A stretch of DNA of 58,094 nt from Planctomycetaceae bacterium (lineage in GTDB: Bacteria; Planctomycetota; Planctomycetia; Pirellulales; Thermoguttaceae). A program made the position numbers and the translations under genes. Location of the stretch: positions 1-58,094 of the forward strand of contig JAJFUI010000085.1 of assembly GCA_021372555.1 (NCBI GenBank), given 5' to 3'. The notes under the pieces are model-generated. The model was not told the origin of the DNA and made no database searches. It was given only the letters and a program-made list of their open reading frames with translations. Shown piece after piece: positions 1 through 58,094 of this stretch. Numbering within the stretch: the first letter of the stretch is position 1; each line of letters begins with the position of its first letter.

Positions 1-2
1 AC

Positions 3-3000
3 AACCGCGCCGAGCGATTCCTCGCCGATCCGGAAATCCGGCAGATGCGGGCCGAAGCGGCCAGACGGTTTCGCCTCCTCTGCAAATCGCGGCTTAACCC
101 CGATACGTTGGGCGTCTTGGGGCTGCTTGGCATCGATGGACTGCCACCGGCCTTGGCCGACGACGTCATTTTCTGGAGCGATCTGCTCGTCAGTCAGCCC
201 TGCGCGTTTTTTATCACCGACTTCGGAAGCGATGCCGCTGCCTCGTCAGAAATCAACGGTTGCGCCGTCATCAACATTGGCGACTCCCAGAAGCACGTCG
301 CGGCCATGCTGACACGCTACAAAGCAATGGCCGGCGGCGCCATCAAGGAGACCACCGTGGACGGCAACACGGAATATAGCCTAATAGCTGGCAGCACGCC
401 GGTTCGCTGGTCGCTCCGAGAACGGCACCTCATCATCACCTGCGGCAATGAAACACCGTCGCAAGTCGCCAAGCGCATGAAGGGCCGGGAGCCAGAATGG
501 CTGGCCGCAATCGCGCGACAACTGCCCGTTGAGCGTCGCGCAGCGGTCGTTCGGATCAACCCGCAGCCATTCTTCGACGCAGTGGAGGACGCCGCAACGA
601 TCAAGAAGACGGGCCTTGATCACATTCGCTACATCACGCTCGTCACAGGCCTAGACCGCGAGGACTTTGTGAGCCGAGTGCTTGTCGAAACCGATCCTGC
701 TCGCTGGGAGAAGCTTATCGCCCGACCGCTCGCCCCGGCCGACCTGGCCGTTGTGCCCGGCGATGCCACATTGAGTCTCGCCGTCAACATCGAGCCGGCC
801 TGCTTGCTCACGAACCTTGCCTCGCTGCAAGAGACCTCAAACACTGTCCACGGTGAAGCCAAGTCGAACTCCGGCGCCGCCGATGGGCTGATGTCTCTGG
901 CCACGGGCGATGTGTCCGGCGCAGGCAGCCTCGTCGGCCGGTCGTTCACCACCAACTTCAAATTCGACAAGGAATTGTCCCAGGCCATGACCGCATCGCT
1001 GGGCGACGCTTGGCGACTCTACACGTCACCCAGCGAAGGCTCCCTCGGACTGGTCAACATCACCGGCGTCGTGCATGTCAACGACCGCGATCGGCTTGCC
1101 CGCGCGTTCGATGCCTTGGCCGCGCGAAAGCCGCCCGAGCCGGCGTCGAAGCCGACCGCTGGCCGCAAGTCAGGGTCCGGTTCCGCTAAGGACGACAAGT
1201 CGAATGCGACTGAGCCCGCCGAACTACTCGTCCGGAAGTCGCGGTTTGCGGACCACGACGTCTATCTCTTCCATCGCTCCGACAAGAGCGCCGCCACGTT
1301 GGTGGCATGCTGCATCGTCGGCAGCGAACTGGTTTGCTCGGCCTCGCCGCAAAACGTCAAAGCCTATCTGCTCCGCCAGCCTGGCCAGCCGTCACTCGCC
1401 GACGAGCCGGCGGTCAAGGAAGCGCTTTCGGCCAAACGTCCGCCATCGCTGATTTGCTACGAGGACTCGCGAGAGATGTTCCGGCTCACGTATCCGCTGA
1501 TGCAGTGCGCCGTGAACGTGCTGGCCACGAATGTCGGCCTGCATGCGGGCGGCCCCGACCCGATGTTGTTGCCAGCCGCGCCGACCGTGGCAAAATACCT
1601 TCGCCCGGCCGTCAGCACCATCACGCTGACGCCGCAAGGCGTGGAAGCCACGATTCACCAAAGCCTTCCGAACGGCAACCTTGGCTCGCTGTTGTACCTC
1701 GTCGCGTGCTCTTCCCTGCCCGAGAACCCAGACGCTTGGACCGGTGAAGCCACCGCTAAAACCGCGACGGCCGAAACAACCTCCGAAGAAAAACGGCCGA
1801 CCATCAAGTTCTTGACTTTCAGCGAGAAGGAAGGCCCCTGCGCCGAACTCGCCGCGTTCAGCTTGTCGGGCGGTCAAAAAGTCACCGCCGAACTCGGCAA
1901 AAACATCCACGGCGTCTGCACGTTCCAATGCGAGGAGTTTTTCGGCAAGCCGATGCTCAACGCCAACATCTCGTTGAAGAACAACTCGAAAGAACACCTT
2001 GCCTGTCAATATTACGCTGCCTTCTTCGACAAGGCCGGCAAGCTGGTTGGCTGCACCGGCCAGGGCAACCTTGACTTCGGGCTCGCCCCTGGCGCCCAGA
2101 CATCGTTCGGCAGTTGCCTGATTTTCCTGCCGATAGAACAGATGCAAAGAATCGCCAGCTACAAGGTGCGCCTTTACGAGGCAAAGATTCTGCGTGAAGA
2201 AAAGAGTGAGCCCGTCCACGGTGACAAGAAAGCAGTGACGCCGTTAGGCACATTTGGCGCCGACCAAACGCCACTGCAACGCGGCTTGGCAGCGGTCCAC
2301 GCGGAGCGTTACGAGGAGGCCATTCCCCTGCTAACGGAAGCTCTGCGACTCGATCCAACGCGTACCGAAGCGCTTCGTGCTCGCGGCGATGCCTATCACG
2401 CGACCAGCGACTACAAGAAGGCGGTCATTGACTACAGCGAGGCGATTCGTCTGGAGCCAAACGCCGCTGCCGGGTACTGGCACCGTGGTCTTTCCTTTCT
2501 GAGACTGCGCGAGTTATCACGGGCACTCAGTGACTGTGCCGACTCAATTCGCCTCGAACCGAAGGAGCCGGGTGGATATTATGTTCGAGGCCTCGTTCAC
2601 CAGGATCGCGGCGACCTTGGGAAAGCGGTCGGCGACTTTACAACCGCGATCCAACTTAATGGGAGGATCCCTGGCCCGTTTTTGCACCGGGCTCAGTGTC
2701 TTGCCGACCAGGAGCAATACGCCACCGCCATAAAGGATTTTACAACGGTAATCGAGATCGACCACGGCAACGCCCGGGCATATCGCGGTCGGGCCCGCGC
2801 CCGCTATGGACAGAAAGAGTACGCAAAAGCGATGGCAGATTGCACGGAAGGCTTGCGATTAGAGCCTCGGGACGCCACTCTTTACCGATATCGTGCCGGC
2901 ATCCATGAGGCCCTCGGAGACCACGACAAAGCGGTCGCCGACGTCACAGAGAGTATTTCGCTTGCCCCCCAAGACGCCAGGAGCTATCTCCTTCGAGGAT

Positions 3001-3320
3001 GTGTTTATTTGAGGACGCGCAACGCCGCCAAGGCAGCAATAGGCGATTTCTCAAAGGTCATCTCGCTGGAACCGCAGAATGCGATGGCATATCAACTCCG
3101 CGGCGAGGTCAACAATGCGATAGGCGCTCATGAAGCAGCGATCGCTGACTACACCCAAGCCATTAAACTCCGTCCCGAAGGCGTGGAGGCGTACAGGGCT
3201 CGGAGTTCGGTCTACCGAGCAATGGGAAAGATCGACGAGGCCATCGCCGATCTGGATGCCGCCATCCGGCTGGCGGAACAAAAGCGATCACAAAGTACGA
3301 AATCACACGGCGGCAGTTGA
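3..3320 (+). CDS. TPR-repeat protein, 5'-truncated
   Basis: The frame is open from base 3 with no upstream stop, so the true start lies outside the window; the ATG at 45 is internal. About 1105 residues remain. The first ~730 form an unrecognised region with a Lys/Ser/Glu-rich linker near residue 380-400 and a second half that may be a beta-rich domain. The last ~340 residues are about ten tandem TPR units of 34 residues, with recurring motifs such as DYSEAIRLEP and the A-x-x-x-R-G spacing typical of the family. TPR arrays mediate protein-protein contact. The N-terminal half is vaguely like planctomycete DUF3352-type proteins, but I cannot confirm this. The stop codon lies just before a 71-bp tandem repeat and the last codons already resemble the repeat core (GGCGGCAGTTG). 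Confidence 0.85.
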   Translation, partial: NRAERFLADPEIRQMRAEAARRFRLLCKSRLNPDTLGVLGLLGIDGLPPALADDVIFWSDLLVSQPCAFFITDFGSDAAASSEINGCAVINIGDSQKHVAAMLTRYKAMAGGAIKETTVDGNTEYSLIAGSTPVRWSLRERHLIITCGNETPSQVAKRMKGREPEWLAAIARQLPVERRAAVVRINPQPFFDAVEDAATIKKTGLDHIRYITLVTGLDREDFVSRVLVETDPARWEKLIARPLAPADLAVVPGDATLSLAVNIEPACLLTNLASLQETSNTVHGEAKSNSGAADGLMSLATGDVSGAGSLVGRSFTTNFKFDKELSQAMTASLGDAWRLYTSPSEGSLGLVNITGVVHVNDRDRLARAFDALAARKPPEPASKPTAGRKSGSGSAKDDKSNATEPAELLVRKSRFADHDVYLFHRSDKSAATLVACCIVGSELVCSASPQNVKAYLLRQPGQPSLADEPAVKEALSAKRPPSLICYEDSREMFRLTYPLMQCAVNVLATNVGLHAGGPDPMLLPAAPTVAKYLRPAVSTITLTPQGVEATIHQSLPNGNLGSLLYLVACSSLPENPDAWTGEATAKTATAETTSEEKRPTIKFLTFSEKEGPCAELAAFSLSGGQKVTAELGKNIHGVCTFQCEEFFGKPMLNANISLKNNSKEHLACQYYAAFFDKAGKLVGCTGQGNLDFGLAPGAQTSFGSCLIFLPIEQMQRIASYKVRLYEAKILREEKSEPVHGDKKAVTPLGTFGADQTPLQRGLAAVHAERYEEAIPLLTEALRLDPTRTEALRARGDAYHATSDYKKAVIDYSEAIRLEPNAAAGYWHRGLSFLRLRELSRALSDCADSIRLEPKEPGGYYVRGLVHQDRGDLGKAVGDFTTAIQLNGRIPGPFLHRAQCLADQEQYATAIKDFTTVIEIDHGNARAYRGRARARYGQKEYAKAMADCTEGLRLEPRDATLYRYRAGIHEALGDHDKAVADVTESISLAPQDARSYLLRGCVYLRTRNAAKAAIGDFSKVISLEPQNAMAYQLRGEVNNAIGAHEAAIADYTQAIKLRPEGVEAYRARSSVYRAMGKIDEAIADLDAAIRLAEQKRSQSTKSHGGS

Positions 3321-3323
3321 CTC

Positions 3324-3536
3324 AGTTGGGGCGGCAGTTGTACTGCCGACCCGCGCGTTACAGTTGCAACTCCACCTCGGCCGCGACCAACCTAAGTTGG
3401 GGCGGCAGTTGCACTGCCGACCCGCGCGCTACAGCCGCAACTCCACCTCGGCCGCGACCAACCTAAGTTGGGGCGGCAGTTGTACTGCCGACCCGCGCGA
3501 TCCAGCCGCCACTCCGGCTTGGCCGCAACCGGTCGA
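3324..3536. repeat. 71-bp tandem repeat, three copies
   Basis: Units begin at 3324, 3395 and 3466, each opening with AGTTGGGGCGGCAGTTG. Copies 1 and 2 are nearly identical; copy 3 diverges in its second half. Each unit holds a small inverted repeat, CGGCAGT-TGT-ACTGCCG (or GCA in the loop of copy 2). The same core, GGCAGTTGTACTGCC, recurs near 57650 at the other end of the window, so this is a dispersed genomic repeat and not a local duplication only. Confidence 0.9.
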
Positions 3537-3626
3537 ACAACCCCCTGCGCCCGTGCGCCTCGCCGACTCCCGGGGCGTAGCGCCCAATCATTGACCGGTA
3601 CCGAGCGGTTTGGTAGCTTTCTGGGC

Positions 3627-4559
3627 ATGGCACACTTTCGAACAATGTCGCGAACGCCCGACCTCGCGGTCACGGGGGTGCTGCTGACATTGGAGGCCTG
3701 TCTGCTGCTATCCTATCATTTCTGCTGGTTCGGTCTCAGCGACAGGAAAGGCTGGGCAGCGATGATCGCTATGACGGCGATTGGCCTGCCGGTTTTGTTG
3801 GCGCTATTGTGGCTTGTCGCATCGCTTGTTCTGCGACGACGGTTTCAGTACAGCATCGGTTCGATGCTGTTGTTTGTGATGGCCGTCGCTGTGGCGTGCA
3901 GTGTACTGGCGTCTGAACTGCGACGGGAGAGAATCCAGTGGGATTTGGCGTGGGCGATCAAAAAGGCGGGCGGCGGTGTGGCGGCCGAGCGCACCTTGCT
4001 CGGCAGGCTTTTACGGGACGATTCCTTCGTGGAAATAGAAGGTGTATTCCTTGAGGCGACGCGTCACACTGATGACGCGATGATCTATCTTGAACGGCTG
4101 GGACAACTCGATAGGCTGTACCTCGGAAAGAGCGACGTCAGTGACGCGGGGCTGGTTCATCTTCGTGGGTTGAAGCGACTTCGTCTCCTATGGCTCAATG
4201 ACACCGGAATTACGAACGCGGGGTTGCGCAACGTCGGGGAGTTGCACCAACTCAAGTTTCTGAGACTCGACGGGACCAAATGCACCGATGCTGGTCTGCT
4301 GCACATCCGAGGTTTGACGCAGCTGGTCGTGCTGTCGCTCGACAACACCGAAGTCGGAGATCGGGGGCTGACGCACCTGGAAGGAATGAAGCAACTCGAT
4401 ACATTGCATTTGAACAATACTCAGGTTACTGACGCTGGCTTGGCACATGTTTATGGTCTGAAAAGCCTTACGGAAGTGACCGCCCACGGAACGAAAATTA
4501 CGAAGCAAGGCGCAGACGGACTTCAGCAAGTACGACCATCCTGCGAGATTTTCCACTGA
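3627..4559 (+). CDS. Membrane-anchored leucine-rich-repeat protein
   Basis: Encodes about 310 residues. Three hydrophobic segments occupy roughly residues 10-30, 45-70 and 78-98; the stretch RRRFQYSIGSMLLFVMAVAV resembles the RF-x-x-R-T-LL type membrane motif common at the N-termini of planctomycete proteins. From about residue 150 to the end there are five to six 24-residue leucine-rich repeats with the pattern LxLxxTxVTDAGLxHLxGLxxL, for example NNTQVTDAGLAHVYGLKSL. Such LRRs are protein-interaction scaffolds and this one probably faces away from the cytosol, but no partner is evident. ATG 3627 is chosen; ATG 3645 is an alternative. The longer reading frame upstream translates the 71-bp repeat and is not a credible start. 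Confidence 0.85.
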   Translation: MAHFRTMSRTPDLAVTGVLLTLEACLLLSYHFCWFGLSDRKGWAAMIAMTAIGLPVLLALLWLVASLVLRRRFQYSIGSMLLFVMAVAVACSVLASELRRERIQWDLAWAIKKAGGGVAAERTLLGRLLRDDSFVEIEGVFLEATRHTDDAMIYLERLGQLDRLYLGKSDVSDAGLVHLRGLKRLRLLWLNDTGITNAGLRNVGELHQLKFLRLDGTKCTDAGLLHIRGLTQLVVLSLDNTEVGDRGLTHLEGMKQLDTLHLNNTQVTDAGLAHVYGLKSLTEVTAHGTKITKQGADGLQQVRPSCEIFH

Positions 4560-4801
4560 CTGTGCTGGCCCCGCGTGTCTCGACTTGAGGGACGCGGCCG
4601 GCGGGCTGGAAGGCGGGACACCCTAATCACCGCAGCGGATTCGACACGGGGACGAAACTGGCTTTACTCAAGCAGCAAGTGGGTTACCAGAACCCTGCGG
4701 CTTGCCGCCTAAGTGGTTGCAGCGAGATTGTCGCGTGAGCGCAAAATCCCTCGCCCCGGGAGGCGTGAGCGACAAAGCCAGTGGCTGTTGCCACGGTTCG
4801 C

Positions 4802-5281
4802 TCAGCTCTCTCGCCGGATATCGAGAATCTCGAACCGAAGCGTCCCTTGAGGAACGGCGATCTCCACCCGATCCCCGATCTTCTTCCCGACCAGGCCTTG
4901 GGCCAATGGGCTGGTAATGAGGATCTTCCCCGTGTCGTAGTCCTCCTCCCCGGCCCCGACGAGCGTGAATTCTTCCTCGTCGTCGAAACTGAGGTCCTTG
5001 ACTCGCACGGTCGCGCCAAACGCCACCTCGCCCTTTGGCATTTGCGCCGGGTCGAGCAGAATCGCCCGCGAAAGCTTGTCGCGGAGCAGATTGATCCGCG
5101 CCATCATCAAGCCCTGGCTCTCTCGGGCGCCATGATATTCGGCGTTCTCACTCAGATCGCCCTCGGCCCGAGCGGTGGCCAACCGCTCCAGAATTTTCGG
5201 CAGCTCCACGGTATTTAATTGGTCCAGGTCGGCTTTGATCTTGTCGTACCCGGCCCGAGTCATCGGAATACGATCGGACAT
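4802..5281 (-). CDS. greA: Transcription elongation factor GreA
   Basis: 159 residues, the normal GreA length. The N-terminal coiled-coil hairpin carries the tip signature GDLSENAEYHGARE (about residues 41-54) whose acidic residues stimulate RNA cleavage by backtracked RNA polymerase. The C-terminal FKBP-like domain follows (VKDLSFDDEEEFTLVG to GTLRFEILDI). The start is supported by GGAG six bases upstream of ATG. Only 16 bases separate the ATG from the U-tract of an intrinsic terminator, and tRNA-Ala lies directly upstream on the same strand, so greA is probably transcribed by read-through from the tRNA promoter. I could find no separate promoter in the gap. Confidence 0.97.
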   Translation of the reverse strand: MSDRIPMTRAGYDKIKADLDQLNTVELPKILERLATARAEGDLSENAEYHGARESQGLMMARINLLRDKLSRAILLDPAQMPKGEVAFGATVRVKDLSFDDEEEFTLVGAGEEDYDTGKILITSPLAQGLVGKKIGDRVEIAVPQGTLRFEILDIRRES

Positions 5282-5296
5282 CTTTCACTCCGGCGC

Positions 5297-5330
5297 AAAA
5301 AAGGACGACCCCCACGTTGTGGAGGTCGCC
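5297..5330 (-). terminator. Intrinsic terminator between tRNA-Ala and greA
   Basis: Read on the minus strand: 12-bp stem (arms 5319-5330 and 5304-5315) with two G-T wobbles, 3-nt loop (5316-5318), then C and six T (5297-5302). It sits 24 bases after the tRNA 3' end and 16 bases before the greA ATG, so it both ends the tRNA transcript and forms the greA leader. Confidence 0.88.
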
Positions 5331-5354
5331 AATGTCTCGAAACCTGTTAGAAAG

Positions 5355-5427
5355 TGGAGCGGAGGAGGGTCGAACTCCCGACCTCTGCATTGCGAACGCA
5401 GCGCTCTCCCAACTGAGCTACCGCCCC
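5355..5427 (-). tRNA. tRNA-Ala (anticodon CGC)
   Basis: 73 nt cloverleaf on the minus strand. Acceptor stem GGGGCGG/CCGCTCC contains the G3-U70 pair that is the alanine identity element; D-arm GCTC...GAGC; anticodon stem CTGCG/TGCAG (one mismatch-free stem with loop TTCGCAA, anticodon CGC); T-arm GGGAG/CTCCT region with TTCGA loop; discriminator A. The 3' CCA is not encoded. It reads codon GCG. Confidence 0.96.
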
Positions 5428-5441
5428 AGCACACGCTCCCA

Positions 5442-5470
5442 ATTCTACATGCTAATTGCCCGGTTCGCAA
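5442..5470 (-). promoter_or_regulatory. Sigma70-type promoter for tRNA-Ala
   Basis: Minus strand: -35 TTGCGA (5465-5470), 17-bp spacer, -10 TAGAAT (5442-5447). The -10 lies 14 bases before the mature tRNA 5' end, a fitting distance. It probably also drives greA by read-through. Confidence 0.75.
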
Positions 5471-5584
5471 GCGGGGTCGCGACGACCCCATGGCTTGCCT
5501 GCTATGTCCCAGCACCTCCCAAAATTGACGCCGCCGCAGCCATCGGATACCATGGTTTGCCACGTCGATCGGGTGAAGGCCGCG

Positions 5585-6361
5585 ATGCCTCAGAATTTGC
5601 AACAACTTGCTACCCGGCTGCTGGCGGGCGAACTGACCGTCGAGCAGTTTGTCAGCCAGATTCGGTCCGCCATGACCGCCGATGTCGGCGACGCACAAGT
5701 CGATCTCGATCGTCACCGCCGTTGCGGGTTCCCCGAGGTAGTTTTTGCAGAAGGCAAGACGGTCGCCGCGATGGAGCGGATTTTTGCCGCCCTCTTGGAC
5801 CACGGCGCCGATGTCTTGGCCACCCGCATGTCGCCTGAGCAGGCCACCGGTCTCGCAACGGCTTTCCCCGCCGGGTGCTACAACCCCGTCGCGCGAACGT
5901 TCCGAGTCTCGAACGGCAAGTCGCGCCACCACGGCAACGGCGGAAAGGTCGTAATCGTCACCGCCGGCACCAGCGATTTGCCCGTCGCCGAGGAAGCTCG
6001 CGAAACCGCCCTTTGGACCGGCGCGACCGTTGTCATGCTCCAGGACGTTGGCGTGGCAGGGCCGCATCGGTTAGCCGCACACCTGCCGCTGTTGAAGGAG
6101 GCTGACGCGGTGGTCGTTGTCGCCGGCATGGAGGGCGCGCTGCCGAGCGTCGTCGGCGGCTGGGTCGCTTGCCCGGTGATCGCTGTGCCCACTAGCGTCG
6201 GTTACGGCGCGAGCTTCGGTGGCATCGCCGCCCTGCTCGGCATGCTCAACAGTTGCGCCGCCAACGTCACCGTGGTCAACATCGACGCCGGCTTCAAAGC
6301 CGGTTACGTCGCGGGACTGATTGCCAAGAACGTCGCAAGTGCCAGAGCCAAAGGCACGTGA
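5585..6361 (+). CDS. larB: LarB, nickel-pincer cofactor biosynthesis carboxylase
   Basis: About 258 residues from ATG 5585, which follows GGTGAAGG at good spacing; the open frame upstream to 5456 has no conserved content. The protein has the LarB/PurE-like fold signature: N-terminal helical segment, R-x-x-R-C-G-FPEVVFAEGKT, then VVIVTAGTSDLPVAEEA, VVVVAGMEGALPSVVGG and PVIAVPTSVGYGASFGG. LarB carboxylates the pyridinium ring of nicotinic acid adenine dinucleotide and releases AMP, the first step to the nickel-pincer cofactor of lactate racemase-type enzymes. larC, larE and larA are not in the window, so the rest of the pathway would be elsewhere or absent. It is divergent from the tRNA-Ala/greA unit. 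Confidence 0.92.
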   Translation: MPQNLQQLATRLLAGELTVEQFVSQIRSAMTADVGDAQVDLDRHRRCGFPEVVFAEGKTVAAMERIFAALLDHGADVLATRMSPEQATGLATAFPAGCYNPVARTFRVSNGKSRHHGNGGKVVIVTAGTSDLPVAEEARETALWTGATVVMLQDVGVAGPHRLAAHLPLLKEADAVVVVAGMEGALPSVVGGWVACPVIAVPTSVGYGASFGGIAALLGMLNSCAANVTVVNIDAGFKAGYVAGLIAKNVASARAKGT

Positions 6362-6767
6362 ACGCGCCACGGAGACGCCGATACGTTCACTTAGGTAGAC
6401 TACGTGGCGCGGCTGTCGAACTCGGTCTGCAAATGCTTTCGGCGGGTTTTCAAAGAACGAACGGGCAACGGTTTCTTTTGCCGTGATGAACGAGATGCTA
6501 CCGGCCGACCACGATAAGCGGAATGCGCTGCGGCGTGCTGGAAGCGGAGTACGGCGGTAGGCCGCTGGTTACGTCTGCCGAGTGTTTCACGCCGCCCGCC
6601 AGGCGAGATCTCTGGTTGTCTTGGGAAACCCATGTTTCCCTCGCGAGACGTATTTCAGGATTCGGATGGGCGTGGAACAATGTCGGTTGCGCAGCGAGAC
6701 AGCAAGACGATGCTGGCAACTCTTCAATGGCCTTGCAAGTCGCTCGACGTCGTGCGACCACCGCGTC
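6362..6767 (+). other. Non-coding gap upstream of the hybrid kinase
   Basis: About 400 bases with no convincing gene. The one structure seen is a 7-bp inverted repeat GGGAAAC-CCAT-GTTTCCC at 6623-6640, about 130 bases before the kinase start. An open frame runs from 6582 into the kinase but its translation has no conserved content. Confidence 0.5.
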
Positions 6768-9700
6768 ATGCCCATCCAGCTTTTGTTGATCGAAGACGAC
6801 CCGAGCGATGCGTGGTTTTTGCGGCGCATGCTCGAGAGCCAATATGCCGGTCAATACGCCATTACCACCGCGACCACCTTGCGTGAAGCGCTTGCGGCGA
6901 TTGGGCAACGGCCGTTTGACGCGGCGGTGGTCGATCTTTCGCTGCCCGATTCGCAAGGACTCGAAACGATCGAGCGACTGGTCGAGACAACGCCCGGCTT
7001 GCCGATTGTCGTGCTGAGCGGCTTGGCCGACGAAAAAATCGCCATGGAGGCGATGCGTCTTGGCGCGGAAGACTATCTGCTGAAAGGGCGGATCGACGCG
7101 CAGACGGTCGGTCGGGCGATTCGCTATGCCATGAATCGAAAGCTGGCGGCCGAGGCCCTGCGCGAAAGCGAGGAACGACTCCGGCTGGCGATTGACGCGA
7201 TCGGGGGCGGCAACTACACGTTCGACTTCGCCTCGAAGGAGGCGCATTTTTCCCCGGAACTGAAGGTGCTGTTTGGCCTTCGCCCCGACGAAGCTCTGCT
7301 GTGGGACGCGGACAAGCTACCGGTCGCGATTCATCCGGAGGATCGGCAAAACTTCGTTGCGGTGCGCGAGGCGGGAAACAACCCTCTCGGCACCGGGCTC
7401 TTTCGATTGGAATTTCGCATCTTCCATACCGACGGCGGCATTCGGTGGCTGCAGGTCAACGGCCGGACCGAATTCACCGGCGAAAGCGGTGAACGGCGCC
7501 CGCGCCGCACGGCCGGTGTGGTGATCGACATCACCGACAAAAAGCGAGCCGAGAGCGCACTGCTGAAATCGGAAGCAAGATACCGCGCGGTCGTGGAGAC
7601 GGCCCGGGAGGGAATCGCGATCGTCGATCCCCAGGAGAACATCGTCTTCGTAAACCAGGCGTTTGCTGACATGCTTGGCTGCGAACGGGAGGAGATGGCG
7701 GGGCTTAATCTCCAGTCTTTCGCGGCCAAGAATGAGTTCGCTCGGTACGAGGACGACACGGCTGTTCGCCGCCAGCGGAGGCCATCCCAGTACAAAACGA
7801 CGTTGCGCCACAAATCTGGTGAACCGAGAAGACTTAGCGTCTCGTCGAACCCTCTCACGGATGAGCACGGGAGCTTCATCGGCTCGATCGGCCTCGTCAC
7901 CGACATTACCGATCGCGAGCGGGCCGAAGCGGCGTTGCGAGCTTCGGAGGCGAAATATCGGCAGTTGCATGAGACGATGCGCGACGCCTTCGTCGGCGTC
8001 GCCTTGGATGGCCGAATCGTCGAATGCAACAAGACGTACGCGGATATGCTCGGATACACGCGTGAAGAGTTGTGCGCGCTGACGTATATGGATTTCACGC
8101 CCGAGAAGTGGCATTCGATGCAGGCCGACATTATCAAGAGCCAAGTGGTGCCGCGGGGTTATTCCGACATTTTTGAAAAGGAGTATCGGAGAAAGGACGG
8201 CACAGTCTTTCCCGTGGAATTACGGCTTGTCCTGCTGCGGGACGATGCCGGCCAGCCGCAAAAGACCTGGGGCATTGTCCGCGACATTACCGATCGCAAG
8301 CTGGCCGAGGAGTCGTTGCGCCAGAGCGAAGACCGCTATCACTCCCTGTTCAACATGATGATCGAGGGATTCGCCGTCCATGACATTCTGTATGACGACG
8401 ACGGGCGGCCCTGCGATTATCGCTTCGTCGACGTAAATCCGGCGTTTGAGCAACTAACCGCACTGAAGAGAGCGGACATCATCGGCAAGCGGGTTCGCGA
8501 GGTGATGCCCGCGACGGAGTTCTATTGGATTGAAGATTACGGCCGCGTTGCCGCGTCGGGCGAGCCGCTTCATAAGGAGAGCTACTCTTCCTCTCTGGGA
8601 CGCTGGTACGAAGTCTTGGCCTATCGAACATCCCCTGGCCGGTTTGCCGTGATCTTCTCCGACGTCACGGAGCGAAGGCGAAGCCAGGAGGCGCTGCGGG
8701 AGAGCGAGGAGCGACTCCGCAGCGTCATCGAGGCATCGCCGGACGCCATTGCGGTCGTTAATTTGGATGGCACGATTCTCATGGCCAGTCAGGAGGCCGC
8801 ACGGCTCTTCGGATTCGACAGCGTTGAGCAAGCGGTGTCTACGAACACCTGCGCTTTCGACCTTGTGATAGCCGAGGAGCGCGGACGCGTAAGGGAAAAC
8901 GTCGCAAAGCTGATCGAGCTCGGCGTTCTCCGAGACATCGAGTACTGTGGATGTCGGCGCGATGGGAGTCAGTTTCCGATCGAAATCAGCGGTTCGCTCC
9001 AAAGGGATGCACACGGCAGCCCTAAGGCGATAATTATCGTGCTTCGGGATATCACGGAACGCAAGCGGGCACAGCAACTTCTGGAAGACGCCAGCCGCGC
9101 GAAAAGCGAGTTCTTGGCCAACATGAGTCACGAAATTCGCACGCCCATGACCGCCATCCTTGGCTTCACCGACTTGCTGGCCGCGCCTGGCTCGTCGCTG
9201 GGCGAGCAGTGCGAATGCATCGCGGGAATCCGTAAGAACGGAGAATCGCTGCTGAGTCTGATCGGTGATATTCTCGACTTATCGAAAATCGAAGCCGAGA
9301 AGCTGACGATCGCGACGAAGTCCTGCCCGCTGCAGCGGATCATTGACGATGTCGTGTCCGTGATTCGGGTTGAGACCGACAAGAAGAAGCTGTCGCTCAA
9401 GACGGACTATCAGTTTCCGCTTCCGGAGACGATCCATACGGATGAGTTACGTCTCCGCCAAATCCTGCTGAACCTGGCAGGCAATGCGGTGAAGTTCACA
9501 TCGCAAGGCGGCATCCGCATCAGCGTCAGTTGCGAGCGGAAAGCCGGCAATCGAGCCCAAGTGCGGTTCGCCGTGTCCGACACCGGGATCGGCATCTCGG
9601 CCGATAAGCTCGGTGGCCTCTTCCAGCCATTTACGCAGATCGATGGCTCGGCCAGTCGACGCTACGGTGGCACGGGATTGGGCTTGGCGATCTCGAAACG

Positions 9701-10262
9701 CTTGGCCGAGGCCCTGGGCGGTGATATCGAGGTCACGAGCGAATTGGGCAAGGGAAGTACGTTTACGGCGACGATCGATCCTGGCTCGCTCGACAATGTT
9801 CGCATGCTGCAATCACAGGAGCCCATTCGGCCGCTAACGCGGACGCCCTCACAGCGGACCTCGTTGCCGGCGCTTAGCGGGCGTCTTCTGCTGGCTGAGG
9901 ACGACCCGAGCATCCAGCGGATCGTTTCCCTACTCTTGGGAAAGATGGGCCTGGAGGTCACCGTGGCCGAAACCGGCCGAATTGCCTGTGAAAAGGCCGA
10001 TCTGTCGAAGACCGCCGGACGTCCCTACGACCTGATCCTCATGGACATGCAAATGCCGCAGATGGACGGCTACGAAGCGACGCGATGGCTGCGCAGACAC
10101 GACTGGCAAGGGCCCATCGTGGCGCTGACCGCTCATGCGATGGTCGGCGATCGTGAAAAGTGCCTGGCCGCCGGCTGCAACGACTATATTCCGAAGCCGA
10201 TGATCATCACCGAGCTGCGAGGTCTGCTGGCGCCGTACTTGAGCGTCACGCGGTCTGCTTGA
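6768..10262 (+). CDS. Hybrid sensor histidine kinase, REC-PASx5-HisKA-HATPase-REC
   Basis: About 1164 residues from ATG 6768 (MPIQLLLIEDDPSDAWF), chosen because the receiver fold begins there. Order: receiver domain (phospho-acceptor Asp about 56, VVDLSLPD; ends LGAEDYLLKG), five PAS domains at about 132-265, 267-390, 390-515, 517-640 and 644-770 separated by DITDRK/DITERKR linkers, HisKA with NMSHEIRTPM (His about 788), HATPase_c with N-box NLAGNAVKF and G-boxes DTGIGIS and GGTGLGLAI, then a second receiver (Asp about 1093, LILMDMQMPQMDG). No membrane segment is seen, so it is a soluble sensor that probably responds to small ligands, redox or protein partners. The 3' end overlaps the convergent ABC exporter gene by 17 bases. 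Confidence 0.96.
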   Translation: MPIQLLLIEDDPSDAWFLRRMLESQYAGQYAITTATTLREALAAIGQRPFDAAVVDLSLPDSQGLETIERLVETTPGLPIVVLSGLADEKIAMEAMRLGAEDYLLKGRIDAQTVGRAIRYAMNRKLAAEALRESEERLRLAIDAIGGGNYTFDFASKEAHFSPELKVLFGLRPDEALLWDADKLPVAIHPEDRQNFVAVREAGNNPLGTGLFRLEFRIFHTDGGIRWLQVNGRTEFTGESGERRPRRTAGVVIDITDKKRAESALLKSEARYRAVVETAREGIAIVDPQENIVFVNQAFADMLGCEREEMAGLNLQSFAAKNEFARYEDDTAVRRQRRPSQYKTTLRHKSGEPRRLSVSSNPLTDEHGSFIGSIGLVTDITDRERAEAALRASEAKYRQLHETMRDAFVGVALDGRIVECNKTYADMLGYTREELCALTYMDFTPEKWHSMQADIIKSQVVPRGYSDIFEKEYRRKDGTVFPVELRLVLLRDDAGQPQKTWGIVRDITDRKLAEESLRQSEDRYHSLFNMMIEGFAVHDILYDDDGRPCDYRFVDVNPAFEQLTALKRADIIGKRVREVMPATEFYWIEDYGRVAASGEPLHKESYSSSLGRWYEVLAYRTSPGRFAVIFSDVTERRRSQEALRESEERLRSVIEASPDAIAVVNLDGTILMASQEAARLFGFDSVEQAVSTNTCAFDLVIAEERGRVRENVAKLIELGVLRDIEYCGCRRDGSQFPIEISGSLQRDAHGSPKAIIIVLRDITERKRAQQLLEDASRAKSEFLANMSHEIRTPMTAILGFTDLLAAPGSSLGEQCECIAGIRKNGESLLSLIGDILDLSKIEAEKLTIATKSCPLQRIIDDVVSVIRVETDKKKLSLKTDYQFPLPETIHTDELRLRQILLNLAGNAVKFTSQGGIRISVSCERKAGNRAQVRFAVSDTGIGISADKLGGLFQPFTQIDGSASRRYGGTGLGLAISKRLAEALGGDIEVTSELGKGSTFTATIDPGSLDNVRMLQSQEPIRPLTRTPSQRTSLPALSGRLLLAEDDPSIQRIVSLLLGKMGLEVTVAETGRIACEKADLSKTAGRPYDLILMDMQMPQMDGYEATRWLRRHDWQGPIVALTAHAMVGDREKCLAAGCNDYIPKPMIITELRGLLAPYLSVTRSA

Positions 10263-12261
10263 GATCGTCGAAGTGAATCTCGTAGAGCCGGCGGTAAAGC
10301 GAGCAGCGGCTCAGAAGCTCTTCGTGGCTGCCGACATCGAGGATTCGCCCCGCTTGCATCACGACGATGCGGTCCGCCAACGATAGCACCGCGAGGCGGT
10401 GGGTAATGAGGATCGTCGTCCGGTTCTGGGTGAACTTTTCCAAGACCTGCTGAATCGCTTGTTCGCTCTCCAGATCCACTTGGCTGGTGGCCTCGTCGAG
10501 GATCAGGATGGCCGGATCGCGAAGGATCGCCCTGGCCAGGGCAATTCGCTGCCGCTGGCCGCCGGAGAGCCGGGCGCCCAACGCTCCGGCGGATGTTTCG
10601 TAACCGTTGGGCAGTTCCTGCTCGATAAAGCGATGGGCGTGGGCCTGCTTCGCGGCGGCAATCACTTGCTCGGGCGTGGCATTGGGCGTGCCGTAGCGGA
10701 TGTTGTTGAAGATCGTGTCGTCGAAGAGCATCGTCTCCTGAGTGACCACTCCGATTTGCCTCCGAAGGTCCCGGAGCCGCATTTTAGGCAGCGGGACACC
10801 GTCGAGCTTGACGACGCCGGACGTGGGATCGGCGAAACGCGGAATCAGGTTGGCCAGGGTGCTCTTGCCGCAACCGTTCGGACCGACAATGGCAATGGTC
10901 TCGCCAAAGGCAATCTTGAGGCTCAGGTCCTCGATGACCTGCTTGCCCGGCTGGTAAGCGAAGCTAATCTTCTCGAACGTCAGGTCGCGGTGGTGGCGAC
11001 TGGCGGGGGCCGGCTGCTTTGGGTCGCGAATCGAGGGCTCGCGGTCGAGCCGCGCGAAGATGCGATCCGACGCGGCAAAGCCCGCCTGAAGGTTGCTGAA
11101 AATATCCGACATCTTCCGCAACGGATCGGCCATGCCGGCCAGCATGGCGAAGAAGGTCAGCATGGCCCCTTGGTTCAGCGGTCCATCGGTGAGCGGGATG
11201 CCCAGAAGCGTCGTTTGGCGAGAGAAGATCAGCCAGCCGCCGGCAACCATGACCAGCGAGATCGTGATGATGCCCATCACTTCGGTCATGGGGTGGCTCA
11301 GCGAATCGTAGCGAGCGATGCCCATTGCCTTGTGATAGTACCGCTTGTTGTTGTCGTGGAAGCGTTTCCGCTCCTGCTGCTCGTTCGTGAAAGCTTTGAC
11401 GATTTTGATGCTGCGAAACGTTTCTTCGAGGGTGCCGTAGAGGAGCGATATCTCCTCCATCGCGCGGCGGTTAGCCCGCTTGAGCATCTTGGCCAGCCAT
11501 CGGATCGAAAAGGCCGCCAGCGGCGTGACGATCAGCGTCAGCAGCAGGAGACGCCAACAGATGATGGCCGCGCCGACGAGGCAGGCGATTGCCTTCAGCG
11601 GTTCGCGGACCAGCTTGCCGAAGAGCGAATCGAGGCCCCCGGCCACCTGGTTCATGTCGTTGGTGAAGCGGCTCATCAGGTCGGCGGTGCCGTCTTCGCC
11701 GAAGGTAGCCAAATCCATCCGCAACGTGCGGCGGTAGAAGAGCTTTCGCAGGTCGAACACCGCCCTTTGCGAGAGCCGGGCCACGAGCAGATTGTTGATC
11801 ACCAAAAACACGTCCTTGATGAGCGTTCCGACGACAAGAACCAGCGTCACCAGCACAAGCGTGCGAAAGGGCGTCTGCGGCAGGTAGCGATTGATGTAAG
11901 GCTTGATGGCCACGTAGCGTTCGAGGCCCTTGGTCGCGGCTGCGAGTTCCGCTTGACCATTCGCCAAGTCCCACTGCAGGTTTCGCTTTTTGGCGGCCGA
12001 CTGATCGTCAGCACCCTCGTCCGCCAGTTTCCGCAACCGGTCGACGTTTGCCGTCTGCGCCGCAACGGCCACCCGGCTTTCGCCGATCTTCTCATCGATC
12101 CATTGGTGCATCGACTTGTTTTTGAAGACCACTTCGACGACCGGGTAGACGGCGCCGATGTTGGCTCCCCAGAAAACCGCCACCAACAGCGCGGACACGA
12201 CCGAGGCTGCAAAGGTGATCTTGTAGCGGATGGCCATCCGCACGACGCGTGAGAAATTCAT
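10246..12261 (-). CDS. ABC exporter, MsbA-like transmembrane-ATPase half transporter
   Basis: About 671 residues from the ATG at 12261 (MNFSRVVRMAIRYK); the longer frame to 12327 is less likely. An N-terminal six-helix exporter domain is followed by a nucleotide-binding domain with Walker A GPNGCGKST, signature LSGGQRQRIALARAI, Walker B ILILDEATSQVD and H-loop ITHRL. This is the architecture of lipid or drug flippases such as MsbA that work as homodimers. Unusually, between the first and second membrane helices there is a Lys/Glu/Ala-rich insert of about 75 residues (about 42-115) likely to form a periplasmic coiled coil. A small two-helix membrane protein lies just upstream on the same strand. 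The substrate cannot be told from sequence. Confidence 0.93.
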   Translation of the reverse strand: MNFSRVVRMAIRYKITFAASVVSALLVAVFWGANIGAVYPVVEVVFKNKSMHQWIDEKIGESRVAVAAQTANVDRLRKLADEGADDQSAAKKRNLQWDLANGQAELAAATKGLERYVAIKPYINRYLPQTPFRTLVLVTLVLVVGTLIKDVFLVINNLLVARLSQRAVFDLRKLFYRRTLRMDLATFGEDGTADLMSRFTNDMNQVAGGLDSLFGKLVREPLKAIACLVGAAIICWRLLLLTLIVTPLAAFSIRWLAKMLKRANRRAMEEISLLYGTLEETFRSIKIVKAFTNEQQERKRFHDNNKRYYHKAMGIARYDSLSHPMTEVMGIITISLVMVAGGWLIFSRQTTLLGIPLTDGPLNQGAMLTFFAMLAGMADPLRKMSDIFSNLQAGFAASDRIFARLDREPSIRDPKQPAPASRHHRDLTFEKISFAYQPGKQVIEDLSLKIAFGETIAIVGPNGCGKSTLANLIPRFADPTSGVVKLDGVPLPKMRLRDLRRQIGVVTQETMLFDDTIFNNIRYGTPNATPEQVIAAAKQAHAHRFIEQELPNGYETSAGALGARLSGGQRQRIALARAILRDPAILILDEATSQVDLESEQAIQQVLEKFTQNRTTILITHRLAVLSLADRIVVMQAGRILDVGSHEELLSRCSLYRRLYEIHFDDLKQTA

Positions 12262-12408
12262 GGCAGAACTTTTAGCAAATTCCGCCGACCGGGCCAAGAG
12301 GGATAAGGGCGGCGTCGATGCCGGCAAAACAGAATGGAAAAGACGCCCGGCCAGCCGCAGCGCGAAGATGGGAGAACTGCGGCTCTTGGAAAGCCGCGAT
12401 CACCGCAA

Positions 12409-12702
12409 TCAGCCGCCCGGCTTTTTCATGCCGAGGCTATGCAGGACCAGCACCGAGCCGACGGAGATCAGCGACCAGCCGAGCCAATCCGGAGGACGGC
12501 AGACCTTTTTCGCGGGCGGCTTGTCGGACTGCGTGGCGGTCTGGATGGCCGAATTGACCGCGGCCAAGGGGTGGCCCGTCCGCTCCGCCAGAAACTGGGT
12601 GAAGTCGGGCGTTAACTCGAACGATTCGACCATCTTGAACTGCGCGCCGAGCATCAGGCACAGCAGGCCCGCGAAAAAGAACTGGTTTCGCGTTAGATCC
12701 AT
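12409..12702 (-). CDS. Small two-helix membrane protein
   Basis: 97 residues with GAGG eight bases before the ATG. Two hydrophobic segments, about residues 8-23 (FFFAGLLCLMLGAQF) and 73-92 (WLGWSLISVGSVLVLHSLGM), flank a 45-residue polar loop; the C-terminus is basic (MKKPGG). Function is unknown. It precedes the ABC exporter gene on the same strand with a 147-base gap, so the two could be co-transcribed. Confidence 0.68.
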   Translation of the reverse strand: MDLTRNQFFFAGLLCLMLGAQFKMVESFELTPDFTQFLAERTGHPLAAVNSAIQTATQSDKPPAKKVCRPPDWLGWSLISVGSVLVLHSLGMKKPGG

Positions 12703-12995
12703 GGTCGCACCTCGATCGACTTAGGGGACGGACGACGTTCTCGGGTCAAAGCTCGCCTCAGGGCCGGACCAGTTGCCGAAAACCTCCACCGTCTCCTCAA
12801 CGCTCGGTGAACGGTTACCGTTTCCTCTTGTGTATCGAGCCGGGACTGCAGCCGTCTGCAGCAGGGCGGCGGTTATTCGGGAAATGCCGGGCCGCAAACA
12901 ACGCCTGGCGCGATGCTGACGAATGTGCCGGATCAGGGGACCGTCGAGACACCGCATTTGTCACCTCAGGCTGTCCTATATTTGAATGCGGAAAA

Positions 12996-13017
12996 CGCAA
13001 TGCGATCTCGCATTGCG
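12996..13017. promoter_or_regulatory. Perfect palindrome upstream of the CheY-like gene
   Basis: CGCAATGCG-ATCT-CGCATTGCG, a 9-bp perfect inverted repeat with a 4-base centre, ends 36 bases before the regulator ATG. It could be an operator or a leader hairpin. A TATATT hexamer lies 14 bases upstream of it, but no well-spaced -35 was found. Confidence 0.5.
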
Positions 13018-13052
13018 CGGAGTTTCGTGGGGCAAAACTGAGAGAGCGGGCC

Positions 13053-13430
13053 ATGGGACGACGCGTTCTGATTGTCGACGATTCGGCGCTGATGCGCCGC
13101 CTGATGCGAGAAACCCTCGTGGCGGACGGCTGGGACGTCGTCGGCGAAGCGGCGGACGGACATGAAGCCGCGGAGAAATATAACGAGCTCTGGCCGGACG
13201 CCGTCACGATGGACATGATCATGCCTGGCACCGATGGCGTTCAGGCGCTCCGCGAGATCCTCGAAATCAACCCTAACGCCCGAGTCGTGGTCGTCAGCTC
13301 GTTAAACCAGACGAAACTCATCTCCGAGGCAGTCCGGGCCGGGGCGGAGGACTTCCTTGCGAAGCCGTTCATGCCCGAGCAGTTGCAGGAGACGCTGCGG
13401 GCGTGCGTGGAAACTCCGCCGCAGCCATAG
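13053..13430 (+). CDS. CheY-like single-domain response regulator
   Basis: 125 residues, a stand-alone receiver domain. The acidic pair is in LIVDDSALMR (residues 6-15), the phospho-acceptor in VTMDMIMPGTDG (Asp about 54), the switch Ser in VVVSS and the Lys in FLAKPF. There is no output domain, so it works by binding a partner, as in flagellar or developmental phosphorelays. ATG 13053 is chosen because the fold starts immediately; GAGAGCGGG upstream is a weak ribosome site. No partner kinase is adjacent; the hybrid kinase ending at 10262 is a possible but unproven phosphodonor. Confidence 0.95.
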   Translation: MGRRVLIVDDSALMRRLMRETLVADGWDVVGEAADGHEAAEKYNELWPDAVTMDMIMPGTDGVQALREILEINPNARVVVVSSLNQTKLISEAVRAGAEDFLAKPFMPEQLQETLRACVETPPQP

Positions 13431-13435
13431 TTTAG

Positions 13436-13458
13436 CCCGCATCCCCTTCTCATGCGGG
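13436..13458 (+). terminator. Hairpin after the CheY-like gene
   Basis: CCCGCAT (13436-13442), 9-base loop, ATGCGGG (13452-13458), starting five bases after the stop codon. There is no strong T-run, so it may be a weak or Rho-assisted terminator. Confidence 0.45.
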
Positions 13459-13548
13459 TGCAGCGCCCACCTCTTGCGGTCGTGGGTGATTTCTGCTACG
13501 GTTTGCTGGACTAATTTGGGGTAGTAGACTCCGCGCCGAGGCCAATTA

Positions 13549-14526
13549 GTGTCTGCGCGACGATCCTGCGCTGCATTGCTGGGCATTACGGCGCTGACGG
13601 TCTGCGCATGCGTCGGCGCGTCAAACGTCCACGCGGCGACGAGCACGACGGCTGTCGACCCGGAGCAACGGCTTTACGCCCCAGAGGTTTGGCGGCTTCC
13701 GCCGGTCGAGCAGCCGGTGGTTCCGCCGGCGCTTGCGGTTACGCCGGCCGAGATGGTATGCGATCCTTCGGCATCGGACGAGCCCCCGGCTTCCAATGCC
13801 CCGCTGTCGCTTTCCGGCATTTTGTCGAACGGCTCGCGGCTAGCCTCCAACCTCGAGGCAGAGCGGCCAAAGCGACTTTGGGAAGGAGCCTTCGATCTTG
13901 GCGTCGATGGCGCCGAGGGCAATAGTGAGACGTTCAACTTACATGCCGGCTTCCATGCCAACCGAAAGGCCGCAAACAACACGCTGACAGTCAACTTGGA
14001 CTATAACAAGGCCACGGCCAAAACCGTGAACACCACGAACCGCGCGTTTTTCGACGGACGCTTCGAGCGGCTGATCGGCGAGTCGCGCTGGTCTTGGTTC
14101 GTTCACGAGACGGCAGAATACGACGAGTTCCAGTCGTTCAACGTTCGCGACAGCTCGGATGCCGGTATTGGCTATCGGCTAATCAAGGATGAAAATGGCA
14201 CGCTCATTGGTCGCGTCGGCAGTGGTTTCTCGCACACCTTCGGCGGTCCGGAGGATGGGCACTACACGCCAGAGGCCGTTTTTGGACTCCAACTCGAGCG
14301 GCAGCTTAGTCGACGGCAGAAGATTTATGGCGTCGTGGAACACGCGCCGGACCTGACGGGTTTCGCCCGTTTCCGAATGCGCGTGCAAGCTGCTTGGGAG
14401 CTTCTTTTGGACGAGGAAAAGAACCTCAGCCTCCGGATGGGGGTTCTGGACCTCTATGACAGCGACCCAAACGGAGCCCGGCCGAACGACGTGGATTACG
14501 CCTTGACGCTGTTGTGGAAGTTCTAG
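13549..14526 (+). CDS. DUF481-type outer-membrane protein
   Basis: 325 residues starting with GTG. A signal peptide is clear (hydrophobic core ALLGITALTVCACVGASN, cleavage near HAA). After a Pro/Ala-rich linker the region from about residue 105 has alternating polar/hydrophobic strands and reads like the DUF481 family (salt-stress-induced outer-membrane protein YdiY type): WEGAFDLGVDGAEGNSETFN near the start, then LNLDYNKATAKT-like strands. The protein ends in LLWKF, the C-terminal Phe typical of beta-barrels recognised by the BAM complex. Family members are uncharacterised beta-barrels with an unknown transport role. It is monocistronic as far as I can see. Confidence 0.88.
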   Translation: MSARRSCAALLGITALTVCACVGASNVHAATSTTAVDPEQRLYAPEVWRLPPVEQPVVPPALAVTPAEMVCDPSASDEPPASNAPLSLSGILSNGSRLASNLEAERPKRLWEGAFDLGVDGAEGNSETFNLHAGFHANRKAANNTLTVNLDYNKATAKTVNTTNRAFFDGRFERLIGESRWSWFVHETAEYDEFQSFNVRDSSDAGIGYRLIKDENGTLIGRVGSGFSHTFGGPEDGHYTPEAVFGLQLERQLSRRQKIYGVVEHAPDLTGFARFRMRVQAAWELLLDEEKNLSLRMGVLDLYDSDPNGARPNDVDYALTLLWKF

Positions 14527-14647
14527 CGGTGTTGCATTTGCCAGGTGAAATCGCCATCGAAGGGAGGCGATTTTCCGGCGTCGGCAGCGTTTGGGAGCCG
14601 GATGGGCAAAGGCGTCGGTTCGTACAATTGAGAGGGTTAGATTCTTC

Positions 14648-16555
14648 ATGTCCATCGCTATAGAAGATTGCGAGCAGAGCGGCACGTCCTTGTCGGCGGA
14701 TCTGTATGAGCCGGACCGCGAGGACGGACGCGGTGCGACCTACTCTCGAAGTTTCCTCGCCCTGGTGGCCACCCAGTTCTTTGTGGCACTCAACGACAAC
14801 ATGTTCCGCTGGCTGGTCGTGCCGATCGGCAGCGAGCTTTTTGGCTCGAAAGAGAGGGCCGTGTCGCTGGGCGGGGCCTGCTTTATTCTTCCGTTCCTGG
14901 TGTTTGCTGCGCCGGCCGGCTATTTGGCCGACCGATTCAGCAAGCGGAACGTGATGGTGGTGTGCAAGGTAATCGAGATCCTCGTGCTTTGCCTCGGCAT
15001 TGCGGCGATTCTGGCTCAAAACGCCTACCTGATGTTTGTCGTACTGTTCCTGCTCGGCGTGCAAGCCTCAACGTTCATCACCGCGAAGTTGGGCGCGATT
15101 CCCGAACTCGTGCGCCACGACCAAATCTCGTCGGCCAATGGGCTGATCAATATGGTCTCGATGTGCGGCATCATTCTCGGCACGTTTCTCGGCGGCGTGC
15201 TCTATGACCACACTGGCCGCCTGGGCGTGGATCGGTGGTGGGTGTCTGCCGTGGCGCTGTTGGGCGTCGCAGGGGCGGGACTAGTGACAAGCCTCGGCAT
15301 CGGCCGGCTGACCACGGCAAACCCAACACGTCCTATTCCGTGGAATATTCTGGGCCAAACGTTCCGCGACGTCCGGCTGCTGGCGTCGATGCGCGCCGTG
15401 CTGCTCGTGGCGACGGCCAGCGCCTACTTTTGGGCGATGGGAATGCTCTCGCAGATGAACATCTTCGTGTTCGCAAAGAACGTGCTGTTCATCCATCAGC
15501 AGGCGTATGTCGGCGTCCTGCTTGGCGTGCTAACCATCGGCATCGGCGGCGGGGCCGTGCTGGCCGGCATTTGGTCCCGCGGCAAGGTCGAATTGGGACT
15601 CGTGCCGCTCGGGGCCGCAGGCATTGCCGTGTTCTGCATCCTGTTGGCCCTAGTGCCCGGCGGCGCTGCGGGGCATCCGGCAGTCGCCGGATACGGCTGG
15701 AGCTGCCTGTGGCTGCTGGCGCTGGGCATCGCCGCGGGCCTGTACGACATTCCGCTCCAGGCGTTCGTCCAGGATCGCAGTCCGACTCGCTCGCGCGGCT
15801 CGATCATGGCGGCATACAACTTCTTGGCCTACGGCGGCATGCTGGCCGCCTCGGGCATATTCTGGTTGCTGTCGGCCCCGCTGGGGCTCTCCGCACGGTG
15901 GATATTCATCGCCGGGGGCGTCGCAACCGCGGCGGTCACGCTATTCATCGTGCGACAGTTGCCGCTTCACACTACGCGACTAGCCCTGCGATTGCTGGCC
16001 GGCTGCCTCTACCGGATTCGGATCGAGGGCGTCGAGAACCTCCCGCCTGGCGGCGCGTTAATTGTCGCGAATCACATTAGCTGGGCCGATGGCGTCCTGC
16101 TCGGGCTCGCCTGTCCGCGGCATCCGCGGATGATCGCCTACGCCGAATATTTCGAGGGCCCGTGGCTCGGTCGGCTTGGCCGCCTGGGGCGAATCATTCC
16201 CATCGGCTCGACGCGGAAGTCGATGGTCGATTCGATCCGCGCTGCCCGCGAGTCGCTTCGGCTGGGCGAGCTGGTCGGCATCTTTCCCGAGGGTGGAATC
16301 ACCCGTTCAGGCGAAATGCAGGAGTTCCGGCCGGGCTTCCTGGCAATCCTGAAGGACACCGGCGCGCCGGTGGTGCCAGTTTACCTCGGCGGCCTGTGGG
16401 GCAGCATTTTTAGCTACGAGCGGGGACGCTTTTTCTGGAAGTGGCCCCGTCGCTGGCGTTATCCGGTCACCATCCGTTTCGGCAAGCCTATTTCGCAGCC
16501 GGATACCGTTGACGAGGTTCGTCGGGCGGTGGAAAAATTGAAGGACGAGGTTTGA
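14648..16555 (+). CDS. MFS lysophospholipid transporter fused to PlsC-type acyltransferase
   Basis: About 635 residues from ATG 14648, preceded by GAGAGGGTTAG. Residues about 30-430 form a 12-helix MFS domain (LplT-like: FLALVATQFFVALNDNMFRW at its start). Residues about 440-630 form a PlsC/AGPAT domain with NHISWADG (His about 476, H-x4-D), FPEGGITRSG and APVVPVYLGG. In Escherichia coli LplT flips lysophospholipids and Aas re-acylates them; here flippase and acyltransferase are one polypeptide. The acyl-activating half of Aas is the next gene, 212 bases downstream in another frame. The expected job is salvage or remodelling of lysophospholipids at the inner membrane. Confidence 0.94.
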   Translation: MSIAIEDCEQSGTSLSADLYEPDREDGRGATYSRSFLALVATQFFVALNDNMFRWLVVPIGSELFGSKERAVSLGGACFILPFLVFAAPAGYLADRFSKRNVMVVCKVIEILVLCLGIAAILAQNAYLMFVVLFLLGVQASTFITAKLGAIPELVRHDQISSANGLINMVSMCGIILGTFLGGVLYDHTGRLGVDRWWVSAVALLGVAGAGLVTSLGIGRLTTANPTRPIPWNILGQTFRDVRLLASMRAVLLVATASAYFWAMGMLSQMNIFVFAKNVLFIHQQAYVGVLLGVLTIGIGGGAVLAGIWSRGKVELGLVPLGAAGIAVFCILLALVPGGAAGHPAVAGYGWSCLWLLALGIAAGLYDIPLQAFVQDRSPTRSRGSIMAAYNFLAYGGMLAASGIFWLLSAPLGLSARWIFIAGGVATAAVTLFIVRQLPLHTTRLALRLLAGCLYRIRIEGVENLPPGGALIVANHISWADGVLLGLACPRHPRMIAYAEYFEGPWLGRLGRLGRIIPIGSTRKSMVDSIRAARESLRLGELVGIFPEGGITRSGEMQEFRPGFLAILKDTGAPVVPVYLGGLWGSIFSYERGRFFWKWPRRWRYPVTIRFGKPISQPDTVDEVRRAVEKLKDEV

Positions 16556-16767
16556 ACAGGAGGAAACAGAGCGCTGCCAGCCCCACGTCTCGCCTGTTCT
16601 CTCCCATTCAAACGAGGCAGTGATCGCTAACTCGGCGCTGACACAATAAAAGTTAAGAGATTAAAGTTGGATTCGTGCCGATGACGTTATAAGACACCTT
16701 GGATACTCGCTGGTGGTCAGTAGAGCCCTCCGATCCGCATCGGCAATTTCGCTATCCGTAGACCGAC

Positions 16768-18447
16768 ATGAGCGCCTCGTCTCGTCACTCGCTAATCCTC
16801 CCGCGCAGATTTCTCCGCATGTGTCGGCGACGAATGACGCGCCCAAAGGTGGCGGATTCGACCGGTATCGAACTGACCGGCGCGGGGCTGCTGATGCGAA
16901 CGCTGATCTTCCGGCGGCTGCTGCGCCGAAATGTGCTGGCCAACGACGAGCAGCACGTCGGGCTGTTGTTGCCGCCGTCGGCCGCTGCCTTGGTCGCCAA
17001 CGCAGCGTTGGCGCTCGATCGGCGCGTTGCCGTCAACTTGAATTACACGCTCACCCCGGACGTCATCAACGACTGCATCGCGCAATGTGGCGTCCGACAC
17101 GTGCTCACCAGCCGGCGGGTCCTTGAAAAACTCGATCTGAAGCTCAGTGCCGAGATGGTCTTCCTGGAAGACTTCAAGGACAAGGCGACGCGGCGGGACA
17201 AGCTCGCGGCGGCGGCCATGGCCTGGCTTACGCCGGTCCGCTGCCTGGAACGCCGGCTGAAACTCACTCGCGTGAGCGACGACGACCTGCTGACCATTAT
17301 CTTCACGTCCGGCTCAACGGGCCGGCCCAAGGGAGTGATGCTTACGCATGGAAACGTCGGCTCGAACGTGGACGCCGTGAACCAGGTGGTGCGGCTCGCC
17401 GATGAGGACGTGCTGTTGGGCATCCTGCCGGTGTTCCATTCGTTCGGTTACACGACCACCATGTGGACGGTGCTGGCGCTGCCGCCGATGGGCATTTATC
17501 ATTACAGCCCGCTCGAGGCCCGAGAGGTCGGCAAACTCTGCCAGCGGCACGGCGCGACGATCATGATCGCCACGCCGACGTTCGTTCGCTCGTACCTGCG
17601 ACGGTGCGAGCCCGAGGAGCTGCGCGCACTCGATGTGGTATTCACCGGCGCGGAGAAGCTTTCGAGCGAACTGGCCGAGGCGTTCCAACAGCGATTCGGC
17701 GTCCGGCCGGTTGAAGGCTACGGGACCACCGAGCTCTCGCCGGTGGTGGCGGCCAACATGCCGCCCAGCCGGGCGACCAGCAAGGAGCATGAGGGTGTCA
17801 AAGAAGGGACCGTCGGCCGAACGCTGCCTGGCATTACTGCGAAGGTGGTCGATCTCGACACGGGCGAGGACCTCGGCGCGAACCGCTCCGGCATGTTGCT
17901 CGTCAAGGGGCCCAACGTGATGAAGGGCTACTACGCGCAGCCGGAACTCACCGCGCAGGTGTTTCACGACGAGCCTGCGGGAAAAGAAGCGTTGCGCGAA
18001 GCAGCCGGCAGCCCGCCCAGGGAAAAGGCGGCGGCCCCCTTTTCTCGTTGGTACGTGACCGGCGACGTGGCGGAAATCGACGTCGATGGATTCATCAAGA
18101 TCACCGGGCGAATCAGCCGCTTCTCGAAGCTGGCCGGCGAGATGGTCCCGCACATCCGCGTCGAGGAGGCGATCGCTGCCGTGTTGCGGCTCGATGAGGA
18201 CGACCTGAAGGTGGCCGTTACGTCCGTGCCTGATCCCAAAAAAGGGGAACGGCTCATCGTCCTCTACACAGAGATGGCCAGGAGTCCGGAAGAAATATGC
18301 CGGGCATTGGCGGCCGGCGGACTCCCGCCGCTCTGGATTCCTTCCCCAGATAGCTTCCGCCGGGTTGCCGCGCTGCCCCTGCTTGGCACGGGCAAGCTTG
18401 ACTTGAAGCGCGTCAAGGAAGTGGCCCTGGCGGAGTTCGCGCGGTAG
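16768..18447 (+). CDS. Acyl-ACP/CoA synthetase, AMP-forming (Aas C-terminal half)
   Basis: 559 residues of the ANL superfamily. Motifs: P-loop TIIFTSGSTGRPKG, VEGYGTTELSP, the hinge TGDVAEIDVDGFIKITGR and a C-terminal catalytic Lys in LGTGKLDLKRVKE. It resembles the ligase half of acyl-ACP synthetase/2-acylglycerophosphoethanolamine acyltransferase (Aas): it activates fatty acids for the PlsC domain encoded just upstream. The first ~25 residues (RMCRRRMTRPKVADSTG) look like the linker that joins PlsC and ligase in single-chain homologues, so the genes look like a split fusion. An in-frame stop at 16759 prevents a longer start; ATGs at 16768, 16819 and 16834 are all possible. Confidence 0.93.
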   Translation: MSASSRHSLILPRRFLRMCRRRMTRPKVADSTGIELTGAGLLMRTLIFRRLLRRNVLANDEQHVGLLLPPSAAALVANAALALDRRVAVNLNYTLTPDVINDCIAQCGVRHVLTSRRVLEKLDLKLSAEMVFLEDFKDKATRRDKLAAAAMAWLTPVRCLERRLKLTRVSDDDLLTIIFTSGSTGRPKGVMLTHGNVGSNVDAVNQVVRLADEDVLLGILPVFHSFGYTTTMWTVLALPPMGIYHYSPLEAREVGKLCQRHGATIMIATPTFVRSYLRRCEPEELRALDVVFTGAEKLSSELAEAFQQRFGVRPVEGYGTTELSPVVAANMPPSRATSKEHEGVKEGTVGRTLPGITAKVVDLDTGEDLGANRSGMLLVKGPNVMKGYYAQPELTAQVFHDEPAGKEALREAAGSPPREKAAAPFSRWYVTGDVAEIDVDGFIKITGRISRFSKLAGEMVPHIRVEEAIAAVLRLDEDDLKVAVTSVPDPKKGERLIVLYTEMARSPEEICRALAAGGLPPLWIPSPDSFRRVAALPLLGTGKLDLKRVKEVALAEFAR

Positions 18448-18513
18448 CGCAACACGCCACCGCTTGGATGAGCCAGGCAACCAGCGACAAATGCTAGTCG
18501 CAACGCCGCACTG

Positions 18514-21249
18514 CTACCGATCGACCTCGTCGGGAATGCTCGGCGCTTCCACAACGCAGACCGCGCACGGCGACTTCCGCGCAATGGCCTGGCAATCGAT
18601 GGGCGACGGGCCCGACTCGCTCGCGTCGCTGCCGCGCCGCAGGATCAACAGATCGCAGCCAACCTCCCTGGCCAGCGCGGCTAGTTGATCCGTGGGATCG
18701 CCTGCCGGGAGTTCGCGGACCTCGATCTCGCGATGCAATTGCTCCGCCCGTTTCAGGTCCTGCTGCAACCGATCAGAGCCCGAAGGCGGAACTGACACGG
18801 CCGGAACATGGGCGACCGTCAGCGCTACCTCGGGATCGATCATGGTGATCGCGGCGGCAAACAAATCGCTACTGGATAACGTATCGTCGTGGACCAGAAG
18901 CACATGATCGACGCCAACGCCGGCCGAACGAAGCTCGGCAACGGACCGGGCCTGGCGCTCGCCGATCTTCGGAATGCGGTTGCCACCGGCGATGTCGAAA
19001 TAGAGATCCCGGCTGCGGCTGAGAATGCGGACGGTCAGCGGTGCGGGCTCGCCACCGTGGATGTCGATCCAATAGAAGGCGATCTGCTCCATCTGGGCGT
19101 CGGCCGTGTGAATGTTCGACGCGCCCAGCACCAACTCTTGAACTTGCAGCTCTCTAGCTGTCTGCACAATAGCGAACAGTGGGCTGTTGGTGCGCAGGAT
19201 TAGTGGCAGCACGTGTTTGCCGGCCTTTTCCGCCCGCTCGACGACGGCAGTCATCAGTCGGCGGTTGTACTCGTCGAGGTCGGGGCCGCTTTGCGACGAG
19301 TCGCCGCGGCCGGCCACCTGCGCAGTCATCACCGCCATGTCGGTCGTCTCGGGGTCGGTCTCGGCCAAGGCCCGCTCGAGCATGAACAGGTTCTGCGTCG
19401 AACGAATGGCCACCAACTTGCGGTAAGGCTTTTCGAGGCTGAGCAACTGGGGCGTGATCTGCTCGATGCTCCGCTGGTTGAACTGTTCGATGTGCTTGTG
19501 GGCAGCCGCACCACGCCGCCGTTCGTGGAATTGCTCCGAGGCGATAAAGGTCACCAGGAAAATGACCGTGAAAATCGAACCGCCGATCGTCGCCACTTCC
19601 TTGGTCAACGTGTTCAGCACGGCCGCGAACAGCAGGATGAGGAAGATCAGCATCAGGCCGATGGGTACCTCGATGCCGCGGATGCGGATGTTCAGCGGCA
19701 CTTTGTATTCGCGTGGGCTGCGGTCCTTGAATCGCAACACCACCATGGCCATCGTCTTGAAACAAAAGCTCCAGATGATCCCGAACGCGTAGGCTTCGCC
19801 GAGGATATACATGTTTCCGCGGCTCAGCAGGATCACGGCAAGCTGCATTCCCACAATGAGATAGAGCACGCGGTAGGTCGTGCCGAATCGGCGATGCGGC
19901 TTTAGGAACCAGTCGGGCATGACGCCGTCTTCGGCCACGCGGTTCAACACGCCGTTGGAGCCGATGATCGCGGTGTTCACCGCGCCGGAGAGGATCAGGA
20001 AGCCCGCCATCACGACCGCTGCGTTGAGCAATAGCCGAGCCACCGGCGGGCCAATCACGCTCATCGCTAAGCCGCCGATAAGGTTGTCCGAATACAGTTT
20101 CATCCGGACGTCGTTGGGAATCAGCAGCACGGCCAGGAAGGAGACAGCCGTCGTCAGCGCGACGCTGTAGAAGAAAACAATGATCGCCGCCCTCTTGAAG
20201 TTCGGAAGCTTTGGCGACTCGACTTCGCGATAGACTTGGGCGAGCGTCTCCAACCCGCTCATGCCGAGAATCGAGTGCGAAAAGGCGATCAAAAGACCAA
20301 GCAGGCCGACGATGTTGATCCAACTGTCGGGCGCACGGAGCTGTCGGGCCAGGCCGGGCCACAGATCGCGGATGAAGCCGACAGGATTTTCTTGCCGGCC
20401 GGTCGCTTCATTGATCTTTTGCACAGGTCGCAGATGTCCCTGCGCGTCGGTGTAGGTCTTGACCAGCGGTTGACCATCGGGCCCAAGCTTCCAGACTTCC
20501 TGGATGAGGCCGGTGGCCGGGTCTTTGGCCATGACGGTCTCGTATTCGACCTTCGGGGACAAATCGGGCTTCCACGGCACGCGATTGGCCGGTCCCCGCA
20601 CGGCCAAAGTCACAAAGCACCAGCCGAGCAGAATCGCGGCCACGACAGTCGTGATGCCAACGATCTTCAGCGCCTTGCCGCTCGACTCGTGGATGCCCAA
20701 CAGGTTTTGGCGGAAGAAATAAATCGTGATCGCGCAAGCGATCACCATGGAGCCCCAGCGGCGGATGTGCTCGGCCGTAGCCGCATCCACCTGCAGCGCC
20801 GGATTGATCAGAGCCAGGGCCTCCAGGGCCAAGCCCATGACATATTGGCCCGCCGACGCCGCACTGATCGGCCCCGTCAGCGCGTAATCGAACATCAGGG
20901 CCGAGACGGAGAGCTTGGCCAAGAAGCCGCCCATCGCTTCCTTCACGACGCGGTAGACGCCGCCGCGGACGAATAGCGAGCAGCTCTCGATATAGACCGA
21001 GCGGACGGCGTAGCTAAAAAGCATGACCGCCAGAATGAACCAGGGGGCAGCCGGGCCGATCGCACCTTCAACGATGCCGCCGATGTAATACGCGGTGCTG
21101 GCCAAGTCGGCCAAGACGACGGCCGCTGTGCGCCAGTAGGAAATGAAGGTGAACATCACGCTGCTGACGACGATCACCTGGATCGGTCGCCGCACGCGGT
21201 CGCCAAGCCCGGGCGTGGGATTGGAGGAACCGGAAAGACCCGTACTCAT
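18514..21249 (-). CDS. APC-family amino-acid permease with C-terminal USP-like domains
   Basis: About 911 residues from ATG 21249 (MSTGLSGSSNPT), with GGAG five bases upstream; the open frame to 21591 is not conserved-looking. The first ~590 residues hold about 12 hydrophobic helices of the amino acid-polyamine-organocation permease superfamily. A long hydrophilic loop (about 230-310) separates two helices near the middle. From about residue 600 to the end there is a cytosolic region resembling two universal stress protein folds, the last with the line GCDLLILRRGSDASESGP and a closing CAVCVVEAP strand. In related fused transporters the USP part is thought to bind nucleotide and regulate transport. 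Substrate is unknown. The gene is convergent with the synthetase gene upstream of it on the map. Confidence 0.9.
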   Translation of the reverse strand: MSTGLSGSSNPTPGLGDRVRRPIQVIVVSSVMFTFISYWRTAAVVLADLASTAYYIGGIVEGAIGPAAPWFILAVMLFSYAVRSVYIESCSLFVRGGVYRVVKEAMGGFLAKLSVSALMFDYALTGPISAASAGQYVMGLALEALALINPALQVDAATAEHIRRWGSMVIACAITIYFFRQNLLGIHESSGKALKIVGITTVVAAILLGWCFVTLAVRGPANRVPWKPDLSPKVEYETVMAKDPATGLIQEVWKLGPDGQPLVKTYTDAQGHLRPVQKINEATGRQENPVGFIRDLWPGLARQLRAPDSWINIVGLLGLLIAFSHSILGMSGLETLAQVYREVESPKLPNFKRAAIIVFFYSVALTTAVSFLAVLLIPNDVRMKLYSDNLIGGLAMSVIGPPVARLLLNAAVVMAGFLILSGAVNTAIIGSNGVLNRVAEDGVMPDWFLKPHRRFGTTYRVLYLIVGMQLAVILLSRGNMYILGEAYAFGIIWSFCFKTMAMVVLRFKDRSPREYKVPLNIRIRGIEVPIGLMLIFLILLFAAVLNTLTKEVATIGGSIFTVIFLVTFIASEQFHERRRGAAAHKHIEQFNQRSIEQITPQLLSLEKPYRKLVAIRSTQNLFMLERALAETDPETTDMAVMTAQVAGRGDSSQSGPDLDEYNRRLMTAVVERAEKAGKHVLPLILRTNSPLFAIVQTARELQVQELVLGASNIHTADAQMEQIAFYWIDIHGGEPAPLTVRILSRSRDLYFDIAGGNRIPKIGERQARSVAELRSAGVGVDHVLLVHDDTLSSSDLFAAAITMIDPEVALTVAHVPAVSVPPSGSDRLQQDLKRAEQLHREIEVRELPAGDPTDQLAALAREVGCDLLILRRGSDASESGPSPIDCQAIARKSPCAVCVVEAPSIPDEVDR

Positions 21250-21692
21250 ACGATCTCCGAGAACCAGACCTTGGAGCCGACGGCCGCGAGGAATCATTCT
21301 CCCTGGACGGGGAGTCCACAGATGCGGGCAACTGACGAGGGCTTCATGCGACGTTGCCGCGGCCCTCGCTGCTTGCGGCTCTCCTGAACGGGGATTTCTG
21401 ATGGCCCCCCAAAGCGCGGATCGGGAGAGACGTCGGGCGAAACAGTAGAGGATAGTACCCGGGGGGCCCGTAGTCAATGGGCCAGGCGAGCGGCGACGGG
21501 CGGAGCACACGAGACGGCGACGCCGACAAAGTGCACATACGCGATGGCGAACCGAGCCACCCCATCTTGCCACGCTTGACTTTTCGCGCAAATCGGAAAA
21601 CTTGGCTAAACCGCGAAAATCGTCAGGACCGATGTTACGTGATGAGCGTGTAATCTAGGGATGCTGAATCCTTCGACGGGGCGGAAACTATC
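21250..21692. other. Divergent intergenic region
   Basis: About 440 bases between two divergently transcribed genes, which must hold both promoters. I could not assign hexamers with confidence. No RNA gene or repeat was recognised. Confidence 0.4.
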
Positions 21693-23996
21693 ATGATTGC
21701 GAAGAAACTTGCCGCCATTCTAGTGGGCGTTTCCGTCGCCATCGCGACCGAGCTGGCGCTGGCGCAAAGTGAAGCGGAGAACGGAAATCCATCGAAGGGA
21801 TCGTTCCTAGACCGCTTGGATAACTTCGGAAAGAAGGTCTTCAACGGCATTCTTCCGCCGCAAAAGAGCAAGAGCAAAACGAAGAACAAGGCCGCCACCG
21901 CGGATGGCGGGTACGCAGACCAAGAGTCGGCGGGCTACGATGGTGCCGATCCCGATGCGAGAGGCTCAGGCCGAGCCGGCAGCGTCTTGGGTCGCAGTGG
22001 CAAACGCCCGTCGGCGGACGCCCGGCAGATGCCCGACACTTTGGATTTGCCGACCGACGAACCGCGATCAGCACGCAATCCAGGCTGGGACAGCGCCGGC
22101 AAGTCGGCTGGCCGTGCGGGGAGCGCCGCTGTGCCTCGCGACGAACTGGGGTTCACCGTGCCGGCGCGACAGGATTCGCCGGCCGAGCCCACACGCGATA
22201 ACACTGTCGATGGGCAAGCTGGTTCGGCCGATGCCGCGAAGCCGGCAGGGCATGCTTTGCACGAGCGCATGGCGGGGTTCCGCCAATCGGCATTCGATTC
22301 GCAAGATCGCTCGCAGACCGACCAGACGCCGCTCAATGAGCCGAAGGAAATGGGACTGGCCGGCAACGACACCGGAAGCGGCATGGTCGTCGCTCGGCGA
22401 GGCACGACTGACCCTCGCGTCGGCGAGGCCGTCACAGGCGCGCCGTCGCCCGGACCGGCAGGCTTGGCGTCCGGCGATAGGCGTCGCTCGGACGAGACAC
22501 CGCCGGTTGCGAAGACGCCCGAGGCGTTCAAGCCTGAGACGCGCGACGGCATGCTTATCAATCGCAATAGCCCCACTCTGAGCGTGGCCACCGTCGGGCC
22601 GCGGACGATCACCGTGGGACGCGAGTCGAGCTACGAAGTCAGCATTACGAATTCCGCCGACGTTTCTGCCGAGGGCGTGATTGTCTTCGTCGCGCTGCCG
22701 CAGTGGGCCGAGGTGACCGGCGCTGGCGCAAGCACAGGCACGGCCGAACTCGCCGGGCCCGGTGAGCCGCCGGGAACGATCCAGTGGAAAGTCGGGCTCC
22801 TGAACGGCCACGGTTGTGAGCGTCTAAATCTGAAGATTGTTCCGCGTCAAAACCGCTCCTTCGATCTCGGCGTTCGCTTCACCTACAGACCATCGGCCTC
22901 GCAGGCGTCGATTGAGGTGCAGGAACCGAAGCTATTGCTGCAATTGGAGGGTCCCCGTGAGGTGCTTTATGGCAAGAAGCAGCTTTTTCATCTGAGGTTG
23001 GCAAATACCGGCAATGGCAGCGCGGAAAACGTCGTGTTGACGCTCATGCCAATCGGAACGGGCGCCAACGTGCCGGCCTCGCACCGAGCGGGACTGCTCG
23101 GCGCCGGGCAGGAAAAGATTCTCGACGTGGAGCTAACGGCAAGGCAGACAGGTAATCTCACCATCCAGGTCAGCGCCCACGGCGATGGCGGCGCTCAGGC
23201 CGAATTGTCCGAGAAGGTGCTGGTCCGTCGCGCGAGCCTCAAGGTTGCGTTGGACGGTCCAAAAAGCCACTTTGTCGGCGCAGCGGCCAGCTACACGGTA
23301 ACGATCCGCAACCCCGGCAATGCCCCAGCGACGGGCATCAATCTGGCCTTGAATCTTCCGAACGGCGCCCGCTACATCTCGGGCGTCGAGGGAGCTCACC
23401 AGCGAAGCGCGGGCGGACGGGTCGAGTGGACCGTCGAAAACCTCGGCCCTGGGGTGGAACAAAGCTTCACGCTGAAGTGCGCGATGGGCCTCGCTGGCGA
23501 AGGACAATTCCGTCTCGACGCCGCGGCCGCCGACGACCTCGCAGACTCCGCGGAAATGCAGGTGCGGATCCAGTCCGTCGCCAACTTGACGATGGAGGTG
23601 AAAGACCCCTCCGGACCAATGCCGATCGGCGAGGAGGCCGCCTACGAAATTCACGTTCGCAACCGTGGAACGCGAGAGGCGCAGGGCATCGAGGTCTTCG
23701 CCTACTTCTCGCGCGGCATCGAGCCCACGGGCGCCGACGGCGGCGCCAATCGACTGGGGCCGGGCCAGGTGGTCTTCCAGCCGATTCCCTCGTTGGCCCC
23801 GGGCGCGGAGGTGGTCTTGAAGGTCCGGGCAAAGGCCGACGTGGCCGGCAATCACATCTTCCGCGCGGAGGCGCACTGCAAGCCGCTCGGCGCGAGGTTG
23901 ATCCGCGAAGCGACGAACCTTTACTACGGCGATGCGCCCGCAGTACAGGAAGCGTCGCGCGGTTCATCGGCTCAACCACGGTCGCAGGCGAAATAG
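21693..23996 (+). CDS. Secreted protein with tandem DUF11/CARDB-like domains
   Basis: 767 residues. A signal peptide spans about residues 1-25 (LAAILVGVSVAIATELALAQ). Residues 30-280 are low-complexity, charged and Pro/Ala/Gly-rich. Residues about 290-750 hold four or so Ig-like modules of about 100 residues with the recurrent pattern SYEVSITNSAD / SYTVTIRNPGNAPATG / AAYEIHVRNRGTREAQG, typical of DUF11 and CARDB beta-sandwiches found in surface and periplasmic proteins. It is probably an envelope or exported structural protein. ATG 21693 follows GGGGCGGAAAC. It is divergent from the permease gene and convergent with the oxidoreductase gene. Confidence 0.85.
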   Translation: MIAKKLAAILVGVSVAIATELALAQSEAENGNPSKGSFLDRLDNFGKKVFNGILPPQKSKSKTKNKAATADGGYADQESAGYDGADPDARGSGRAGSVLGRSGKRPSADARQMPDTLDLPTDEPRSARNPGWDSAGKSAGRAGSAAVPRDELGFTVPARQDSPAEPTRDNTVDGQAGSADAAKPAGHALHERMAGFRQSAFDSQDRSQTDQTPLNEPKEMGLAGNDTGSGMVVARRGTTDPRVGEAVTGAPSPGPAGLASGDRRRSDETPPVAKTPEAFKPETRDGMLINRNSPTLSVATVGPRTITVGRESSYEVSITNSADVSAEGVIVFVALPQWAEVTGAGASTGTAELAGPGEPPGTIQWKVGLLNGHGCERLNLKIVPRQNRSFDLGVRFTYRPSASQASIEVQEPKLLLQLEGPREVLYGKKQLFHLRLANTGNGSAENVVLTLMPIGTGANVPASHRAGLLGAGQEKILDVELTARQTGNLTIQVSAHGDGGAQAELSEKVLVRRASLKVALDGPKSHFVGAAASYTVTIRNPGNAPATGINLALNLPNGARYISGVEGAHQRSAGGRVEWTVENLGPGVEQSFTLKCAMGLAGEGQFRLDAAAADDLADSAEMQVRIQSVANLTMEVKDPSGPMPIGEEAAYEIHVRNRGTREAQGIEVFAYFSRGIEPTGADGGANRLGPGQVVFQPIPSLAPGAEVVLKVRAKADVAGNHIFRAEAHCKPLGARLIREATNLYYGDAPAVQEASRGSSAQPRSQAK

Positions 23997-24101
23997 GCGA
24001 TGCCTCTCGGCTTTCAGCGCAGCCCGCGCTGGGCCGATCAGTCGAACACGCACTTCGGTGTGCGCGTCGTGTCGGCGTTCGACCGCCGGGCTCTGACAGG
24101 C

Positions 24102-25394
24102 TTACGCCGGGTCCGGAAGCTCGTAGCCCTTGCGGCGAGGACGGTTGACGTACCGGTTGGCCTCGTCATCGCCGACGAATTGCTCCTTCACCGGGTCCCA
24201 TTGCAGCTTGCGGCCAAGCTGGCGGGTGATGTTTAGCAGATGGCAAACGGTGACCGAGCGATGGCCGATCTCAGCCGTCGCAACCGGCTGCTCGCGGCTG
24301 CGGATGCAGTCGAGCCAGTTCTGTAGGTGCCACTTGGCTTGCCACAGCGCGGTGCTGTCGGCCCACTTCTTCTCTTCTTCCGCCTCGTTGACCTTCTTGA
24401 GCAGTTCGACGGCGATGTCCTTCGGATTCGAGGCAAACTTGTTGCGATTGATCTCCAGTTTTCCGTTTTCGCCGATGAAAATGGCGCCGCCCATCGGGGC
24501 CTTCGCTTGAACGAAACGGACCGGGATGCCGCTTGCATAGCGCATTTCGACTGCGCCGCTCGGCGTGGGCAAGGGGAACATCTCGACGGGGCCAGTGTCG
24601 TCGGTGCCCAGCGCCCATTGAATCTGGTCGATGCCGTGGGCGCCCCAGTTGGTCACTTCGCCGCCCGAGAAGTCCCGCCACTGCATCCAGCCCTGGTAGC
24701 CCCAGCCGTGGTTGTATTCACGCCAAGCGGCTTGATTCAGCCATACATCCCAATCGAAGCCTGCGGGAACGGGCTCCTTCGGGAAGGGCTGAGCCGGCGA
24801 GTCCTTGGGACCCGGATAGTTGACGGCCCGCACTTCCTTAATCTGACCCAAGCCGCCGGTGCGAATCAACTCGCAGGCGATGCGGTTCAACGTCATTGAC
24901 CGCTGCTGGGTGCCGACCTGAAATACCCGATTGTGGCGTTTCACCGCGTCGGCCAGCACACGGCCTTCACCAATGTACAAGGTCAACGGCTTCTCGGCGT
25001 AAATGTCCTTGCCGGCTTGCAGGGCGTGAATGCACGGCAACACGCGTTGAAATTCGCCTGTGCCGACGATGACGGCGTCGATGTCTTTGCGTTCGAGCAG
25101 CTTTCGGTAATCCTGGATGACCGGCCATTTCGCCTTATGCTTGGCGCGATAGGCTTCGGCTCGGGGCAGATTGCAGTCACAGAGAGCGACGATTTCGGCC
25201 GCCTCGGGCAGTTGGTCAAGCAGCAGCGAGGCTCGGCCGCCAACGCCGATTGCGCCGACACGGATTCGCTCGTTCGCCCCTGGTTTGTCGTCCGCCGCCA
25301 AAGCGCTGGCCGGAACAAGGTACGGAACCGCCATTGCGCCGGCCGCTCCGGCCGCGGCGTGCTTGAGCATCTCTCGTCGTGACATGCGAATCAT
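24102..25394 (-). CDS. Gfo/Idh/MocA-family oxidoreductase with Tat signal
   Basis: 430 residues. The N-terminus has a twin-arginine signal (SRREMLKHAAAGAAGAMAVP), so the folded enzyme is exported. The Rossmann start is RIRVGAIGVGGRA, followed by ALCDCNLPRAEA and the EKPLTLYIGEG motif, in which the Lys is the usual catalytic residue of the family. The C-terminal half is the dimerising beta-sheet. These NAD(P)-dependent enzymes oxidise or reduce sugars and inositols; planctomycetes carry many Tat-exported paralogues, likely for polysaccharide sugars. GGAGA lies before ATG 25394; ATG 25385 is an alternative. The exact substrate is unknown. Confidence 0.93.
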   Translation of the reverse strand: MIRMSRREMLKHAAAGAAGAMAVPYLVPASALAADDKPGANERIRVGAIGVGGRASLLLDQLPEAAEIVALCDCNLPRAEAYRAKHKAKWPVIQDYRKLLERKDIDAVIVGTGEFQRVLPCIHALQAGKDIYAEKPLTLYIGEGRVLADAVKRHNRVFQVGTQQRSMTLNRIACELIRTGGLGQIKEVRAVNYPGPKDSPAQPFPKEPVPAGFDWDVWLNQAAWREYNHGWGYQGWMQWRDFSGGEVTNWGAHGIDQIQWALGTDDTGPVEMFPLPTPSGAVEMRYASGIPVRFVQAKAPMGGAIFIGENGKLEINRNKFASNPKDIAVELLKKVNEAEEEKKWADSTALWQAKWHLQNWLDCIRSREQPVATAEIGHRSVTVCHLLNITRQLGRKLQWDPVKEQFVGDDEANRYVNRPRRKGYELPDPA

Positions 25395-25586
25395 CGTCAG
25401 GTCTCCTCGGTGGGATGGTGTGAGGATCGGAGGCAGGACTTGTCAGTTTAGCAGGCGGCAAGAACAGGTCAACACGACACGCCCCATGCGCGGCGCGAGG
25501 GGTGGGGGTTGCTTAATTCCCCGGTCAGGTTAACATCGGGGCTCGTGCCGATTCCGCACTTTTCCGCGCAACCGGAAGGATGTCTC

Positions 25587-27572
25587 ATGAAGCGATCCAC
25601 AACTGCAATCGTTGGCGTGGCGATTCTAGGCTTGGCCGCTGCAGGATACGGCATACACAGTAACCTCGTTCGCCCGTCGCGTCCCGTATCCAACCAGCAG
25701 CCCGTATTCACACCGGCACACCGCTTCGAGGCCATCGAGATCGAGACTACCGAGTACAGTCCGCCCAAGGTGCGCGCCGAGCCGGAACTGGTCGATGAGC
25801 AACTCAGCGAAAAGCATCCCAAGTTCGATGCGACGCTCGTCGACAGCCGACCGCTTCAGGGTTGGGAAGTCAACGCATCGGCCGCAGTCGTGTCGCTCGA
25901 CTGCCCAATGATAAAACCGGACGTTGAAGGCAAAATGCTCCTGCTTCGCCCTTCGTACGCCAAGGCCGTCAGGGCGGCGAAAGAAGAACATCGTGGCAAC
26001 GTTCTTCCAAGCGCGAACATGCTCGACGGCGCGGCGAAGCAGTTCGACGACGGGCTGTATGCCGCATTGGACCTGGCATGCTTCCAGGGCCAACTTGGCT
26101 TCGCGCCGGCCGCGCCGGAGTGGGTGGCGGCGGTGTTAGGGCGGTTGCCTGCGACGAGCCCCGCCCGGCCGTTCCTGGCGGCATCGTTGCAGTTGGCAGG
26201 CAAGGATGCGCAACTTACTTCCCGCGAAACGCAGGAAAAGGACCGCTTGCTCGCCGAGTTCGAACAGGACAAGACGGTCAGCAAGCCGATCGGATTCTAC
26301 GATTGGACGCCGGAACTGAAGCAAGTGTGGCGATTCTATCGCTTCTTGCAGTACGAGTTTACCGACGACACGCTGGAAGTCCCTCGCGATGTGGCGGCCG
26401 TCTTGAAAACGGACTCCAAGCTGCGGGAGACGTACCGGTCGATCAATGGTTTCTATGGGCGGTTGACCTGCCCGCTAATCTCTTTGCCGGTCGATCTGTT
26501 GATCGACGCGAATAAGAACCTGCCGGAGTTGGCAAAGCAGCATGGCGTGCGGCGCCCGTCCGTCGCAATCTTCCCACCATCGACCAGCCGCGAAACGGAA
26601 CTGTTCGAGCAGCTATTTCCCCAAGGCGTTCCGCCCAAAGCGAACCTGATGACGGAACTGATCCGCCGCATCCGCTCGGGCGAAGTCGAGTTGAAGCCCA
26701 GCAAGAGCGACGGTTGGTATCAGTACCAAGTGTATGCCCTGCAAACGCTGCTGCTGCCGTCCGACGGCCAGGAGAGGGACAAGCTATTGCTCATGGCCTC
26801 GTACAAAAAGCGGCTCGCCGAGGCATTCCAGGCGATGGTGACCAAGCGGCGGGAGACGCACGCGAGGCAGACCATGGAGTGCAAATCACTTGACTCGGAA
26901 GAGCCGGACGAAGCCGTTGTAGTATCTCCCCGGCTGCGAATTGAGCCCTGCGCGACCTTCTATCTCCGCACCGCCAGGGCGTACGCCTTCGTGCAGGACT
27001 TCCTGAGGGCGATGGTTGGCCAGCCGCGCCTCAGCGGACTCCACGGCCTGCGGCAAGGTGGCCAGCGGAAACTGGCGCTCGATGCCGAGTTGGACGCGAT
27101 CCGCCAACGTTTCTACGGCTTCTATCTCGTCGCTTGCGAGGACATCGGCATGAAGCCGCGGTTGCTCGACGACGAACTGGTGGACCAAGCGGCGGCCAAA
27201 CAGGCGGCGCTCAAATGGCTCGAAACGCTGGAAACCGATCCCGACGTGGCCTGCGACACCCGCGTTTCCGTGCCCATCTACGTCGACCCGATGCGCGGCA
27301 ACACGCGCATTTGGGCGACGCTTGGCGTCCGGCTGGCGCACTTGGAGGCGCGCTATGCGCGTCCGCCGCAGATCCGCCCAAAGGGCAAAGGCGGACCGTG
27401 GACGAAGGTCGAGCCTTGGCGACTCGACCAGAGCCGCTACGTCATTCCGGTGGATGACTTTGCTGAGATCGAGTTGCCTGGGCCCAATGTCCTCAGTCGC
27501 GAGGAACTTCGCTCGGCCTGCGACCGTTACGGCACAAAAGAAGCGATCGTCCGAGCGCTTTCGGGGCGGTAG
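25587..27572 (+). CDS. Exported protein of unknown function
   Basis: 661 residues from ATG 25587, preceded by GGAAGGA. Residues 5-25 (TTAIVGVAILGLAAAGYG) form a signal anchor or signal peptide. The rest is soluble, mixed alpha-helical, rich in charged residues, with Trp/Tyr-rich stretches such as FYDWTPELKQVWRFYRFLQYEF (about 258-280). I do not recognise a family or catalytic motif. It is divergent from the Tat oxidoreductase and convergent with the DUF6666-type gene, with a strong hairpin between the two ends. Confidence 0.8.
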   Translation: MKRSTTAIVGVAILGLAAAGYGIHSNLVRPSRPVSNQQPVFTPAHRFEAIEIETTEYSPPKVRAEPELVDEQLSEKHPKFDATLVDSRPLQGWEVNASAAVVSLDCPMIKPDVEGKMLLLRPSYAKAVRAAKEEHRGNVLPSANMLDGAAKQFDDGLYAALDLACFQGQLGFAPAAPEWVAAVLGRLPATSPARPFLAASLQLAGKDAQLTSRETQEKDRLLAEFEQDKTVSKPIGFYDWTPELKQVWRFYRFLQYEFTDDTLEVPRDVAAVLKTDSKLRETYRSINGFYGRLTCPLISLPVDLLIDANKNLPELAKQHGVRRPSVAIFPPSTSRETELFEQLFPQGVPPKANLMTELIRRIRSGEVELKPSKSDGWYQYQVYALQTLLLPSDGQERDKLLLMASYKKRLAEAFQAMVTKRRETHARQTMECKSLDSEEPDEAVVVSPRLRIEPCATFYLRTARAYAFVQDFLRAMVGQPRLSGLHGLRQGGQRKLALDAELDAIRQRFYGFYLVACEDIGMKPRLLDDELVDQAAAKQAALKWLETLETDPDVACDTRVSVPIYVDPMRGNTRIWATLGVRLAHLEARYARPPQIRPKGKGGPWTKVEPWRLDQSRYVIPVDDFAEIELPGPNVLSREELRSACDRYGTKEAIVRALSGR

Positions 27573-27600
27573 GCGTCGAAGCGGGCGACTCTGAGACGCG

Positions 27601-27624
27601 AGGACGGATTCGGAAATCCGTCCT
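27601..27624. terminator. Bidirectional hairpin between convergent genes
   Basis: Perfect 10-bp stem AGGACGGATT / AATCCGTCCT with loop CGGA, 29 bases after one stop codon and 35 before the other. There is no U-tract on either strand, so it may act with Rho or be a REP-like palindrome. Confidence 0.55.
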
Positions 27625-27658
27625 ACGGGTCTGCCTCTCCGCTCACGACTCTCGGCTA

Positions 27659-29098
27659 CTACTTCGCTAGCCGGTCAACCATGAACAGCGAGTTGTCGGC
27701 CACGTTGAACATCGGCCGGTACGGGTTCGAGTTCTCGCAAGTGGCCTTCTGGCCCGGGTACCAAACCAACTGCATCACAAAGCCCCACGACTCGCGAGGA
27801 GTCACGGACGGATCGGCGGCGTCGTTCTTGCCGCGTTTCGGGATGCGGTAGTTGATCTCGTTCTGCAGGGCGAAACCCTTGCCGAGCGGGACCCACACTT
27901 CGGCGCCGAACAGACCGTCGCCCGTGCCGGTGGCTCCGCCGAAGATCCGGCCGTTGCCGCCGCACTCGAACTTCTGCCGCACGTAGAGGCAGAACATGTC
28001 GGTCGGGTCGAGCTTGCCGTCGATCACGCGGTCGCGATCGGAGGAGACGCCGTAGGCGCCGAAGTAGCCCAGTTCCCAGGTGTTGTCGATCAGGTAGCTG
28101 GTTTCACTGCGAATCTGCTGCAGGTTCGCGTTGCTGACGTAGATGTCGTGCAGGTAGTCGTAGGCAACGCCCCACTGGAAGCCGTTGCATTCCGCACGGC
28201 GGAAGATCGCGGCCGTGGCGAAGTATTGCTTCCGATACGGAGCGCTGACGGTGGTGTTGTCCTCAAGCACCAGCGCCTTCGCGCCGGAAAAATCGCTTTG
28301 GACGAAGTTGGCGCCGATCTGATAGCCGCAACCCCAGGGGTCGCCGAGCGGACGGGCGAGGTTCAAACCCTCGTTCATGCCGAAGTTGCCGTTCGTGCCG
28401 CGATCCAACGGACCCTTGAACGCGTCGCCGCCCATGAAGACCGACAGACCATGGAGCCAAGGGCCGCAACAGCCGTCGAAGATGGGCCAGTCGCAGCAGC
28501 CATCGCCACATCGGCCGCACGGTCCGCAGTCGCCACATTCGCCGCAGTCATCGCACGGCTCACCGCCCATGCTTTCCATGCCGCCCATGCCGGCGAAGCC
28601 CTCGTCGACGACTTCGCCTTCTTGGGCCAATGGCTCGAACTGCGTTCCGGGCGGAATGACTTCGGGACCGCGGTGCGGTACGGCTGCGCCCGGTCGGGTG
28701 GAGCGAATCGCTGGACCCGGCTGGACCGGCATCGGTTCGCCGACGACGGTGTCTTGGTCGTACGATGTCCGCCGCGCGGAATGGTACACGCCGCCCGATC
28801 GCGGCTCTTGCATTGGCCGTCGTGGCGGCTGGTTCATCGGCTGGGCCGGTCGCTGCACGGCCGGCTGGCCGTTCTGCTGCTGCCAATTAAGCGGACGTCG
28901 GAGGGTTCGCTCTTCCCAGTCCACCGGAGCAACGTCCTCGTCAACGCGGCGAGAAGCTTGTCCGGAGGTGTTGTTGTCGTCGGAGAGGGACGACTTGGCC
29001 GGCTGCCACGACTGAGCGTTGGCGGATTGGAGTAGCCCAACGGCCATCACGCCAGAAATCAGGGTGCCGAGGAGCCAGGTTTTGTTGACGCTCATCAT
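27659..29098 (-). CDS. DUF6666-type secreted beta-rich protein with Cys cluster
   Basis: About 479 residues from ATG 29098, with GGAGG five bases upstream; the ATG at 29110 overlaps that site and is unlikely. A signal peptide ends near SANA. Residues about 30-170 are Pro/Gln/Arg-rich and disordered. At about 185-215 a cluster of cysteines occurs (CDDCGECGDCGPCGRCGDGC). From 220 on the pattern of aromatic/Gly alternating strands suggests an outer-membrane beta-barrel or a surface protein, as in the planctomycete DUF6666 group; this assignment is from memory. Function is unknown. Confidence 0.78.
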   Translation of the reverse strand: MMSVNKTWLLGTLISGVMAVGLLQSANAQSWQPAKSSLSDDNNTSGQASRRVDEDVAPVDWEERTLRRPLNWQQQNGQPAVQRPAQPMNQPPRRPMQEPRSGGVYHSARRTSYDQDTVVGEPMPVQPGPAIRSTRPGAAVPHRGPEVIPPGTQFEPLAQEGEVVDEGFAGMGGMESMGGEPCDDCGECGDCGPCGRCGDGCCDWPIFDGCCGPWLHGLSVFMGGDAFKGPLDRGTNGNFGMNEGLNLARPLGDPWGCGYQIGANFVQSDFSGAKALVLEDNTTVSAPYRKQYFATAAIFRRAECNGFQWGVAYDYLHDIYVSNANLQQIRSETSYLIDNTWELGYFGAYGVSSDRDRVIDGKLDPTDMFCLYVRQKFECGGNGRIFGGATGTGDGLFGAEVWVPLGKGFALQNEINYRIPKRGKNDAADPSVTPRESWGFVMQLVWYPGQKATCENSNPYRPMFNVADNSLFMVDRLAK

Positions 29099-29455
29099 CG
29101 CAGCCTCCAACCAGGGGGAAGTCCACGGAGCCTCTGGGCCCAGTCGTAGACGGCAGATTTATCGGATAGTGCCCATTTAGAACTTTCGTCAAACTCGAAA
29201 TAATCAGAAAACCCAACGCAGAGCCCCCAGAGCGCCACATTGAAACGTCAATCTTGGTTTCACGAGCTGGAACTTGGGGGCCCAACGGCGGACAATGCCT
29301 TGGGCGGGGGCGACGATCGCACGCCCGCCGGCGAATCGCTGATAGCAGCGTGGGCGGATGACCTTGGCAGCCCCCAAGGGAGTTGGCCATAATACCGGCC
29401 TGGATTCGACACGCCCTTTGACTACCACTCATCTTTTTCCGAGCAACGATCTGCA
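29099..29455. other. Divergent intergenic region
   Basis: About 357 bases between the DUF6666-type gene and the nucleotidyltransferase gene. A possible minus-strand promoter (TTGACG at 29187-29192, 18-bp spacer, TATCCG) precedes the first, but its -10 is poor. Nothing else was recognised. Confidence 0.35.
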
Positions 29456-30262
29456 ATGAACAAAATCGTCGTCCTCGCCCGTGGTTTGGGAACGCGCATG
29501 CGCCGTAATGATGGTGACGCCAAGCTTGATGGGCGTCAGGCGGCCATTGCGGAGACCGGCGTCAAGGCGCTCATCCCCATCGGTCGGCCGTTCCTCGACT
29601 ACGTGCTGTCGGCGGCAGCGGACGCCGGTTATCGCCACGCCTGTCTGGTGATTGGGCCGGAACAGGAAGCGATTCGGAAGCACTACAGCGAGGTGAAGGC
29701 CGAACGCCTCGACTTCACGTTTGCCAACCAGGCGGAGCCAAAGGGCACGGCCGACGCCGTAGCAGCCGCCGAACAATTCGCCGACGGCGATCCGTTTGCG
29801 GTGATCAATTCGGACAACTATTACCCGGTCGAATCGCTCCGCCGGCTCCGCGAGCAGTCGGGCTCCGCCGTCGCGCTTTTTGAGCGCGATGCGATGCTGG
29901 CCGGCGGCAATCTCAGTCCCGAACGCGTCAGCAAGTTTGCCGTGGCGACGATCGATGTCCTCGGAAATCTGGAGCGGATTCTCGAAAAACCGAGCGAGGC
30001 CACGATCGCTACGTTGCCGCAACCGCTTTGGCTCAGCATGAACTGCTGGCGATTCAGCCCATCCATTTTCAAGGCGTGCCGGGCGATCAAGCCATCGGCT
30101 CGTGGTGAATACGAGATCCCCGACGCGGTGCAGCACGTCATGCATACACTGGGCGAACCGTTTTCGGCCGTGCAGATTCGCGCCGCAGTGCTCGACATGA
30201 CCAGTCGGGCCGACATCGCCAATGTCGCCGCGCTGCTCAAGAACGTGGAGGTACGGCTGTGA
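29456..30262 (+). CDS. NDP-sugar nucleotidyltransferase
   Basis: 268 residues. The N-terminal pyrophosphorylase signature is ARGLGTRMR followed by GVKALIPIGRPFLDYVL, and the metal-binding segment is FAVINSDNYYP (about 118-128). Family enzymes transfer NMP from NTP to a sugar-1-phosphate, releasing pyrophosphate. Its stop codon overlaps the GTG of the sugar kinase gene (GTGA), so the two products are translationally coupled and likely act in sequence: the kinase makes a sugar-1-phosphate, this enzyme activates it. The sugar and nucleotide are not evident. Confidence 0.9.
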   Translation: MNKIVVLARGLGTRMRRNDGDAKLDGRQAAIAETGVKALIPIGRPFLDYVLSAAADAGYRHACLVIGPEQEAIRKHYSEVKAERLDFTFANQAEPKGTADAVAAAEQFADGDPFAVINSDNYYPVESLRRLREQSGSAVALFERDAMLAGGNLSPERVSKFAVATIDVLGNLERILEKPSEATIATLPQPLWLSMNCWRFSPSIFKACRAIKPSARGEYEIPDAVQHVMHTLGEPFSAVQIRAAVLDMTSRADIANVAALLKNVEVRL

Positions 30263-31764
30263 TCGACCTGTCCTTCGCCGGAGCACTCGACCATGCAGAG
30301 GAACTAGTCGAGACGCTTTCGACGACTGGGCTGAGCCCCAGGGCGTGCCAATCGAAGTCGCGGCTGATGGCGCGCGCAGCCTCGGCCCTGGCATCCGCGG
30401 CAGGGGCCGATCTTGGCCGTCCCATGGGTTTCTTCGTGCCGGGGCGGATTGAGGTCCTGGGGAAACACACCGACTATGCCGGTGGCCGGACGATGGTGTC
30501 CGCCGTGGAACGCGGCTTTTGCGTCGCAGCGCTGCCGCGCGACGACCACCAGGTCGTCGTGATCGACGCCGCCAGTGGCGACACCATTTTGTTTACGGCC
30601 GGGCCAAGTCTGACACCGCAGCCGGGCTCGTGGTCGAATTACCCGATGACGGTTGCCCGACGGGTGGCCAGAAACTTCGAGGGCGCCACGCGCGGCGCGT
30701 GGATTTCCTTGGCCAGCGACCTGCCGCCGGCTGCCGGAATGAGCAGTTCCAGCGCGCTAATGATAAGCGTCTTTCTGGTCCTGGCCCAGGTGAATCGGCT
30801 TGCCGACCGAAACGAGTATTGGCACAACATCGGCAACGATATCGATCTGGCCGGCTACCTGGGAGCCATCGAGAACGGCGGTAGTTTTGGCACGCTCAGT
30901 GGCGACCGCGGGGTCGGCACGTTCGGCGGCAGCGAGGACCACACCGCGATGCTCAACGCCGAGCCGGGCTGCATCACTCAGTTTGCGTATTGCCCAACCG
31001 AGTTCGAGAAACTCGTGCCGCTGCCGCCAGGCTACATGTTTGCCGTCGCCACGAGCGGAGTGACCGCCGAAAAGACCGGCGCGGCGATGGAGAAGTACAA
31101 CACCGCCTCTCGGCTCGCTCGCGCGCTGGTCGAACTTTGGTGCAAACGAACTGGTCGTTCCGATCCGCACTTGGCCGCTGCATTAGGCAGTTCGCCCGAC
31201 GCGGCCGATCGACTGAGGACAATGGTGCAAGAGACCGCCTGCGAGGACTTGCCCGCGCTAAATGGCCACATGGCCTGGGCGGAAGCGGCCAACGCAACAG
31301 TCTTCTCGACAGCGGTGGCCAGCGCGGGCGGTAGTGCAACCGCCGCGGCGGGAGAAGCGGAGTCGTTGCCACCGCACCAACGCGCGATGCTGGCGCGGCT
31401 CGAACATTTTATTCTCGAGAGCGGCGAGATCATTCCGGCTGCCAGCGATGCGCTGGACGGTGGCGACCTGCGGCTCTTCGGGCGTCTGGTCGACCGCTCG
31501 CAACGCGGAGCCGAACAACTGCTTGGCAATCAGGTGCCGGAGACGGCGTTCTTGGCGGCGTCCGCGCGCCGGCTTGGCGCGGTGGCGGCATCGGCGTTCG
31601 GGGCCGGCTTCGGCGGCAGCATTTGGGCAATGATCGAAGCGACTCGGGCCGAAGCGTTTCTTGACGATTGGGCTCACGCGTATCGGCAGGAGTTCCCGCA
31701 GCACGAATCCGCGAGCCGCTTCTTCGCCACCCCTGCGGGGCCTGCGGCATTTCGCATCTGCTAG
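30259..31764 (+). CDS. GHMP sugar kinase, galactokinase-like
   Basis: 501 residues starting with GTG in a 4-base overlap with the preceding gene. Motif 1 PGRIEVLGKHTDYAGG (about residues 56-71), motif 2 LPPAAGMSSSSAL (about 155-167) and motif 3 SAFGAGFGGSIWAM (near 452-465) define the galactokinase/GHMP fold. In galactokinases motif 1 reads G-E-H-x-D-Y; here the Glu that contacts the sugar is Lys (GKHTDY). The protein is also longer than the usual ~390 residues. It therefore is probably a sugar-1-kinase with a substrate other than galactose. The neighbouring nucleotidyltransferase fits a salvage pathway to an NDP-sugar. Confidence 0.9.
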   Translation: MIDLSFAGALDHAEELVETLSTTGLSPRACQSKSRLMARAASALASAAGADLGRPMGFFVPGRIEVLGKHTDYAGGRTMVSAVERGFCVAALPRDDHQVVVIDAASGDTILFTAGPSLTPQPGSWSNYPMTVARRVARNFEGATRGAWISLASDLPPAAGMSSSSALMISVFLVLAQVNRLADRNEYWHNIGNDIDLAGYLGAIENGGSFGTLSGDRGVGTFGGSEDHTAMLNAEPGCITQFAYCPTEFEKLVPLPPGYMFAVATSGVTAEKTGAAMEKYNTASRLARALVELWCKRTGRSDPHLAAALGSSPDAADRLRTMVQETACEDLPALNGHMAWAEAANATVFSTAVASAGGSATAAAGEAESLPPHQRAMLARLEHFILESGEIIPAASDALDGGDLRLFGRLVDRSQRGAEQLLGNQVPETAFLAASARRLGAVAASAFGAGFGGSIWAMIEATRAEAFLDDWAHAYRQEFPQHESASRFFATPAGPAAFRIC

Positions 31765-31770
31765 ACAGGC

Positions 31771-33114
31771 TTAACGCGTGCCTGAACGAAGCGTCTCGAC
31801 AGTTTGGCTGGCGTACGCTTTCGAATTCTTGGCAAACCGTTGCAGCGAGGCTTCGCTCGAGAACAGATAGACGCGGTTGGCAAAGACGACGCCGTACTTA
31901 CGGCTGCCTGGCACGGCTTGGCCCTGTTCAACAGCCAACACGACGTCATTGCCGGAGATGACCGGGGCGTAGCGGTCGGGGTCGACGAAGAAGCGACGCT
32001 GTTGCTCTGGCCCCGCAAACAGGTAGGTCCGCCCACGGTGAACGACGCCCCAGCGACGGTCGCCGGGGACCCATTTTTGCTGCTCGCATAGCGACACGGG
32101 GCAATAACCATCCAGGCCAAGCGGCGGATTCATGGCGGGCGCCGCGGGCGACACTGGACCGCCGACGCCCTGTGAGGGGCTCACCAGCGGAGCCATCGGC
32201 TGAACAGCGGACACCGGATTTCCACCGTTCGGAGCCACAGGCGCAATGTTTGCGTCGCGAGGCGGCTGCGGCAAGGCAGGCGCGGACGGGGCGCCGTATG
32301 GCGGCGCTGCGGGCACCGAAATCGCGGGCTGCCCAACCGGCTGCGCGGAACCGACCGCGGCTTGTCCATACCCTGACGGCTGCCCACCGATTGGCGGCTG
32401 ATTTGCCGGTGGCTGATTTACGGGTCGTTGATTCATCTGACCGAGCAGTGGCGGCTGGGCCGTTACCGGTGGTTGACCAATCGGCACTACGACCGGATTC
32501 GTTGGCTGCGTGCTAGCGACTGGTGGCTGGCTTATCGGTGCGGGCAATGCCGGCTGCTCGGTTCGCGGCGGGTTGGCGTAGCGGTTGTCGGCCACGGCAA
32601 GGGGTGGTTGGCCCAAGGGCTGGCTTGTCGCGAGACTTGGTGGAGCGGCCGGGCCGCCAGGCACCTGGGCGTACATCGCCGTTTGATGTTGCTTGGTGTT
32701 GGCAGCGACTCGGCTCAAGAGGGCGACGTATTGCACCGCATCCATCCGATTCGGAACCGTTTCGATCGGGCGACCATCGGGGAGCGCAATGACCGTCGTG
32801 GGCAATCGCGCTACACCGTACTTCTTGGCGGTCGACGGGAAATTGTCGGCGTTGATCTTCACCGGCACGTAGTCGGCGGCCAGCGCTGCGATCACCGGCG
32901 GTTGGGGGAATACTTGTGCCTCCATCCACTTGCAATGCTCGCACCACGGGGCCGAAAAGTGGATCAACACCAGCCGGTTCGTTTGGGCGGCGACCCGCTG
33001 GGCGGCTTCAAGCGTCGGCTCCCAACGGACTGTCGGTTGCTGTTGGGCCCAAGTGACCGAAGTTGGCAAGAGGCTCGCTGCAAGAAGGCAGACCATGACG
33101 TTTATTGTGCGCAT
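31771..33114 (-). CDS. Secreted thioredoxin-like protein with YHS-like repeats
   Basis: 447 residues from ATG 33114 (MRTINVMVCLLAASLLP), with AGGGAAA upstream. Order: signal peptide (about 1-23), thioredoxin fold with active site APWCEHCKWME (about 50-60), a Pro/Gln-rich linker of about 200 residues full of Q-P-P-x-x-Q-P units, and two copies of a YHS-like module (YCPVSLCEQQKWVPGDRRWG ... YLFAGPEQQRRFF, then GVVFANRVYLFSSEASLQRF). The CXXC suggests periplasmic thiol-disulfide exchange; YHS domains are often tied to metal handling, and the Pro-rich spacer probably spans the envelope. It is convergent with the kinase gene with a 6-base gap. Confidence 0.86.
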   Translation of the reverse strand: MRTINVMVCLLAASLLPTSVTWAQQQPTVRWEPTLEAAQRVAAQTNRLVLIHFSAPWCEHCKWMEAQVFPQPPVIAALAADYVPVKINADNFPSTAKKYGVARLPTTVIALPDGRPIETVPNRMDAVQYVALLSRVAANTKQHQTAMYAQVPGGPAAPPSLATSQPLGQPPLAVADNRYANPPRTEQPALPAPISQPPVASTQPTNPVVVPIGQPPVTAQPPLLGQMNQRPVNQPPANQPPIGGQPSGYGQAAVGSAQPVGQPAISVPAAPPYGAPSAPALPQPPRDANIAPVAPNGGNPVSAVQPMAPLVSPSQGVGGPVSPAAPAMNPPLGLDGYCPVSLCEQQKWVPGDRRWGVVHRGRTYLFAGPEQQRRFFVDPDRYAPVISGNDVVLAVEQGQAVPGSRKYGVVFANRVYLFSSEASLQRFAKNSKAYASQTVETLRSGTR

Positions 33115-33397
33115 TTTCCCTATCCTCACGATAAGAGGCGTGCAGCATTGGGCCACGTCGTCTAGTATCGGTGGGGAGGGAGCCACAGGTGCGGAAAACT
33201 GTGTCGGGAATGCCGGAATTTCCTTGTATGCGGAATTAAACGGTCAATGATGGCTCGCGGCGAGACCCGGCGCCGGCCCGCACGGCGGCAAGCTGGGACG
33301 ATTCGGCTAGGAAGAAGTTGGGTTGAACTTGCCGATTAGCAATAGCGGTGTAGAATATACCGTTGAGTTGGTTGGGCAGAAACCTGTTCCGCACCAC

Positions 33398-33425
33398 TTG
33401 ACACCGGTTCGAGTGCGGTTAAGAT
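33398..33425 (+). promoter_or_regulatory. Near-consensus sigma70 promoter of rho
   Basis: TTGACA (33398-33403), 16-bp spacer, TAAGAT (33420-33425). It points to rho and implies a 5' leader of about 460 bases. Confidence 0.72.
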
Positions 33426-33894
33426 ACGATTATTCGAGTGCTGCCTGGCAGGCAGGCGTTCTTGGCCCTGGATCTGAACTTGATCGGGCTACCCGGGTGA
33501 AAAGGGAGTGTGTTCCCGGCGAAGGCATATAAACGCCTCTCGACCCCAAAGCTTTCTGCTGCGGACCATAGAAGGTTCTCGGTGTCCCTTTGGAAAGCCG
33601 TTTGCTTAGGCGCGAAGTGGAGTTCCGTTCTGTTGCCGAAAGACCGCGTGAGGTGAATGGCCAAGTAGGCGTCTCCCTCCGATGGTTAGAAAGAATCGTG
33701 GGACGTTGCTGCGTCCCATGGCGTCGCTACTAGATGCACGGCGTAGCACATCGCCGCACGCGAAGTGACTTCTTAAATTGTGGACGCCCGGTTCCCAAGA
33801 CGGGCGTCGGCTCTTTGTGGTGGCTTGGGAGCACTTATTGCCAGTCGCGGTCTCTTACATACGACCGCGCAATTCACGGATCGCATTAGGTATC
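33426..33894 (+). promoter_or_regulatory. Long structured rho leader
   Basis: About 465 bases between the promoter and the Rho start, with no credible gene. Structures seen: a possible three-way junction at 33454-33538 (closing stem AGGCGTT/AACGCCT; hairpin 33465-33489 with GCCC/GGGC and GATC/GATC; hairpin 33493-33519 with CCGGG/CCCGG); a 7-bp hairpin TGGGACG-TTGCTG-CGTCCCA at 33699-33718; and an 8-bp hairpin GACGCCCG/CGGGCGTC at 33783-33808 followed by a T-rich stretch (CTCTTTG). In Escherichia coli and other bacteria rho is autoregulated in its leader by Rho-dependent attenuation, which would suit this arrangement. The 280 bases between the preceding gene and the promoter show nothing further. 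Confidence 0.6.
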
Positions 33895-35178
33895 ATGGAT
33901 ATGGCCAAGAGGAAAAAAGGCCGCCCACGCGGTCGGAACGGCGGTTCCGGCTATGGTGGGCGTGGCGGATATCGTCCGCACTCTCCCCGTAATCATCAGT
34001 CGCCGGCAGGTAACGGCGAAAATCGGAGCGTTGAGCCCGTCGACAACGGCGAACCCGGCCCGGTCGAGCCCGGCAGCGGCGTGCTGGAAATGCACCCGAA
34101 CGGCTACGGGTTCCTCCGCGATCCCACCAATAATTACACGCGGGAGATGACCGATCCATTCGTCCCCGGCAGCATGATCGAGAAGTATGGGCTGCGCGAG
34201 GGCGTTCTGATCCATGGCATGGTGCAGGCGGGACGCCGCCAGCAGGGCCCGCGGCTTCGCGAGGTCACTGATGTCGACGGCATGCCGCCCGACGAGTACC
34301 GAAACGTCAAGAGCTTCGACCAGTTGACGCCGATCAACCCGGAGTCGTGGCTGAAGCTGGAGACAGGGCCAGAACCGCTCACCACGCGTGTGATGGATCT
34401 GCTTACGCCCTTGGGAAAGGGCCAGCGGGCGCTGATCGTTGCGCCGCCACGGACCGGCAAGACGATCCTCTTGCAGCACATCAGCCTCGGCGTTTCGACG
34501 AACTTCCCCGACGTCAAATTGATTGTGCTGCTGATCGACGAGCGTCCCGAAGAAGTGACCGATATGAAGCGGGCGGTCAACGGCGAAGTCGTGGCCAGCA
34601 GTCTGGACTGCGACATCGAGAGCCACGTGCGGCTATCGCAGCTCGTGGTCGAACGCTGCAAGCGCTTGGCCGAAATGGGCAAGGATGTGGTCCTCCTGAT
34701 GGACTCCATCACCCGACTCGCCCGGGCGTTCAACAAGTGGGTCGGAAACACCGGCCGCACGATGAGCGGCGGCGTCGACATCAAGGCGATGGATATCCCG
34801 AAGAAGCTGTTCGCCACCGCTCGGTTGTTCGAAGAAGGCGGCTCACTGACCGTGGTCGGCACCGCGCTGATCGACACCGGCAGCCGCATGGACGAGTTGA
34901 TTTTCCAGGAGTTCAAGGGCACCGGCAACATGGAACTGGTGCTTGACCGCAAGCTGGCCGACCGTCGCGTTTGGCCGGCGATCGACATCAGCCAGTCCGG
35001 CACGCGTCGCGAAGAGAAACTGCTGCCGCCGGAAACCCTGCGGGCAGTGACGATGCTTCGCCGGACGCTGTCAACGATGCACCCCGTCGATGCGATGGAG
35101 CAACTGACAACGCAGTTGGCGAAGCGCAAGTCGAATCAGGAGTTCATCAACCTGATCAGTGGAGCGCGGCTGGACTAA
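33895..35178 (+). CDS. rho: Transcription termination factor Rho
   Basis: About 427 residues from ATG 33895 (MDMAKRKKGRPRG); ATG 33901 is two codons on. The usual helical Rho N-terminal bundle is replaced by a Gly/Arg/Asn-rich basic stretch of about 60 residues, followed by the OB-fold RNA-binding domain (GVLEMHPNGYGFLRD, the primary site) and the RecA-like ATPase. Walker A is APPRTGKT, Walker B VVLLMDSITRLARA, and the Q/R loops include SGGVDIKAMDIPKKLF; the C-terminal GTGNMELVLDRKLADRRVWP and SGTRREEKLL are typical. Rho hexamers translocate on RNA and release RNA polymerase. The long leader upstream suggests autoregulation. Confidence 0.98.
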   Translation: MDMAKRKKGRPRGRNGGSGYGGRGGYRPHSPRNHQSPAGNGENRSVEPVDNGEPGPVEPGSGVLEMHPNGYGFLRDPTNNYTREMTDPFVPGSMIEKYGLREGVLIHGMVQAGRRQQGPRLREVTDVDGMPPDEYRNVKSFDQLTPINPESWLKLETGPEPLTTRVMDLLTPLGKGQRALIVAPPRTGKTILLQHISLGVSTNFPDVKLIVLLIDERPEEVTDMKRAVNGEVVASSLDCDIESHVRLSQLVVERCKRLAEMGKDVVLLMDSITRLARAFNKWVGNTGRTMSGGVDIKAMDIPKKLFATARLFEEGGSLTVVGTALIDTGSRMDELIFQEFKGTGNMELVLDRKLADRRVWPAIDISQSGTRREEKLLPPETLRAVTMLRRTLSTMHPVDAMEQLTTQLAKRKSNQEFINLISGARLD

Positions 35179-35276
35179 TGGCGAATGGCGGCGATTGAGC
35201 CCACGTTCGCTGCCTGGATTTCGTGTGTCCCCGGGGCGATGGGTGGACCTGCCGCGGCCATCGAGGGCAAGCAGCC

Positions 35277-35495
35277 ATGATAACGCCAAAAACCGCACTG
35301 AAGTTCGATGTCGAGGTGCAGGAGCACGGGAAGCTGGAACTCACTGTTCCGTTCTCCGCGGGCTCTCACGTCGCCGTCTTCGTCGTCGAAGAGGCGGACG
35401 ATTTCGGCGATTTGGTGGCCGCGGCCGAAAGCAACCTGGCGTTCTGGGATAATCCCTACGACGACGAGGACTGGAATGATGCCTCGTCAGGGTGA
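35277..35495 (+). CDS. Putative antitoxin of a MazF-type pair
   Basis: 72 residues starting MITPKTALKFDVEVQEHGKL. A beta-rich first half (ELTVPFSAGSHVAVFVVEE) is followed by an acidic helix and a Trp-containing tail (NLAFWDNPYDDEDWND). The small size, acidity and 17-base overlap with the toxin gene mark it as an antitoxin. It does not look like the AbrB/SpoVT fold of MazE; the acidic FWDNP tail is known from antitoxins paired with MazF/PemK-like toxins. No own ribosome site is obvious before ATG 35277. Confidence 0.78.
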   Translation: MITPKTALKFDVEVQEHGKLELTVPFSAGSHVAVFVVEEADDFGDLVAAAESNLAFWDNPYDDEDWNDASSG

Positions 35496-35823
35496 CATCG
35501 TCCTCGTCCCGGTGCCGTTCAGCGATCTGTCGTCGCAAAAGCGGCGGCCGGTGATTGTCGTTTCCAACGATGCGTACCATCGCAGTACGGCCGATATGAT
35601 CGTCGTGGCGATGACTTCTAACCCCGCTCGCAGCGATTACGGCTTCGTCATCGAATCACGCGATCTGGAGCGCGGTCGGTTGAATCGGCCTGGAACAGTT
35701 AGGGTGGACAAGATTTTGGCTCTCTCACAGTCTCTGATCGTCGCCGAGTTCGGGCGAGTCGATGCGACGGTGTTGGATCGCATTGGAAAAACGTTATTCG
35801 AGCTGCTGCAGTCTGAAACGTAA
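35479..35823 (+). CDS. MazF/PemK-family toxin endoribonuclease
   Basis: 114 residues from ATG 35479 (MPRQGDIVLVPVPFSD); ATG 35476 is directly before it, and GAGGA lies upstream inside the antitoxin gene. The fold signature is GDIVLVPVPFSDLSSQKRRPVIVVSND, followed by MIVVAMTSNP and a TVRVDKILALS strand, typical of PemK/MazF ribosome-independent mRNA interferases. The antitoxin gene overlaps it upstream, and pyrC follows after only 2 bases, so toxin and pyrC may be on one transcript. Confidence 0.92.
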   Translation: MPRQGDIVLVPVPFSDLSSQKRRPVIVVSNDAYHRSTADMIVVAMTSNPARSDYGFVIESRDLERGRLNRPGTVRVDKILALSQSLIVAEFGRVDATVLDRIGKTLFELLQSET

Positions 35824-35825
35824 AC

Positions 35826-37106
35826 ATGCCGAACCTCCTGATTCAAAACGGCCGGGTGATTGATCCGTCGCAAGAGATGGATCGCGTGACGAACCTCCTC
35901 ATCGCCGACGGCCGGATCGCCGCCTACGACGCGCAACCGAGCGGGCAGGAGACAGTGATCGATGCCTCGGGCAAAATCGTCTCGCCAGGGCTGATCGACA
36001 TGCACGTCCATCTGCGAGAACCAGGCTTTGAGGAGGATGAAACGGTCGAGTCCGGGACGGCGGCCGCCCTGGCCGGCGGCTTCACCTCAGTCGCTTGCAT
36101 TGCCAACACCGACCCGCCCATCGACACGCAGGCCACGGTGGAATTCGTTCGCGACCGAGCCGAGCGGGCCAACAACTGCAACGTCTTTGTGGTCGCCTGC
36201 GTCAGCCGAAATCGCGAGGGGAAGGAGCTGGCGGAGATCGGCCAATTGGTCGAGGCCGGCGCCGTGGCCTTCAGCGACGACGGCGCCCCCGTCTACGACG
36301 CCGAGCTGATGCGGCGGGCGCTGGAATACTGCTTGATGTTCGACAAGCCGGTGTTGAGCCACACGGAGATTCGCGAGTTGACCCAGCAGGGCGTCATGCA
36401 CGATGGGCTCTGCTCGCTCGAACTGGGTTTGCCGGGCATTCCGGCCGCGGCCGAAGATGCGATGACCGCGCGCGACATCGCGCTGGCCGAAGCCACCGGT
36501 GGCCGGCTCCACCTGATGCACGTTTCCACGAGCAGCAGCGTGGATATGCTCCGTCGAGCCAAGAGCCGCGGGGTGCGCGTCACGGGCGAAGCGACGCCGC
36601 ACCATTTTTCCCTCACCGATGATTCGTTGCGGACATTCGACGCCAACTTCAAGATGAGCCCCCCGCTTCGAGGACGCGAGCACGTCGAGGCGGTCATCGC
36701 GGGTCTGGCCGATGGCACGATCGACGCCATCGCGACGGATCACGCCCCACACGCGCCGGAAAAGAAGATGCAGGAGCTCGATCGCGCTCCGTTTGGCGTG
36801 GTCGGCCTCGAGACGGCTCTCGCGCTGGTGGTGACGAAGTTGATCGAGCCCGGGCTAATGGCTTGGCCGGCGGTGATCCAGAAGATGTCGCTCAACCCGG
36901 CCAGAATTCTGGGGCTAAGCAAGGGGACACTTCACATTGGTGCGGATGCCGACGTGACGATCATCGACCCGAAGGCCCGGTGGACCGTCGATCCATCACG
37001 GTTCCGGTCGAAAAGCGTGAACACACCGTTCGCCGACTGGCAACTGACTGGCCGCGCAGAAACGGTGATCGTCGGCGGCCGTGTACGATTCCAAGCGAAG
37101 GACTGA
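35826..37106 (+). CDS. pyrC: Dihydroorotase
   Basis: 426 residues, amidohydrolase superfamily. Zinc ligands and catalytic residues are present: HVHLREPG (about 60-67), the AFSDDG motif, LSHTE, LMHVST and ATDHAPH (about 305-311). The enzyme cyclises carbamoyl-aspartate to dihydroorotate in de novo pyrimidine synthesis. All key residues of a catalytically active type I dihydroorotase are kept, so it is not an inactive paralogue. It lies 2 bases after the MazF-type toxin stop codon, an unusual neighbour for a pyrimidine gene, and no pyrB is adjacent. Confidence 0.96.
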   Translation: MPNLLIQNGRVIDPSQEMDRVTNLLIADGRIAAYDAQPSGQETVIDASGKIVSPGLIDMHVHLREPGFEEDETVESGTAAALAGGFTSVACIANTDPPIDTQATVEFVRDRAERANNCNVFVVACVSRNREGKELAEIGQLVEAGAVAFSDDGAPVYDAELMRRALEYCLMFDKPVLSHTEIRELTQQGVMHDGLCSLELGLPGIPAAAEDAMTARDIALAEATGGRLHLMHVSTSSSVDMLRRAKSRGVRVTGEATPHHFSLTDDSLRTFDANFKMSPPLRGREHVEAVIAGLADGTIDAIATDHAPHAPEKKMQELDRAPFGVVGLETALALVVTKLIEPGLMAWPAVIQKMSLNPARILGLSKGTLHIGADADVTIIDPKARWTVDPSRFRSKSVNTPFADWQLTGRAETVIVGGRVRFQAKD

Positions 37107-37184
37107 CGGAGCAGTCGCGACCGATTCGTCAACGCTAGCTTCGGGCATCCTTCGCCATTCGTGCTCTGTCATTCACCTTCCGCC

Positions 37185-37727
37185 ATGCCAATCCTGATTG
37201 ACGGCTACAATCTGCTGCATGCGACAGGCATTGCGGGCCATGGGAGCGGGCCGGGTGGGCTGGAACGAAGCCGGCTGGCATTGCTCAACTTCCTGGCCCA
37301 TTCGCTCGATCCGGCAGATGTGCCGCACACGACCGTCGTGTTCGACGCCCACGACGCCCCGGCCGGCCTCCCCAAGACCGTACAGCATCGCGGCATCACG
37401 GTTCGCTTTGCCATCGGCTATGAGACGGCCGACGCGCTGATCGAGGAATTGATTCGTGCGGCTTCAGCCCCGCGGCGGTTGGTTGTCGTTTCCGGCGATC
37501 GCGAAGTCCAACGCGCGGCGACGCGGCGCAGGGCAAAGGCGGTAGACAGCGAGGCATGGTTTATGGAATTGCTGCGTGCCCGGCAGCATCGTCGCGATGC
37601 AGAGGCCGAGACTCCGGCCAGACCGGCGGTCCCGCTCTTGCAGGAAGACGTCGAGTATTGGGTGCGTCAATTCGGCGGCGAATCGTTGCTGCGAGAGTGC
37701 GACGACAATGAGTTCCGATTGCCGTAG
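37185..37727 (+). CDS. NYN-domain (YacP/Rae1-like) PIN-type nuclease
   Basis: 180 residues from ATG 37185 (MPILIDGYNLLHATG). The first acidic motif LIDGYNLL, the middle TTVVFDAHDAP and ADALIEELI with the last VVVSGDREVQRAATRR match the NYN (YacP) branch of PIN-like nucleases, which include ribosome-associated mRNA endonucleases in Bacillus. The acidic residues expected for metal binding are present (Asp in IDGYN, Asp in FDAHD, Asp in SGDRE). The upstream open frame to 37161 adds nothing. It follows pyrC by 78 bases. Confidence 0.87.
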   Translation: MPILIDGYNLLHATGIAGHGSGPGGLERSRLALLNFLAHSLDPADVPHTTVVFDAHDAPAGLPKTVQHRGITVRFAIGYETADALIEELIRAASAPRRLVVVSGDREVQRAATRRRAKAVDSEAWFMELLRARQHRRDAEAETPARPAVPLLQEDVEYWVRQFGGESLLRECDDNEFRLP

Positions 37728-37795
37728 CTTGCGGCGAACGAGTCTTCTGCGCAGCCAACGCGTCTGATCAGCAAGCCCACCTCGCCCCGGGCTCT

Positions 37796-39130
37796 TTACG
37801 CCTTTCGCCGCCTGCCCCAGGCTGGCCGCACGGCCGAGAGCGCCACCCGGTCTTCAAGGTTGGGGCGGAAGATGGTAAGAATCAGCAGCGGCAGATACCA
37901 GGTGATGCAAAGGCCGCCCTGATCGGCGTGCCAAAATTGGGTGCCGAGCATCACCGCGGCCGAACAGCTCAGCAGGGTGCCCAGGTTCTTGTGTGGCGGC
38001 CAGAGGGCCAAGCCGGCCGAGATGACGGCGAACAACGTAAAGACCGGAATCCGATACTCGTCGTGCCAGAACTGCCAGATGCCCGTTGGTTTCACCGCGA
38101 ACGGGTTGCGCCAGCCGAACATGAGGCGAAGGTTTTCGCCAAAGCTTCCCATTTCTGGCGAGAAGAAAGCCAACCCGCCCACGAGCAATGCGAGGCCGAT
38201 GATCACGCCCGCGCCAAAACGGACCGCTCCGCGCCACCAGTAGAAGCCGAACCAGAGCGGCAGCAGGAAAAGCGGATAGAAGATCAGTCCTGCGGCTGTG
38301 CCAAGCAGAAGCCCCGCGACGAGCGGCCGGCGGTACGCTGCGATAGCCCAAAGCAGCAGCATCGCAGGGATTACGTGATCCACCTGACTGGTAAGCTGGC
38401 TGGTGGAGAACGTCAGCAAATAAAGCGTCGACGCCGCGACGCCGGTATGAATGTTGTCGAAGTGCCGCAGGCCAACCCAAATCAAGCCGGCAACCAAAGC
38501 GAGATGCGCGAGGATTGTCGCCGCGTGAGTCTGAGCGGCCAGCATCGGCGACACACGATGCACCTCTGGTCGAGCCGGGTCATTGGGGACCATCGTCTTG
38601 TCGGCCAGCTCCGCGAACTTGTAGAACGGCACATAGCCGGGGGTGCGCGTCTCCGAGGGGCCCTGCTTGGCCATCAAGTACTCGAGTCGCTCCGGTGGAC
38701 AGGTGATGACGTTGGCCATCAGGAACACCAGCAACGCCGCGCCGGTGAATGTCAGACCGCTGGCCGAAAGGTTTGGCTCCAGCAGCGGTCGGCGGACCAT
38801 TATCGGGTCCAGCAGGAGGCGAATGAAAAAGAAGCCGCTGACTGCGAATAGCCAGAGGTAGCCGGCGCGGATCAGGTTCGTGGAGACGTCGCGGAGGTGG
38901 GCCGGATCCGCGGCGACAATGCCCCAGGTCTTCATCAACTCCGGCGACTGCCGCAGCAGGCCGTGGTAGAGCAGGAGGAGTCCCGGCGAGAGGGCAATCA
39001 GCGCAACCAGATCCAAGTTCCGGACGCTCCAGAAGCGATGAAACTTGAAGTAGATGCCGATCATCATCAGGGCCGAGACGTAGGCCCAGGTGGTCGGGTT
39101 CAGCTTGTAGCCGAAGAGAATTTCCTGCAT
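37796..39130 (-). CDS. Polytopic membrane protein, possible GT87-like glycosyltransferase
   Basis: About 444 residues from ATG 39130 (MQEILFGYKLNPTTW), with GAAGGG upstream. About ten hydrophobic helices with short polar loops: for example ALIALSPGLLLLYHGLL and VAGLLLGTAAGLIFYPLFL. The layout with a large loop between helices four and five (about 160-215) recalls GT-C type membrane glycosyltransferases such as the DUF2029/GT87 group, but I see no decisive catalytic motif. Envelope glycan or lipid-linked sugar work is possible. Treat the function as open. Confidence 0.8.
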   Translation of the reverse strand: MQEILFGYKLNPTTWAYVSALMMIGIYFKFHRFWSVRNLDLVALIALSPGLLLLYHGLLRQSPELMKTWGIVAADPAHLRDVSTNLIRAGYLWLFAVSGFFFIRLLLDPIMVRRPLLEPNLSASGLTFTGAALLVFLMANVITCPPERLEYLMAKQGPSETRTPGYVPFYKFAELADKTMVPNDPARPEVHRVSPMLAAQTHAATILAHLALVAGLIWVGLRHFDNIHTGVAASTLYLLTFSTSQLTSQVDHVIPAMLLLWAIAAYRRPLVAGLLLGTAAGLIFYPLFLLPLWFGFYWWRGAVRFGAGVIIGLALLVGGLAFFSPEMGSFGENLRLMFGWRNPFAVKPTGIWQFWHDEYRIPVFTLFAVISAGLALWPPHKNLGTLLSCSAAVMLGTQFWHADQGGLCITWYLPLLILTIFRPNLEDRVALSAVRPAWGRRRKA

Positions 39131-39237
39131 GCCCTTCAGGATACGCGTCGGGGGGGCAATTACAAGCCCCCCTGGGCGAATGACGAATGCCAATGACGAA
39201 ACAATCTCGAAGCCTAAAATCTCCTGGGGCTTCGGTC

Positions 39238-40419
39238 TTAGGACGTCGTCAGTCCTTTGTCGTTCGTCAGTCGAGTTTCGTCATGCAATCGCGATCTCGC
39301 TTCGTCAGCCCAGGGACTGTCGGGAGCCAGGGAAAGAAATGATTGCCAATGTTGCTCGGCGTCACCGCGGCAGTTCAGGTCGTCGAGGGTGCGAGCCAAG
39401 TGGTAATGAACGTCGGCATAATCGGGATGATAGCGGAGAGCGCCCTCGAAAGCGGCGACTGCCAGCTCGCGATCGCCCGTCTCAGCCAGCACACAGCCGA
39501 GATTCGCACGTGCCTCGACATAGTCCTCGTCCAGCTCGATGGCCATGTAGTACCGCTCTCGTGCGCCGTTAAGATCGCCCAACCGATACAAGAGCTCAGC
39601 CACCTGAAAGCAGAGCTCGGGCTTGGGCCCCGTGGCGGCCATCACCGCCCGATACATTTCAGCGGCAGCCGCCACTTGGCCTTCCTCTTCCAGCTCGGCG
39701 GCGAAACGGCACATCTGGTCCGGCGCCGTGGGAACGGCCGGCGCGGGCTCGGCGTCGGCAGGCCACGCGTCAAAGTCAAGCCGCAACTGGCCGCCGGGCT
39801 CAACGAGCCCTTCGCCCTGACGCAGCAGAATTTGCTTGCCGTGGACGATGACCGAGAGCTGGGCTAGCGGTCGGGCGACGTTGGGCAAATACCGGGCGAG
39901 CGTGCCAAGCTTCTTCTCGATCTCGCGGGGTGAAGCTCCTGCCGCCAGCAGTTCGGTAAGCCGCCGGGCGGTTGCCACCTCTTGGAAATCGAAATACGGC
40001 AGCCGCCGCACTTCGCGAACCGGAACGATCAGCCCTCGGCGATGCCAGCGGCGGATCACCGCGACCGGCACCCCGAGCAGGTCAGCCAGCATTGCCGGCG
40101 TGTAAAGCCTCTGGACGTCGTGCTGGGCGTCGATCAGACCCAGCCGCTGCCATAGCTGCGTCTCGGCGATCACCTCGATGGCGCCCAGTTCGATCTGCCG
40201 CCGGGTGGCGTCGTCGAACCAGTCGTCGGCGCCCAACTCGGGAATGGGGAAGACTTCGTCGCCAACGACAATCAACTGGGCGGACGGATCCGGTTTGTCG
40301 AGCACGGTGGCGCCGCGTCCGCGAACCAATTGGGCGGCATCGCGCTTGGCCATGCTAGCCAATCGGCCGACGAATGCGATACGCTGGCCGTGAAGAATAT
40401 CAGAGGCTTGGTCGGTCAT
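39238..40419 (-). CDS. BRCT-MerR-TPR regulatory protein
   Basis: About 393 residues from ATG 40419 (MTDQASDILHGQRIAFVGRL). Residues about 8-85 read as a BRCT-like domain (HGQRIAFVGRLASMAKRDAA, then ATVLDKPDPSAQLIVVGDE). Residues about 105-180 are a MerR-type winged HTH (YTPAMLADLLGVPVAVIRRW, then RRGLIVPVREVRRLPYFDF), which recognises DNA. Residues about 250-390 hold three to four TPRs (EDYVEARANLGCVLAETGD, ALRYHPDYADVHYHLARTL). The combination of a poly-anion/protein-binding BRCT domain, a DNA-binding MerR domain and TPRs suggests a regulator that brings a partner to DNA. The role is unknown. Confidence 0.86.
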   Translation of the reverse strand: MTDQASDILHGQRIAFVGRLASMAKRDAAQLVRGRGATVLDKPDPSAQLIVVGDEVFPIPELGADDWFDDATRRQIELGAIEVIAETQLWQRLGLIDAQHDVQRLYTPAMLADLLGVPVAVIRRWHRRGLIVPVREVRRLPYFDFQEVATARRLTELLAAGASPREIEKKLGTLARYLPNVARPLAQLSVIVHGKQILLRQGEGLVEPGGQLRLDFDAWPADAEPAPAVPTAPDQMCRFAAELEEEGQVAAAAEMYRAVMAATGPKPELCFQVAELLYRLGDLNGARERYYMAIELDEDYVEARANLGCVLAETGDRELAVAAFEGALRYHPDYADVHYHLARTLDDLNCRGDAEQHWQSFLSLAPDSPWADEARSRLHDETRLTNDKGLTTS

Positions 40420-40535
40420 GGGCAATGGGAAAAAGGACGTCGCATGAAGAAACGCCCCGCGACTGCGATCGCGAGGCGTTTGCGAGCACTCTCCCATCAT
40501 ACTGTTTCCTCACGCGTAGCGTGAGGAGTACACCA

Positions 40536-41786
40536 TCATGTTCCCTTTGGCCGGTAGATGTCCGACGGCGGATTCATCGGCGGGACCGGCCGCAACGTGG
40601 GGGCCGGCTCCTTGGCCGCAGGCTTTTCCTCGGGCTGCACCGACTTCGGCGCGGCCGTCTCCGGGCCAAGCGAAGGCGGCACGTTGGAATCGAAGGTCTT
40701 CGGCGCGGGGGTCGGCTGCGGCGCTGCGCTCGCCGGAGGATTCGCCTCGATCGACGGCGTTGCCGGCGCTGCCGGTGCGGGCGTCGGCGTCATCGTAGCT
40801 GGCGGGGCGGCAGGGATCGGGTTACCACAAGCATCCAGCGGCTCGCGGTAGCACACCACGCGCGGCACGTTGTACGTGTACACGACCGGCGTCCGCTTTT
40901 CGACACAGCGCGGCACCTTGATCGTCCCCTGCTCGGCAACCATCCGGCAGACCTGATACGGAATCTGCTCGACCCGCTCCTCGTAAACCATCTTGCAGGT
41001 GCTCACGGGCACGCGTCGGACTTGCTGCTCGGTAACCATGCGGCAAACCTGGATGGGTACCTTGCGAACGACCGTCTCGGGCACGTACCGGCACGTCTGC
41101 ACCGGAACCTGTTGCGCGACCGTTTGCGGGACCATCGACGTCTGCGGAATCTGCTGGGCGACGACGTTCGGGTGCCACACCTGCTGCACCTCGTAGCGGC
41201 CATGCGGCGACTGGACCCAGTAAAGCCCGCCGCGCTGGTAGACCGTCTGGCCCGTGGCCGGATCGACAGTGCAGCCGCCGGACTGCCAAGCCAATCGCGT
41301 GGCCGGCCAACTCGGCTTCAGCACCATCTGCTGGCTGTAGCAACCTTGGTCGACCAATTGCGTCCGATAGGTTGTCACCGGCTGATAGACCGTGTGATAG
41401 TCGGTTCGATAAGCGGTCTCGTAGACCGGCTTCATGACGGTGTACGATTCGTCGCGCTCGGCGGTCTCGTAAACCGGCTTTTGCACGGTGTAGGTTTCGT
41501 CGCGGTAGCCGGTCTCAACCACGGGCTTAGCGACCGTGTAGCGGTTCTCCCGAACTGCCGTTTCCCAAACCGGCTTGTACGTCGTGACGGGCCGCTCCTC
41601 GATCACATTCTCGTAATCGATGCGGTAGGCCGTGACGTGCTGTTGCTCGTAAACGGTTTGATAGACGATGCGGTAGGTCTGGCCGTCGCCGCACGTCATG
41701 GCGCCGGTCGGACACTGAGCAGACGCTGTCGCGACCAACACAGCCGACGCAGCAACCGCGGAAATCAGACGAGCAAGTGTATTCAT
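40536..41786 (-). CDS. YTV-repeat cell-wall type protein
   Basis: 416 residues with a signal peptide (LARLISAVAASAVLVATASA) and AAGGGAAG before the ATG. Residues about 40-140 contain five copies of a 16-residue repeat of the type RDESYTVMKPVYETA, the planctomycete YTV domain described in Rhodopirellula cell-wall proteins; at the DNA level the period is 48 bases. Residues about 215-300 have a second repeat family, V-x-K-V-P-x-Q-x-CRMV-x-E, with one Cys per unit, and the C-terminal 110 residues are Pro/Ala/Thr-rich. YTV proteins are thought to be structural proteins of the proteinaceous planctomycete wall; the regular Cys could make disulfide cross-links. Confidence 0.88.
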   Translation of the reverse strand: MNTLARLISAVAASAVLVATASAQCPTGAMTCGDGQTYRIVYQTVYEQQHVTAYRIDYENVIEERPVTTYKPVWETAVRENRYTVAKPVVETGYRDETYTVQKPVYETAERDESYTVMKPVYETAYRTDYHTVYQPVTTYRTQLVDQGCYSQQMVLKPSWPATRLAWQSGGCTVDPATGQTVYQRGGLYWVQSPHGRYEVQQVWHPNVVAQQIPQTSMVPQTVAQQVPVQTCRYVPETVVRKVPIQVCRMVTEQQVRRVPVSTCKMVYEERVEQIPYQVCRMVAEQGTIKVPRCVEKRTPVVYTYNVPRVVCYREPLDACGNPIPAAPPATMTPTPAPAAPATPSIEANPPASAAPQPTPAPKTFDSNVPPSLGPETAAPKSVQPEEKPAAKEPAPTLRPVPPMNPPSDIYRPKGT

Positions 41787-42151
41787 GGTTCTTCCCTTTG
41801 CCAGCAGTCAGTGCGGGCACGCGCCACGTACCGCGCCTCTATGTATTACGGGCCACGCCGCATCAGTGATCCGCCGCGTTTATGGTGCGGCAGCTACTGC
41901 AACCATAGGGCGCAATTCTTCTTACGAGTCTGCCAGATTATTGGAATATTGGCAAACGGGGGACAAGGGACGAAAACTGCGATTCGATCCGAAACCCAAG
42001 TGCGTGCGCGAGTTAGGCTTGGGAAGAATTATTCAAGTTCGAATCATCGCACGCCGACACGAAAAAGTCCGCTGAAAAGCCGCAGATTGCGCATCGCCTA
42101 AGACTTGGCGGCATAGTCTGCGCAACTGGAATAGATGGACCCCAGGAGCGG
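41787..42151. other. Intergenic region
   Basis: About 365 bases between the YTV gene start and the end of the HTH gene. It must contain the YTV promoter, but I could not place hexamers. No RNA gene or repeat was seen. Confidence 0.35.
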
Positions 42152-42409
42152 CTAAATGCCTCTTGCGTCATCCGGCTGTTCGAGTCGCCGAGCGCGGACC
42201 ATGTCGATCTCTTCGGGAGTTGGGGCGGGAAAGTTCGGGCAACCCATCTGGACCCACCGGGCCAAATCGCTCTCGACCCAACGAATCAGCCGATCGCCGA
42301 TCGTCAGCGGTGGCGGGAGATTGCCCGACTCGAAAAGCAGCATCACTGTCACGTCGTCCGCCTTAAGGAACGCGCACAGCTCTTGGAATGTAAGAAGCAT
42401 ATCCGTCAT
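42152..42409 (-). CDS. Small AlpA-like HTH DNA-binding protein
   Basis: 85 residues with GGAGGCGGAGA directly upstream. The pattern MTDMLLTFQELCAFLKADDVT then SGNLPPPLTIGDRLIRWVES-DLARW matches the MerR-like/excisionase (AlpA) winged helix in which a target-binding helix is followed by the R-W-x-x-x-x-L-x-x-W core. Such proteins are small DNA-binding regulators of phage-type excision or of a target gene. The gene starts inside the end of the PAP2 gene (ATGA overlap), so it is translated with it. No phage genes are nearby. Confidence 0.82.
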   Translation of the reverse strand: MTDMLLTFQELCAFLKADDVTVMLLFESGNLPPPLTIGDRLIRWVESDLARWVQMGCPNFPAPTPEEIDMVRARRLEQPDDARGI

Positions 42410-43116
42410 TCTCCGCCTCCGGTCAATTGTCCCGCTGGTCGGACATCATTGCAACCTCCCTCGTCTCTGTTGGGGAGGTGTTCGGGACGCGGATGCAACC
42501 GGAACAGGTGCGCCATCCAGACGCCGGTTATCGAGCCTAGCATGGCCCCGGCGACCACGTCGCCAACAAAGTGGTAGTTCGTGCCGACCATCGCAACGCA
42601 AATGGTGACGCCCACAACGGCATAACACCATCGCCACCGCGGATATGCAAGCCACAGGATCGACAGCGCCGAGCAAATCACCGCGGCGTGGCCGGAGGGA
42701 AAAGACTCGAAAGCGACGCCGGAATGGAATGGATGAAAGCCATAGTCGCCGGTGCGGATTAACGATGGGTTGTTCTGCTTCCACGTCTCCGGCCAATAGC
42801 GACCACAGCTCCATTTCAAGAACTGCTTCAACAGGGTTGTGACGATGACGTTGGCGGAGATGGCCAGCAGTACGGCCTGTAACCGCCCACCCCGTTTCCA
42901 CAGCCACCAGAGAATCACGATCGCGATGACCGCCGGCGCGGCAGACTTCAAACACTCCGAAACCAAGGGAGGCCATCTCAGCAACCCGGAGAGGAGCGGG
43001 CTGTGGGCGTGAACAAACCACGCAACTGGCCGATCCACGAAATAGTAACAGAGCACGACCAGCGCAACGCCTAGGGTCAGAGCGACGGCGGTCCTGGCTG
43101 CAAGCGATTTCTTCAT
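42406..43116 (-). CDS. PAP2-family membrane phosphatase
   Basis: About 236 residues from ATG 43116 (MKKSLAARTAVALTLG); ATGs at 43149 and 43155 are possible and give a longer cytosolic tail. Six hydrophobic helices; the PAP2 motifs are LKWSCGRYWPETW, SFPSGHAAV and GTNYHFVGDVVAG, with the catalytic His residues. The first motif has Trp where many members have a second Arg. Such enzymes dephosphorylate lipid phosphates (phosphatidic acid, undecaprenyl pyrophosphate). The 3' end overlaps the HTH gene by 4 bases, and the antiporter gene lies 108 bases upstream on the same strand. Confidence 0.91.
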   Translation of the reverse strand: MKKSLAARTAVALTLGVALVVLCYYFVDRPVAWFVHAHSPLLSGLLRWPPLVSECLKSAAPAVIAIVILWWLWKRGGRLQAVLLAISANVIVTTLLKQFLKWSCGRYWPETWKQNNPSLIRTGDYGFHPFHSGVAFESFPSGHAAVICSALSILWLAYPRWRWCYAVVGVTICVAMVGTNYHFVGDVVAGAMLGSITGVWMAHLFRLHPRPEHLPNRDEGGCNDVRPAGQLTGGGE

Positions 43117-43224
43117 CACGCCACCGCTATTCGGTCCTGTATTGCCCATGGCCATGTCGCGGCCAGCACGATGCGAAGCACCGCCATTGTATGATTGCGA
43201 TGCCACGGGAGCCACCCGCTCACG

Positions 43225-44760
43225 CTACAAGAACAGAAGTGTCGTGAGGGCGAAAAGCGGAATGAGGACCAAGCCGCTGTAGATGAGGTAGGCGAAAAAA
43301 CTTGGCATGCGTACGCCGGCACGCTCGGCGATGGCTCGGACCATGAAGTTGGGGCCGTTGCCGATATAGGTCATTGCGCCCATGAAGACCGCCCCCAGAC
43401 TTACGGATACCAGCAGTGGCTCGAAGAGGCCGGCAACCGTCGGCGTCAGGCCACTCTGTTGCGTGGACGCTTTGGCCGTCTCGAAGAACACCACGTAGGT
43501 CGGCGCGTTGTCGAGCACGGAGGAAAGGCTGCCGGTGGCCCAGAAGTAATGCCAAGGTTCGCTGAGGCCAAGACTTGGCCCAATGCTAGCCAGAATCTCC
43601 AGCGGCGGTTGCATACAGATAAAGATGCCCACAAAGAGCACCGCAACCTCGACGATCGCCGCATAGCTGAATCGGTTTGCCCTGCGTGCGTGCCCATCGC
43701 CCAGGGCAAGCGAGATGGCGACCATCCCGAGCTCCAGTGCCTCGCGAAGATAGAGCCAAGGATGCCAACTGGTGCCGGGCAACGTCGCGGCAGGATCTAA
43801 CAGGCCCACGGCAAAAATGACGCCACCCAGTAGGCATGCGTTGGGCCACAGGCCGCCAAAACGTAATCGGTGGACGCGGGTTTCTTCGAGGGCGATGTCG
43901 GCCGCCCGCTCGCGAGGATAGCACCACAGGCGATCCCAGAGGAAATAAATCACGAGCAGGGAGCCGTTGACGAACAACCATTCGGGCCACAAGCGGAGCG
44001 TCCATAGAAAATCGACGCCCCTCAGGTATCCGAGCAAAAGGGGCGGATCGCCAAGCGGCAGCAGGCAGCCGCCACAGTTGCAGACGATAAAAATGAAGAA
44101 GACAACCGTGTGTTGGACGTACTTCCGCTCACGGTTCGTCTCCAACAGCAGACGCACCAGCAGCATTGCCGCGCCCGTGGTGCCGACGAAACTTGCCAGC
44201 ACACCGCCAACGGCCAAGATCGCCGTGTTCGTCAGCGGGTGGGCAGGCAGGTCGCCTTCAATGCGGATGCCGCCGCTAATCGTGTACAGGCTGAACAGTA
44301 GCACGATGAAGGGCACGTATTCGGCCAACACCGCGTTCGCCAGCACCGCTCCGGTCACCGCAAAGTTCGGCCCCGCGGACGGCTCGACAGTACGTGGGGC
44401 CGGCCAATGCGCCGCGAGTGGCGCCGAGTGCAACACCAGGTAATATGCCAACGTGACCAGCGCCAGCCCTCCGGCCACATAAAAACGGTGCAGATTATTT
44501 TCCCACCAGTGCGCCGTGGCCGGCGCCAGCGGCAACAGCGCAATTGCCGCCAGCAGCAGAACGAAGGGCAACGCCGTCCAGTACGGAGGATGGCTCGTCG
44601 CGGCCAAAGCAGCGGCATGGGCATGGCCGGCGACGATCAGCTCTGTCGCCCGCTGCGGCAACTGCAAAGCGGCTGCGCCAAGATAGACGCCGATCGTTGC
44701 GGCGAGAACCCAGAGCAGTGTCCGATGGCTAGTAGTGGCGCGACCGATGTTCTCGACCAT
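43225..44760 (-). CDS. NhaD-like sodium/proton antiporter-type transporter
   Basis: About 511 residues from ATG 44760 (MVENIGRATTSHRTLL), with GAGACGAGG upstream. About 12-13 hydrophobic helices. Conserved features of the ion-transporter superfamily are the segment NPLTNTAILAVGGVLASFVGTT-like turn, GGCLLPLGDPPLLLG and the C-terminal SSVLDNAPTYVVFFETA, with the Asn-Asp-Asn (DNAP) sequence typical of the NhaD/UIT3 and citrate transporter groups. Expected role is cation/proton exchange at the inner membrane. It may be the first gene of an operon with the PAP2 and HTH genes. Confidence 0.88.
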   Translation of the reverse strand: MVENIGRATTSHRTLLWVLAATIGVYLGAAALQLPQRATELIVAGHAHAAALAATSHPPYWTALPFVLLLAAIALLPLAPATAHWWENNLHRFYVAGGLALVTLAYYLVLHSAPLAAHWPAPRTVEPSAGPNFAVTGAVLANAVLAEYVPFIVLLFSLYTISGGIRIEGDLPAHPLTNTAILAVGGVLASFVGTTGAAMLLVRLLLETNRERKYVQHTVVFFIFIVCNCGGCLLPLGDPPLLLGYLRGVDFLWTLRLWPEWLFVNGSLLVIYFLWDRLWCYPRERAADIALEETRVHRLRFGGLWPNACLLGGVIFAVGLLDPAATLPGTSWHPWLYLREALELGMVAISLALGDGHARRANRFSYAAIVEVAVLFVGIFICMQPPLEILASIGPSLGLSEPWHYFWATGSLSSVLDNAPTYVVFFETAKASTQQSGLTPTVAGLFEPLLVSVSLGAVFMGAMTYIGNGPNFMVRAIAERAGVRMPSFFAYLIYSGLVLIPLFALTTLLFL

Positions 44761-44933
44761 CCTCGTCTCCCGGCGGCGCGCATCTACGCACACCGCCATC
44801 CCCTAAGAAACGAGATTTGCGGTGGCAAATCAAGAGCAATGCTGTTGTCGCGAACGTCGAAGCAGACGTTGTCGGGGAAAGCACCTCGCAGCAGAGCCCG
44901 ACTTCGGCGGTGTAAGAAAAGACCCCAGAATGC

Positions 44934-44961
44934 TTGACATTTTTCACTAAAAACGAATAAT
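44934..44961 (+). promoter_or_regulatory. Near-consensus sigma70 promoter of small gene
   Basis: TTGACA (44934-44939), 16-bp spacer, AATAAT (44956-44961) in an AT-rich island; the GTG start of the small gene is at 45010. Confidence 0.7.
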
Positions 44962-45009
44962 GGGCGTCAACTCTCCTGTCACACCATCTACCAAGAAGGG
45001 AGTCGCGCC

Positions 45010-45234
45010 GTGCCCAGGTCCGTGCTGGATGCGATCAAGATGGGGATTTGGGACTTCGAACCGCCGGAAGTGGAGTCTAGCCGGTTCGCAGCTTCGGACG
45101 GGATGCCGGGGACCGAGGAAAAGCTTTACGCGATCGCTGAACGTGCCCGGAAGGGACTCCCGCTCTGGCACGCCGAGGACCGCGATGATGTCGAGTCGCC
45201 TCCGCCGTCCCGTCTGCGCCGCAGGCCGAGGTGA
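45010..45234 (+). CDS. Small protein of unknown function
   Basis: 74 residues starting with GTG, preceded by AAGGGAG at good spacing and by a strong promoter at 44934. The N-terminus MPRSVLDAIKMGIWDFEPPE and the segment MPGTEEKLYAIAERARKGLP read as a soluble helical protein; the C-terminus is basic (PSRLRRRPR). I do not recognise a family. The strong promoter and ribosome site suggest high expression. Confidence 0.75.
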   Translation: MPRSVLDAIKMGIWDFEPPEVESSRFAASDGMPGTEEKLYAIAERARKGLPLWHAEDRDDVESPPPSRLRRRPR

Positions 45235-45285
45235 GGAAAGTGCCGCTTGCTCTGTCGGCACGTCAGGCCCGCCGCCACTCGCCGA

Positions 45286-45990
45286 CTACTCGGCAACCTC
45301 GCTCCCAGCTGAAGGACCAACTCGTCGCGATGGCCGCAGAGCGCCGATGCCCAACGCGTCGTAGAGTCGGGGGTCGGCGAGACTGTCGACCACCAAGGAA
45401 GCCGAATTGAAGTCGTGGTCACGGCTGTGCGCAGCCGGCACGGCCACTGCGAACGCGCCTGCTGCGACGGCCGCCAAACATCCCGCCTCGCTGTCCTCCA
45501 GGACGGCCATTTCCGCCGGAGATATTCCGAAACGACAAGCCGCGGTGAGATAAATTTCGGGGTGCGGCTTCCCCTCGACGATGTCCTCGGCAGTCAGGAT
45601 GAATTGGAAGCGGTCGGCCAACTTGAACGGACAGAGACACGCATCGACCAACTCCCGGCAACTGCTCGTGCCAATCGCCTTCGGTATTTCGGCGCATTCC
45701 AGGGCGTCGAGCAGGTCGAACAGTCCAGGCATCGGGGCCAGGGCGGCGTCCAACATGCGAATGAACAACTGATTCGATTCGGCGGCCAGCGATTGCCAAG
45801 TGTCGGTCAGGCTGCAGCAGCGGATCAGGGCCTCGAAAGCCGGCTGGGGGCGGCGGCCCATCATTTCGTTCTTCAACGCGGCGGTGAACTCGAGCCCGCG
45901 GCGTCGCAGCAGTTCGGCGCCCACGGCCGTGTAGACGTCCTCCGTGTTGAACATCAGCCCATCCATGTCGAAGACGACGGCGCGTATCAC
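45286..45990 (-). CDS. HAD-superfamily phosphatase (beta-phosphoglucomutase-like)
   Basis: 234 residues beginning with GTG in a GTGA overlap with the DUF6798-like gene stop. HAD motifs: FDMDGLMFNTED (nucleophile Asp 8, then the acid/base Asp 10), GTSS (motif II), Lys in EGKPHPEIY (motif III) and LEDSEAGCLAAVAAGA (motif IV). The helical cap of type C1 sits between them, as in phosphoglycolate phosphatase and beta-phosphoglucomutase. The substrate is a phosphorylated small molecule, not determinable here. It is translationally coupled to the membrane protein upstream. Confidence 0.93.
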   Translation of the reverse strand: MIRAVVFDMDGLMFNTEDVYTAVGAELLRRRGLEFTAALKNEMMGRRPQPAFEALIRCCSLTDTWQSLAAESNQLFIRMLDAALAPMPGLFDLLDALECAEIPKAIGTSSCRELVDACLCPFKLADRFQFILTAEDIVEGKPHPEIYLTAACRFGISPAEMAVLEDSEAGCLAAVAAGAFAVAVPAAHSRDHDFNSASLVVDSLADPRLYDALGIGALRPSRRVGPSAGSEVAE

Positions 45991-47642
45991 TCAGGTCCGC
46001 CCTTTCTCGTTAATTGATAGATGACGTACGTCGAATTCTCATAGACCCTTTCAAGGTTCAGCGGCGGATCGGTGCGGTCGGTAATGGCATAAACGGCATT
46101 GTACCGCGCGCCGAGTTGCTGAAGACGCTCTGGCCTGAGCTCGGACAGTGAGTCGTGCCACTGCGGCTCGGTTGGCGGCAGACCAGTGGCGTAGATATCG
46201 TTGACGCGCCGCCACCACTCGACCAGCCCCTTAGCGTCCTGTGGCACGTCTTTCCACGTGACCACTGCACCGTGACCGCTGTACCACGAGAAGGTTTGTG
46301 AAACGCGCGGCACAAGGAAGCAGGCGTGGGGCCTGATCGTGCCCGAGTTGGCGGCCCAACGACATGCGGCCTCCCAGTCGGTCGGACTGGCCATTTTTTC
46401 CGATCGCGGCGGACCAGGCACGATTCGCTCGATGGCATGGCCGCCAACTTGGTAAAGCACGACGCCGGCGACGAGCGACCAAGCGGCCACACAAGAGAAC
46501 GTTGGTCTTCCCTCTCTCTTCGGGCGCGGGGCCAAGGGCGAGAGCAGCAACCTGGCCGCTTCCAGCGAGACGGCCAGCGGCAGGGCCACGTCGGCCAGAC
46601 GGAACCAGTAGAAGCGGAGCAGATTGGCAGCCAAGCCGCGGTTAACGGCGACTAACGCACTTAGCGCGGCGCCGCATAGCGCGATGACCACCGCCCCGGT
46701 GACGAACGCGCGGAGGCGAAGAACATTTTCGTCGCGATGGCGCCGCTCCCATCGCCCCAGCAGGAGCCACAGCCCGCAGAGCAGGCCGAGCCGGGCGACA
46801 AACCAGGGCTGAATCGCGGTGATTAGCAGGTGATGCGGCAGGCGCTCAAAAACATAGATTTCGTGGGCTTGCCGCGCCGTTTCGCGACTGGCGCCCCAGT
46901 CCAGCATCAGCGAGGGGATGATCCCAGGCAACGCAAGCAGTGCTCCGCCCAAGAGCCCGGGCCAAAGTGAACGCAACGGCAATATCGTCCCCTCTCCCTT
47001 TGGGAGAGGGCGAAGGTGAGGGCTGGCAAGCGTAACGCTGCGACCCGAGTGCAGCCACACCCAAGCGATTCCCGCAGCCACCGCCGACCATCCGCCGACA
47101 ACGACGTGGAGCGCCGAGGCAGCGCCCAGACAAAGCAGTCCGCGATTCCAGCGGTTTCGCACGATGGCTTCAAGCCCAAAGAAAACCAGAACGTAAGCGA
47201 ATCCCTTGGCCTCGACGCCGCCGACGACCCACTCGCCGGCCATGTGGCAGTGCTCCATGAGCCAGCCGAACAACGCGGCAGTGAGGACCGAGTACCACGC
47301 CCGCGGCACGATTGCCCAACTGAGCCGCCGCCACGCCCAAGCCAGGAGGAGCCACGTCAGAATACGTCCCGTCCAGGCCAGTGGCGCCGGCGAGAGCCAG
47401 AGCGAGAGCCATCCGAATCCGAGGTTGAACACCCGATGGGCGTCGGGCGTCTCCATGAAGAAGTCACCGCGGAGCCAATCGGGGTTCCAGTAGTGAATCG
47501 CTTTGCCCAGGTAGTACGGCTCGTTGACATCCGGCGCCGGCCACGCGCCTTGCAGGAAGAAAACGGCGAAGATCAGGGCGATCTCGGCCAGAGCAAGGCA
47601 GCGCGCGTTTCGAGTGGTCGGCAGTGGCGAAAAATCGGTCAA
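45987..47642 (-). CDS. DUF6798-like membrane protein
   Basis: 551 residues from a TTG start; no better ATG is near. About nine hydrophobic helices in the first 430 residues, then a soluble C-terminal domain with FSWYSGHGAVVTWKDVPQD and AKGLVEWWRRVNDIYA. The C-terminal domain resembles DUF6798 of planctomycetes, a call from memory. Two short segments look like translated REP-like repeats: SPHLRPLPKGEGT (about residue 208) and SPLAPRPKREG (about 370). HAD phosphatase follows with a 4-base overlap. Function unknown; an envelope or glycosyl role is possible. Confidence 0.82.
   Translation of the reverse strand: MTDFSPLPTTRNARCLALAEIALIFAVFFLQGAWPAPDVNEPYYLGKAIHYWNPDWLRGDFFMETPDAHRVFNLGFGWLSLWLSPAPLAWTGRILTWLLLAWAWRRLSWAIVPRAWYSVLTAALFGWLMEHCHMAGEWVVGGVEAKGFAYVLVFFGLEAIVRNRWNRGLLCLGAASALHVVVGGWSAVAAGIAWVWLHSGRSVTLASPHLRPLPKGEGTILPLRSLWPGLLGGALLALPGIIPSLMLDWGASRETARQAHEIYVFERLPHHLLITAIQPWFVARLGLLCGLWLLLGRWERRHRDENVLRLRAFVTGAVVIALCGAALSALVAVNRGLAANLLRFYWFRLADVALPLAVSLEAARLLLSPLAPRPKREGRPTFSCVAAWSLVAGVVLYQVGGHAIERIVPGPPRSEKMASPTDWEAACRWAANSGTIRPHACFLVPRVSQTFSWYSGHGAVVTWKDVPQDAKGLVEWWRRVNDIYATGLPPTEPQWHDSLSELRPERLQQLGARYNAVYAITDRTDPPLNLERVYENSTYVIYQLTRKGGPE
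46510..46544. repeat. REP-like repeat inside coding region, copy 2
   Basis: Degenerate copy of the CTCTCCC...GGGCGAGAG repeat, translated in frame on the minus strand as SPLAPRPKREG. Confidence 0.55.
46990..47022. repeat. REP-like palindrome inside coding region, copy 1
   Basis: Perfect 9-bp stem CCCTCTCCC-TTT-GGGAGAGGG (46990-47010) followed by CGAAGGTGAGGG. The translated peptide SPHLRPLPKGEGT has the appearance of repeat-derived insertions known from many bacterial genomes. Confidence 0.75.
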
Positions 47643-47709
47643 CGTACGCTACTTCTGATTTCGAACTTTGAGCTTCGGGACTTCTTCCCTCATTCGTCCT
47701 TCGCCCTTG

Positions 47710-49242
47710 TCATTTCTCCATCGCCGCGATGCTCTTAAAGTCCCCTCTTAGCGACTGATAGAGCTGCTGATAGATGGGGAACGCGCGGTCGTAGTACTTC
47801 TTCGCTGTACGATCGACGGCGGTTTGCTGCACGACACGGATGGCGGCTGCACAGGCTTCCTCCACGTTTTTGAACGCGCCGGCCCCGACTGCCGCCAACA
47901 AGGCCACGCCATAGGCAGGGCCTTCCTCGCTCCCGGTGGTGACAACCTTGCGACCGAAAACGTCGGCCTGAATCTGCCGCCAGAGCGGGCCGCGCGAACC
48001 GCCACCGGACGCGCGAATCTCACGAATCGGCACGCCGAGGCTTTCGAATATCTCCAGGCTGTCACGCATGGAATAGGTGACGCCTTCGAGGATCGCCCGC
48101 AGCAGGTGCGCCCGGGTGTGCGCGACGGTTAGCCCAACGAAGCAGCCGCGGGCGTCGGGGTCGGCGTGCGGCGTTCGCTCACCGGAGAGATACGGCAGGA
48201 AGAACAGGCCGTCGCTGCCAACCGGGGCCGTGCGGGCTTCTTCCAACAGCAATTCGTACACCTCCCGCTTGGCGCGCTTCGCGGCAGCCACGTCGGCCTT
48301 GCATAGCTCATTGCGGAACCACTGGAGCGAGCCGCCGGCGCAAAGGTTGACGCCCATCATGTGCCAGCGCCCATGCACCGCGTGGCAGAAAGTGTGGACG
48401 CGCCCTCGCGGATCGATTTTCACGTCATCCGAGTGGACGAACATCACGCCGGAGGTGCCGATGGAGGTCGAGAGCACGCCGCGTGCGACGATGCCATTCC
48501 CAACCGCGCCGGCCGCGCAATCGCCCGCCCCGCCCACGACAACGCAATCTGTGGTCAGTCCGAGTAAACTCGCGGCTTGCGGCGTGAGCCGGCCAGTGAT
48601 TTCCTCCGACTCGTAGCAGCGGCCGAGCAGATCGACGTCGAGTTCCAGAGCGGAGAGCAGTTTTTTCGACCAGCAGCGATGAGCGACATCAAGCAGCAGC
48701 ATGCCGCTGGCGTCGCTCACCTCGGTAGCGTACTCGCCCGTCAAACGGCGGCGGATTTCGTCCTTCGGCAGCAGGATCTTTTTGGTCTTCTGGAAGTTCC
48801 GCGGCTCGTGGTTGCGGAGCCAAAGAATTTTCGGCGCGGTGAAGCCGGTCAGCGCTGGGTTGGCGACGAGCTTGATCAGATTCGCGCGGCCGCCGACGCG
48901 CTGCTCGATTTCGGCACACTCGGCCGCGGTCCGCTGGTCGTTCCAAAGAATCGCACGGCGGATAACCTTGTCGTTGCGATCGAGAAACACGGAGCCGTGC
49001 ATCTGACCGCTCAGACCGATCGCCTTGACGTCGCCGGGACGCAGCCGAGCCTTGGCCATCGTTCTTCCGACCGAGCGGATCGTCGCCTGCCACCAGTCTT
49101 CCGGGTCCTGCTCGCTCCAGAGCGGCTTGGGGAAGTAGCAGGGGTATGTCTCCATCGCCGAAGCAAGGATTGTTCCGCGAGCGTCGATGGCCAGCGTTTT
49201 CGTGCCCGAGGTGCCGATGTCAATGCCGAGAAATACGCTCAT
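47710..49242 (-). CDS. xylB: Xylulokinase
   Basis: 510 residues from ATG 49242 ([17 protein letters not shown]), with GGAGCAACCC upstream; the longer frame to 49350 is unlikely. FGGY-family kinase: the phosphate-1 motif [42 protein letters not shown] and [16 protein letters not shown] are present. The enzyme phosphorylates D-xylulose to xylulose-5-phosphate. The divergent neighbour is a sugar-binding lipoprotein and a truncated sugar isomerase/epimerase lies at the window end, but no xylose isomerase (xylA) is seen. Confidence 0.95.
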
Positions 49243-49448
49243 GGGTTGCTCCGGCTGTTTTGCTGCAATCGCAGCGCAATGCGGCAGTATGGTAGGCCCG
49301 ATTGTAACCCTTCGGCAGGCCAACCGGCAACGGGTCCATTGCCGCCGCATCCAGTTTCCCGTACCCTGGATGCTTTACGAGTTCAAAGGGTGGATTTTCA
49401 CATCCGTCACCGCAAACGATTTACTCTTGCGCGCCAACTACCAACGCC

Positions 49449-50909
49449 ATGAGCCACCACCATAAGCTGCTGACCATCCATCGCTCCCTGGCCATCTTAA
49501 GTCTGCTGCTTTTCGCGGGCTGTCCGCATTCCGGATCGGACTCGAAGCAGACGCCCACGGCCAGGCCGCTCGAAGGGGTAAAACTGCGGCTGGCCGTTGT
49601 GAACGATCCGGCGATGGCGGCGGCCATTGGCCGATTGCGGGGCGAATGGAACGCGCAGACGGGCGCTACCCTGGAGCTTACGGAGTCGAGCGAGGCGGAT
49701 TTGGCTCGCGTCGAGACGCTGCCAACAGATGCCGTGATTTGCCCGTCACACATGCTTGGCCCCATCGCCGAGCGAAAACTTATTGCGCCGGTGCCTGGCA
49801 GCTTGCTCCGCGGAAACCAATGGGCCGGCATCTTCGAACTGCTCAAGTTGCGGGAGGCCGCGTGGGGCCGCCAGACCATGGGCATCCCGTTCGGCTCCCC
49901 CGTCCTCTGCTGCTACTATCGCGCGGACTTGTTGGAAAAACTCGGCCGCCGACCCCCGCGCACCTGGGCGGAGTACGAAGAGTTGGTCGCAACGTTGGCC
50001 AAACAAAAGCCTGCCGACGCAAAAGGCGCTTGGTGCGGCTCGATCGAACCGCTGGCGCCCGGCTGGGCGGGACTGACGCTGCTGGCCCGGGTGGCCCCAT
50101 CGATCAAGCATCGCGACAATTACTCGGCCCTCTTTAACATTGAGACGATGGAGCCGCTGATTTCCGGACCCCCGATGGTGCAAGCGTTGGAGGAACTGGT
50201 CGCGGCCACGAAGCATGGGCCGACAAAGCCGCTGGCCTACGATCCGGCTGCCGCCCGAGCGGCGTTCTGGCGCGGCGAATGCGCGATGGCCCTGAGTTGG
50301 CCGACGGCGGCCGAAGCAGGAAAAACGGGACAAGGGAGCGCGGAAAAGGCAGGGTCGAAAGCTCGGGTCGGCTTCGCGGAACTTCCCGGGTCGCGGCGGG
50401 TATTCAACTTGACGGGGCGAGCTTGGGAGACGCGGGCGGACGATGAGGACTCGCGGGTCCCGTTGCTGGCAATCGCCGGCCGCGTAGGCGTGGTCAACGC
50501 GAAGTCATCCGCGACGGACGCCGCGTTCCAGTTGCTCCTCTGGCTCTCCGACGATCGCAACAGTCCGCAGGTGAGCGCGGCCAGCCCTTGCACAACGTTG
50601 TTCCGGCAAGCCAATCTGAAAATGCCGGGCCAATGGGTCGAGAAGCCCGTGGCAGCGCCGGCGGCCGTCAAATATGCCGACGTCACCGAGGCGGCCTTCC
50701 GCCACGAACAGTGGCTCGGCGCTTTGCGTCTGCCGGGCCGGGCGGAATATCTTGCTGCCTTGGACGAGGCGGTCGCATCGGCCGTCCGCGGCGAGAAACC
50801 GCCCTTGGAAGCCCTGCTCGACGCCGACGCCAAATGGCGCAAAATCACCGAGCGGCTAGGGCTCGAAAAGCAAAAGGCCGCGTATCGGCACAGCTTGGGG
50901 CTGGACTAA
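49449..50909 (+). CDS. Extracellular solute (sugar)-binding lipoprotein
   Basis: 486 residues. Signal with lipobox LLLFAGC (Cys about 25) for lipid anchoring. The mature protein has the type 1 sugar-binding protein fold: GVKLRLAVVNDPAMAAAIG strand and helix, YEELVATLAK, and a hinge segment MGIPFGSPVLCCYYRADLLEKLG typical of the ABC sugar-binding family. It would deliver an oligosaccharide or sugar to a permease that is not present here. The gene is divergent from xylB, which fits a sugar-use theme. I found no ribosome site upstream. Confidence 0.88.
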   Translation: MSHHHKLLTIHRSLAILSLLLFAGCPHSGSDSKQTPTARPLEGVKLRLAVVNDPAMAAAIGRLRGEWNAQTGATLELTESSEADLARVETLPTDAVICPSHMLGPIAERKLIAPVPGSLLRGNQWAGIFELLKLREAAWGRQTMGIPFGSPVLCCYYRADLLEKLGRRPPRTWAEYEELVATLAKQKPADAKGAWCGSIEPLAPGWAGLTLLARVAPSIKHRDNYSALFNIETMEPLISGPPMVQALEELVAATKHGPTKPLAYDPAAARAAFWRGECAMALSWPTAAEAGKTGQGSAEKAGSKARVGFAELPGSRRVFNLTGRAWETRADDEDSRVPLLAIAGRVGVVNAKSSATDAAFQLLLWLSDDRNSPQVSAASPCTTLFRQANLKMPGQWVEKPVAAPAAVKYADVTEAAFRHEQWLGALRLPGRAEYLAALDEAVASAVRGEKPPLEALLDADAKWRKITERLGLEKQKAAYRHSLGLD

Positions 50910-51005
50910 CACAAAGCCACGGTCGGCGGTCGCCCCCTTTTCAACCCGTTTTGCGTCCCTTTTCGTTAGGGCTGGATTAGACCTGCTACCGCCGTCACCA
51001 GACGA

Positions 51006-51254
51006 TCACGCCAACACCCGCATGTTCTCGTACAAGAACTCGGGCGCGAGATCGGCGCCGTTTTCCCAAACGATCGTCCCCAGTTCAGAATCGACGCGAA
51101 ACTTCTGAAACTGCGAGCGGTCCTTGAGCGGAGCGAACATCTCGCCATCCAGTTCGCGGGCCAGATCAATTTCGCCTTCGGCCCCATCGTTGAATTTGAG
51201 CCAAATCACATAGTCGCGAATGTACTTCGCTTCTCTGACATGAAGGATCATCAT
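51006..51254 (-). CDS. DUF2442-family protein
   Basis: 82 residues, one base after the DUF4160 gene. The sequence VREAKYIRDYVIWLKFNDG, with EIDLARELDGEMFAPLKD and VWENGADLAPEFLYE, matches the DUF2442 pattern. The DUF4160-DUF2442 pairing recurs widely in mobile or accessory DNA and has been suggested to be a toxin-antitoxin-like module, which I recall but cannot confirm. It has no membrane segment. Confidence 0.85.
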   Translation of the reverse strand: MMILHVREAKYIRDYVIWLKFNDGAEGEIDLARELDGEMFAPLKDRSQFQKFRVDSELGTIVWENGADLAPEFLYENMRVLA

Positions 51255-51255
51255 T

Positions 51256-51513
51256 TCACTCCAACGGCTTGATGCGTTCCAGCGGGCGTCTGGCCGCAGC
51301 GAGCCTCCAGTTGTGTAACAAGCTCTCCCTGTTCGCTTCCCGCCATTCTTGAACTAGGGCGAGGGCTCGCCGAGACATGCTGCCCTCGACTCTGCCACTC
51401 TCAATCTCCACAGTCACCTCGGCGTCACCGTACTTTGCATGGAGATGCGGCGGCAAGTGGTCCCGCCAATACATCATGATCACAATCCCGAAAAAGCGGC
51501 TGAGTACCGGCAA
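51256..51513 (-). CDS. DUF4160-family protein
   Basis: 85 residues from a TTG start, supported by the usual MPVxSRFFGI opening of the family and by the HLPPHLHAKYG motif (histidine triplet) near residue 20. The partner DUF2442 gene follows after one base. DUF4160 has a small beta-rich fold of unknown activity. It lies 55 bases after the start region of the cyclase operon's last gene on the same strand. Confidence 0.85.
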   Translation of the reverse strand: MPVLSRFFGIVIMMYWRDHLPPHLHAKYGDAEVTVEIESGRVEGSMSRRALALVQEWREANRESLLHNWRLAAARRPLERIKPLE

Positions 51514-51568
51514 TATGGGGCCTCTGGGACTGTTCCTATTATATCATTGCGACAGCGGATATTGAGCT

Positions 51569-53473
51569 TCACTTGCTCGCCAGCGGAATCACGCCGTCCC
51601 AGCCCGGCGGCGGACGGCGGTTGTGCTGGGCAATGTAGACGATGAGGAAGTCCTTCACCTGGTCCTCGGCCGGAATGCGGTGCAAAAGCTCGAACGCCCG
51701 CGGCCAGGAGCCCGCGAGAAACGCATCAAGCGCCGCCTCGTAGGTCGCGAGGTGCTCGTCCGTTAGCTCAGGGCATTGCGATGCCGGCGGCAACAGTTCG
51801 CTGACTTCCAGCGGGGCGTCGAGACCGTATGGGCGAACGATAGCCAGCCGCCGAACGCGAGCCACCTCGCGAGAGACGGTTTGTCGTACGATTTTCGCCG
51901 TCGCCTCGTCCAGCAGGATCGGGGCTTGGATCAGCCGGGTCATCCCTTCCAGCCGCGACGCGAGGTTGACGACCGGCCCAAAGACCGTCACCTTGACCTG
52001 ATCGACGGTGCCAATTTTTCCCGCTACAGCCCGACCGGTGGCCACGCCGATGCCGGCCCCGAGACCGGTCGATGCCTCGAAACCGGCGCGGACGGCCAGC
52101 GCGGCTCGGCACGTCCGCTCGACGGCGTCGGTCTGCGGGAGCGGCCAGCCCCAGAAACCCATCGCCGCATCGCCCTGGAAATCGCCAACCACCCCGCCGT
52201 GCTCGCGGATGTGGTGCGTCATCACGCCCAGCGCAGTGCTGACTTGTTGCAGCAGACCGAGCAGGTCGCCGGCTTTCCGCTCCGACTCACGCGAGAAGCC
52301 GCGAAGGTCGCAGAACATGACCGAGACTTCCGTTTCGCGCGGCGAAAGCACGACCTCCGGGTCTTCATCAGCCAGCGTGTCGAGCACCACCGGGGAGAAG
52401 AACTGGCTCAGCGTGGCGTGGCGATGCTCCAAGAGCCGCATCTGCCGTAGCGAGGCGAGCATGGCCGAAACCAACTCGGTGAACTTCACGTCTTCACGGA
52501 GGTCGCTGGGATCGGTCGAAGGCGTCAGGCCGGAACGCTCGACGTTGAACCGGCCGGCCACATACAGCGCCCACCCCCGACAGGCTTTGCCGACGACAGG
52601 CGTGCAGAACGCCCAATCAAAGGCGTCGCTCACGGTGTAGGACTCGGGCGTGGGCACAGTGGTGCCGCGCCAAACATGCAAGACGCTTTGCCCCTGGCGA
52701 ATCGATTCAAGGATCAAGCTCTGGCTGGGGCGGAAATCGGTGGCAATCGCCAGTCGCTGGTCCCAGTGCAAAACGCGGGGAGAGGCGTTAGGGCGAAGGC
52801 CAGAGGGAAGCGTTGCCGGCCCCCGATGTTTGTTCTCCCACGCTGATTGCTGCGATTCTGTCTGAGCCGCGTCATCGGGCACTGAAGCACCGCGCCTTCG
52901 TTGCCCTTCCTTGTCGTTTCTACTCGCTTCGCTCTCCTCTTTTCCCTCAACGGCGGCCACGACTGCGGCGGCGTCGGCTCGGGGAATGCCGGCCAAAAGC
53001 ATGCTGACCAGCCGCGTAAAAAGCTCCTGGTCGCTGGCCGCTCCGGAGATCACGTCTGGCAGGCGGCTGAGAACCTCGATGCGATAGTCGGGGTTGCGGA
53101 ACTGAACTTGCTTGAGGTACTGAGCGCTAAACGACTGCTGTTGTACGGGCGCCGGAGCATCGGCCGCGACGTTCACCTGCTGATCGGCCAACGTGAAGGT
53201 GGTTTGCCCAATGACGAAATGCTCGCCCGCCACGAGTGAAAACTGGTCTGCCTGTGAACCGCGGAGGAACAGCGGATTTCGGGCGTCCGCCAGCCGAACG
53301 ACTTCGAGGCGTTTGCCCGTCCAGATCAGGCTGGCGTGCCGTCGCGATATTTGCGAGTCCCATGGAACGGCCCAGCCGCCTCCAAGCCGGCCGAGCACGA
53401 CGGTCTCGCCCTCCGGCAGCGTACGACGCCAGCGGTGTTGCGGGTCGGTTCCTTGGGCGATCAAGTCAGGCAT
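51569..53473 (-). CDS. FHA-GAF-class III nucleotidyl cyclase
   Basis: 634 residues. FHA domain (about 25-95, GRLGGGWAVPWDSQISRRHA, the S-x-R-H pThr site), a GAF-like region (about 140-345) and a class III cyclase catalytic domain (about 380-560). Both metal-binding Asp are present (FCDLRGFS, Asp about 389; GDFQGD, Asp about 435), as are the transition-state Asn and Arg (VVNLASRLE, 503 and 507). The two residues that specify adenine, normally Lys and Asp/Thr, are Asp (about 431) and Pro (about 500), so cAMP, cGMP or another product cannot be predicted. FHA reads phosphothreonine, and the Ser/Thr kinase gene lies two genes upstream, which suggests kinase-controlled cyclase activity. Confidence 0.93.
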   Translation of the reverse strand: MPDLIAQGTDPQHRWRRTLPEGETVVLGRLGGGWAVPWDSQISRRHASLIWTGKRLEVVRLADARNPLFLRGSQADQFSLVAGEHFVIGQTTFTLADQQVNVAADAPAPVQQQSFSAQYLKQVQFRNPDYRIEVLSRLPDVISGAASDQELFTRLVSMLLAGIPRADAAAVVAAVEGKEESEASRNDKEGQRRRGASVPDDAAQTESQQSAWENKHRGPATLPSGLRPNASPRVLHWDQRLAIATDFRPSQSLILESIRQGQSVLHVWRGTTVPTPESYTVSDAFDWAFCTPVVGKACRGWALYVAGRFNVERSGLTPSTDPSDLREDVKFTELVSAMLASLRQMRLLEHRHATLSQFFSPVVLDTLADEDPEVVLSPRETEVSVMFCDLRGFSRESERKAGDLLGLLQQVSTALGVMTHHIREHGGVVGDFQGDAAMGFWGWPLPQTDAVERTCRAALAVRAGFEASTGLGAGIGVATGRAVAGKIGTVDQVKVTVFGPVVNLASRLEGMTRLIQAPILLDEATAKIVRQTVSREVARVRRLAIVRPYGLDAPLEVSELLPPASQCPELTDEHLATYEAALDAFLAGSWPRAFELLHRIPAEDQVKDFLIVYIAQHNRRPPPGWDGVIPLASK

Positions 53474-53475
53474 GG

Positions 53476-53874
53476 CTAGGACAAGCGATTAGGGATTGGG
53501 GATAGCCTCGCTCGGCGGCTAAGAAGGCCATCGGCGATGATAAGCGGAGCCAACACAATAATGATTGGAGTAAGCGCATCTGCCACCCGGTTCGTCAATT
53601 GAACAGCCGCAGGCGGCACAAAGTCGACCCATTGCCTGTCTTCCAGTTGGAAGAAACAGACAGGCAGCGGCAACCCCACCCAACGAAACGTCGGCGTGAC
53701 ATGGACGTCGCAGCAGCCAAGGCAAAAGCCAGCATACGCTCCGCCGATAAGCAGCGTGACGAAAAGGGGGCACCATCGCCGGCCCTTCTTCCTGCGCCAA
53801 AGACCGCGAAAGGACTTAAAGATCAGCCAAGTCGCCAGTACGATGATGGGGAGGGAAATCAGAAGGCTCATCAT
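53476..53874 (-). CDS. Small membrane protein in the kinase-cyclase operon
   Basis: 132 residues. Three hydrophobic segments, at about 3-19, 36-53 and 96-116. Between the first two is a basic patch (SFRGLWRRKKGRR) and a Cys-rich turn (FCLGCCDVHV). It starts 18 bases after the kinase stop codon and ends 2 bases before the cyclase start, so it is part of a tight operon. I recognise no family. Confidence 0.62.
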   Translation of the reverse strand: MMSLLISLPIIVLATWLIFKSFRGLWRRKKGRRWCPLFVTLLIGGAYAGFCLGCCDVHVTPTFRWVGLPLPVCFFQLEDRQWVDFVPPAAVQLTNRVADALTPIIIVLAPLIIADGLLSRRARLSPIPNRLS

Positions 53875-53892
53875 GGCGTCAGCTTCGGATCT

Positions 53893-55995
53893 CTAGTTCC
53901 TCGCGCTACCGCTCATTCGTTTCGCCATTCCCCAAAGGCCCGCCATCACCAGCGCGATCAGCGCGAAGGCGATGACGCCCGAGCGAAGCAGGCCGAGCTT
54001 CAACATGTCCAATGTGCGGCCGATTGCCGTCTCGTAGTCGTTCTGCACGATGACGTCCCAGCCCGTATTGTGCCCCCGCAAGCGGACCGGCTCCATCCGG
54101 GCCAGCCAGCGGCCCTTGTACTCCGCCCCATCCGGATCGACCGCCAACGGGTCGTGGTAATCCTGCTGTTGCCGGACATCGTGGTTGTCGGGCAAGTCAT
54201 CGTCATGGACGCGATAGTCCTTGAAATGATCCGGCAACTTGCCGTCGCGCGTCAGCAGCTTGTCGAACAACGGATGCTCGATGACCACGCCTTTGTGCTC
54301 GCCGCCGCGGTTGTCGACCAGAACGGCGAATCGGGTCTTGTTGCCGGGGAAGTCGATGAACCGCCCGACCTGCGCCGTCATTCCCACGGCGCCAAGGAAC
54401 TTCTTCGGGTCGGACAGGTCGTATACCGGCGCGCTGACGCAAACCGTCCAAGTTTCCCGCGACGACGGGAAGACATCGGAGAGCGTCGTCGCGGTCAGGT
54501 GTTCGCCGCGTTTCGGCCGCCAGTTGTCTTCCATGTCCACCGGTCCGCCATGAAAGTAGCTTCGCCAGGCGAAGTCGCGGCCGATCGTTCGGTTGTCCGG
54601 CGTCCGGACCGTGGACACCCCCTGTGCGTCGCAGAAAAACCAACTCGTGATCTCTTCTTCGCCGAACGACCGTCGCATGAACTGCGTGACAATCGCCGTG
54701 AACTCCTTCTGAAGCGCCAGCCGGTCCGTGTTCTCGCGAAGTTGCTGCCGTAGCGGGGCCAGCTCCTCGCCGCTCAGCTTCCGGCTGCCGAGCCTCGCGA
54801 GCAACTCGCTAAGCTCCGGCCTCGCGAGCGTGTCGGCCAATTTCCGGCGGAACAGATCCGACGCGGCCACTTCCTCCACAAGCCGATATCGTCGCTCCAG
54901 TTCGTACTCCGCGTTGCGCGCGGCGAATTGAGCGGCAAAACCGTTGCTCTTGAGCGCCTCGTTCGTCAACGCGGCCTCTGATTTCACCACCGCGGAATGA
55001 AAACCCTGCCACGCGAACCACGAAACTACCGCCAGCAGTAGCGCAGGCCCTACGGCGCCAAGGATCATCGCCGGCCGCCGCGCCAGTCGGGCGGCGCGAT
55101 CGTCCAGCGCGTCCAGCACCGCTTGAACGTTCGGATAACGCTCATGGGGATCGGGCGCCAAGCAGCGATCGACAATTGCGGCCAACATCTTGTCCACGCC
55201 GCGACGCTTTCGATGCCCCACCGGCGGCGGCGACTGCTCGATCGTCTTGCGATAATCCTTCAATCGCTGGGCCAGTTCGGGCGTCCGCTCGAACATGTCT
55301 ACCGTCTTGCCGCTCCGATGAGGCGGCTCACCGGTCAACATGCAATAGAGCAATGCCCCAAGGGCGTACACGTCCCAGCGGGCGTCCGGCACGGCCTCAA
55401 GGTCGGCCTGCTCTGGCGCCATGTAGAACATCGTTCCCAACGCCGGCGCCTGCTCGGTCGAAAGACGCGACTGACCGAAATCGGCCAACCGCGGCTTGCC
55501 ATCTTGGTCAAGCAGCACGTTGGCTGGCTTCAGGTCGCAGTGCAGGACGCCCTTGCCGTGGGCGTGGACAAGGCCCGTAGCGACGTCCCGCAGCAGCGCG
55601 ACCGCCTCGTCAGCCCGCAGTGGTCCCTGCGCGATCCGCTCGGCCAACGAGCCCTTCTCCAGATACTCCATGATGTAGTACGGCGGGTCGGCATCCCAGC
55701 CGACACCGACCAACTGCACCACGTACCGATCGGCGAATAGAAAAGCGAGCTTCTCGACCTCGCGGCTCAGCAGCGACCAGTCCAGCCCGCCGCGATGGGC
55801 GTAGAACTTGATGGCCACCCGCCGACCGGTGTTTTGCTCTCGGGCGACCCAAACCTCACCGTAGGCGCCGATGCCCAGAAATCGCTCCGGTTCATAGCCG
55901 GGCACGTTGGTGGGCGGATAGCCTCGCTTCAGGCTCATCTCCGCCGCCCGCCGCCGCTCCTGATCGCCCTGCACCTCGGTCGCGTCGCTGCTCAT
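53893..55995 (-). CDS. Transmembrane Ser/Thr protein kinase with Cache-type sensor domain
   Basis: 700 residues. N-terminal PKN-type kinase: Gly loop GIGAYGEVW, Lys 63 (VAIKFY), HCDLKPAN (catalytic Asp about 154; the HRD Arg is Cys, a non-RD kinase), DFGQS and MAPEQ. A membrane helix (about 309-331) leads to a large extracytoplasmic region (about 335-670) resembling a double Cache small-molecule sensor (DWRSYF-like and WTVCVSAPVYDLSDPKKFLG), and a second helix (about 673-692) near the end. The kinase is cytosolic and the sensor external. It is the first gene of an operon with a small membrane protein and an FHA cyclase, a plausible phospho-Thr relay. Confidence 0.94.
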   Translation of the reverse strand: MSSDATEVQGDQERRRAAEMSLKRGYPPTNVPGYEPERFLGIGAYGEVWVAREQNTGRRVAIKFYAHRGGLDWSLLSREVEKLAFLFADRYVVQLVGVGWDADPPYYIMEYLEKGSLAERIAQGPLRADEAVALLRDVATGLVHAHGKGVLHCDLKPANVLLDQDGKPRLADFGQSRLSTEQAPALGTMFYMAPEQADLEAVPDARWDVYALGALLYCMLTGEPPHRSGKTVDMFERTPELAQRLKDYRKTIEQSPPPVGHRKRRGVDKMLAAIVDRCLAPDPHERYPNVQAVLDALDDRAARLARRPAMILGAVGPALLLAVVSWFAWQGFHSAVVKSEAALTNEALKSNGFAAQFAARNAEYELERRYRLVEEVAASDLFRRKLADTLARPELSELLARLGSRKLSGEELAPLRQQLRENTDRLALQKEFTAIVTQFMRRSFGEEEITSWFFCDAQGVSTVRTPDNRTIGRDFAWRSYFHGGPVDMEDNWRPKRGEHLTATTLSDVFPSSRETWTVCVSAPVYDLSDPKKFLGAVGMTAQVGRFIDFPGNKTRFAVLVDNRGGEHKGVVIEHPLFDKLLTRDGKLPDHFKDYRVHDDDLPDNHDVRQQQDYHDPLAVDPDGAEYKGRWLARMEPVRLRGHNTGWDVIVQNDYETAIGRTLDMLKLGLLRSGVIAFALIALVMAGLWGMAKRMSGSARN

Positions 55996-56162
55996 CCCAC
56001 CAGTATAATGGGCCAGCCCGCGGGGGGCTAGCGGCCGGGCGCCGAGCCGGTGCGCGTCGAACCGCTATACTCCACGGCCACGTCGCGTGGTAAAATGGAG
56101 GGGTCGGAATTGGAGAGCAAGGGTTACTTCCGGCTTGCCGACCTGACAGTAAGGAAATGACG

Positions 56163-56420
56163 ATGGCCGCCACATTGGACACCGCCGCCTTTGACCGCGG
56201 CACCGATCCGATCCTGGACTTCTTCAGCCCCGAACAAGCGAGGGCATTGGTGGCGTATCGAGGCGACGTAGCCCTGCGGGCGAGGATCGAAGAACTCGCG
56301 CGAAGAAATACGGAAGACGCCCTGACCGAGGCCGAACAAGCCGAATATGAGGGCTATGTTCAGGCCAACAAGTTCGTTGCCGTTCTGCAGGCGAAGGCCA
56401 AAAAGCTCCTCCGCGACTAG
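56163..56420 (+). CDS. Small protein paired with HNH nuclease
   Basis: 85 residues from ATG 56163 (MAATLDTAAFDRG), placed 7 bases after AAGGA; ATG 56157 is a second option. The sequence is helical and acidic, ending in NKFVAVLQAKAKKLLRD. No known motif. It lies 5 bases before the HNH gene, and small helical proteins of this type recur before HNH nuclease genes in other genomes. Role unknown. Confidence 0.72.
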   Translation: MAATLDTAAFDRGTDPILDFFSPEQARALVAYRGDVALRARIEELARRNTEDALTEAEQAEYEGYVQANKFVAVLQAKAKKLLRD

Positions 56421-56425
56421 CCCGC

Positions 56426-56812
56426 ATGGATGCCGCAACGCGCCAGTTCGTTCGCCAACGCGCCCGATGCCGTTGCGAATACTGTGGGCTTCACGAAGAC
56501 CAGTCCCCCCTGGCTTCGTTGCACGTCGAGCACATTCGGCCGAAGAAACACAACGGCACCGACGACACGGACAACCTGGCGCTCGCGTGTATCGACTGCA
56601 ATCTCCACAAAGGGAGCAACGTCGCCGGATATGATCCCAAAACCGGGCAACTCACGGAGTTATTCTCGCCACGCCGTCATCAATGGGACGAGCATTTCGA
56701 GCGGCGCGGCCCGGTGATTGCCGGCAAAACGGCAATCGGCCGCACGACAGTTGATGTCCTGCAACTTAACGCCGAGGAGCGAGTTCAGTTGCGTATTCTG
56801 TCGACGCGTTAG
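56426..56812 (+). CDS. HNH endonuclease
   Basis: 128 residues. The HNH core is RCRCEYCGLHE, SLHVEHIRPKKHNGTDD and NLALACIDCNLHKGSN, with two CxxC zinc knuckles around the beta-beta-alpha metal site. Such small HNH proteins cut DNA and serve as homing, restriction or defence nucleases. Immediately downstream of a small helical ORF that could modulate it. No methyltransferase or specificity subunit is present. Confidence 0.92.
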   Translation: MDAATRQFVRQRARCRCEYCGLHEDQSPLASLHVEHIRPKKHNGTDDTDNLALACIDCNLHKGSNVAGYDPKTGQLTELFSPRRHQWDEHFERRGPVIAGKTAIGRTTVDVLQLNAEERVQLRILSTR

Positions 56813-56874
56813 CCAACCGAGATGACGAGATCAAGCGAACCGATTCTGACGAGCCGCGACAACGCTGACGGCAG

Positions 56875-57498
56875 CTACTTGTCGCCGACGGCCCCCCGCG
56901 CGCCGGAGCGGTTTCCCGTTCGCAACGTTCCCAACTCGTACATCCGCGTCCCGGTCTCCATCGGAACGACGAACCGCGCAAGGTAGTTCAGGGCTATTTC
57001 GACCGCATCGTCGTCGCTATCCGCGATGTAGCCGTAGTGCTCGGCATCGTCGCTGCCACGCTGCATGAGAGAATAATGGCCGTCGCCGCGACTGACGAGC
57101 GGATAGTCCGACGTGATCGTCAAAGCCAACGACATATGGGCCTTCACGCGTTTCCCTGTTCCCTTCTCGGCAGCGTCCGCCACCTTCTTAGCGAGATCGT
57201 CCATCTTCTGCTTCTCGATGCCAACCGAGAGCTGTTTCTCCAGACCGAGAGTCGGCCAATAGACCCGGAGAACAGCGACCTTCGTGCCTTTGTCAACAAC
57301 GCGGAAGGCGCGCACACGTAGGGGAGCAACGTCAGAATCACGCAGCCCGAAAGCATAGTCGCGGACGAGCGCGGGTTTTCCGTCTCGCAACACCTCGACC
57401 TTGCCGGAGTAGGACGGCTTGTCAACGTGCGTCTCCGACGCGCACCCGGGCAGCAACAACAGGACCGGCAGTGCTGAGAGAACAAGCGAGTATCGCAT
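56875..57498 (-). CDS. Lipoprotein of unknown function
   Basis: 207 residues with lipobox LLLPGC (Cys 19) and GGGGGAGAAG before the ATG. The mature protein is mixed beta/alpha and polar, with no membrane segment or known motif; a segment VFRVVDKGTKVAVLRVYWP-type is beta-rich. It is convergent with the HNH gene. Confidence 0.8.
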   Translation of the reverse strand: MRYSLVLSALPVLLLLPGCASETHVDKPSYSGKVEVLRDGKPALVRDYAFGLRDSDVAPLRVRAFRVVDKGTKVAVLRVYWPTLGLEKQLSVGIEKQKMDDLAKKVADAAEKGTGKRVKAHMSLALTITSDYPLVSRGDGHYSLMQRGSDDAEHYGYIADSDDDAVEIALNYLARFVVPMETGTRMYELGTLRTGNRSGARGAVGDK

Positions 57499-57507
57499 CT
57501 TCTCCCC

Positions 57508-57729
57508 CTAGAACAATCGCGGATATCGAACCGAATCCCCCCCTAACCCCCGGACCGCAGGCCGGGGGCGTCTCCCTTCGACTCTCGATTCTTTGCTCTC
57601 GCCTTTACTTCGCCGTAGGTTGGGGTGGCAGTTGTACTAGGTTGGGGTGGCAGTTGTACTGCCACCCCAACAAACCGGCAAGCACTTCATGGAGGTCGCA
57701 CTAGAACAATCGCGGGTATCGAGCCGAAT
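57508..57729. repeat. Intergenic repeat cluster: direct repeat, hairpins, tandem unit
   Basis: A 29-bp direct repeat (57508-57536 and 57701-57729, two mismatches). Between the copies: a 7-bp hairpin CCCCCGG/CCGGGGG (57547-57568), and two exact 22-bp tandem units (57617-57638, 57639-57660) of the type GGCAGTTGTACT followed by an inverted arm, giving a perfect 11-bp stem GTTGGGGTGGC / GCCACCCCAAC (57641-57671). The core is the one seen in the 71-bp repeat near 3.3 kb. Confidence 0.85.
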
Positions 57730-57765
57730 ACCTCCCCTTGACCCTCTGGATTGTCCGCTCTCGAC

Positions 57766-58094
57766 TTACTTCGCCTGCTCTTCCTTGTCGAAGGCGGCAT
57801 CAAACGCCACGCGGCTCGGCTCGAAGTCGAGCCTGCGGACAAAGTCGACGGCTTCCTTGGCGCCGCGGTCGCGGTCCATGCCGCTATCTTCCCACTCGAC
57901 GGATAGCGGGCCTGCATAGCCAGCGGTGTTCAAGGCGCGGATGAGCTCCTCGAAGTTCACGCCGCCGCGGCCCAGCGAGCGGAAGTCCCAGCCGCGGCGC
58001 GGATCGCCGAAGTTCAGATGGCTGCCGAGAATGCCACTGCGGCCATTGAGCGTCACACTGGCGTCCTTCATGTGGACGTGGTAAATGCGATCGG
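57766..58094 (-). CDS. Sugar-phosphate isomerase/epimerase (TIM barrel), 5'-truncated
   Basis: About 109 residues of the C-terminal part; the frame stays open to the window end, so the start is outside. The reading includes [28 protein letters not shown], and [20 protein letters not shown], with the conserved metal-binding Glu in the VEWE motif of the xylose isomerase-like family (AP endonuclease 2 fold). Such enzymes work on ketose/aldose sugars and myo-inositol derivatives. It ends in EEQAK. Confidence 0.87.

Follow-up and report, generated by a model that had tools for sequence, protein, structure and literature searches.

The locus consists of three minus-strand open reading frames at positions 53,893-55,995, 53,476-53,874 and 51,569-53,473 of the window, the whole stretch of 58,094 nucleotides that was analysed. 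The intervening gaps measure 18 and 2 bases, and the tight packing described in the original prediction is thus borne out by the ORF coordinates. The first gene encodes a receptor Ser/Thr kinase (P0003, 700 aa) that consists of an N-terminal tail, a kinase domain, a transmembrane segment, a Cache-type sensor, a second transmembrane segment and a short tail. The middle gene encodes a small membrane protein (P0002, 132 aa) with three helices, visible by eye as three hydrophobic stretches. The third encodes a cyclase (P0001, 634 aa) in which an FHA domain, an alpha/beta middle domain and a long helix precede a class III nucleotide cyclase domain. Both P0003 and P0001 have many full-length orthologues, and the signal from these outer genes is therefore not due to chance. 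A promoter scan of the locus returned no promoter-like site, and the number of terminator-like sites found by scanning was not above chance.

The protein kinase domain of P0003 (residues 34-289; 55,129-55,896, minus strand) scores 143 bits against the Pfam Pkinase profile and superposes on PknB/Stk1 structures with Z 28-29 over 253-257 residues (rmsd 2.4-2.5). It is a Hanks-type Ser/Thr kinase, with the fold and the catalytic Lys, HxD, DFG and APE motifs invariant or nearly so; no exception to Lys63, Asp154, Asn159 or Asp172 occurs among 74 orthologues. The catalytic loop reads HCD (residues 152-154; 55,534-55,542, minus strand) in place of the HRD of the RD subclass, in which Arg precedes the catalytic Asp, and this non-RD form is common to all orthologues where it was read. 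Transmembrane segments are placed at about residues 310-332 (55,000-55,068, minus strand), from hydrophobicity and a predicted helix, and at about residues 670-690 (53,926-53,988, minus strand), from sequence and predicted structure. The transmembrane non-RD Ser/Thr kinase that had been proposed for this gene is therefore upheld by both the profile score and the catalytic loop.

Between the two transmembrane segments lies a Cache-type (dCache_1-like) sensor, at about residues 342-652 (54,040-54,972, minus strand), which is predicted to be extracytoplasmic. The dCache_1 score of P0003 itself is 25.4 bits, under the curated cut-off of 45; the profile matches 26 of 28 kinase orthologues at E<=0.01 (best 3e-8). 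A fold search for the sensor returned kinase matches, so a sequence profile of the sensor was used instead, and this matches the DctB-type sensor structures 3by9, 2zbb and 3e4o with E-values of 1e-4 to 8e-4. P0003 was also compared with NCBIfam equivalogs. The PASTA/PknB model NF033483 (147.9 bits against a cut-off of 450) was rejected because it covers the kinase part only and the sensor is dCache-like, and the TOMM kinase/cyclase fusion model TIGR03903 (56 bits against 706) because it likewise covers the kinase part only and the genes here are separate. All other equivalogs were ruled out on their scores.

The N-terminal domain of the cyclase (residues 1-98; 53,180-53,473, minus strand) was assigned to the FHA family by Pfam and by a match to PDB 3gqs. 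P0001 itself scores 16.9 bits, under the Pfam cut-off of 20.7. Among 24 cyclase orthologues, the FHA profile matches 16 (best 3e-6) and the FHA-fold profile Yop-YscD_cpl matches 19. The predicted phosphothreonine-binding residues R29, S43, H46 and N66 are kept in 73-74 of 74 cyclases, and the domain thereby combines the family profile with the predicted GR, SxxH and N residues expected of an FHA domain. The FHA domain begins at residues 1-3 of the aligned orthologues, and the cyclase therefore lacks the self-binding N-terminal extension known from DgcB, GarA and OdhI; a DgcB-like cyclase gated by its own tail was rejected on this ground.

Downstream of the FHA domain is a middle alpha/beta domain (residues 126-320; 52,514-53,098, minus strand) that appears GAF-like from predicted secondary structure only. 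It has no Pfam match in P0001 or its orthologues, and whole-protein fold searches with P0001 were filled by cyclase-domain matches. A long helix (residues 322-356; 52,406-52,510, minus strand) leads to the class III cyclase domain (residues 378-565; 51,779-52,342, minus strand), which scores 37.7 bits against Guanylate_cyc (cut-off 21.9); this profile is matched by all 24 members. The metal-binding Asp residues D389 and D435 and the transition-state residues N503 and R507 are present in 74/74 cyclases, so that P0001 has the profile, the two metal Asp, the Asn and the Arg of a class III nucleotide cyclase. Together with the FHA and Yop-YscD_cpl matches among orthologues, these results confirm the FHA-containing cyclase of the original prediction.

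The purine site is non-standard. Position D431 is Asp in 72 and Glu in 2 of the 74 cyclases, and T496 is Thr in 71 and Gly in 3, which gives the pairs Asp/Thr (69), Asp/Gly (3) and Glu/Thr (2). Assignment as an adenylyl cyclase (Lys with Asp or Thr) was rejected since an acidic residue stands at the Lys position, and assignment as a guanylyl cyclase was rejected since the canonical pair of Glu plus Cys, Ser or Gly is absent. Given this acidic residue, the predicted product is described here simply as a cyclic nucleotide.

Kinase and cyclase orthologues were then counted in 99 relatives. Both genes are found in 51, neither in 38, the kinase only in 8 and the cyclase only in 2 (Fisher p 4e-17, uncorrected for shared ancestry). 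Seven of the 10 one-gene exceptions are cut by contig ends at the partner's place (G016, G030, G007, G044, G005, G018 and G001). Across 246 genomes sampled from the whole phylum, kinase and cyclase fall in an identical set of 16 and 0 carry one alone, and all 16 named genomes without a cyclase in the fetched kinase flank have a cyclase orthologue elsewhere. Close pairs occur in 30 genomes, in each of which the kinase precedes the cyclase on a shared strand. The check attached to the original prediction, that homologues be found side by side, thus succeeds for the two outer genes, and its refuting condition, a complete lack of such co-occurrence, clearly fails. Sequence comparison strongly supports the kinase and the FHA cyclase as co-inherited two-gene partners in two large planctomycete groups.

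The kinase N-terminal tail contains the motif D4-A-T6-E-V-Q9 (55,969-55,986, minus strand), a candidate phosphothreonine docking site for the FHA domain. In the general form D-x-T-x-x-Q, Thr6 is kept in 74/74 kinases, Gln9 in 72/74 and an acidic residue at -2 in 66/74, while residues -1, +1 and +2 vary freely. The tail is predicted to be disordered (pLDDT < 50, residues 1-10). T-x-x-Q is present in 11 of 12 kinases of the second family. It is missing from three kinases without a cyclase partner, which come from one genus and so represent a single lineage (G017, G045 and G060), and from the non-orthologous kinases that were looked at. Almost no change is tolerated at the T-x-x-Q positions or at the FHA-binding and cyclase residues, and from its sequence the Thr motif in the kinase tail looks like a docking site for the cyclase. 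Other partners could exist for site and reader: another protein could engage Thr6, or the FHA domain could bind another substrate of the kinase.

The original prediction linked the kinase, through the FHA domain, to the cyclase. The two genes are conserved, co-inherited and often adjacent, and their FHA and cyclase residues are intact, which makes this chain the best reading; the part given to membrane protein P0002 did not stand. With somewhat better than even confidence, the pair is read as a two-protein Ser/Thr relay across the membrane. A signal would bind the extracytoplasmic Cache-type sensor and switch the cytoplasmic non-RD kinase, which would phosphorylate its own Thr6 in the disordered tail. 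The FHA domain at the cyclase N-terminus would then dock on pThr6 and bring the soluble cyclase to the receptor. Docking would act via the middle domain and long helix to change class III cyclase activity, and with it the level of a cyclic nucleotide. In this scheme we infer the direction of the signal, Thr6 autophosphorylation, FHA docking, the product, and that the cyclase is activated, not inhibited. The more specific proposal is that, in two Planctomycetia groups, the receptor's own D-x-pT-x-x-Q tail both docks and switches a class III cyclase that is encoded separately, gated by its FHA domain and non-standard at the purine site; this is plausible at slightly less than an even chance.

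No description of the kinase/FHA-cyclase pair was found in the open-licence literature searched, only parallels. GarA and OdhI are FHA-only regulators of metabolic enzymes. The PknB/PknG - GarA/OdhI systems of mycobacteria and relatives resemble the present pair in joining a Ser/Thr kinase with a PknB-like fold to an FHA protein; they contain no cyclase, whereas the present kinase has a Cache-type instead of a PASTA sensor and an HCD catalytic loop. CyaC, CyaB and Cya2 share the class III cyclase fold (Z about 20) and the metal and transition-state residues, but where their purine site has Lys/Glu the present cyclases have Asp (Glu in 2), and the partner position is Thr (Gly in 3). PpkA - Fha of type VI secretion is likewise a genetic pair of Ser/Thr kinase and FHA protein, but controls a secretion machine and lacks a cyclase (PMC3953482). 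Myxococcus xanthus Pkn2 (PMC1262709) and the TOMM kinase/cyclase (TIGR03903) couple a Ser/Thr kinase to a class III cyclase in one fused chain with no FHA docking, whereas the genes here are separate. Bdellovibrio DgcB is an FHA-GGDEF diguanylate cyclase whose FHA domain controls it by binding a phosphothreonine in its own disordered N-terminal tail, and whose kinase has not been identified (PMC6733907). P0001 shares the N-terminal FHA domain joined to a nucleotide cyclase, but is class III rather than a GGDEF enzyme making c-di-GMP and lacks an N-terminal tail, the Thr tail being on the partner receptor kinase.

A relay through Thr6 must be weighed against other accounts of the pair. The two proteins may be true partners in which the substrate of the kinase is the cyclase, for example at Thr280 in a loop of the middle domain, or a third protein; the FHA domain would read that site, and Thr6-x-x-Gln9 would serve kinase regulation or another reader. 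Thr280 is kept in 70/74 cyclases, in a loop of low confidence in the predicted model, self-binding FHA domains are known from DgcB, GarA and OdhI (PMC6733907), and the response regulator that lies 3' of the cyclase in 8 second-family loci suggests that further partners may exist. However, Thr280 sits next to a strand in a folded domain, where its role may be structural, and the Thr6 tail alone is disordered, has an unvarying Thr and loses its motif in kinases that have no cyclase, which leaves this account unlikely, at roughly one chance in four. Catalytic death of either enzyme, which would make it a pseudo-enzyme scaffold, might be read from the HCD loop or from Asp/Glu at the adenine-specifying Lys position, but is very improbable given the invariant catalytic residues of both proteins.

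Co-occurrence could also reflect a shared ancestral gene set of the clades, with the two proteins in separate pathways. Both genes are limited to the same clades, they are not close in 21 of the 51 genomes (some through contig breaks), and a tree-aware test on an RpoB tree was concordant but weak, with 3-4 well-supported independent contrasts and 0 opposite. Yet presence and absence of the pair are both seen inside families f1, f2 and f3, with the genes nearly always together, fixed-order linkage recurs in a second family of the class (kinase then cyclase close in 7/12), and both genes persist in genomes where they lie apart. Another kinase from the source genome, taken as a control, behaves otherwise, being present in 95/99 genomes without tracking the cyclase, and separate pathways are accordingly improbable. 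The original prediction placed all three genes in one operon as a signalling unit, and the tight packing in the source genome favours a working role for P0002. Nevertheless, no P0002 homologue was found in the fetched orthologous loci, and 60 relatives searched whole gave only remote, unlinked ones (29-33% in G018 and G015). In a close relative (G004) another insert, with a PemK/MazF-like toxin gene among its contents, occupies the place between kinase and cyclase. P0002 (53,476-53,874, minus strand) is therefore judged from these comparisons to be a bystander insert and no conserved part of the pair. As a conserved unit the three-gene arrangement is refuted by sequence comparison, and a functional unit that includes P0002 is hardly credible.

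Planctomycetes have many Ser/Thr kinases, to very few of which partners have been assigned. For one such kinase, the present genome comparisons point to a likely effector enzyme and to one Thr and its reader residues as targets for mutation, and the pair occurs in cultured relatives (Rhodopirellula, Rubripirellula, Stieleria and Roseimaritima). To our knowledge, a pThr/FHA route from ligand to cyclic nucleotide is elsewhere known only in pieces. The two-protein relay, if true, would let a ligand outside the cell act on a cyclic nucleotide by way of docking between pThr and FHA, and would give two groups of Planctomycetia a transmembrane Ser/Thr-kinase route of this type.

The original prediction proposed that a receptor Ser/Thr kinase, a small membrane protein and an FHA cyclase constitute one three-gene signalling unit. 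The three packed minus-strand ORFs are located as claimed, comprising kinase P0003 (53893-55995), small membrane ORF P0002 (53476-53874) and cyclase P0001 (51569-53473), with intergenic gaps of 18 and 2 bases. The source assembly spans 4.05 Mb in 361 contigs, and its closest named relatives in the public genome collection are Pirellulales. Directly after the cyclase lies a small two-gene cassette of DUF4160 and DUF2442 genes (51006-51513, minus strand), a type of pair regarded as toxin-antitoxin-like.

In P0003, a Pkinase domain is followed by a predicted extracytoplasmic region that lies between two hydrophobic segments. Its kinase domain superposes on PknB/Stk1 structures with Z of 28-29, the catalytic loop is HCD (non-RD), and the intact residues predict a catalytically competent enzyme. 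The extracytoplasmic region matches dCache_1 in 26 of 28 kinase orthologues, and a profile built from it retrieves DctB-type sensor structures. P0001 consists of an N-terminal FHA domain (a match that is weak in P0001 itself but clear across its family), an alpha/beta middle region for which no domain identity was found and, joined to it by a long helix, a class III cyclase domain (Z of about 20 against CyaC, CyaB and Cya2). FHA residues R29, S43, H46 and N66 and cyclase residues D389, D435, N503 and R507 are kept in 73-74 of 74 orthologues. The purine-specifying positions D431 and T496 are nearly invariant: the first is Asp in all but 2 orthologues, which have Glu, and the second is Thr in all but 3, which have Gly. 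This pair matches neither the known adenylyl (Lys) nor guanylyl (Glu) cyclase pairs, and no product is therefore named.

Among 99 relatives, 51 carry both orthologues, 38 neither, 8 the kinase only and 2 the cyclase only. In five kinase-only genomes (G001, G005, G007, G018 and G044) and both cyclase-only genomes (G016 and G030), the gene sits at a contig end on its partner's expected side. The remaining three kinase-only genomes, from one genus (g18), encode a divergent kinase in which the T-x-x-Q motif (Thr6 and Gln9 of P0003) is missing from the N-terminus. These full-length kinase relatives (loci L160, L161 and L162) have long unrelated N-terminal tails, and no cyclase partner was found for them. 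The kinase precedes the cyclase on the same strand in 30 genomes (between-match gap 26 to 3818 bases), and all 16 named genomes with an unlinked kinase have the cyclase elsewhere. Across 246 genomes of the phylum, the same 16 carry both orthologues and none carries one alone; 12 of these belong to a second family of the same class (f21), with the genes adjacent in 7.

General genome incompleteness does not account for absence of the pair, because a control kinase from the window genome is present in 95 of the 99 genomes. On an RpoB tree, the pair state changes about 13-17 times, and the two traits are never discordant in well-supported independent contrasts, which are few and below the number needed for significance; shared ancestry is thus treated as a caveat on the Fisher p value for co-occurrence (4e-17) rather than as an explanation of the pattern.

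The middle gene behaves differently. No P0002 homologue was found in the orthologous loci fetched, and 60 relatives searched whole yield only remote unlinked homologues (29-33% in two, weaker elsewhere), so the three genes do not hold as a conserved unit. In relative G004, the kinase and cyclase stand 1335 bases apart with different ORFs in the interval (locus L165, 4914-5992), one of which encodes a PemK/MazF-like toxin. The kinase-cyclase space accordingly accepts insertions, of which P0002 is taken to be an example. What survives of the predicted link is a co-inherited, often adjacent kinase and cyclase, with P0002 outside the conserved unit. In 8 loci of the second family, which lies outside Pirellulales, the pair is followed by a short gene for a response regulator (L147, 14364-14966; L145, L219, L220, L225, L227, L228 and L229), and a gyrA-like gene lies near it in 8 loci; a third partner there is possible.

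Mean column identity among 74 kinase orthologues is 38%. In the tail preceding the kinase domain, the alignment shows Thr6 in 74/74 and Gln9 in 72/74, with position 4 acidic (Asp or Glu) in 66 and positions 5, 7 and 8 variable; Ser21 (55933-55935) is also invariant (74/74). The first ten residues of P0003 have pLDDT <50 in the predicted structure. T-x-x-Q is retained by 11 of 12 second-family kinases and is absent at the corresponding place from the small sample of other kinases inspected. Contacts in pThr recognition by FHA domains extend to about three residues beyond the pThr. The simplest reading is that the receptor kinase's own N-tail would serve as ligand of the cyclase FHA domain. DgcB is a demonstrated FHA cyclase gated by a tail pThr (PMC6733907), whereas P0001 has no tail ahead of its own FHA domain.

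In the proposed relay, an external ligand would engage the putative Cache-type sensor, as the sensor family suggests, and the kinase would phosphorylate Thr6. Invariance, co-occurrence and joint absence point to FHA docking on this tail, and the architecture suggests that the cyclase would then be switched. PknB-GarA, PpkA-Fha, DgcB and Pkn2 each provide precedent for half of this chain, and no description of the kinase-FHA cyclase pair was found in the open-access literature searched. That the kinase and FHA cyclase are partners is well supported; the kinase to FHA to cyclase mechanism is a proposal and would represent a new form of Ser/Thr kinase-FHA signalling.
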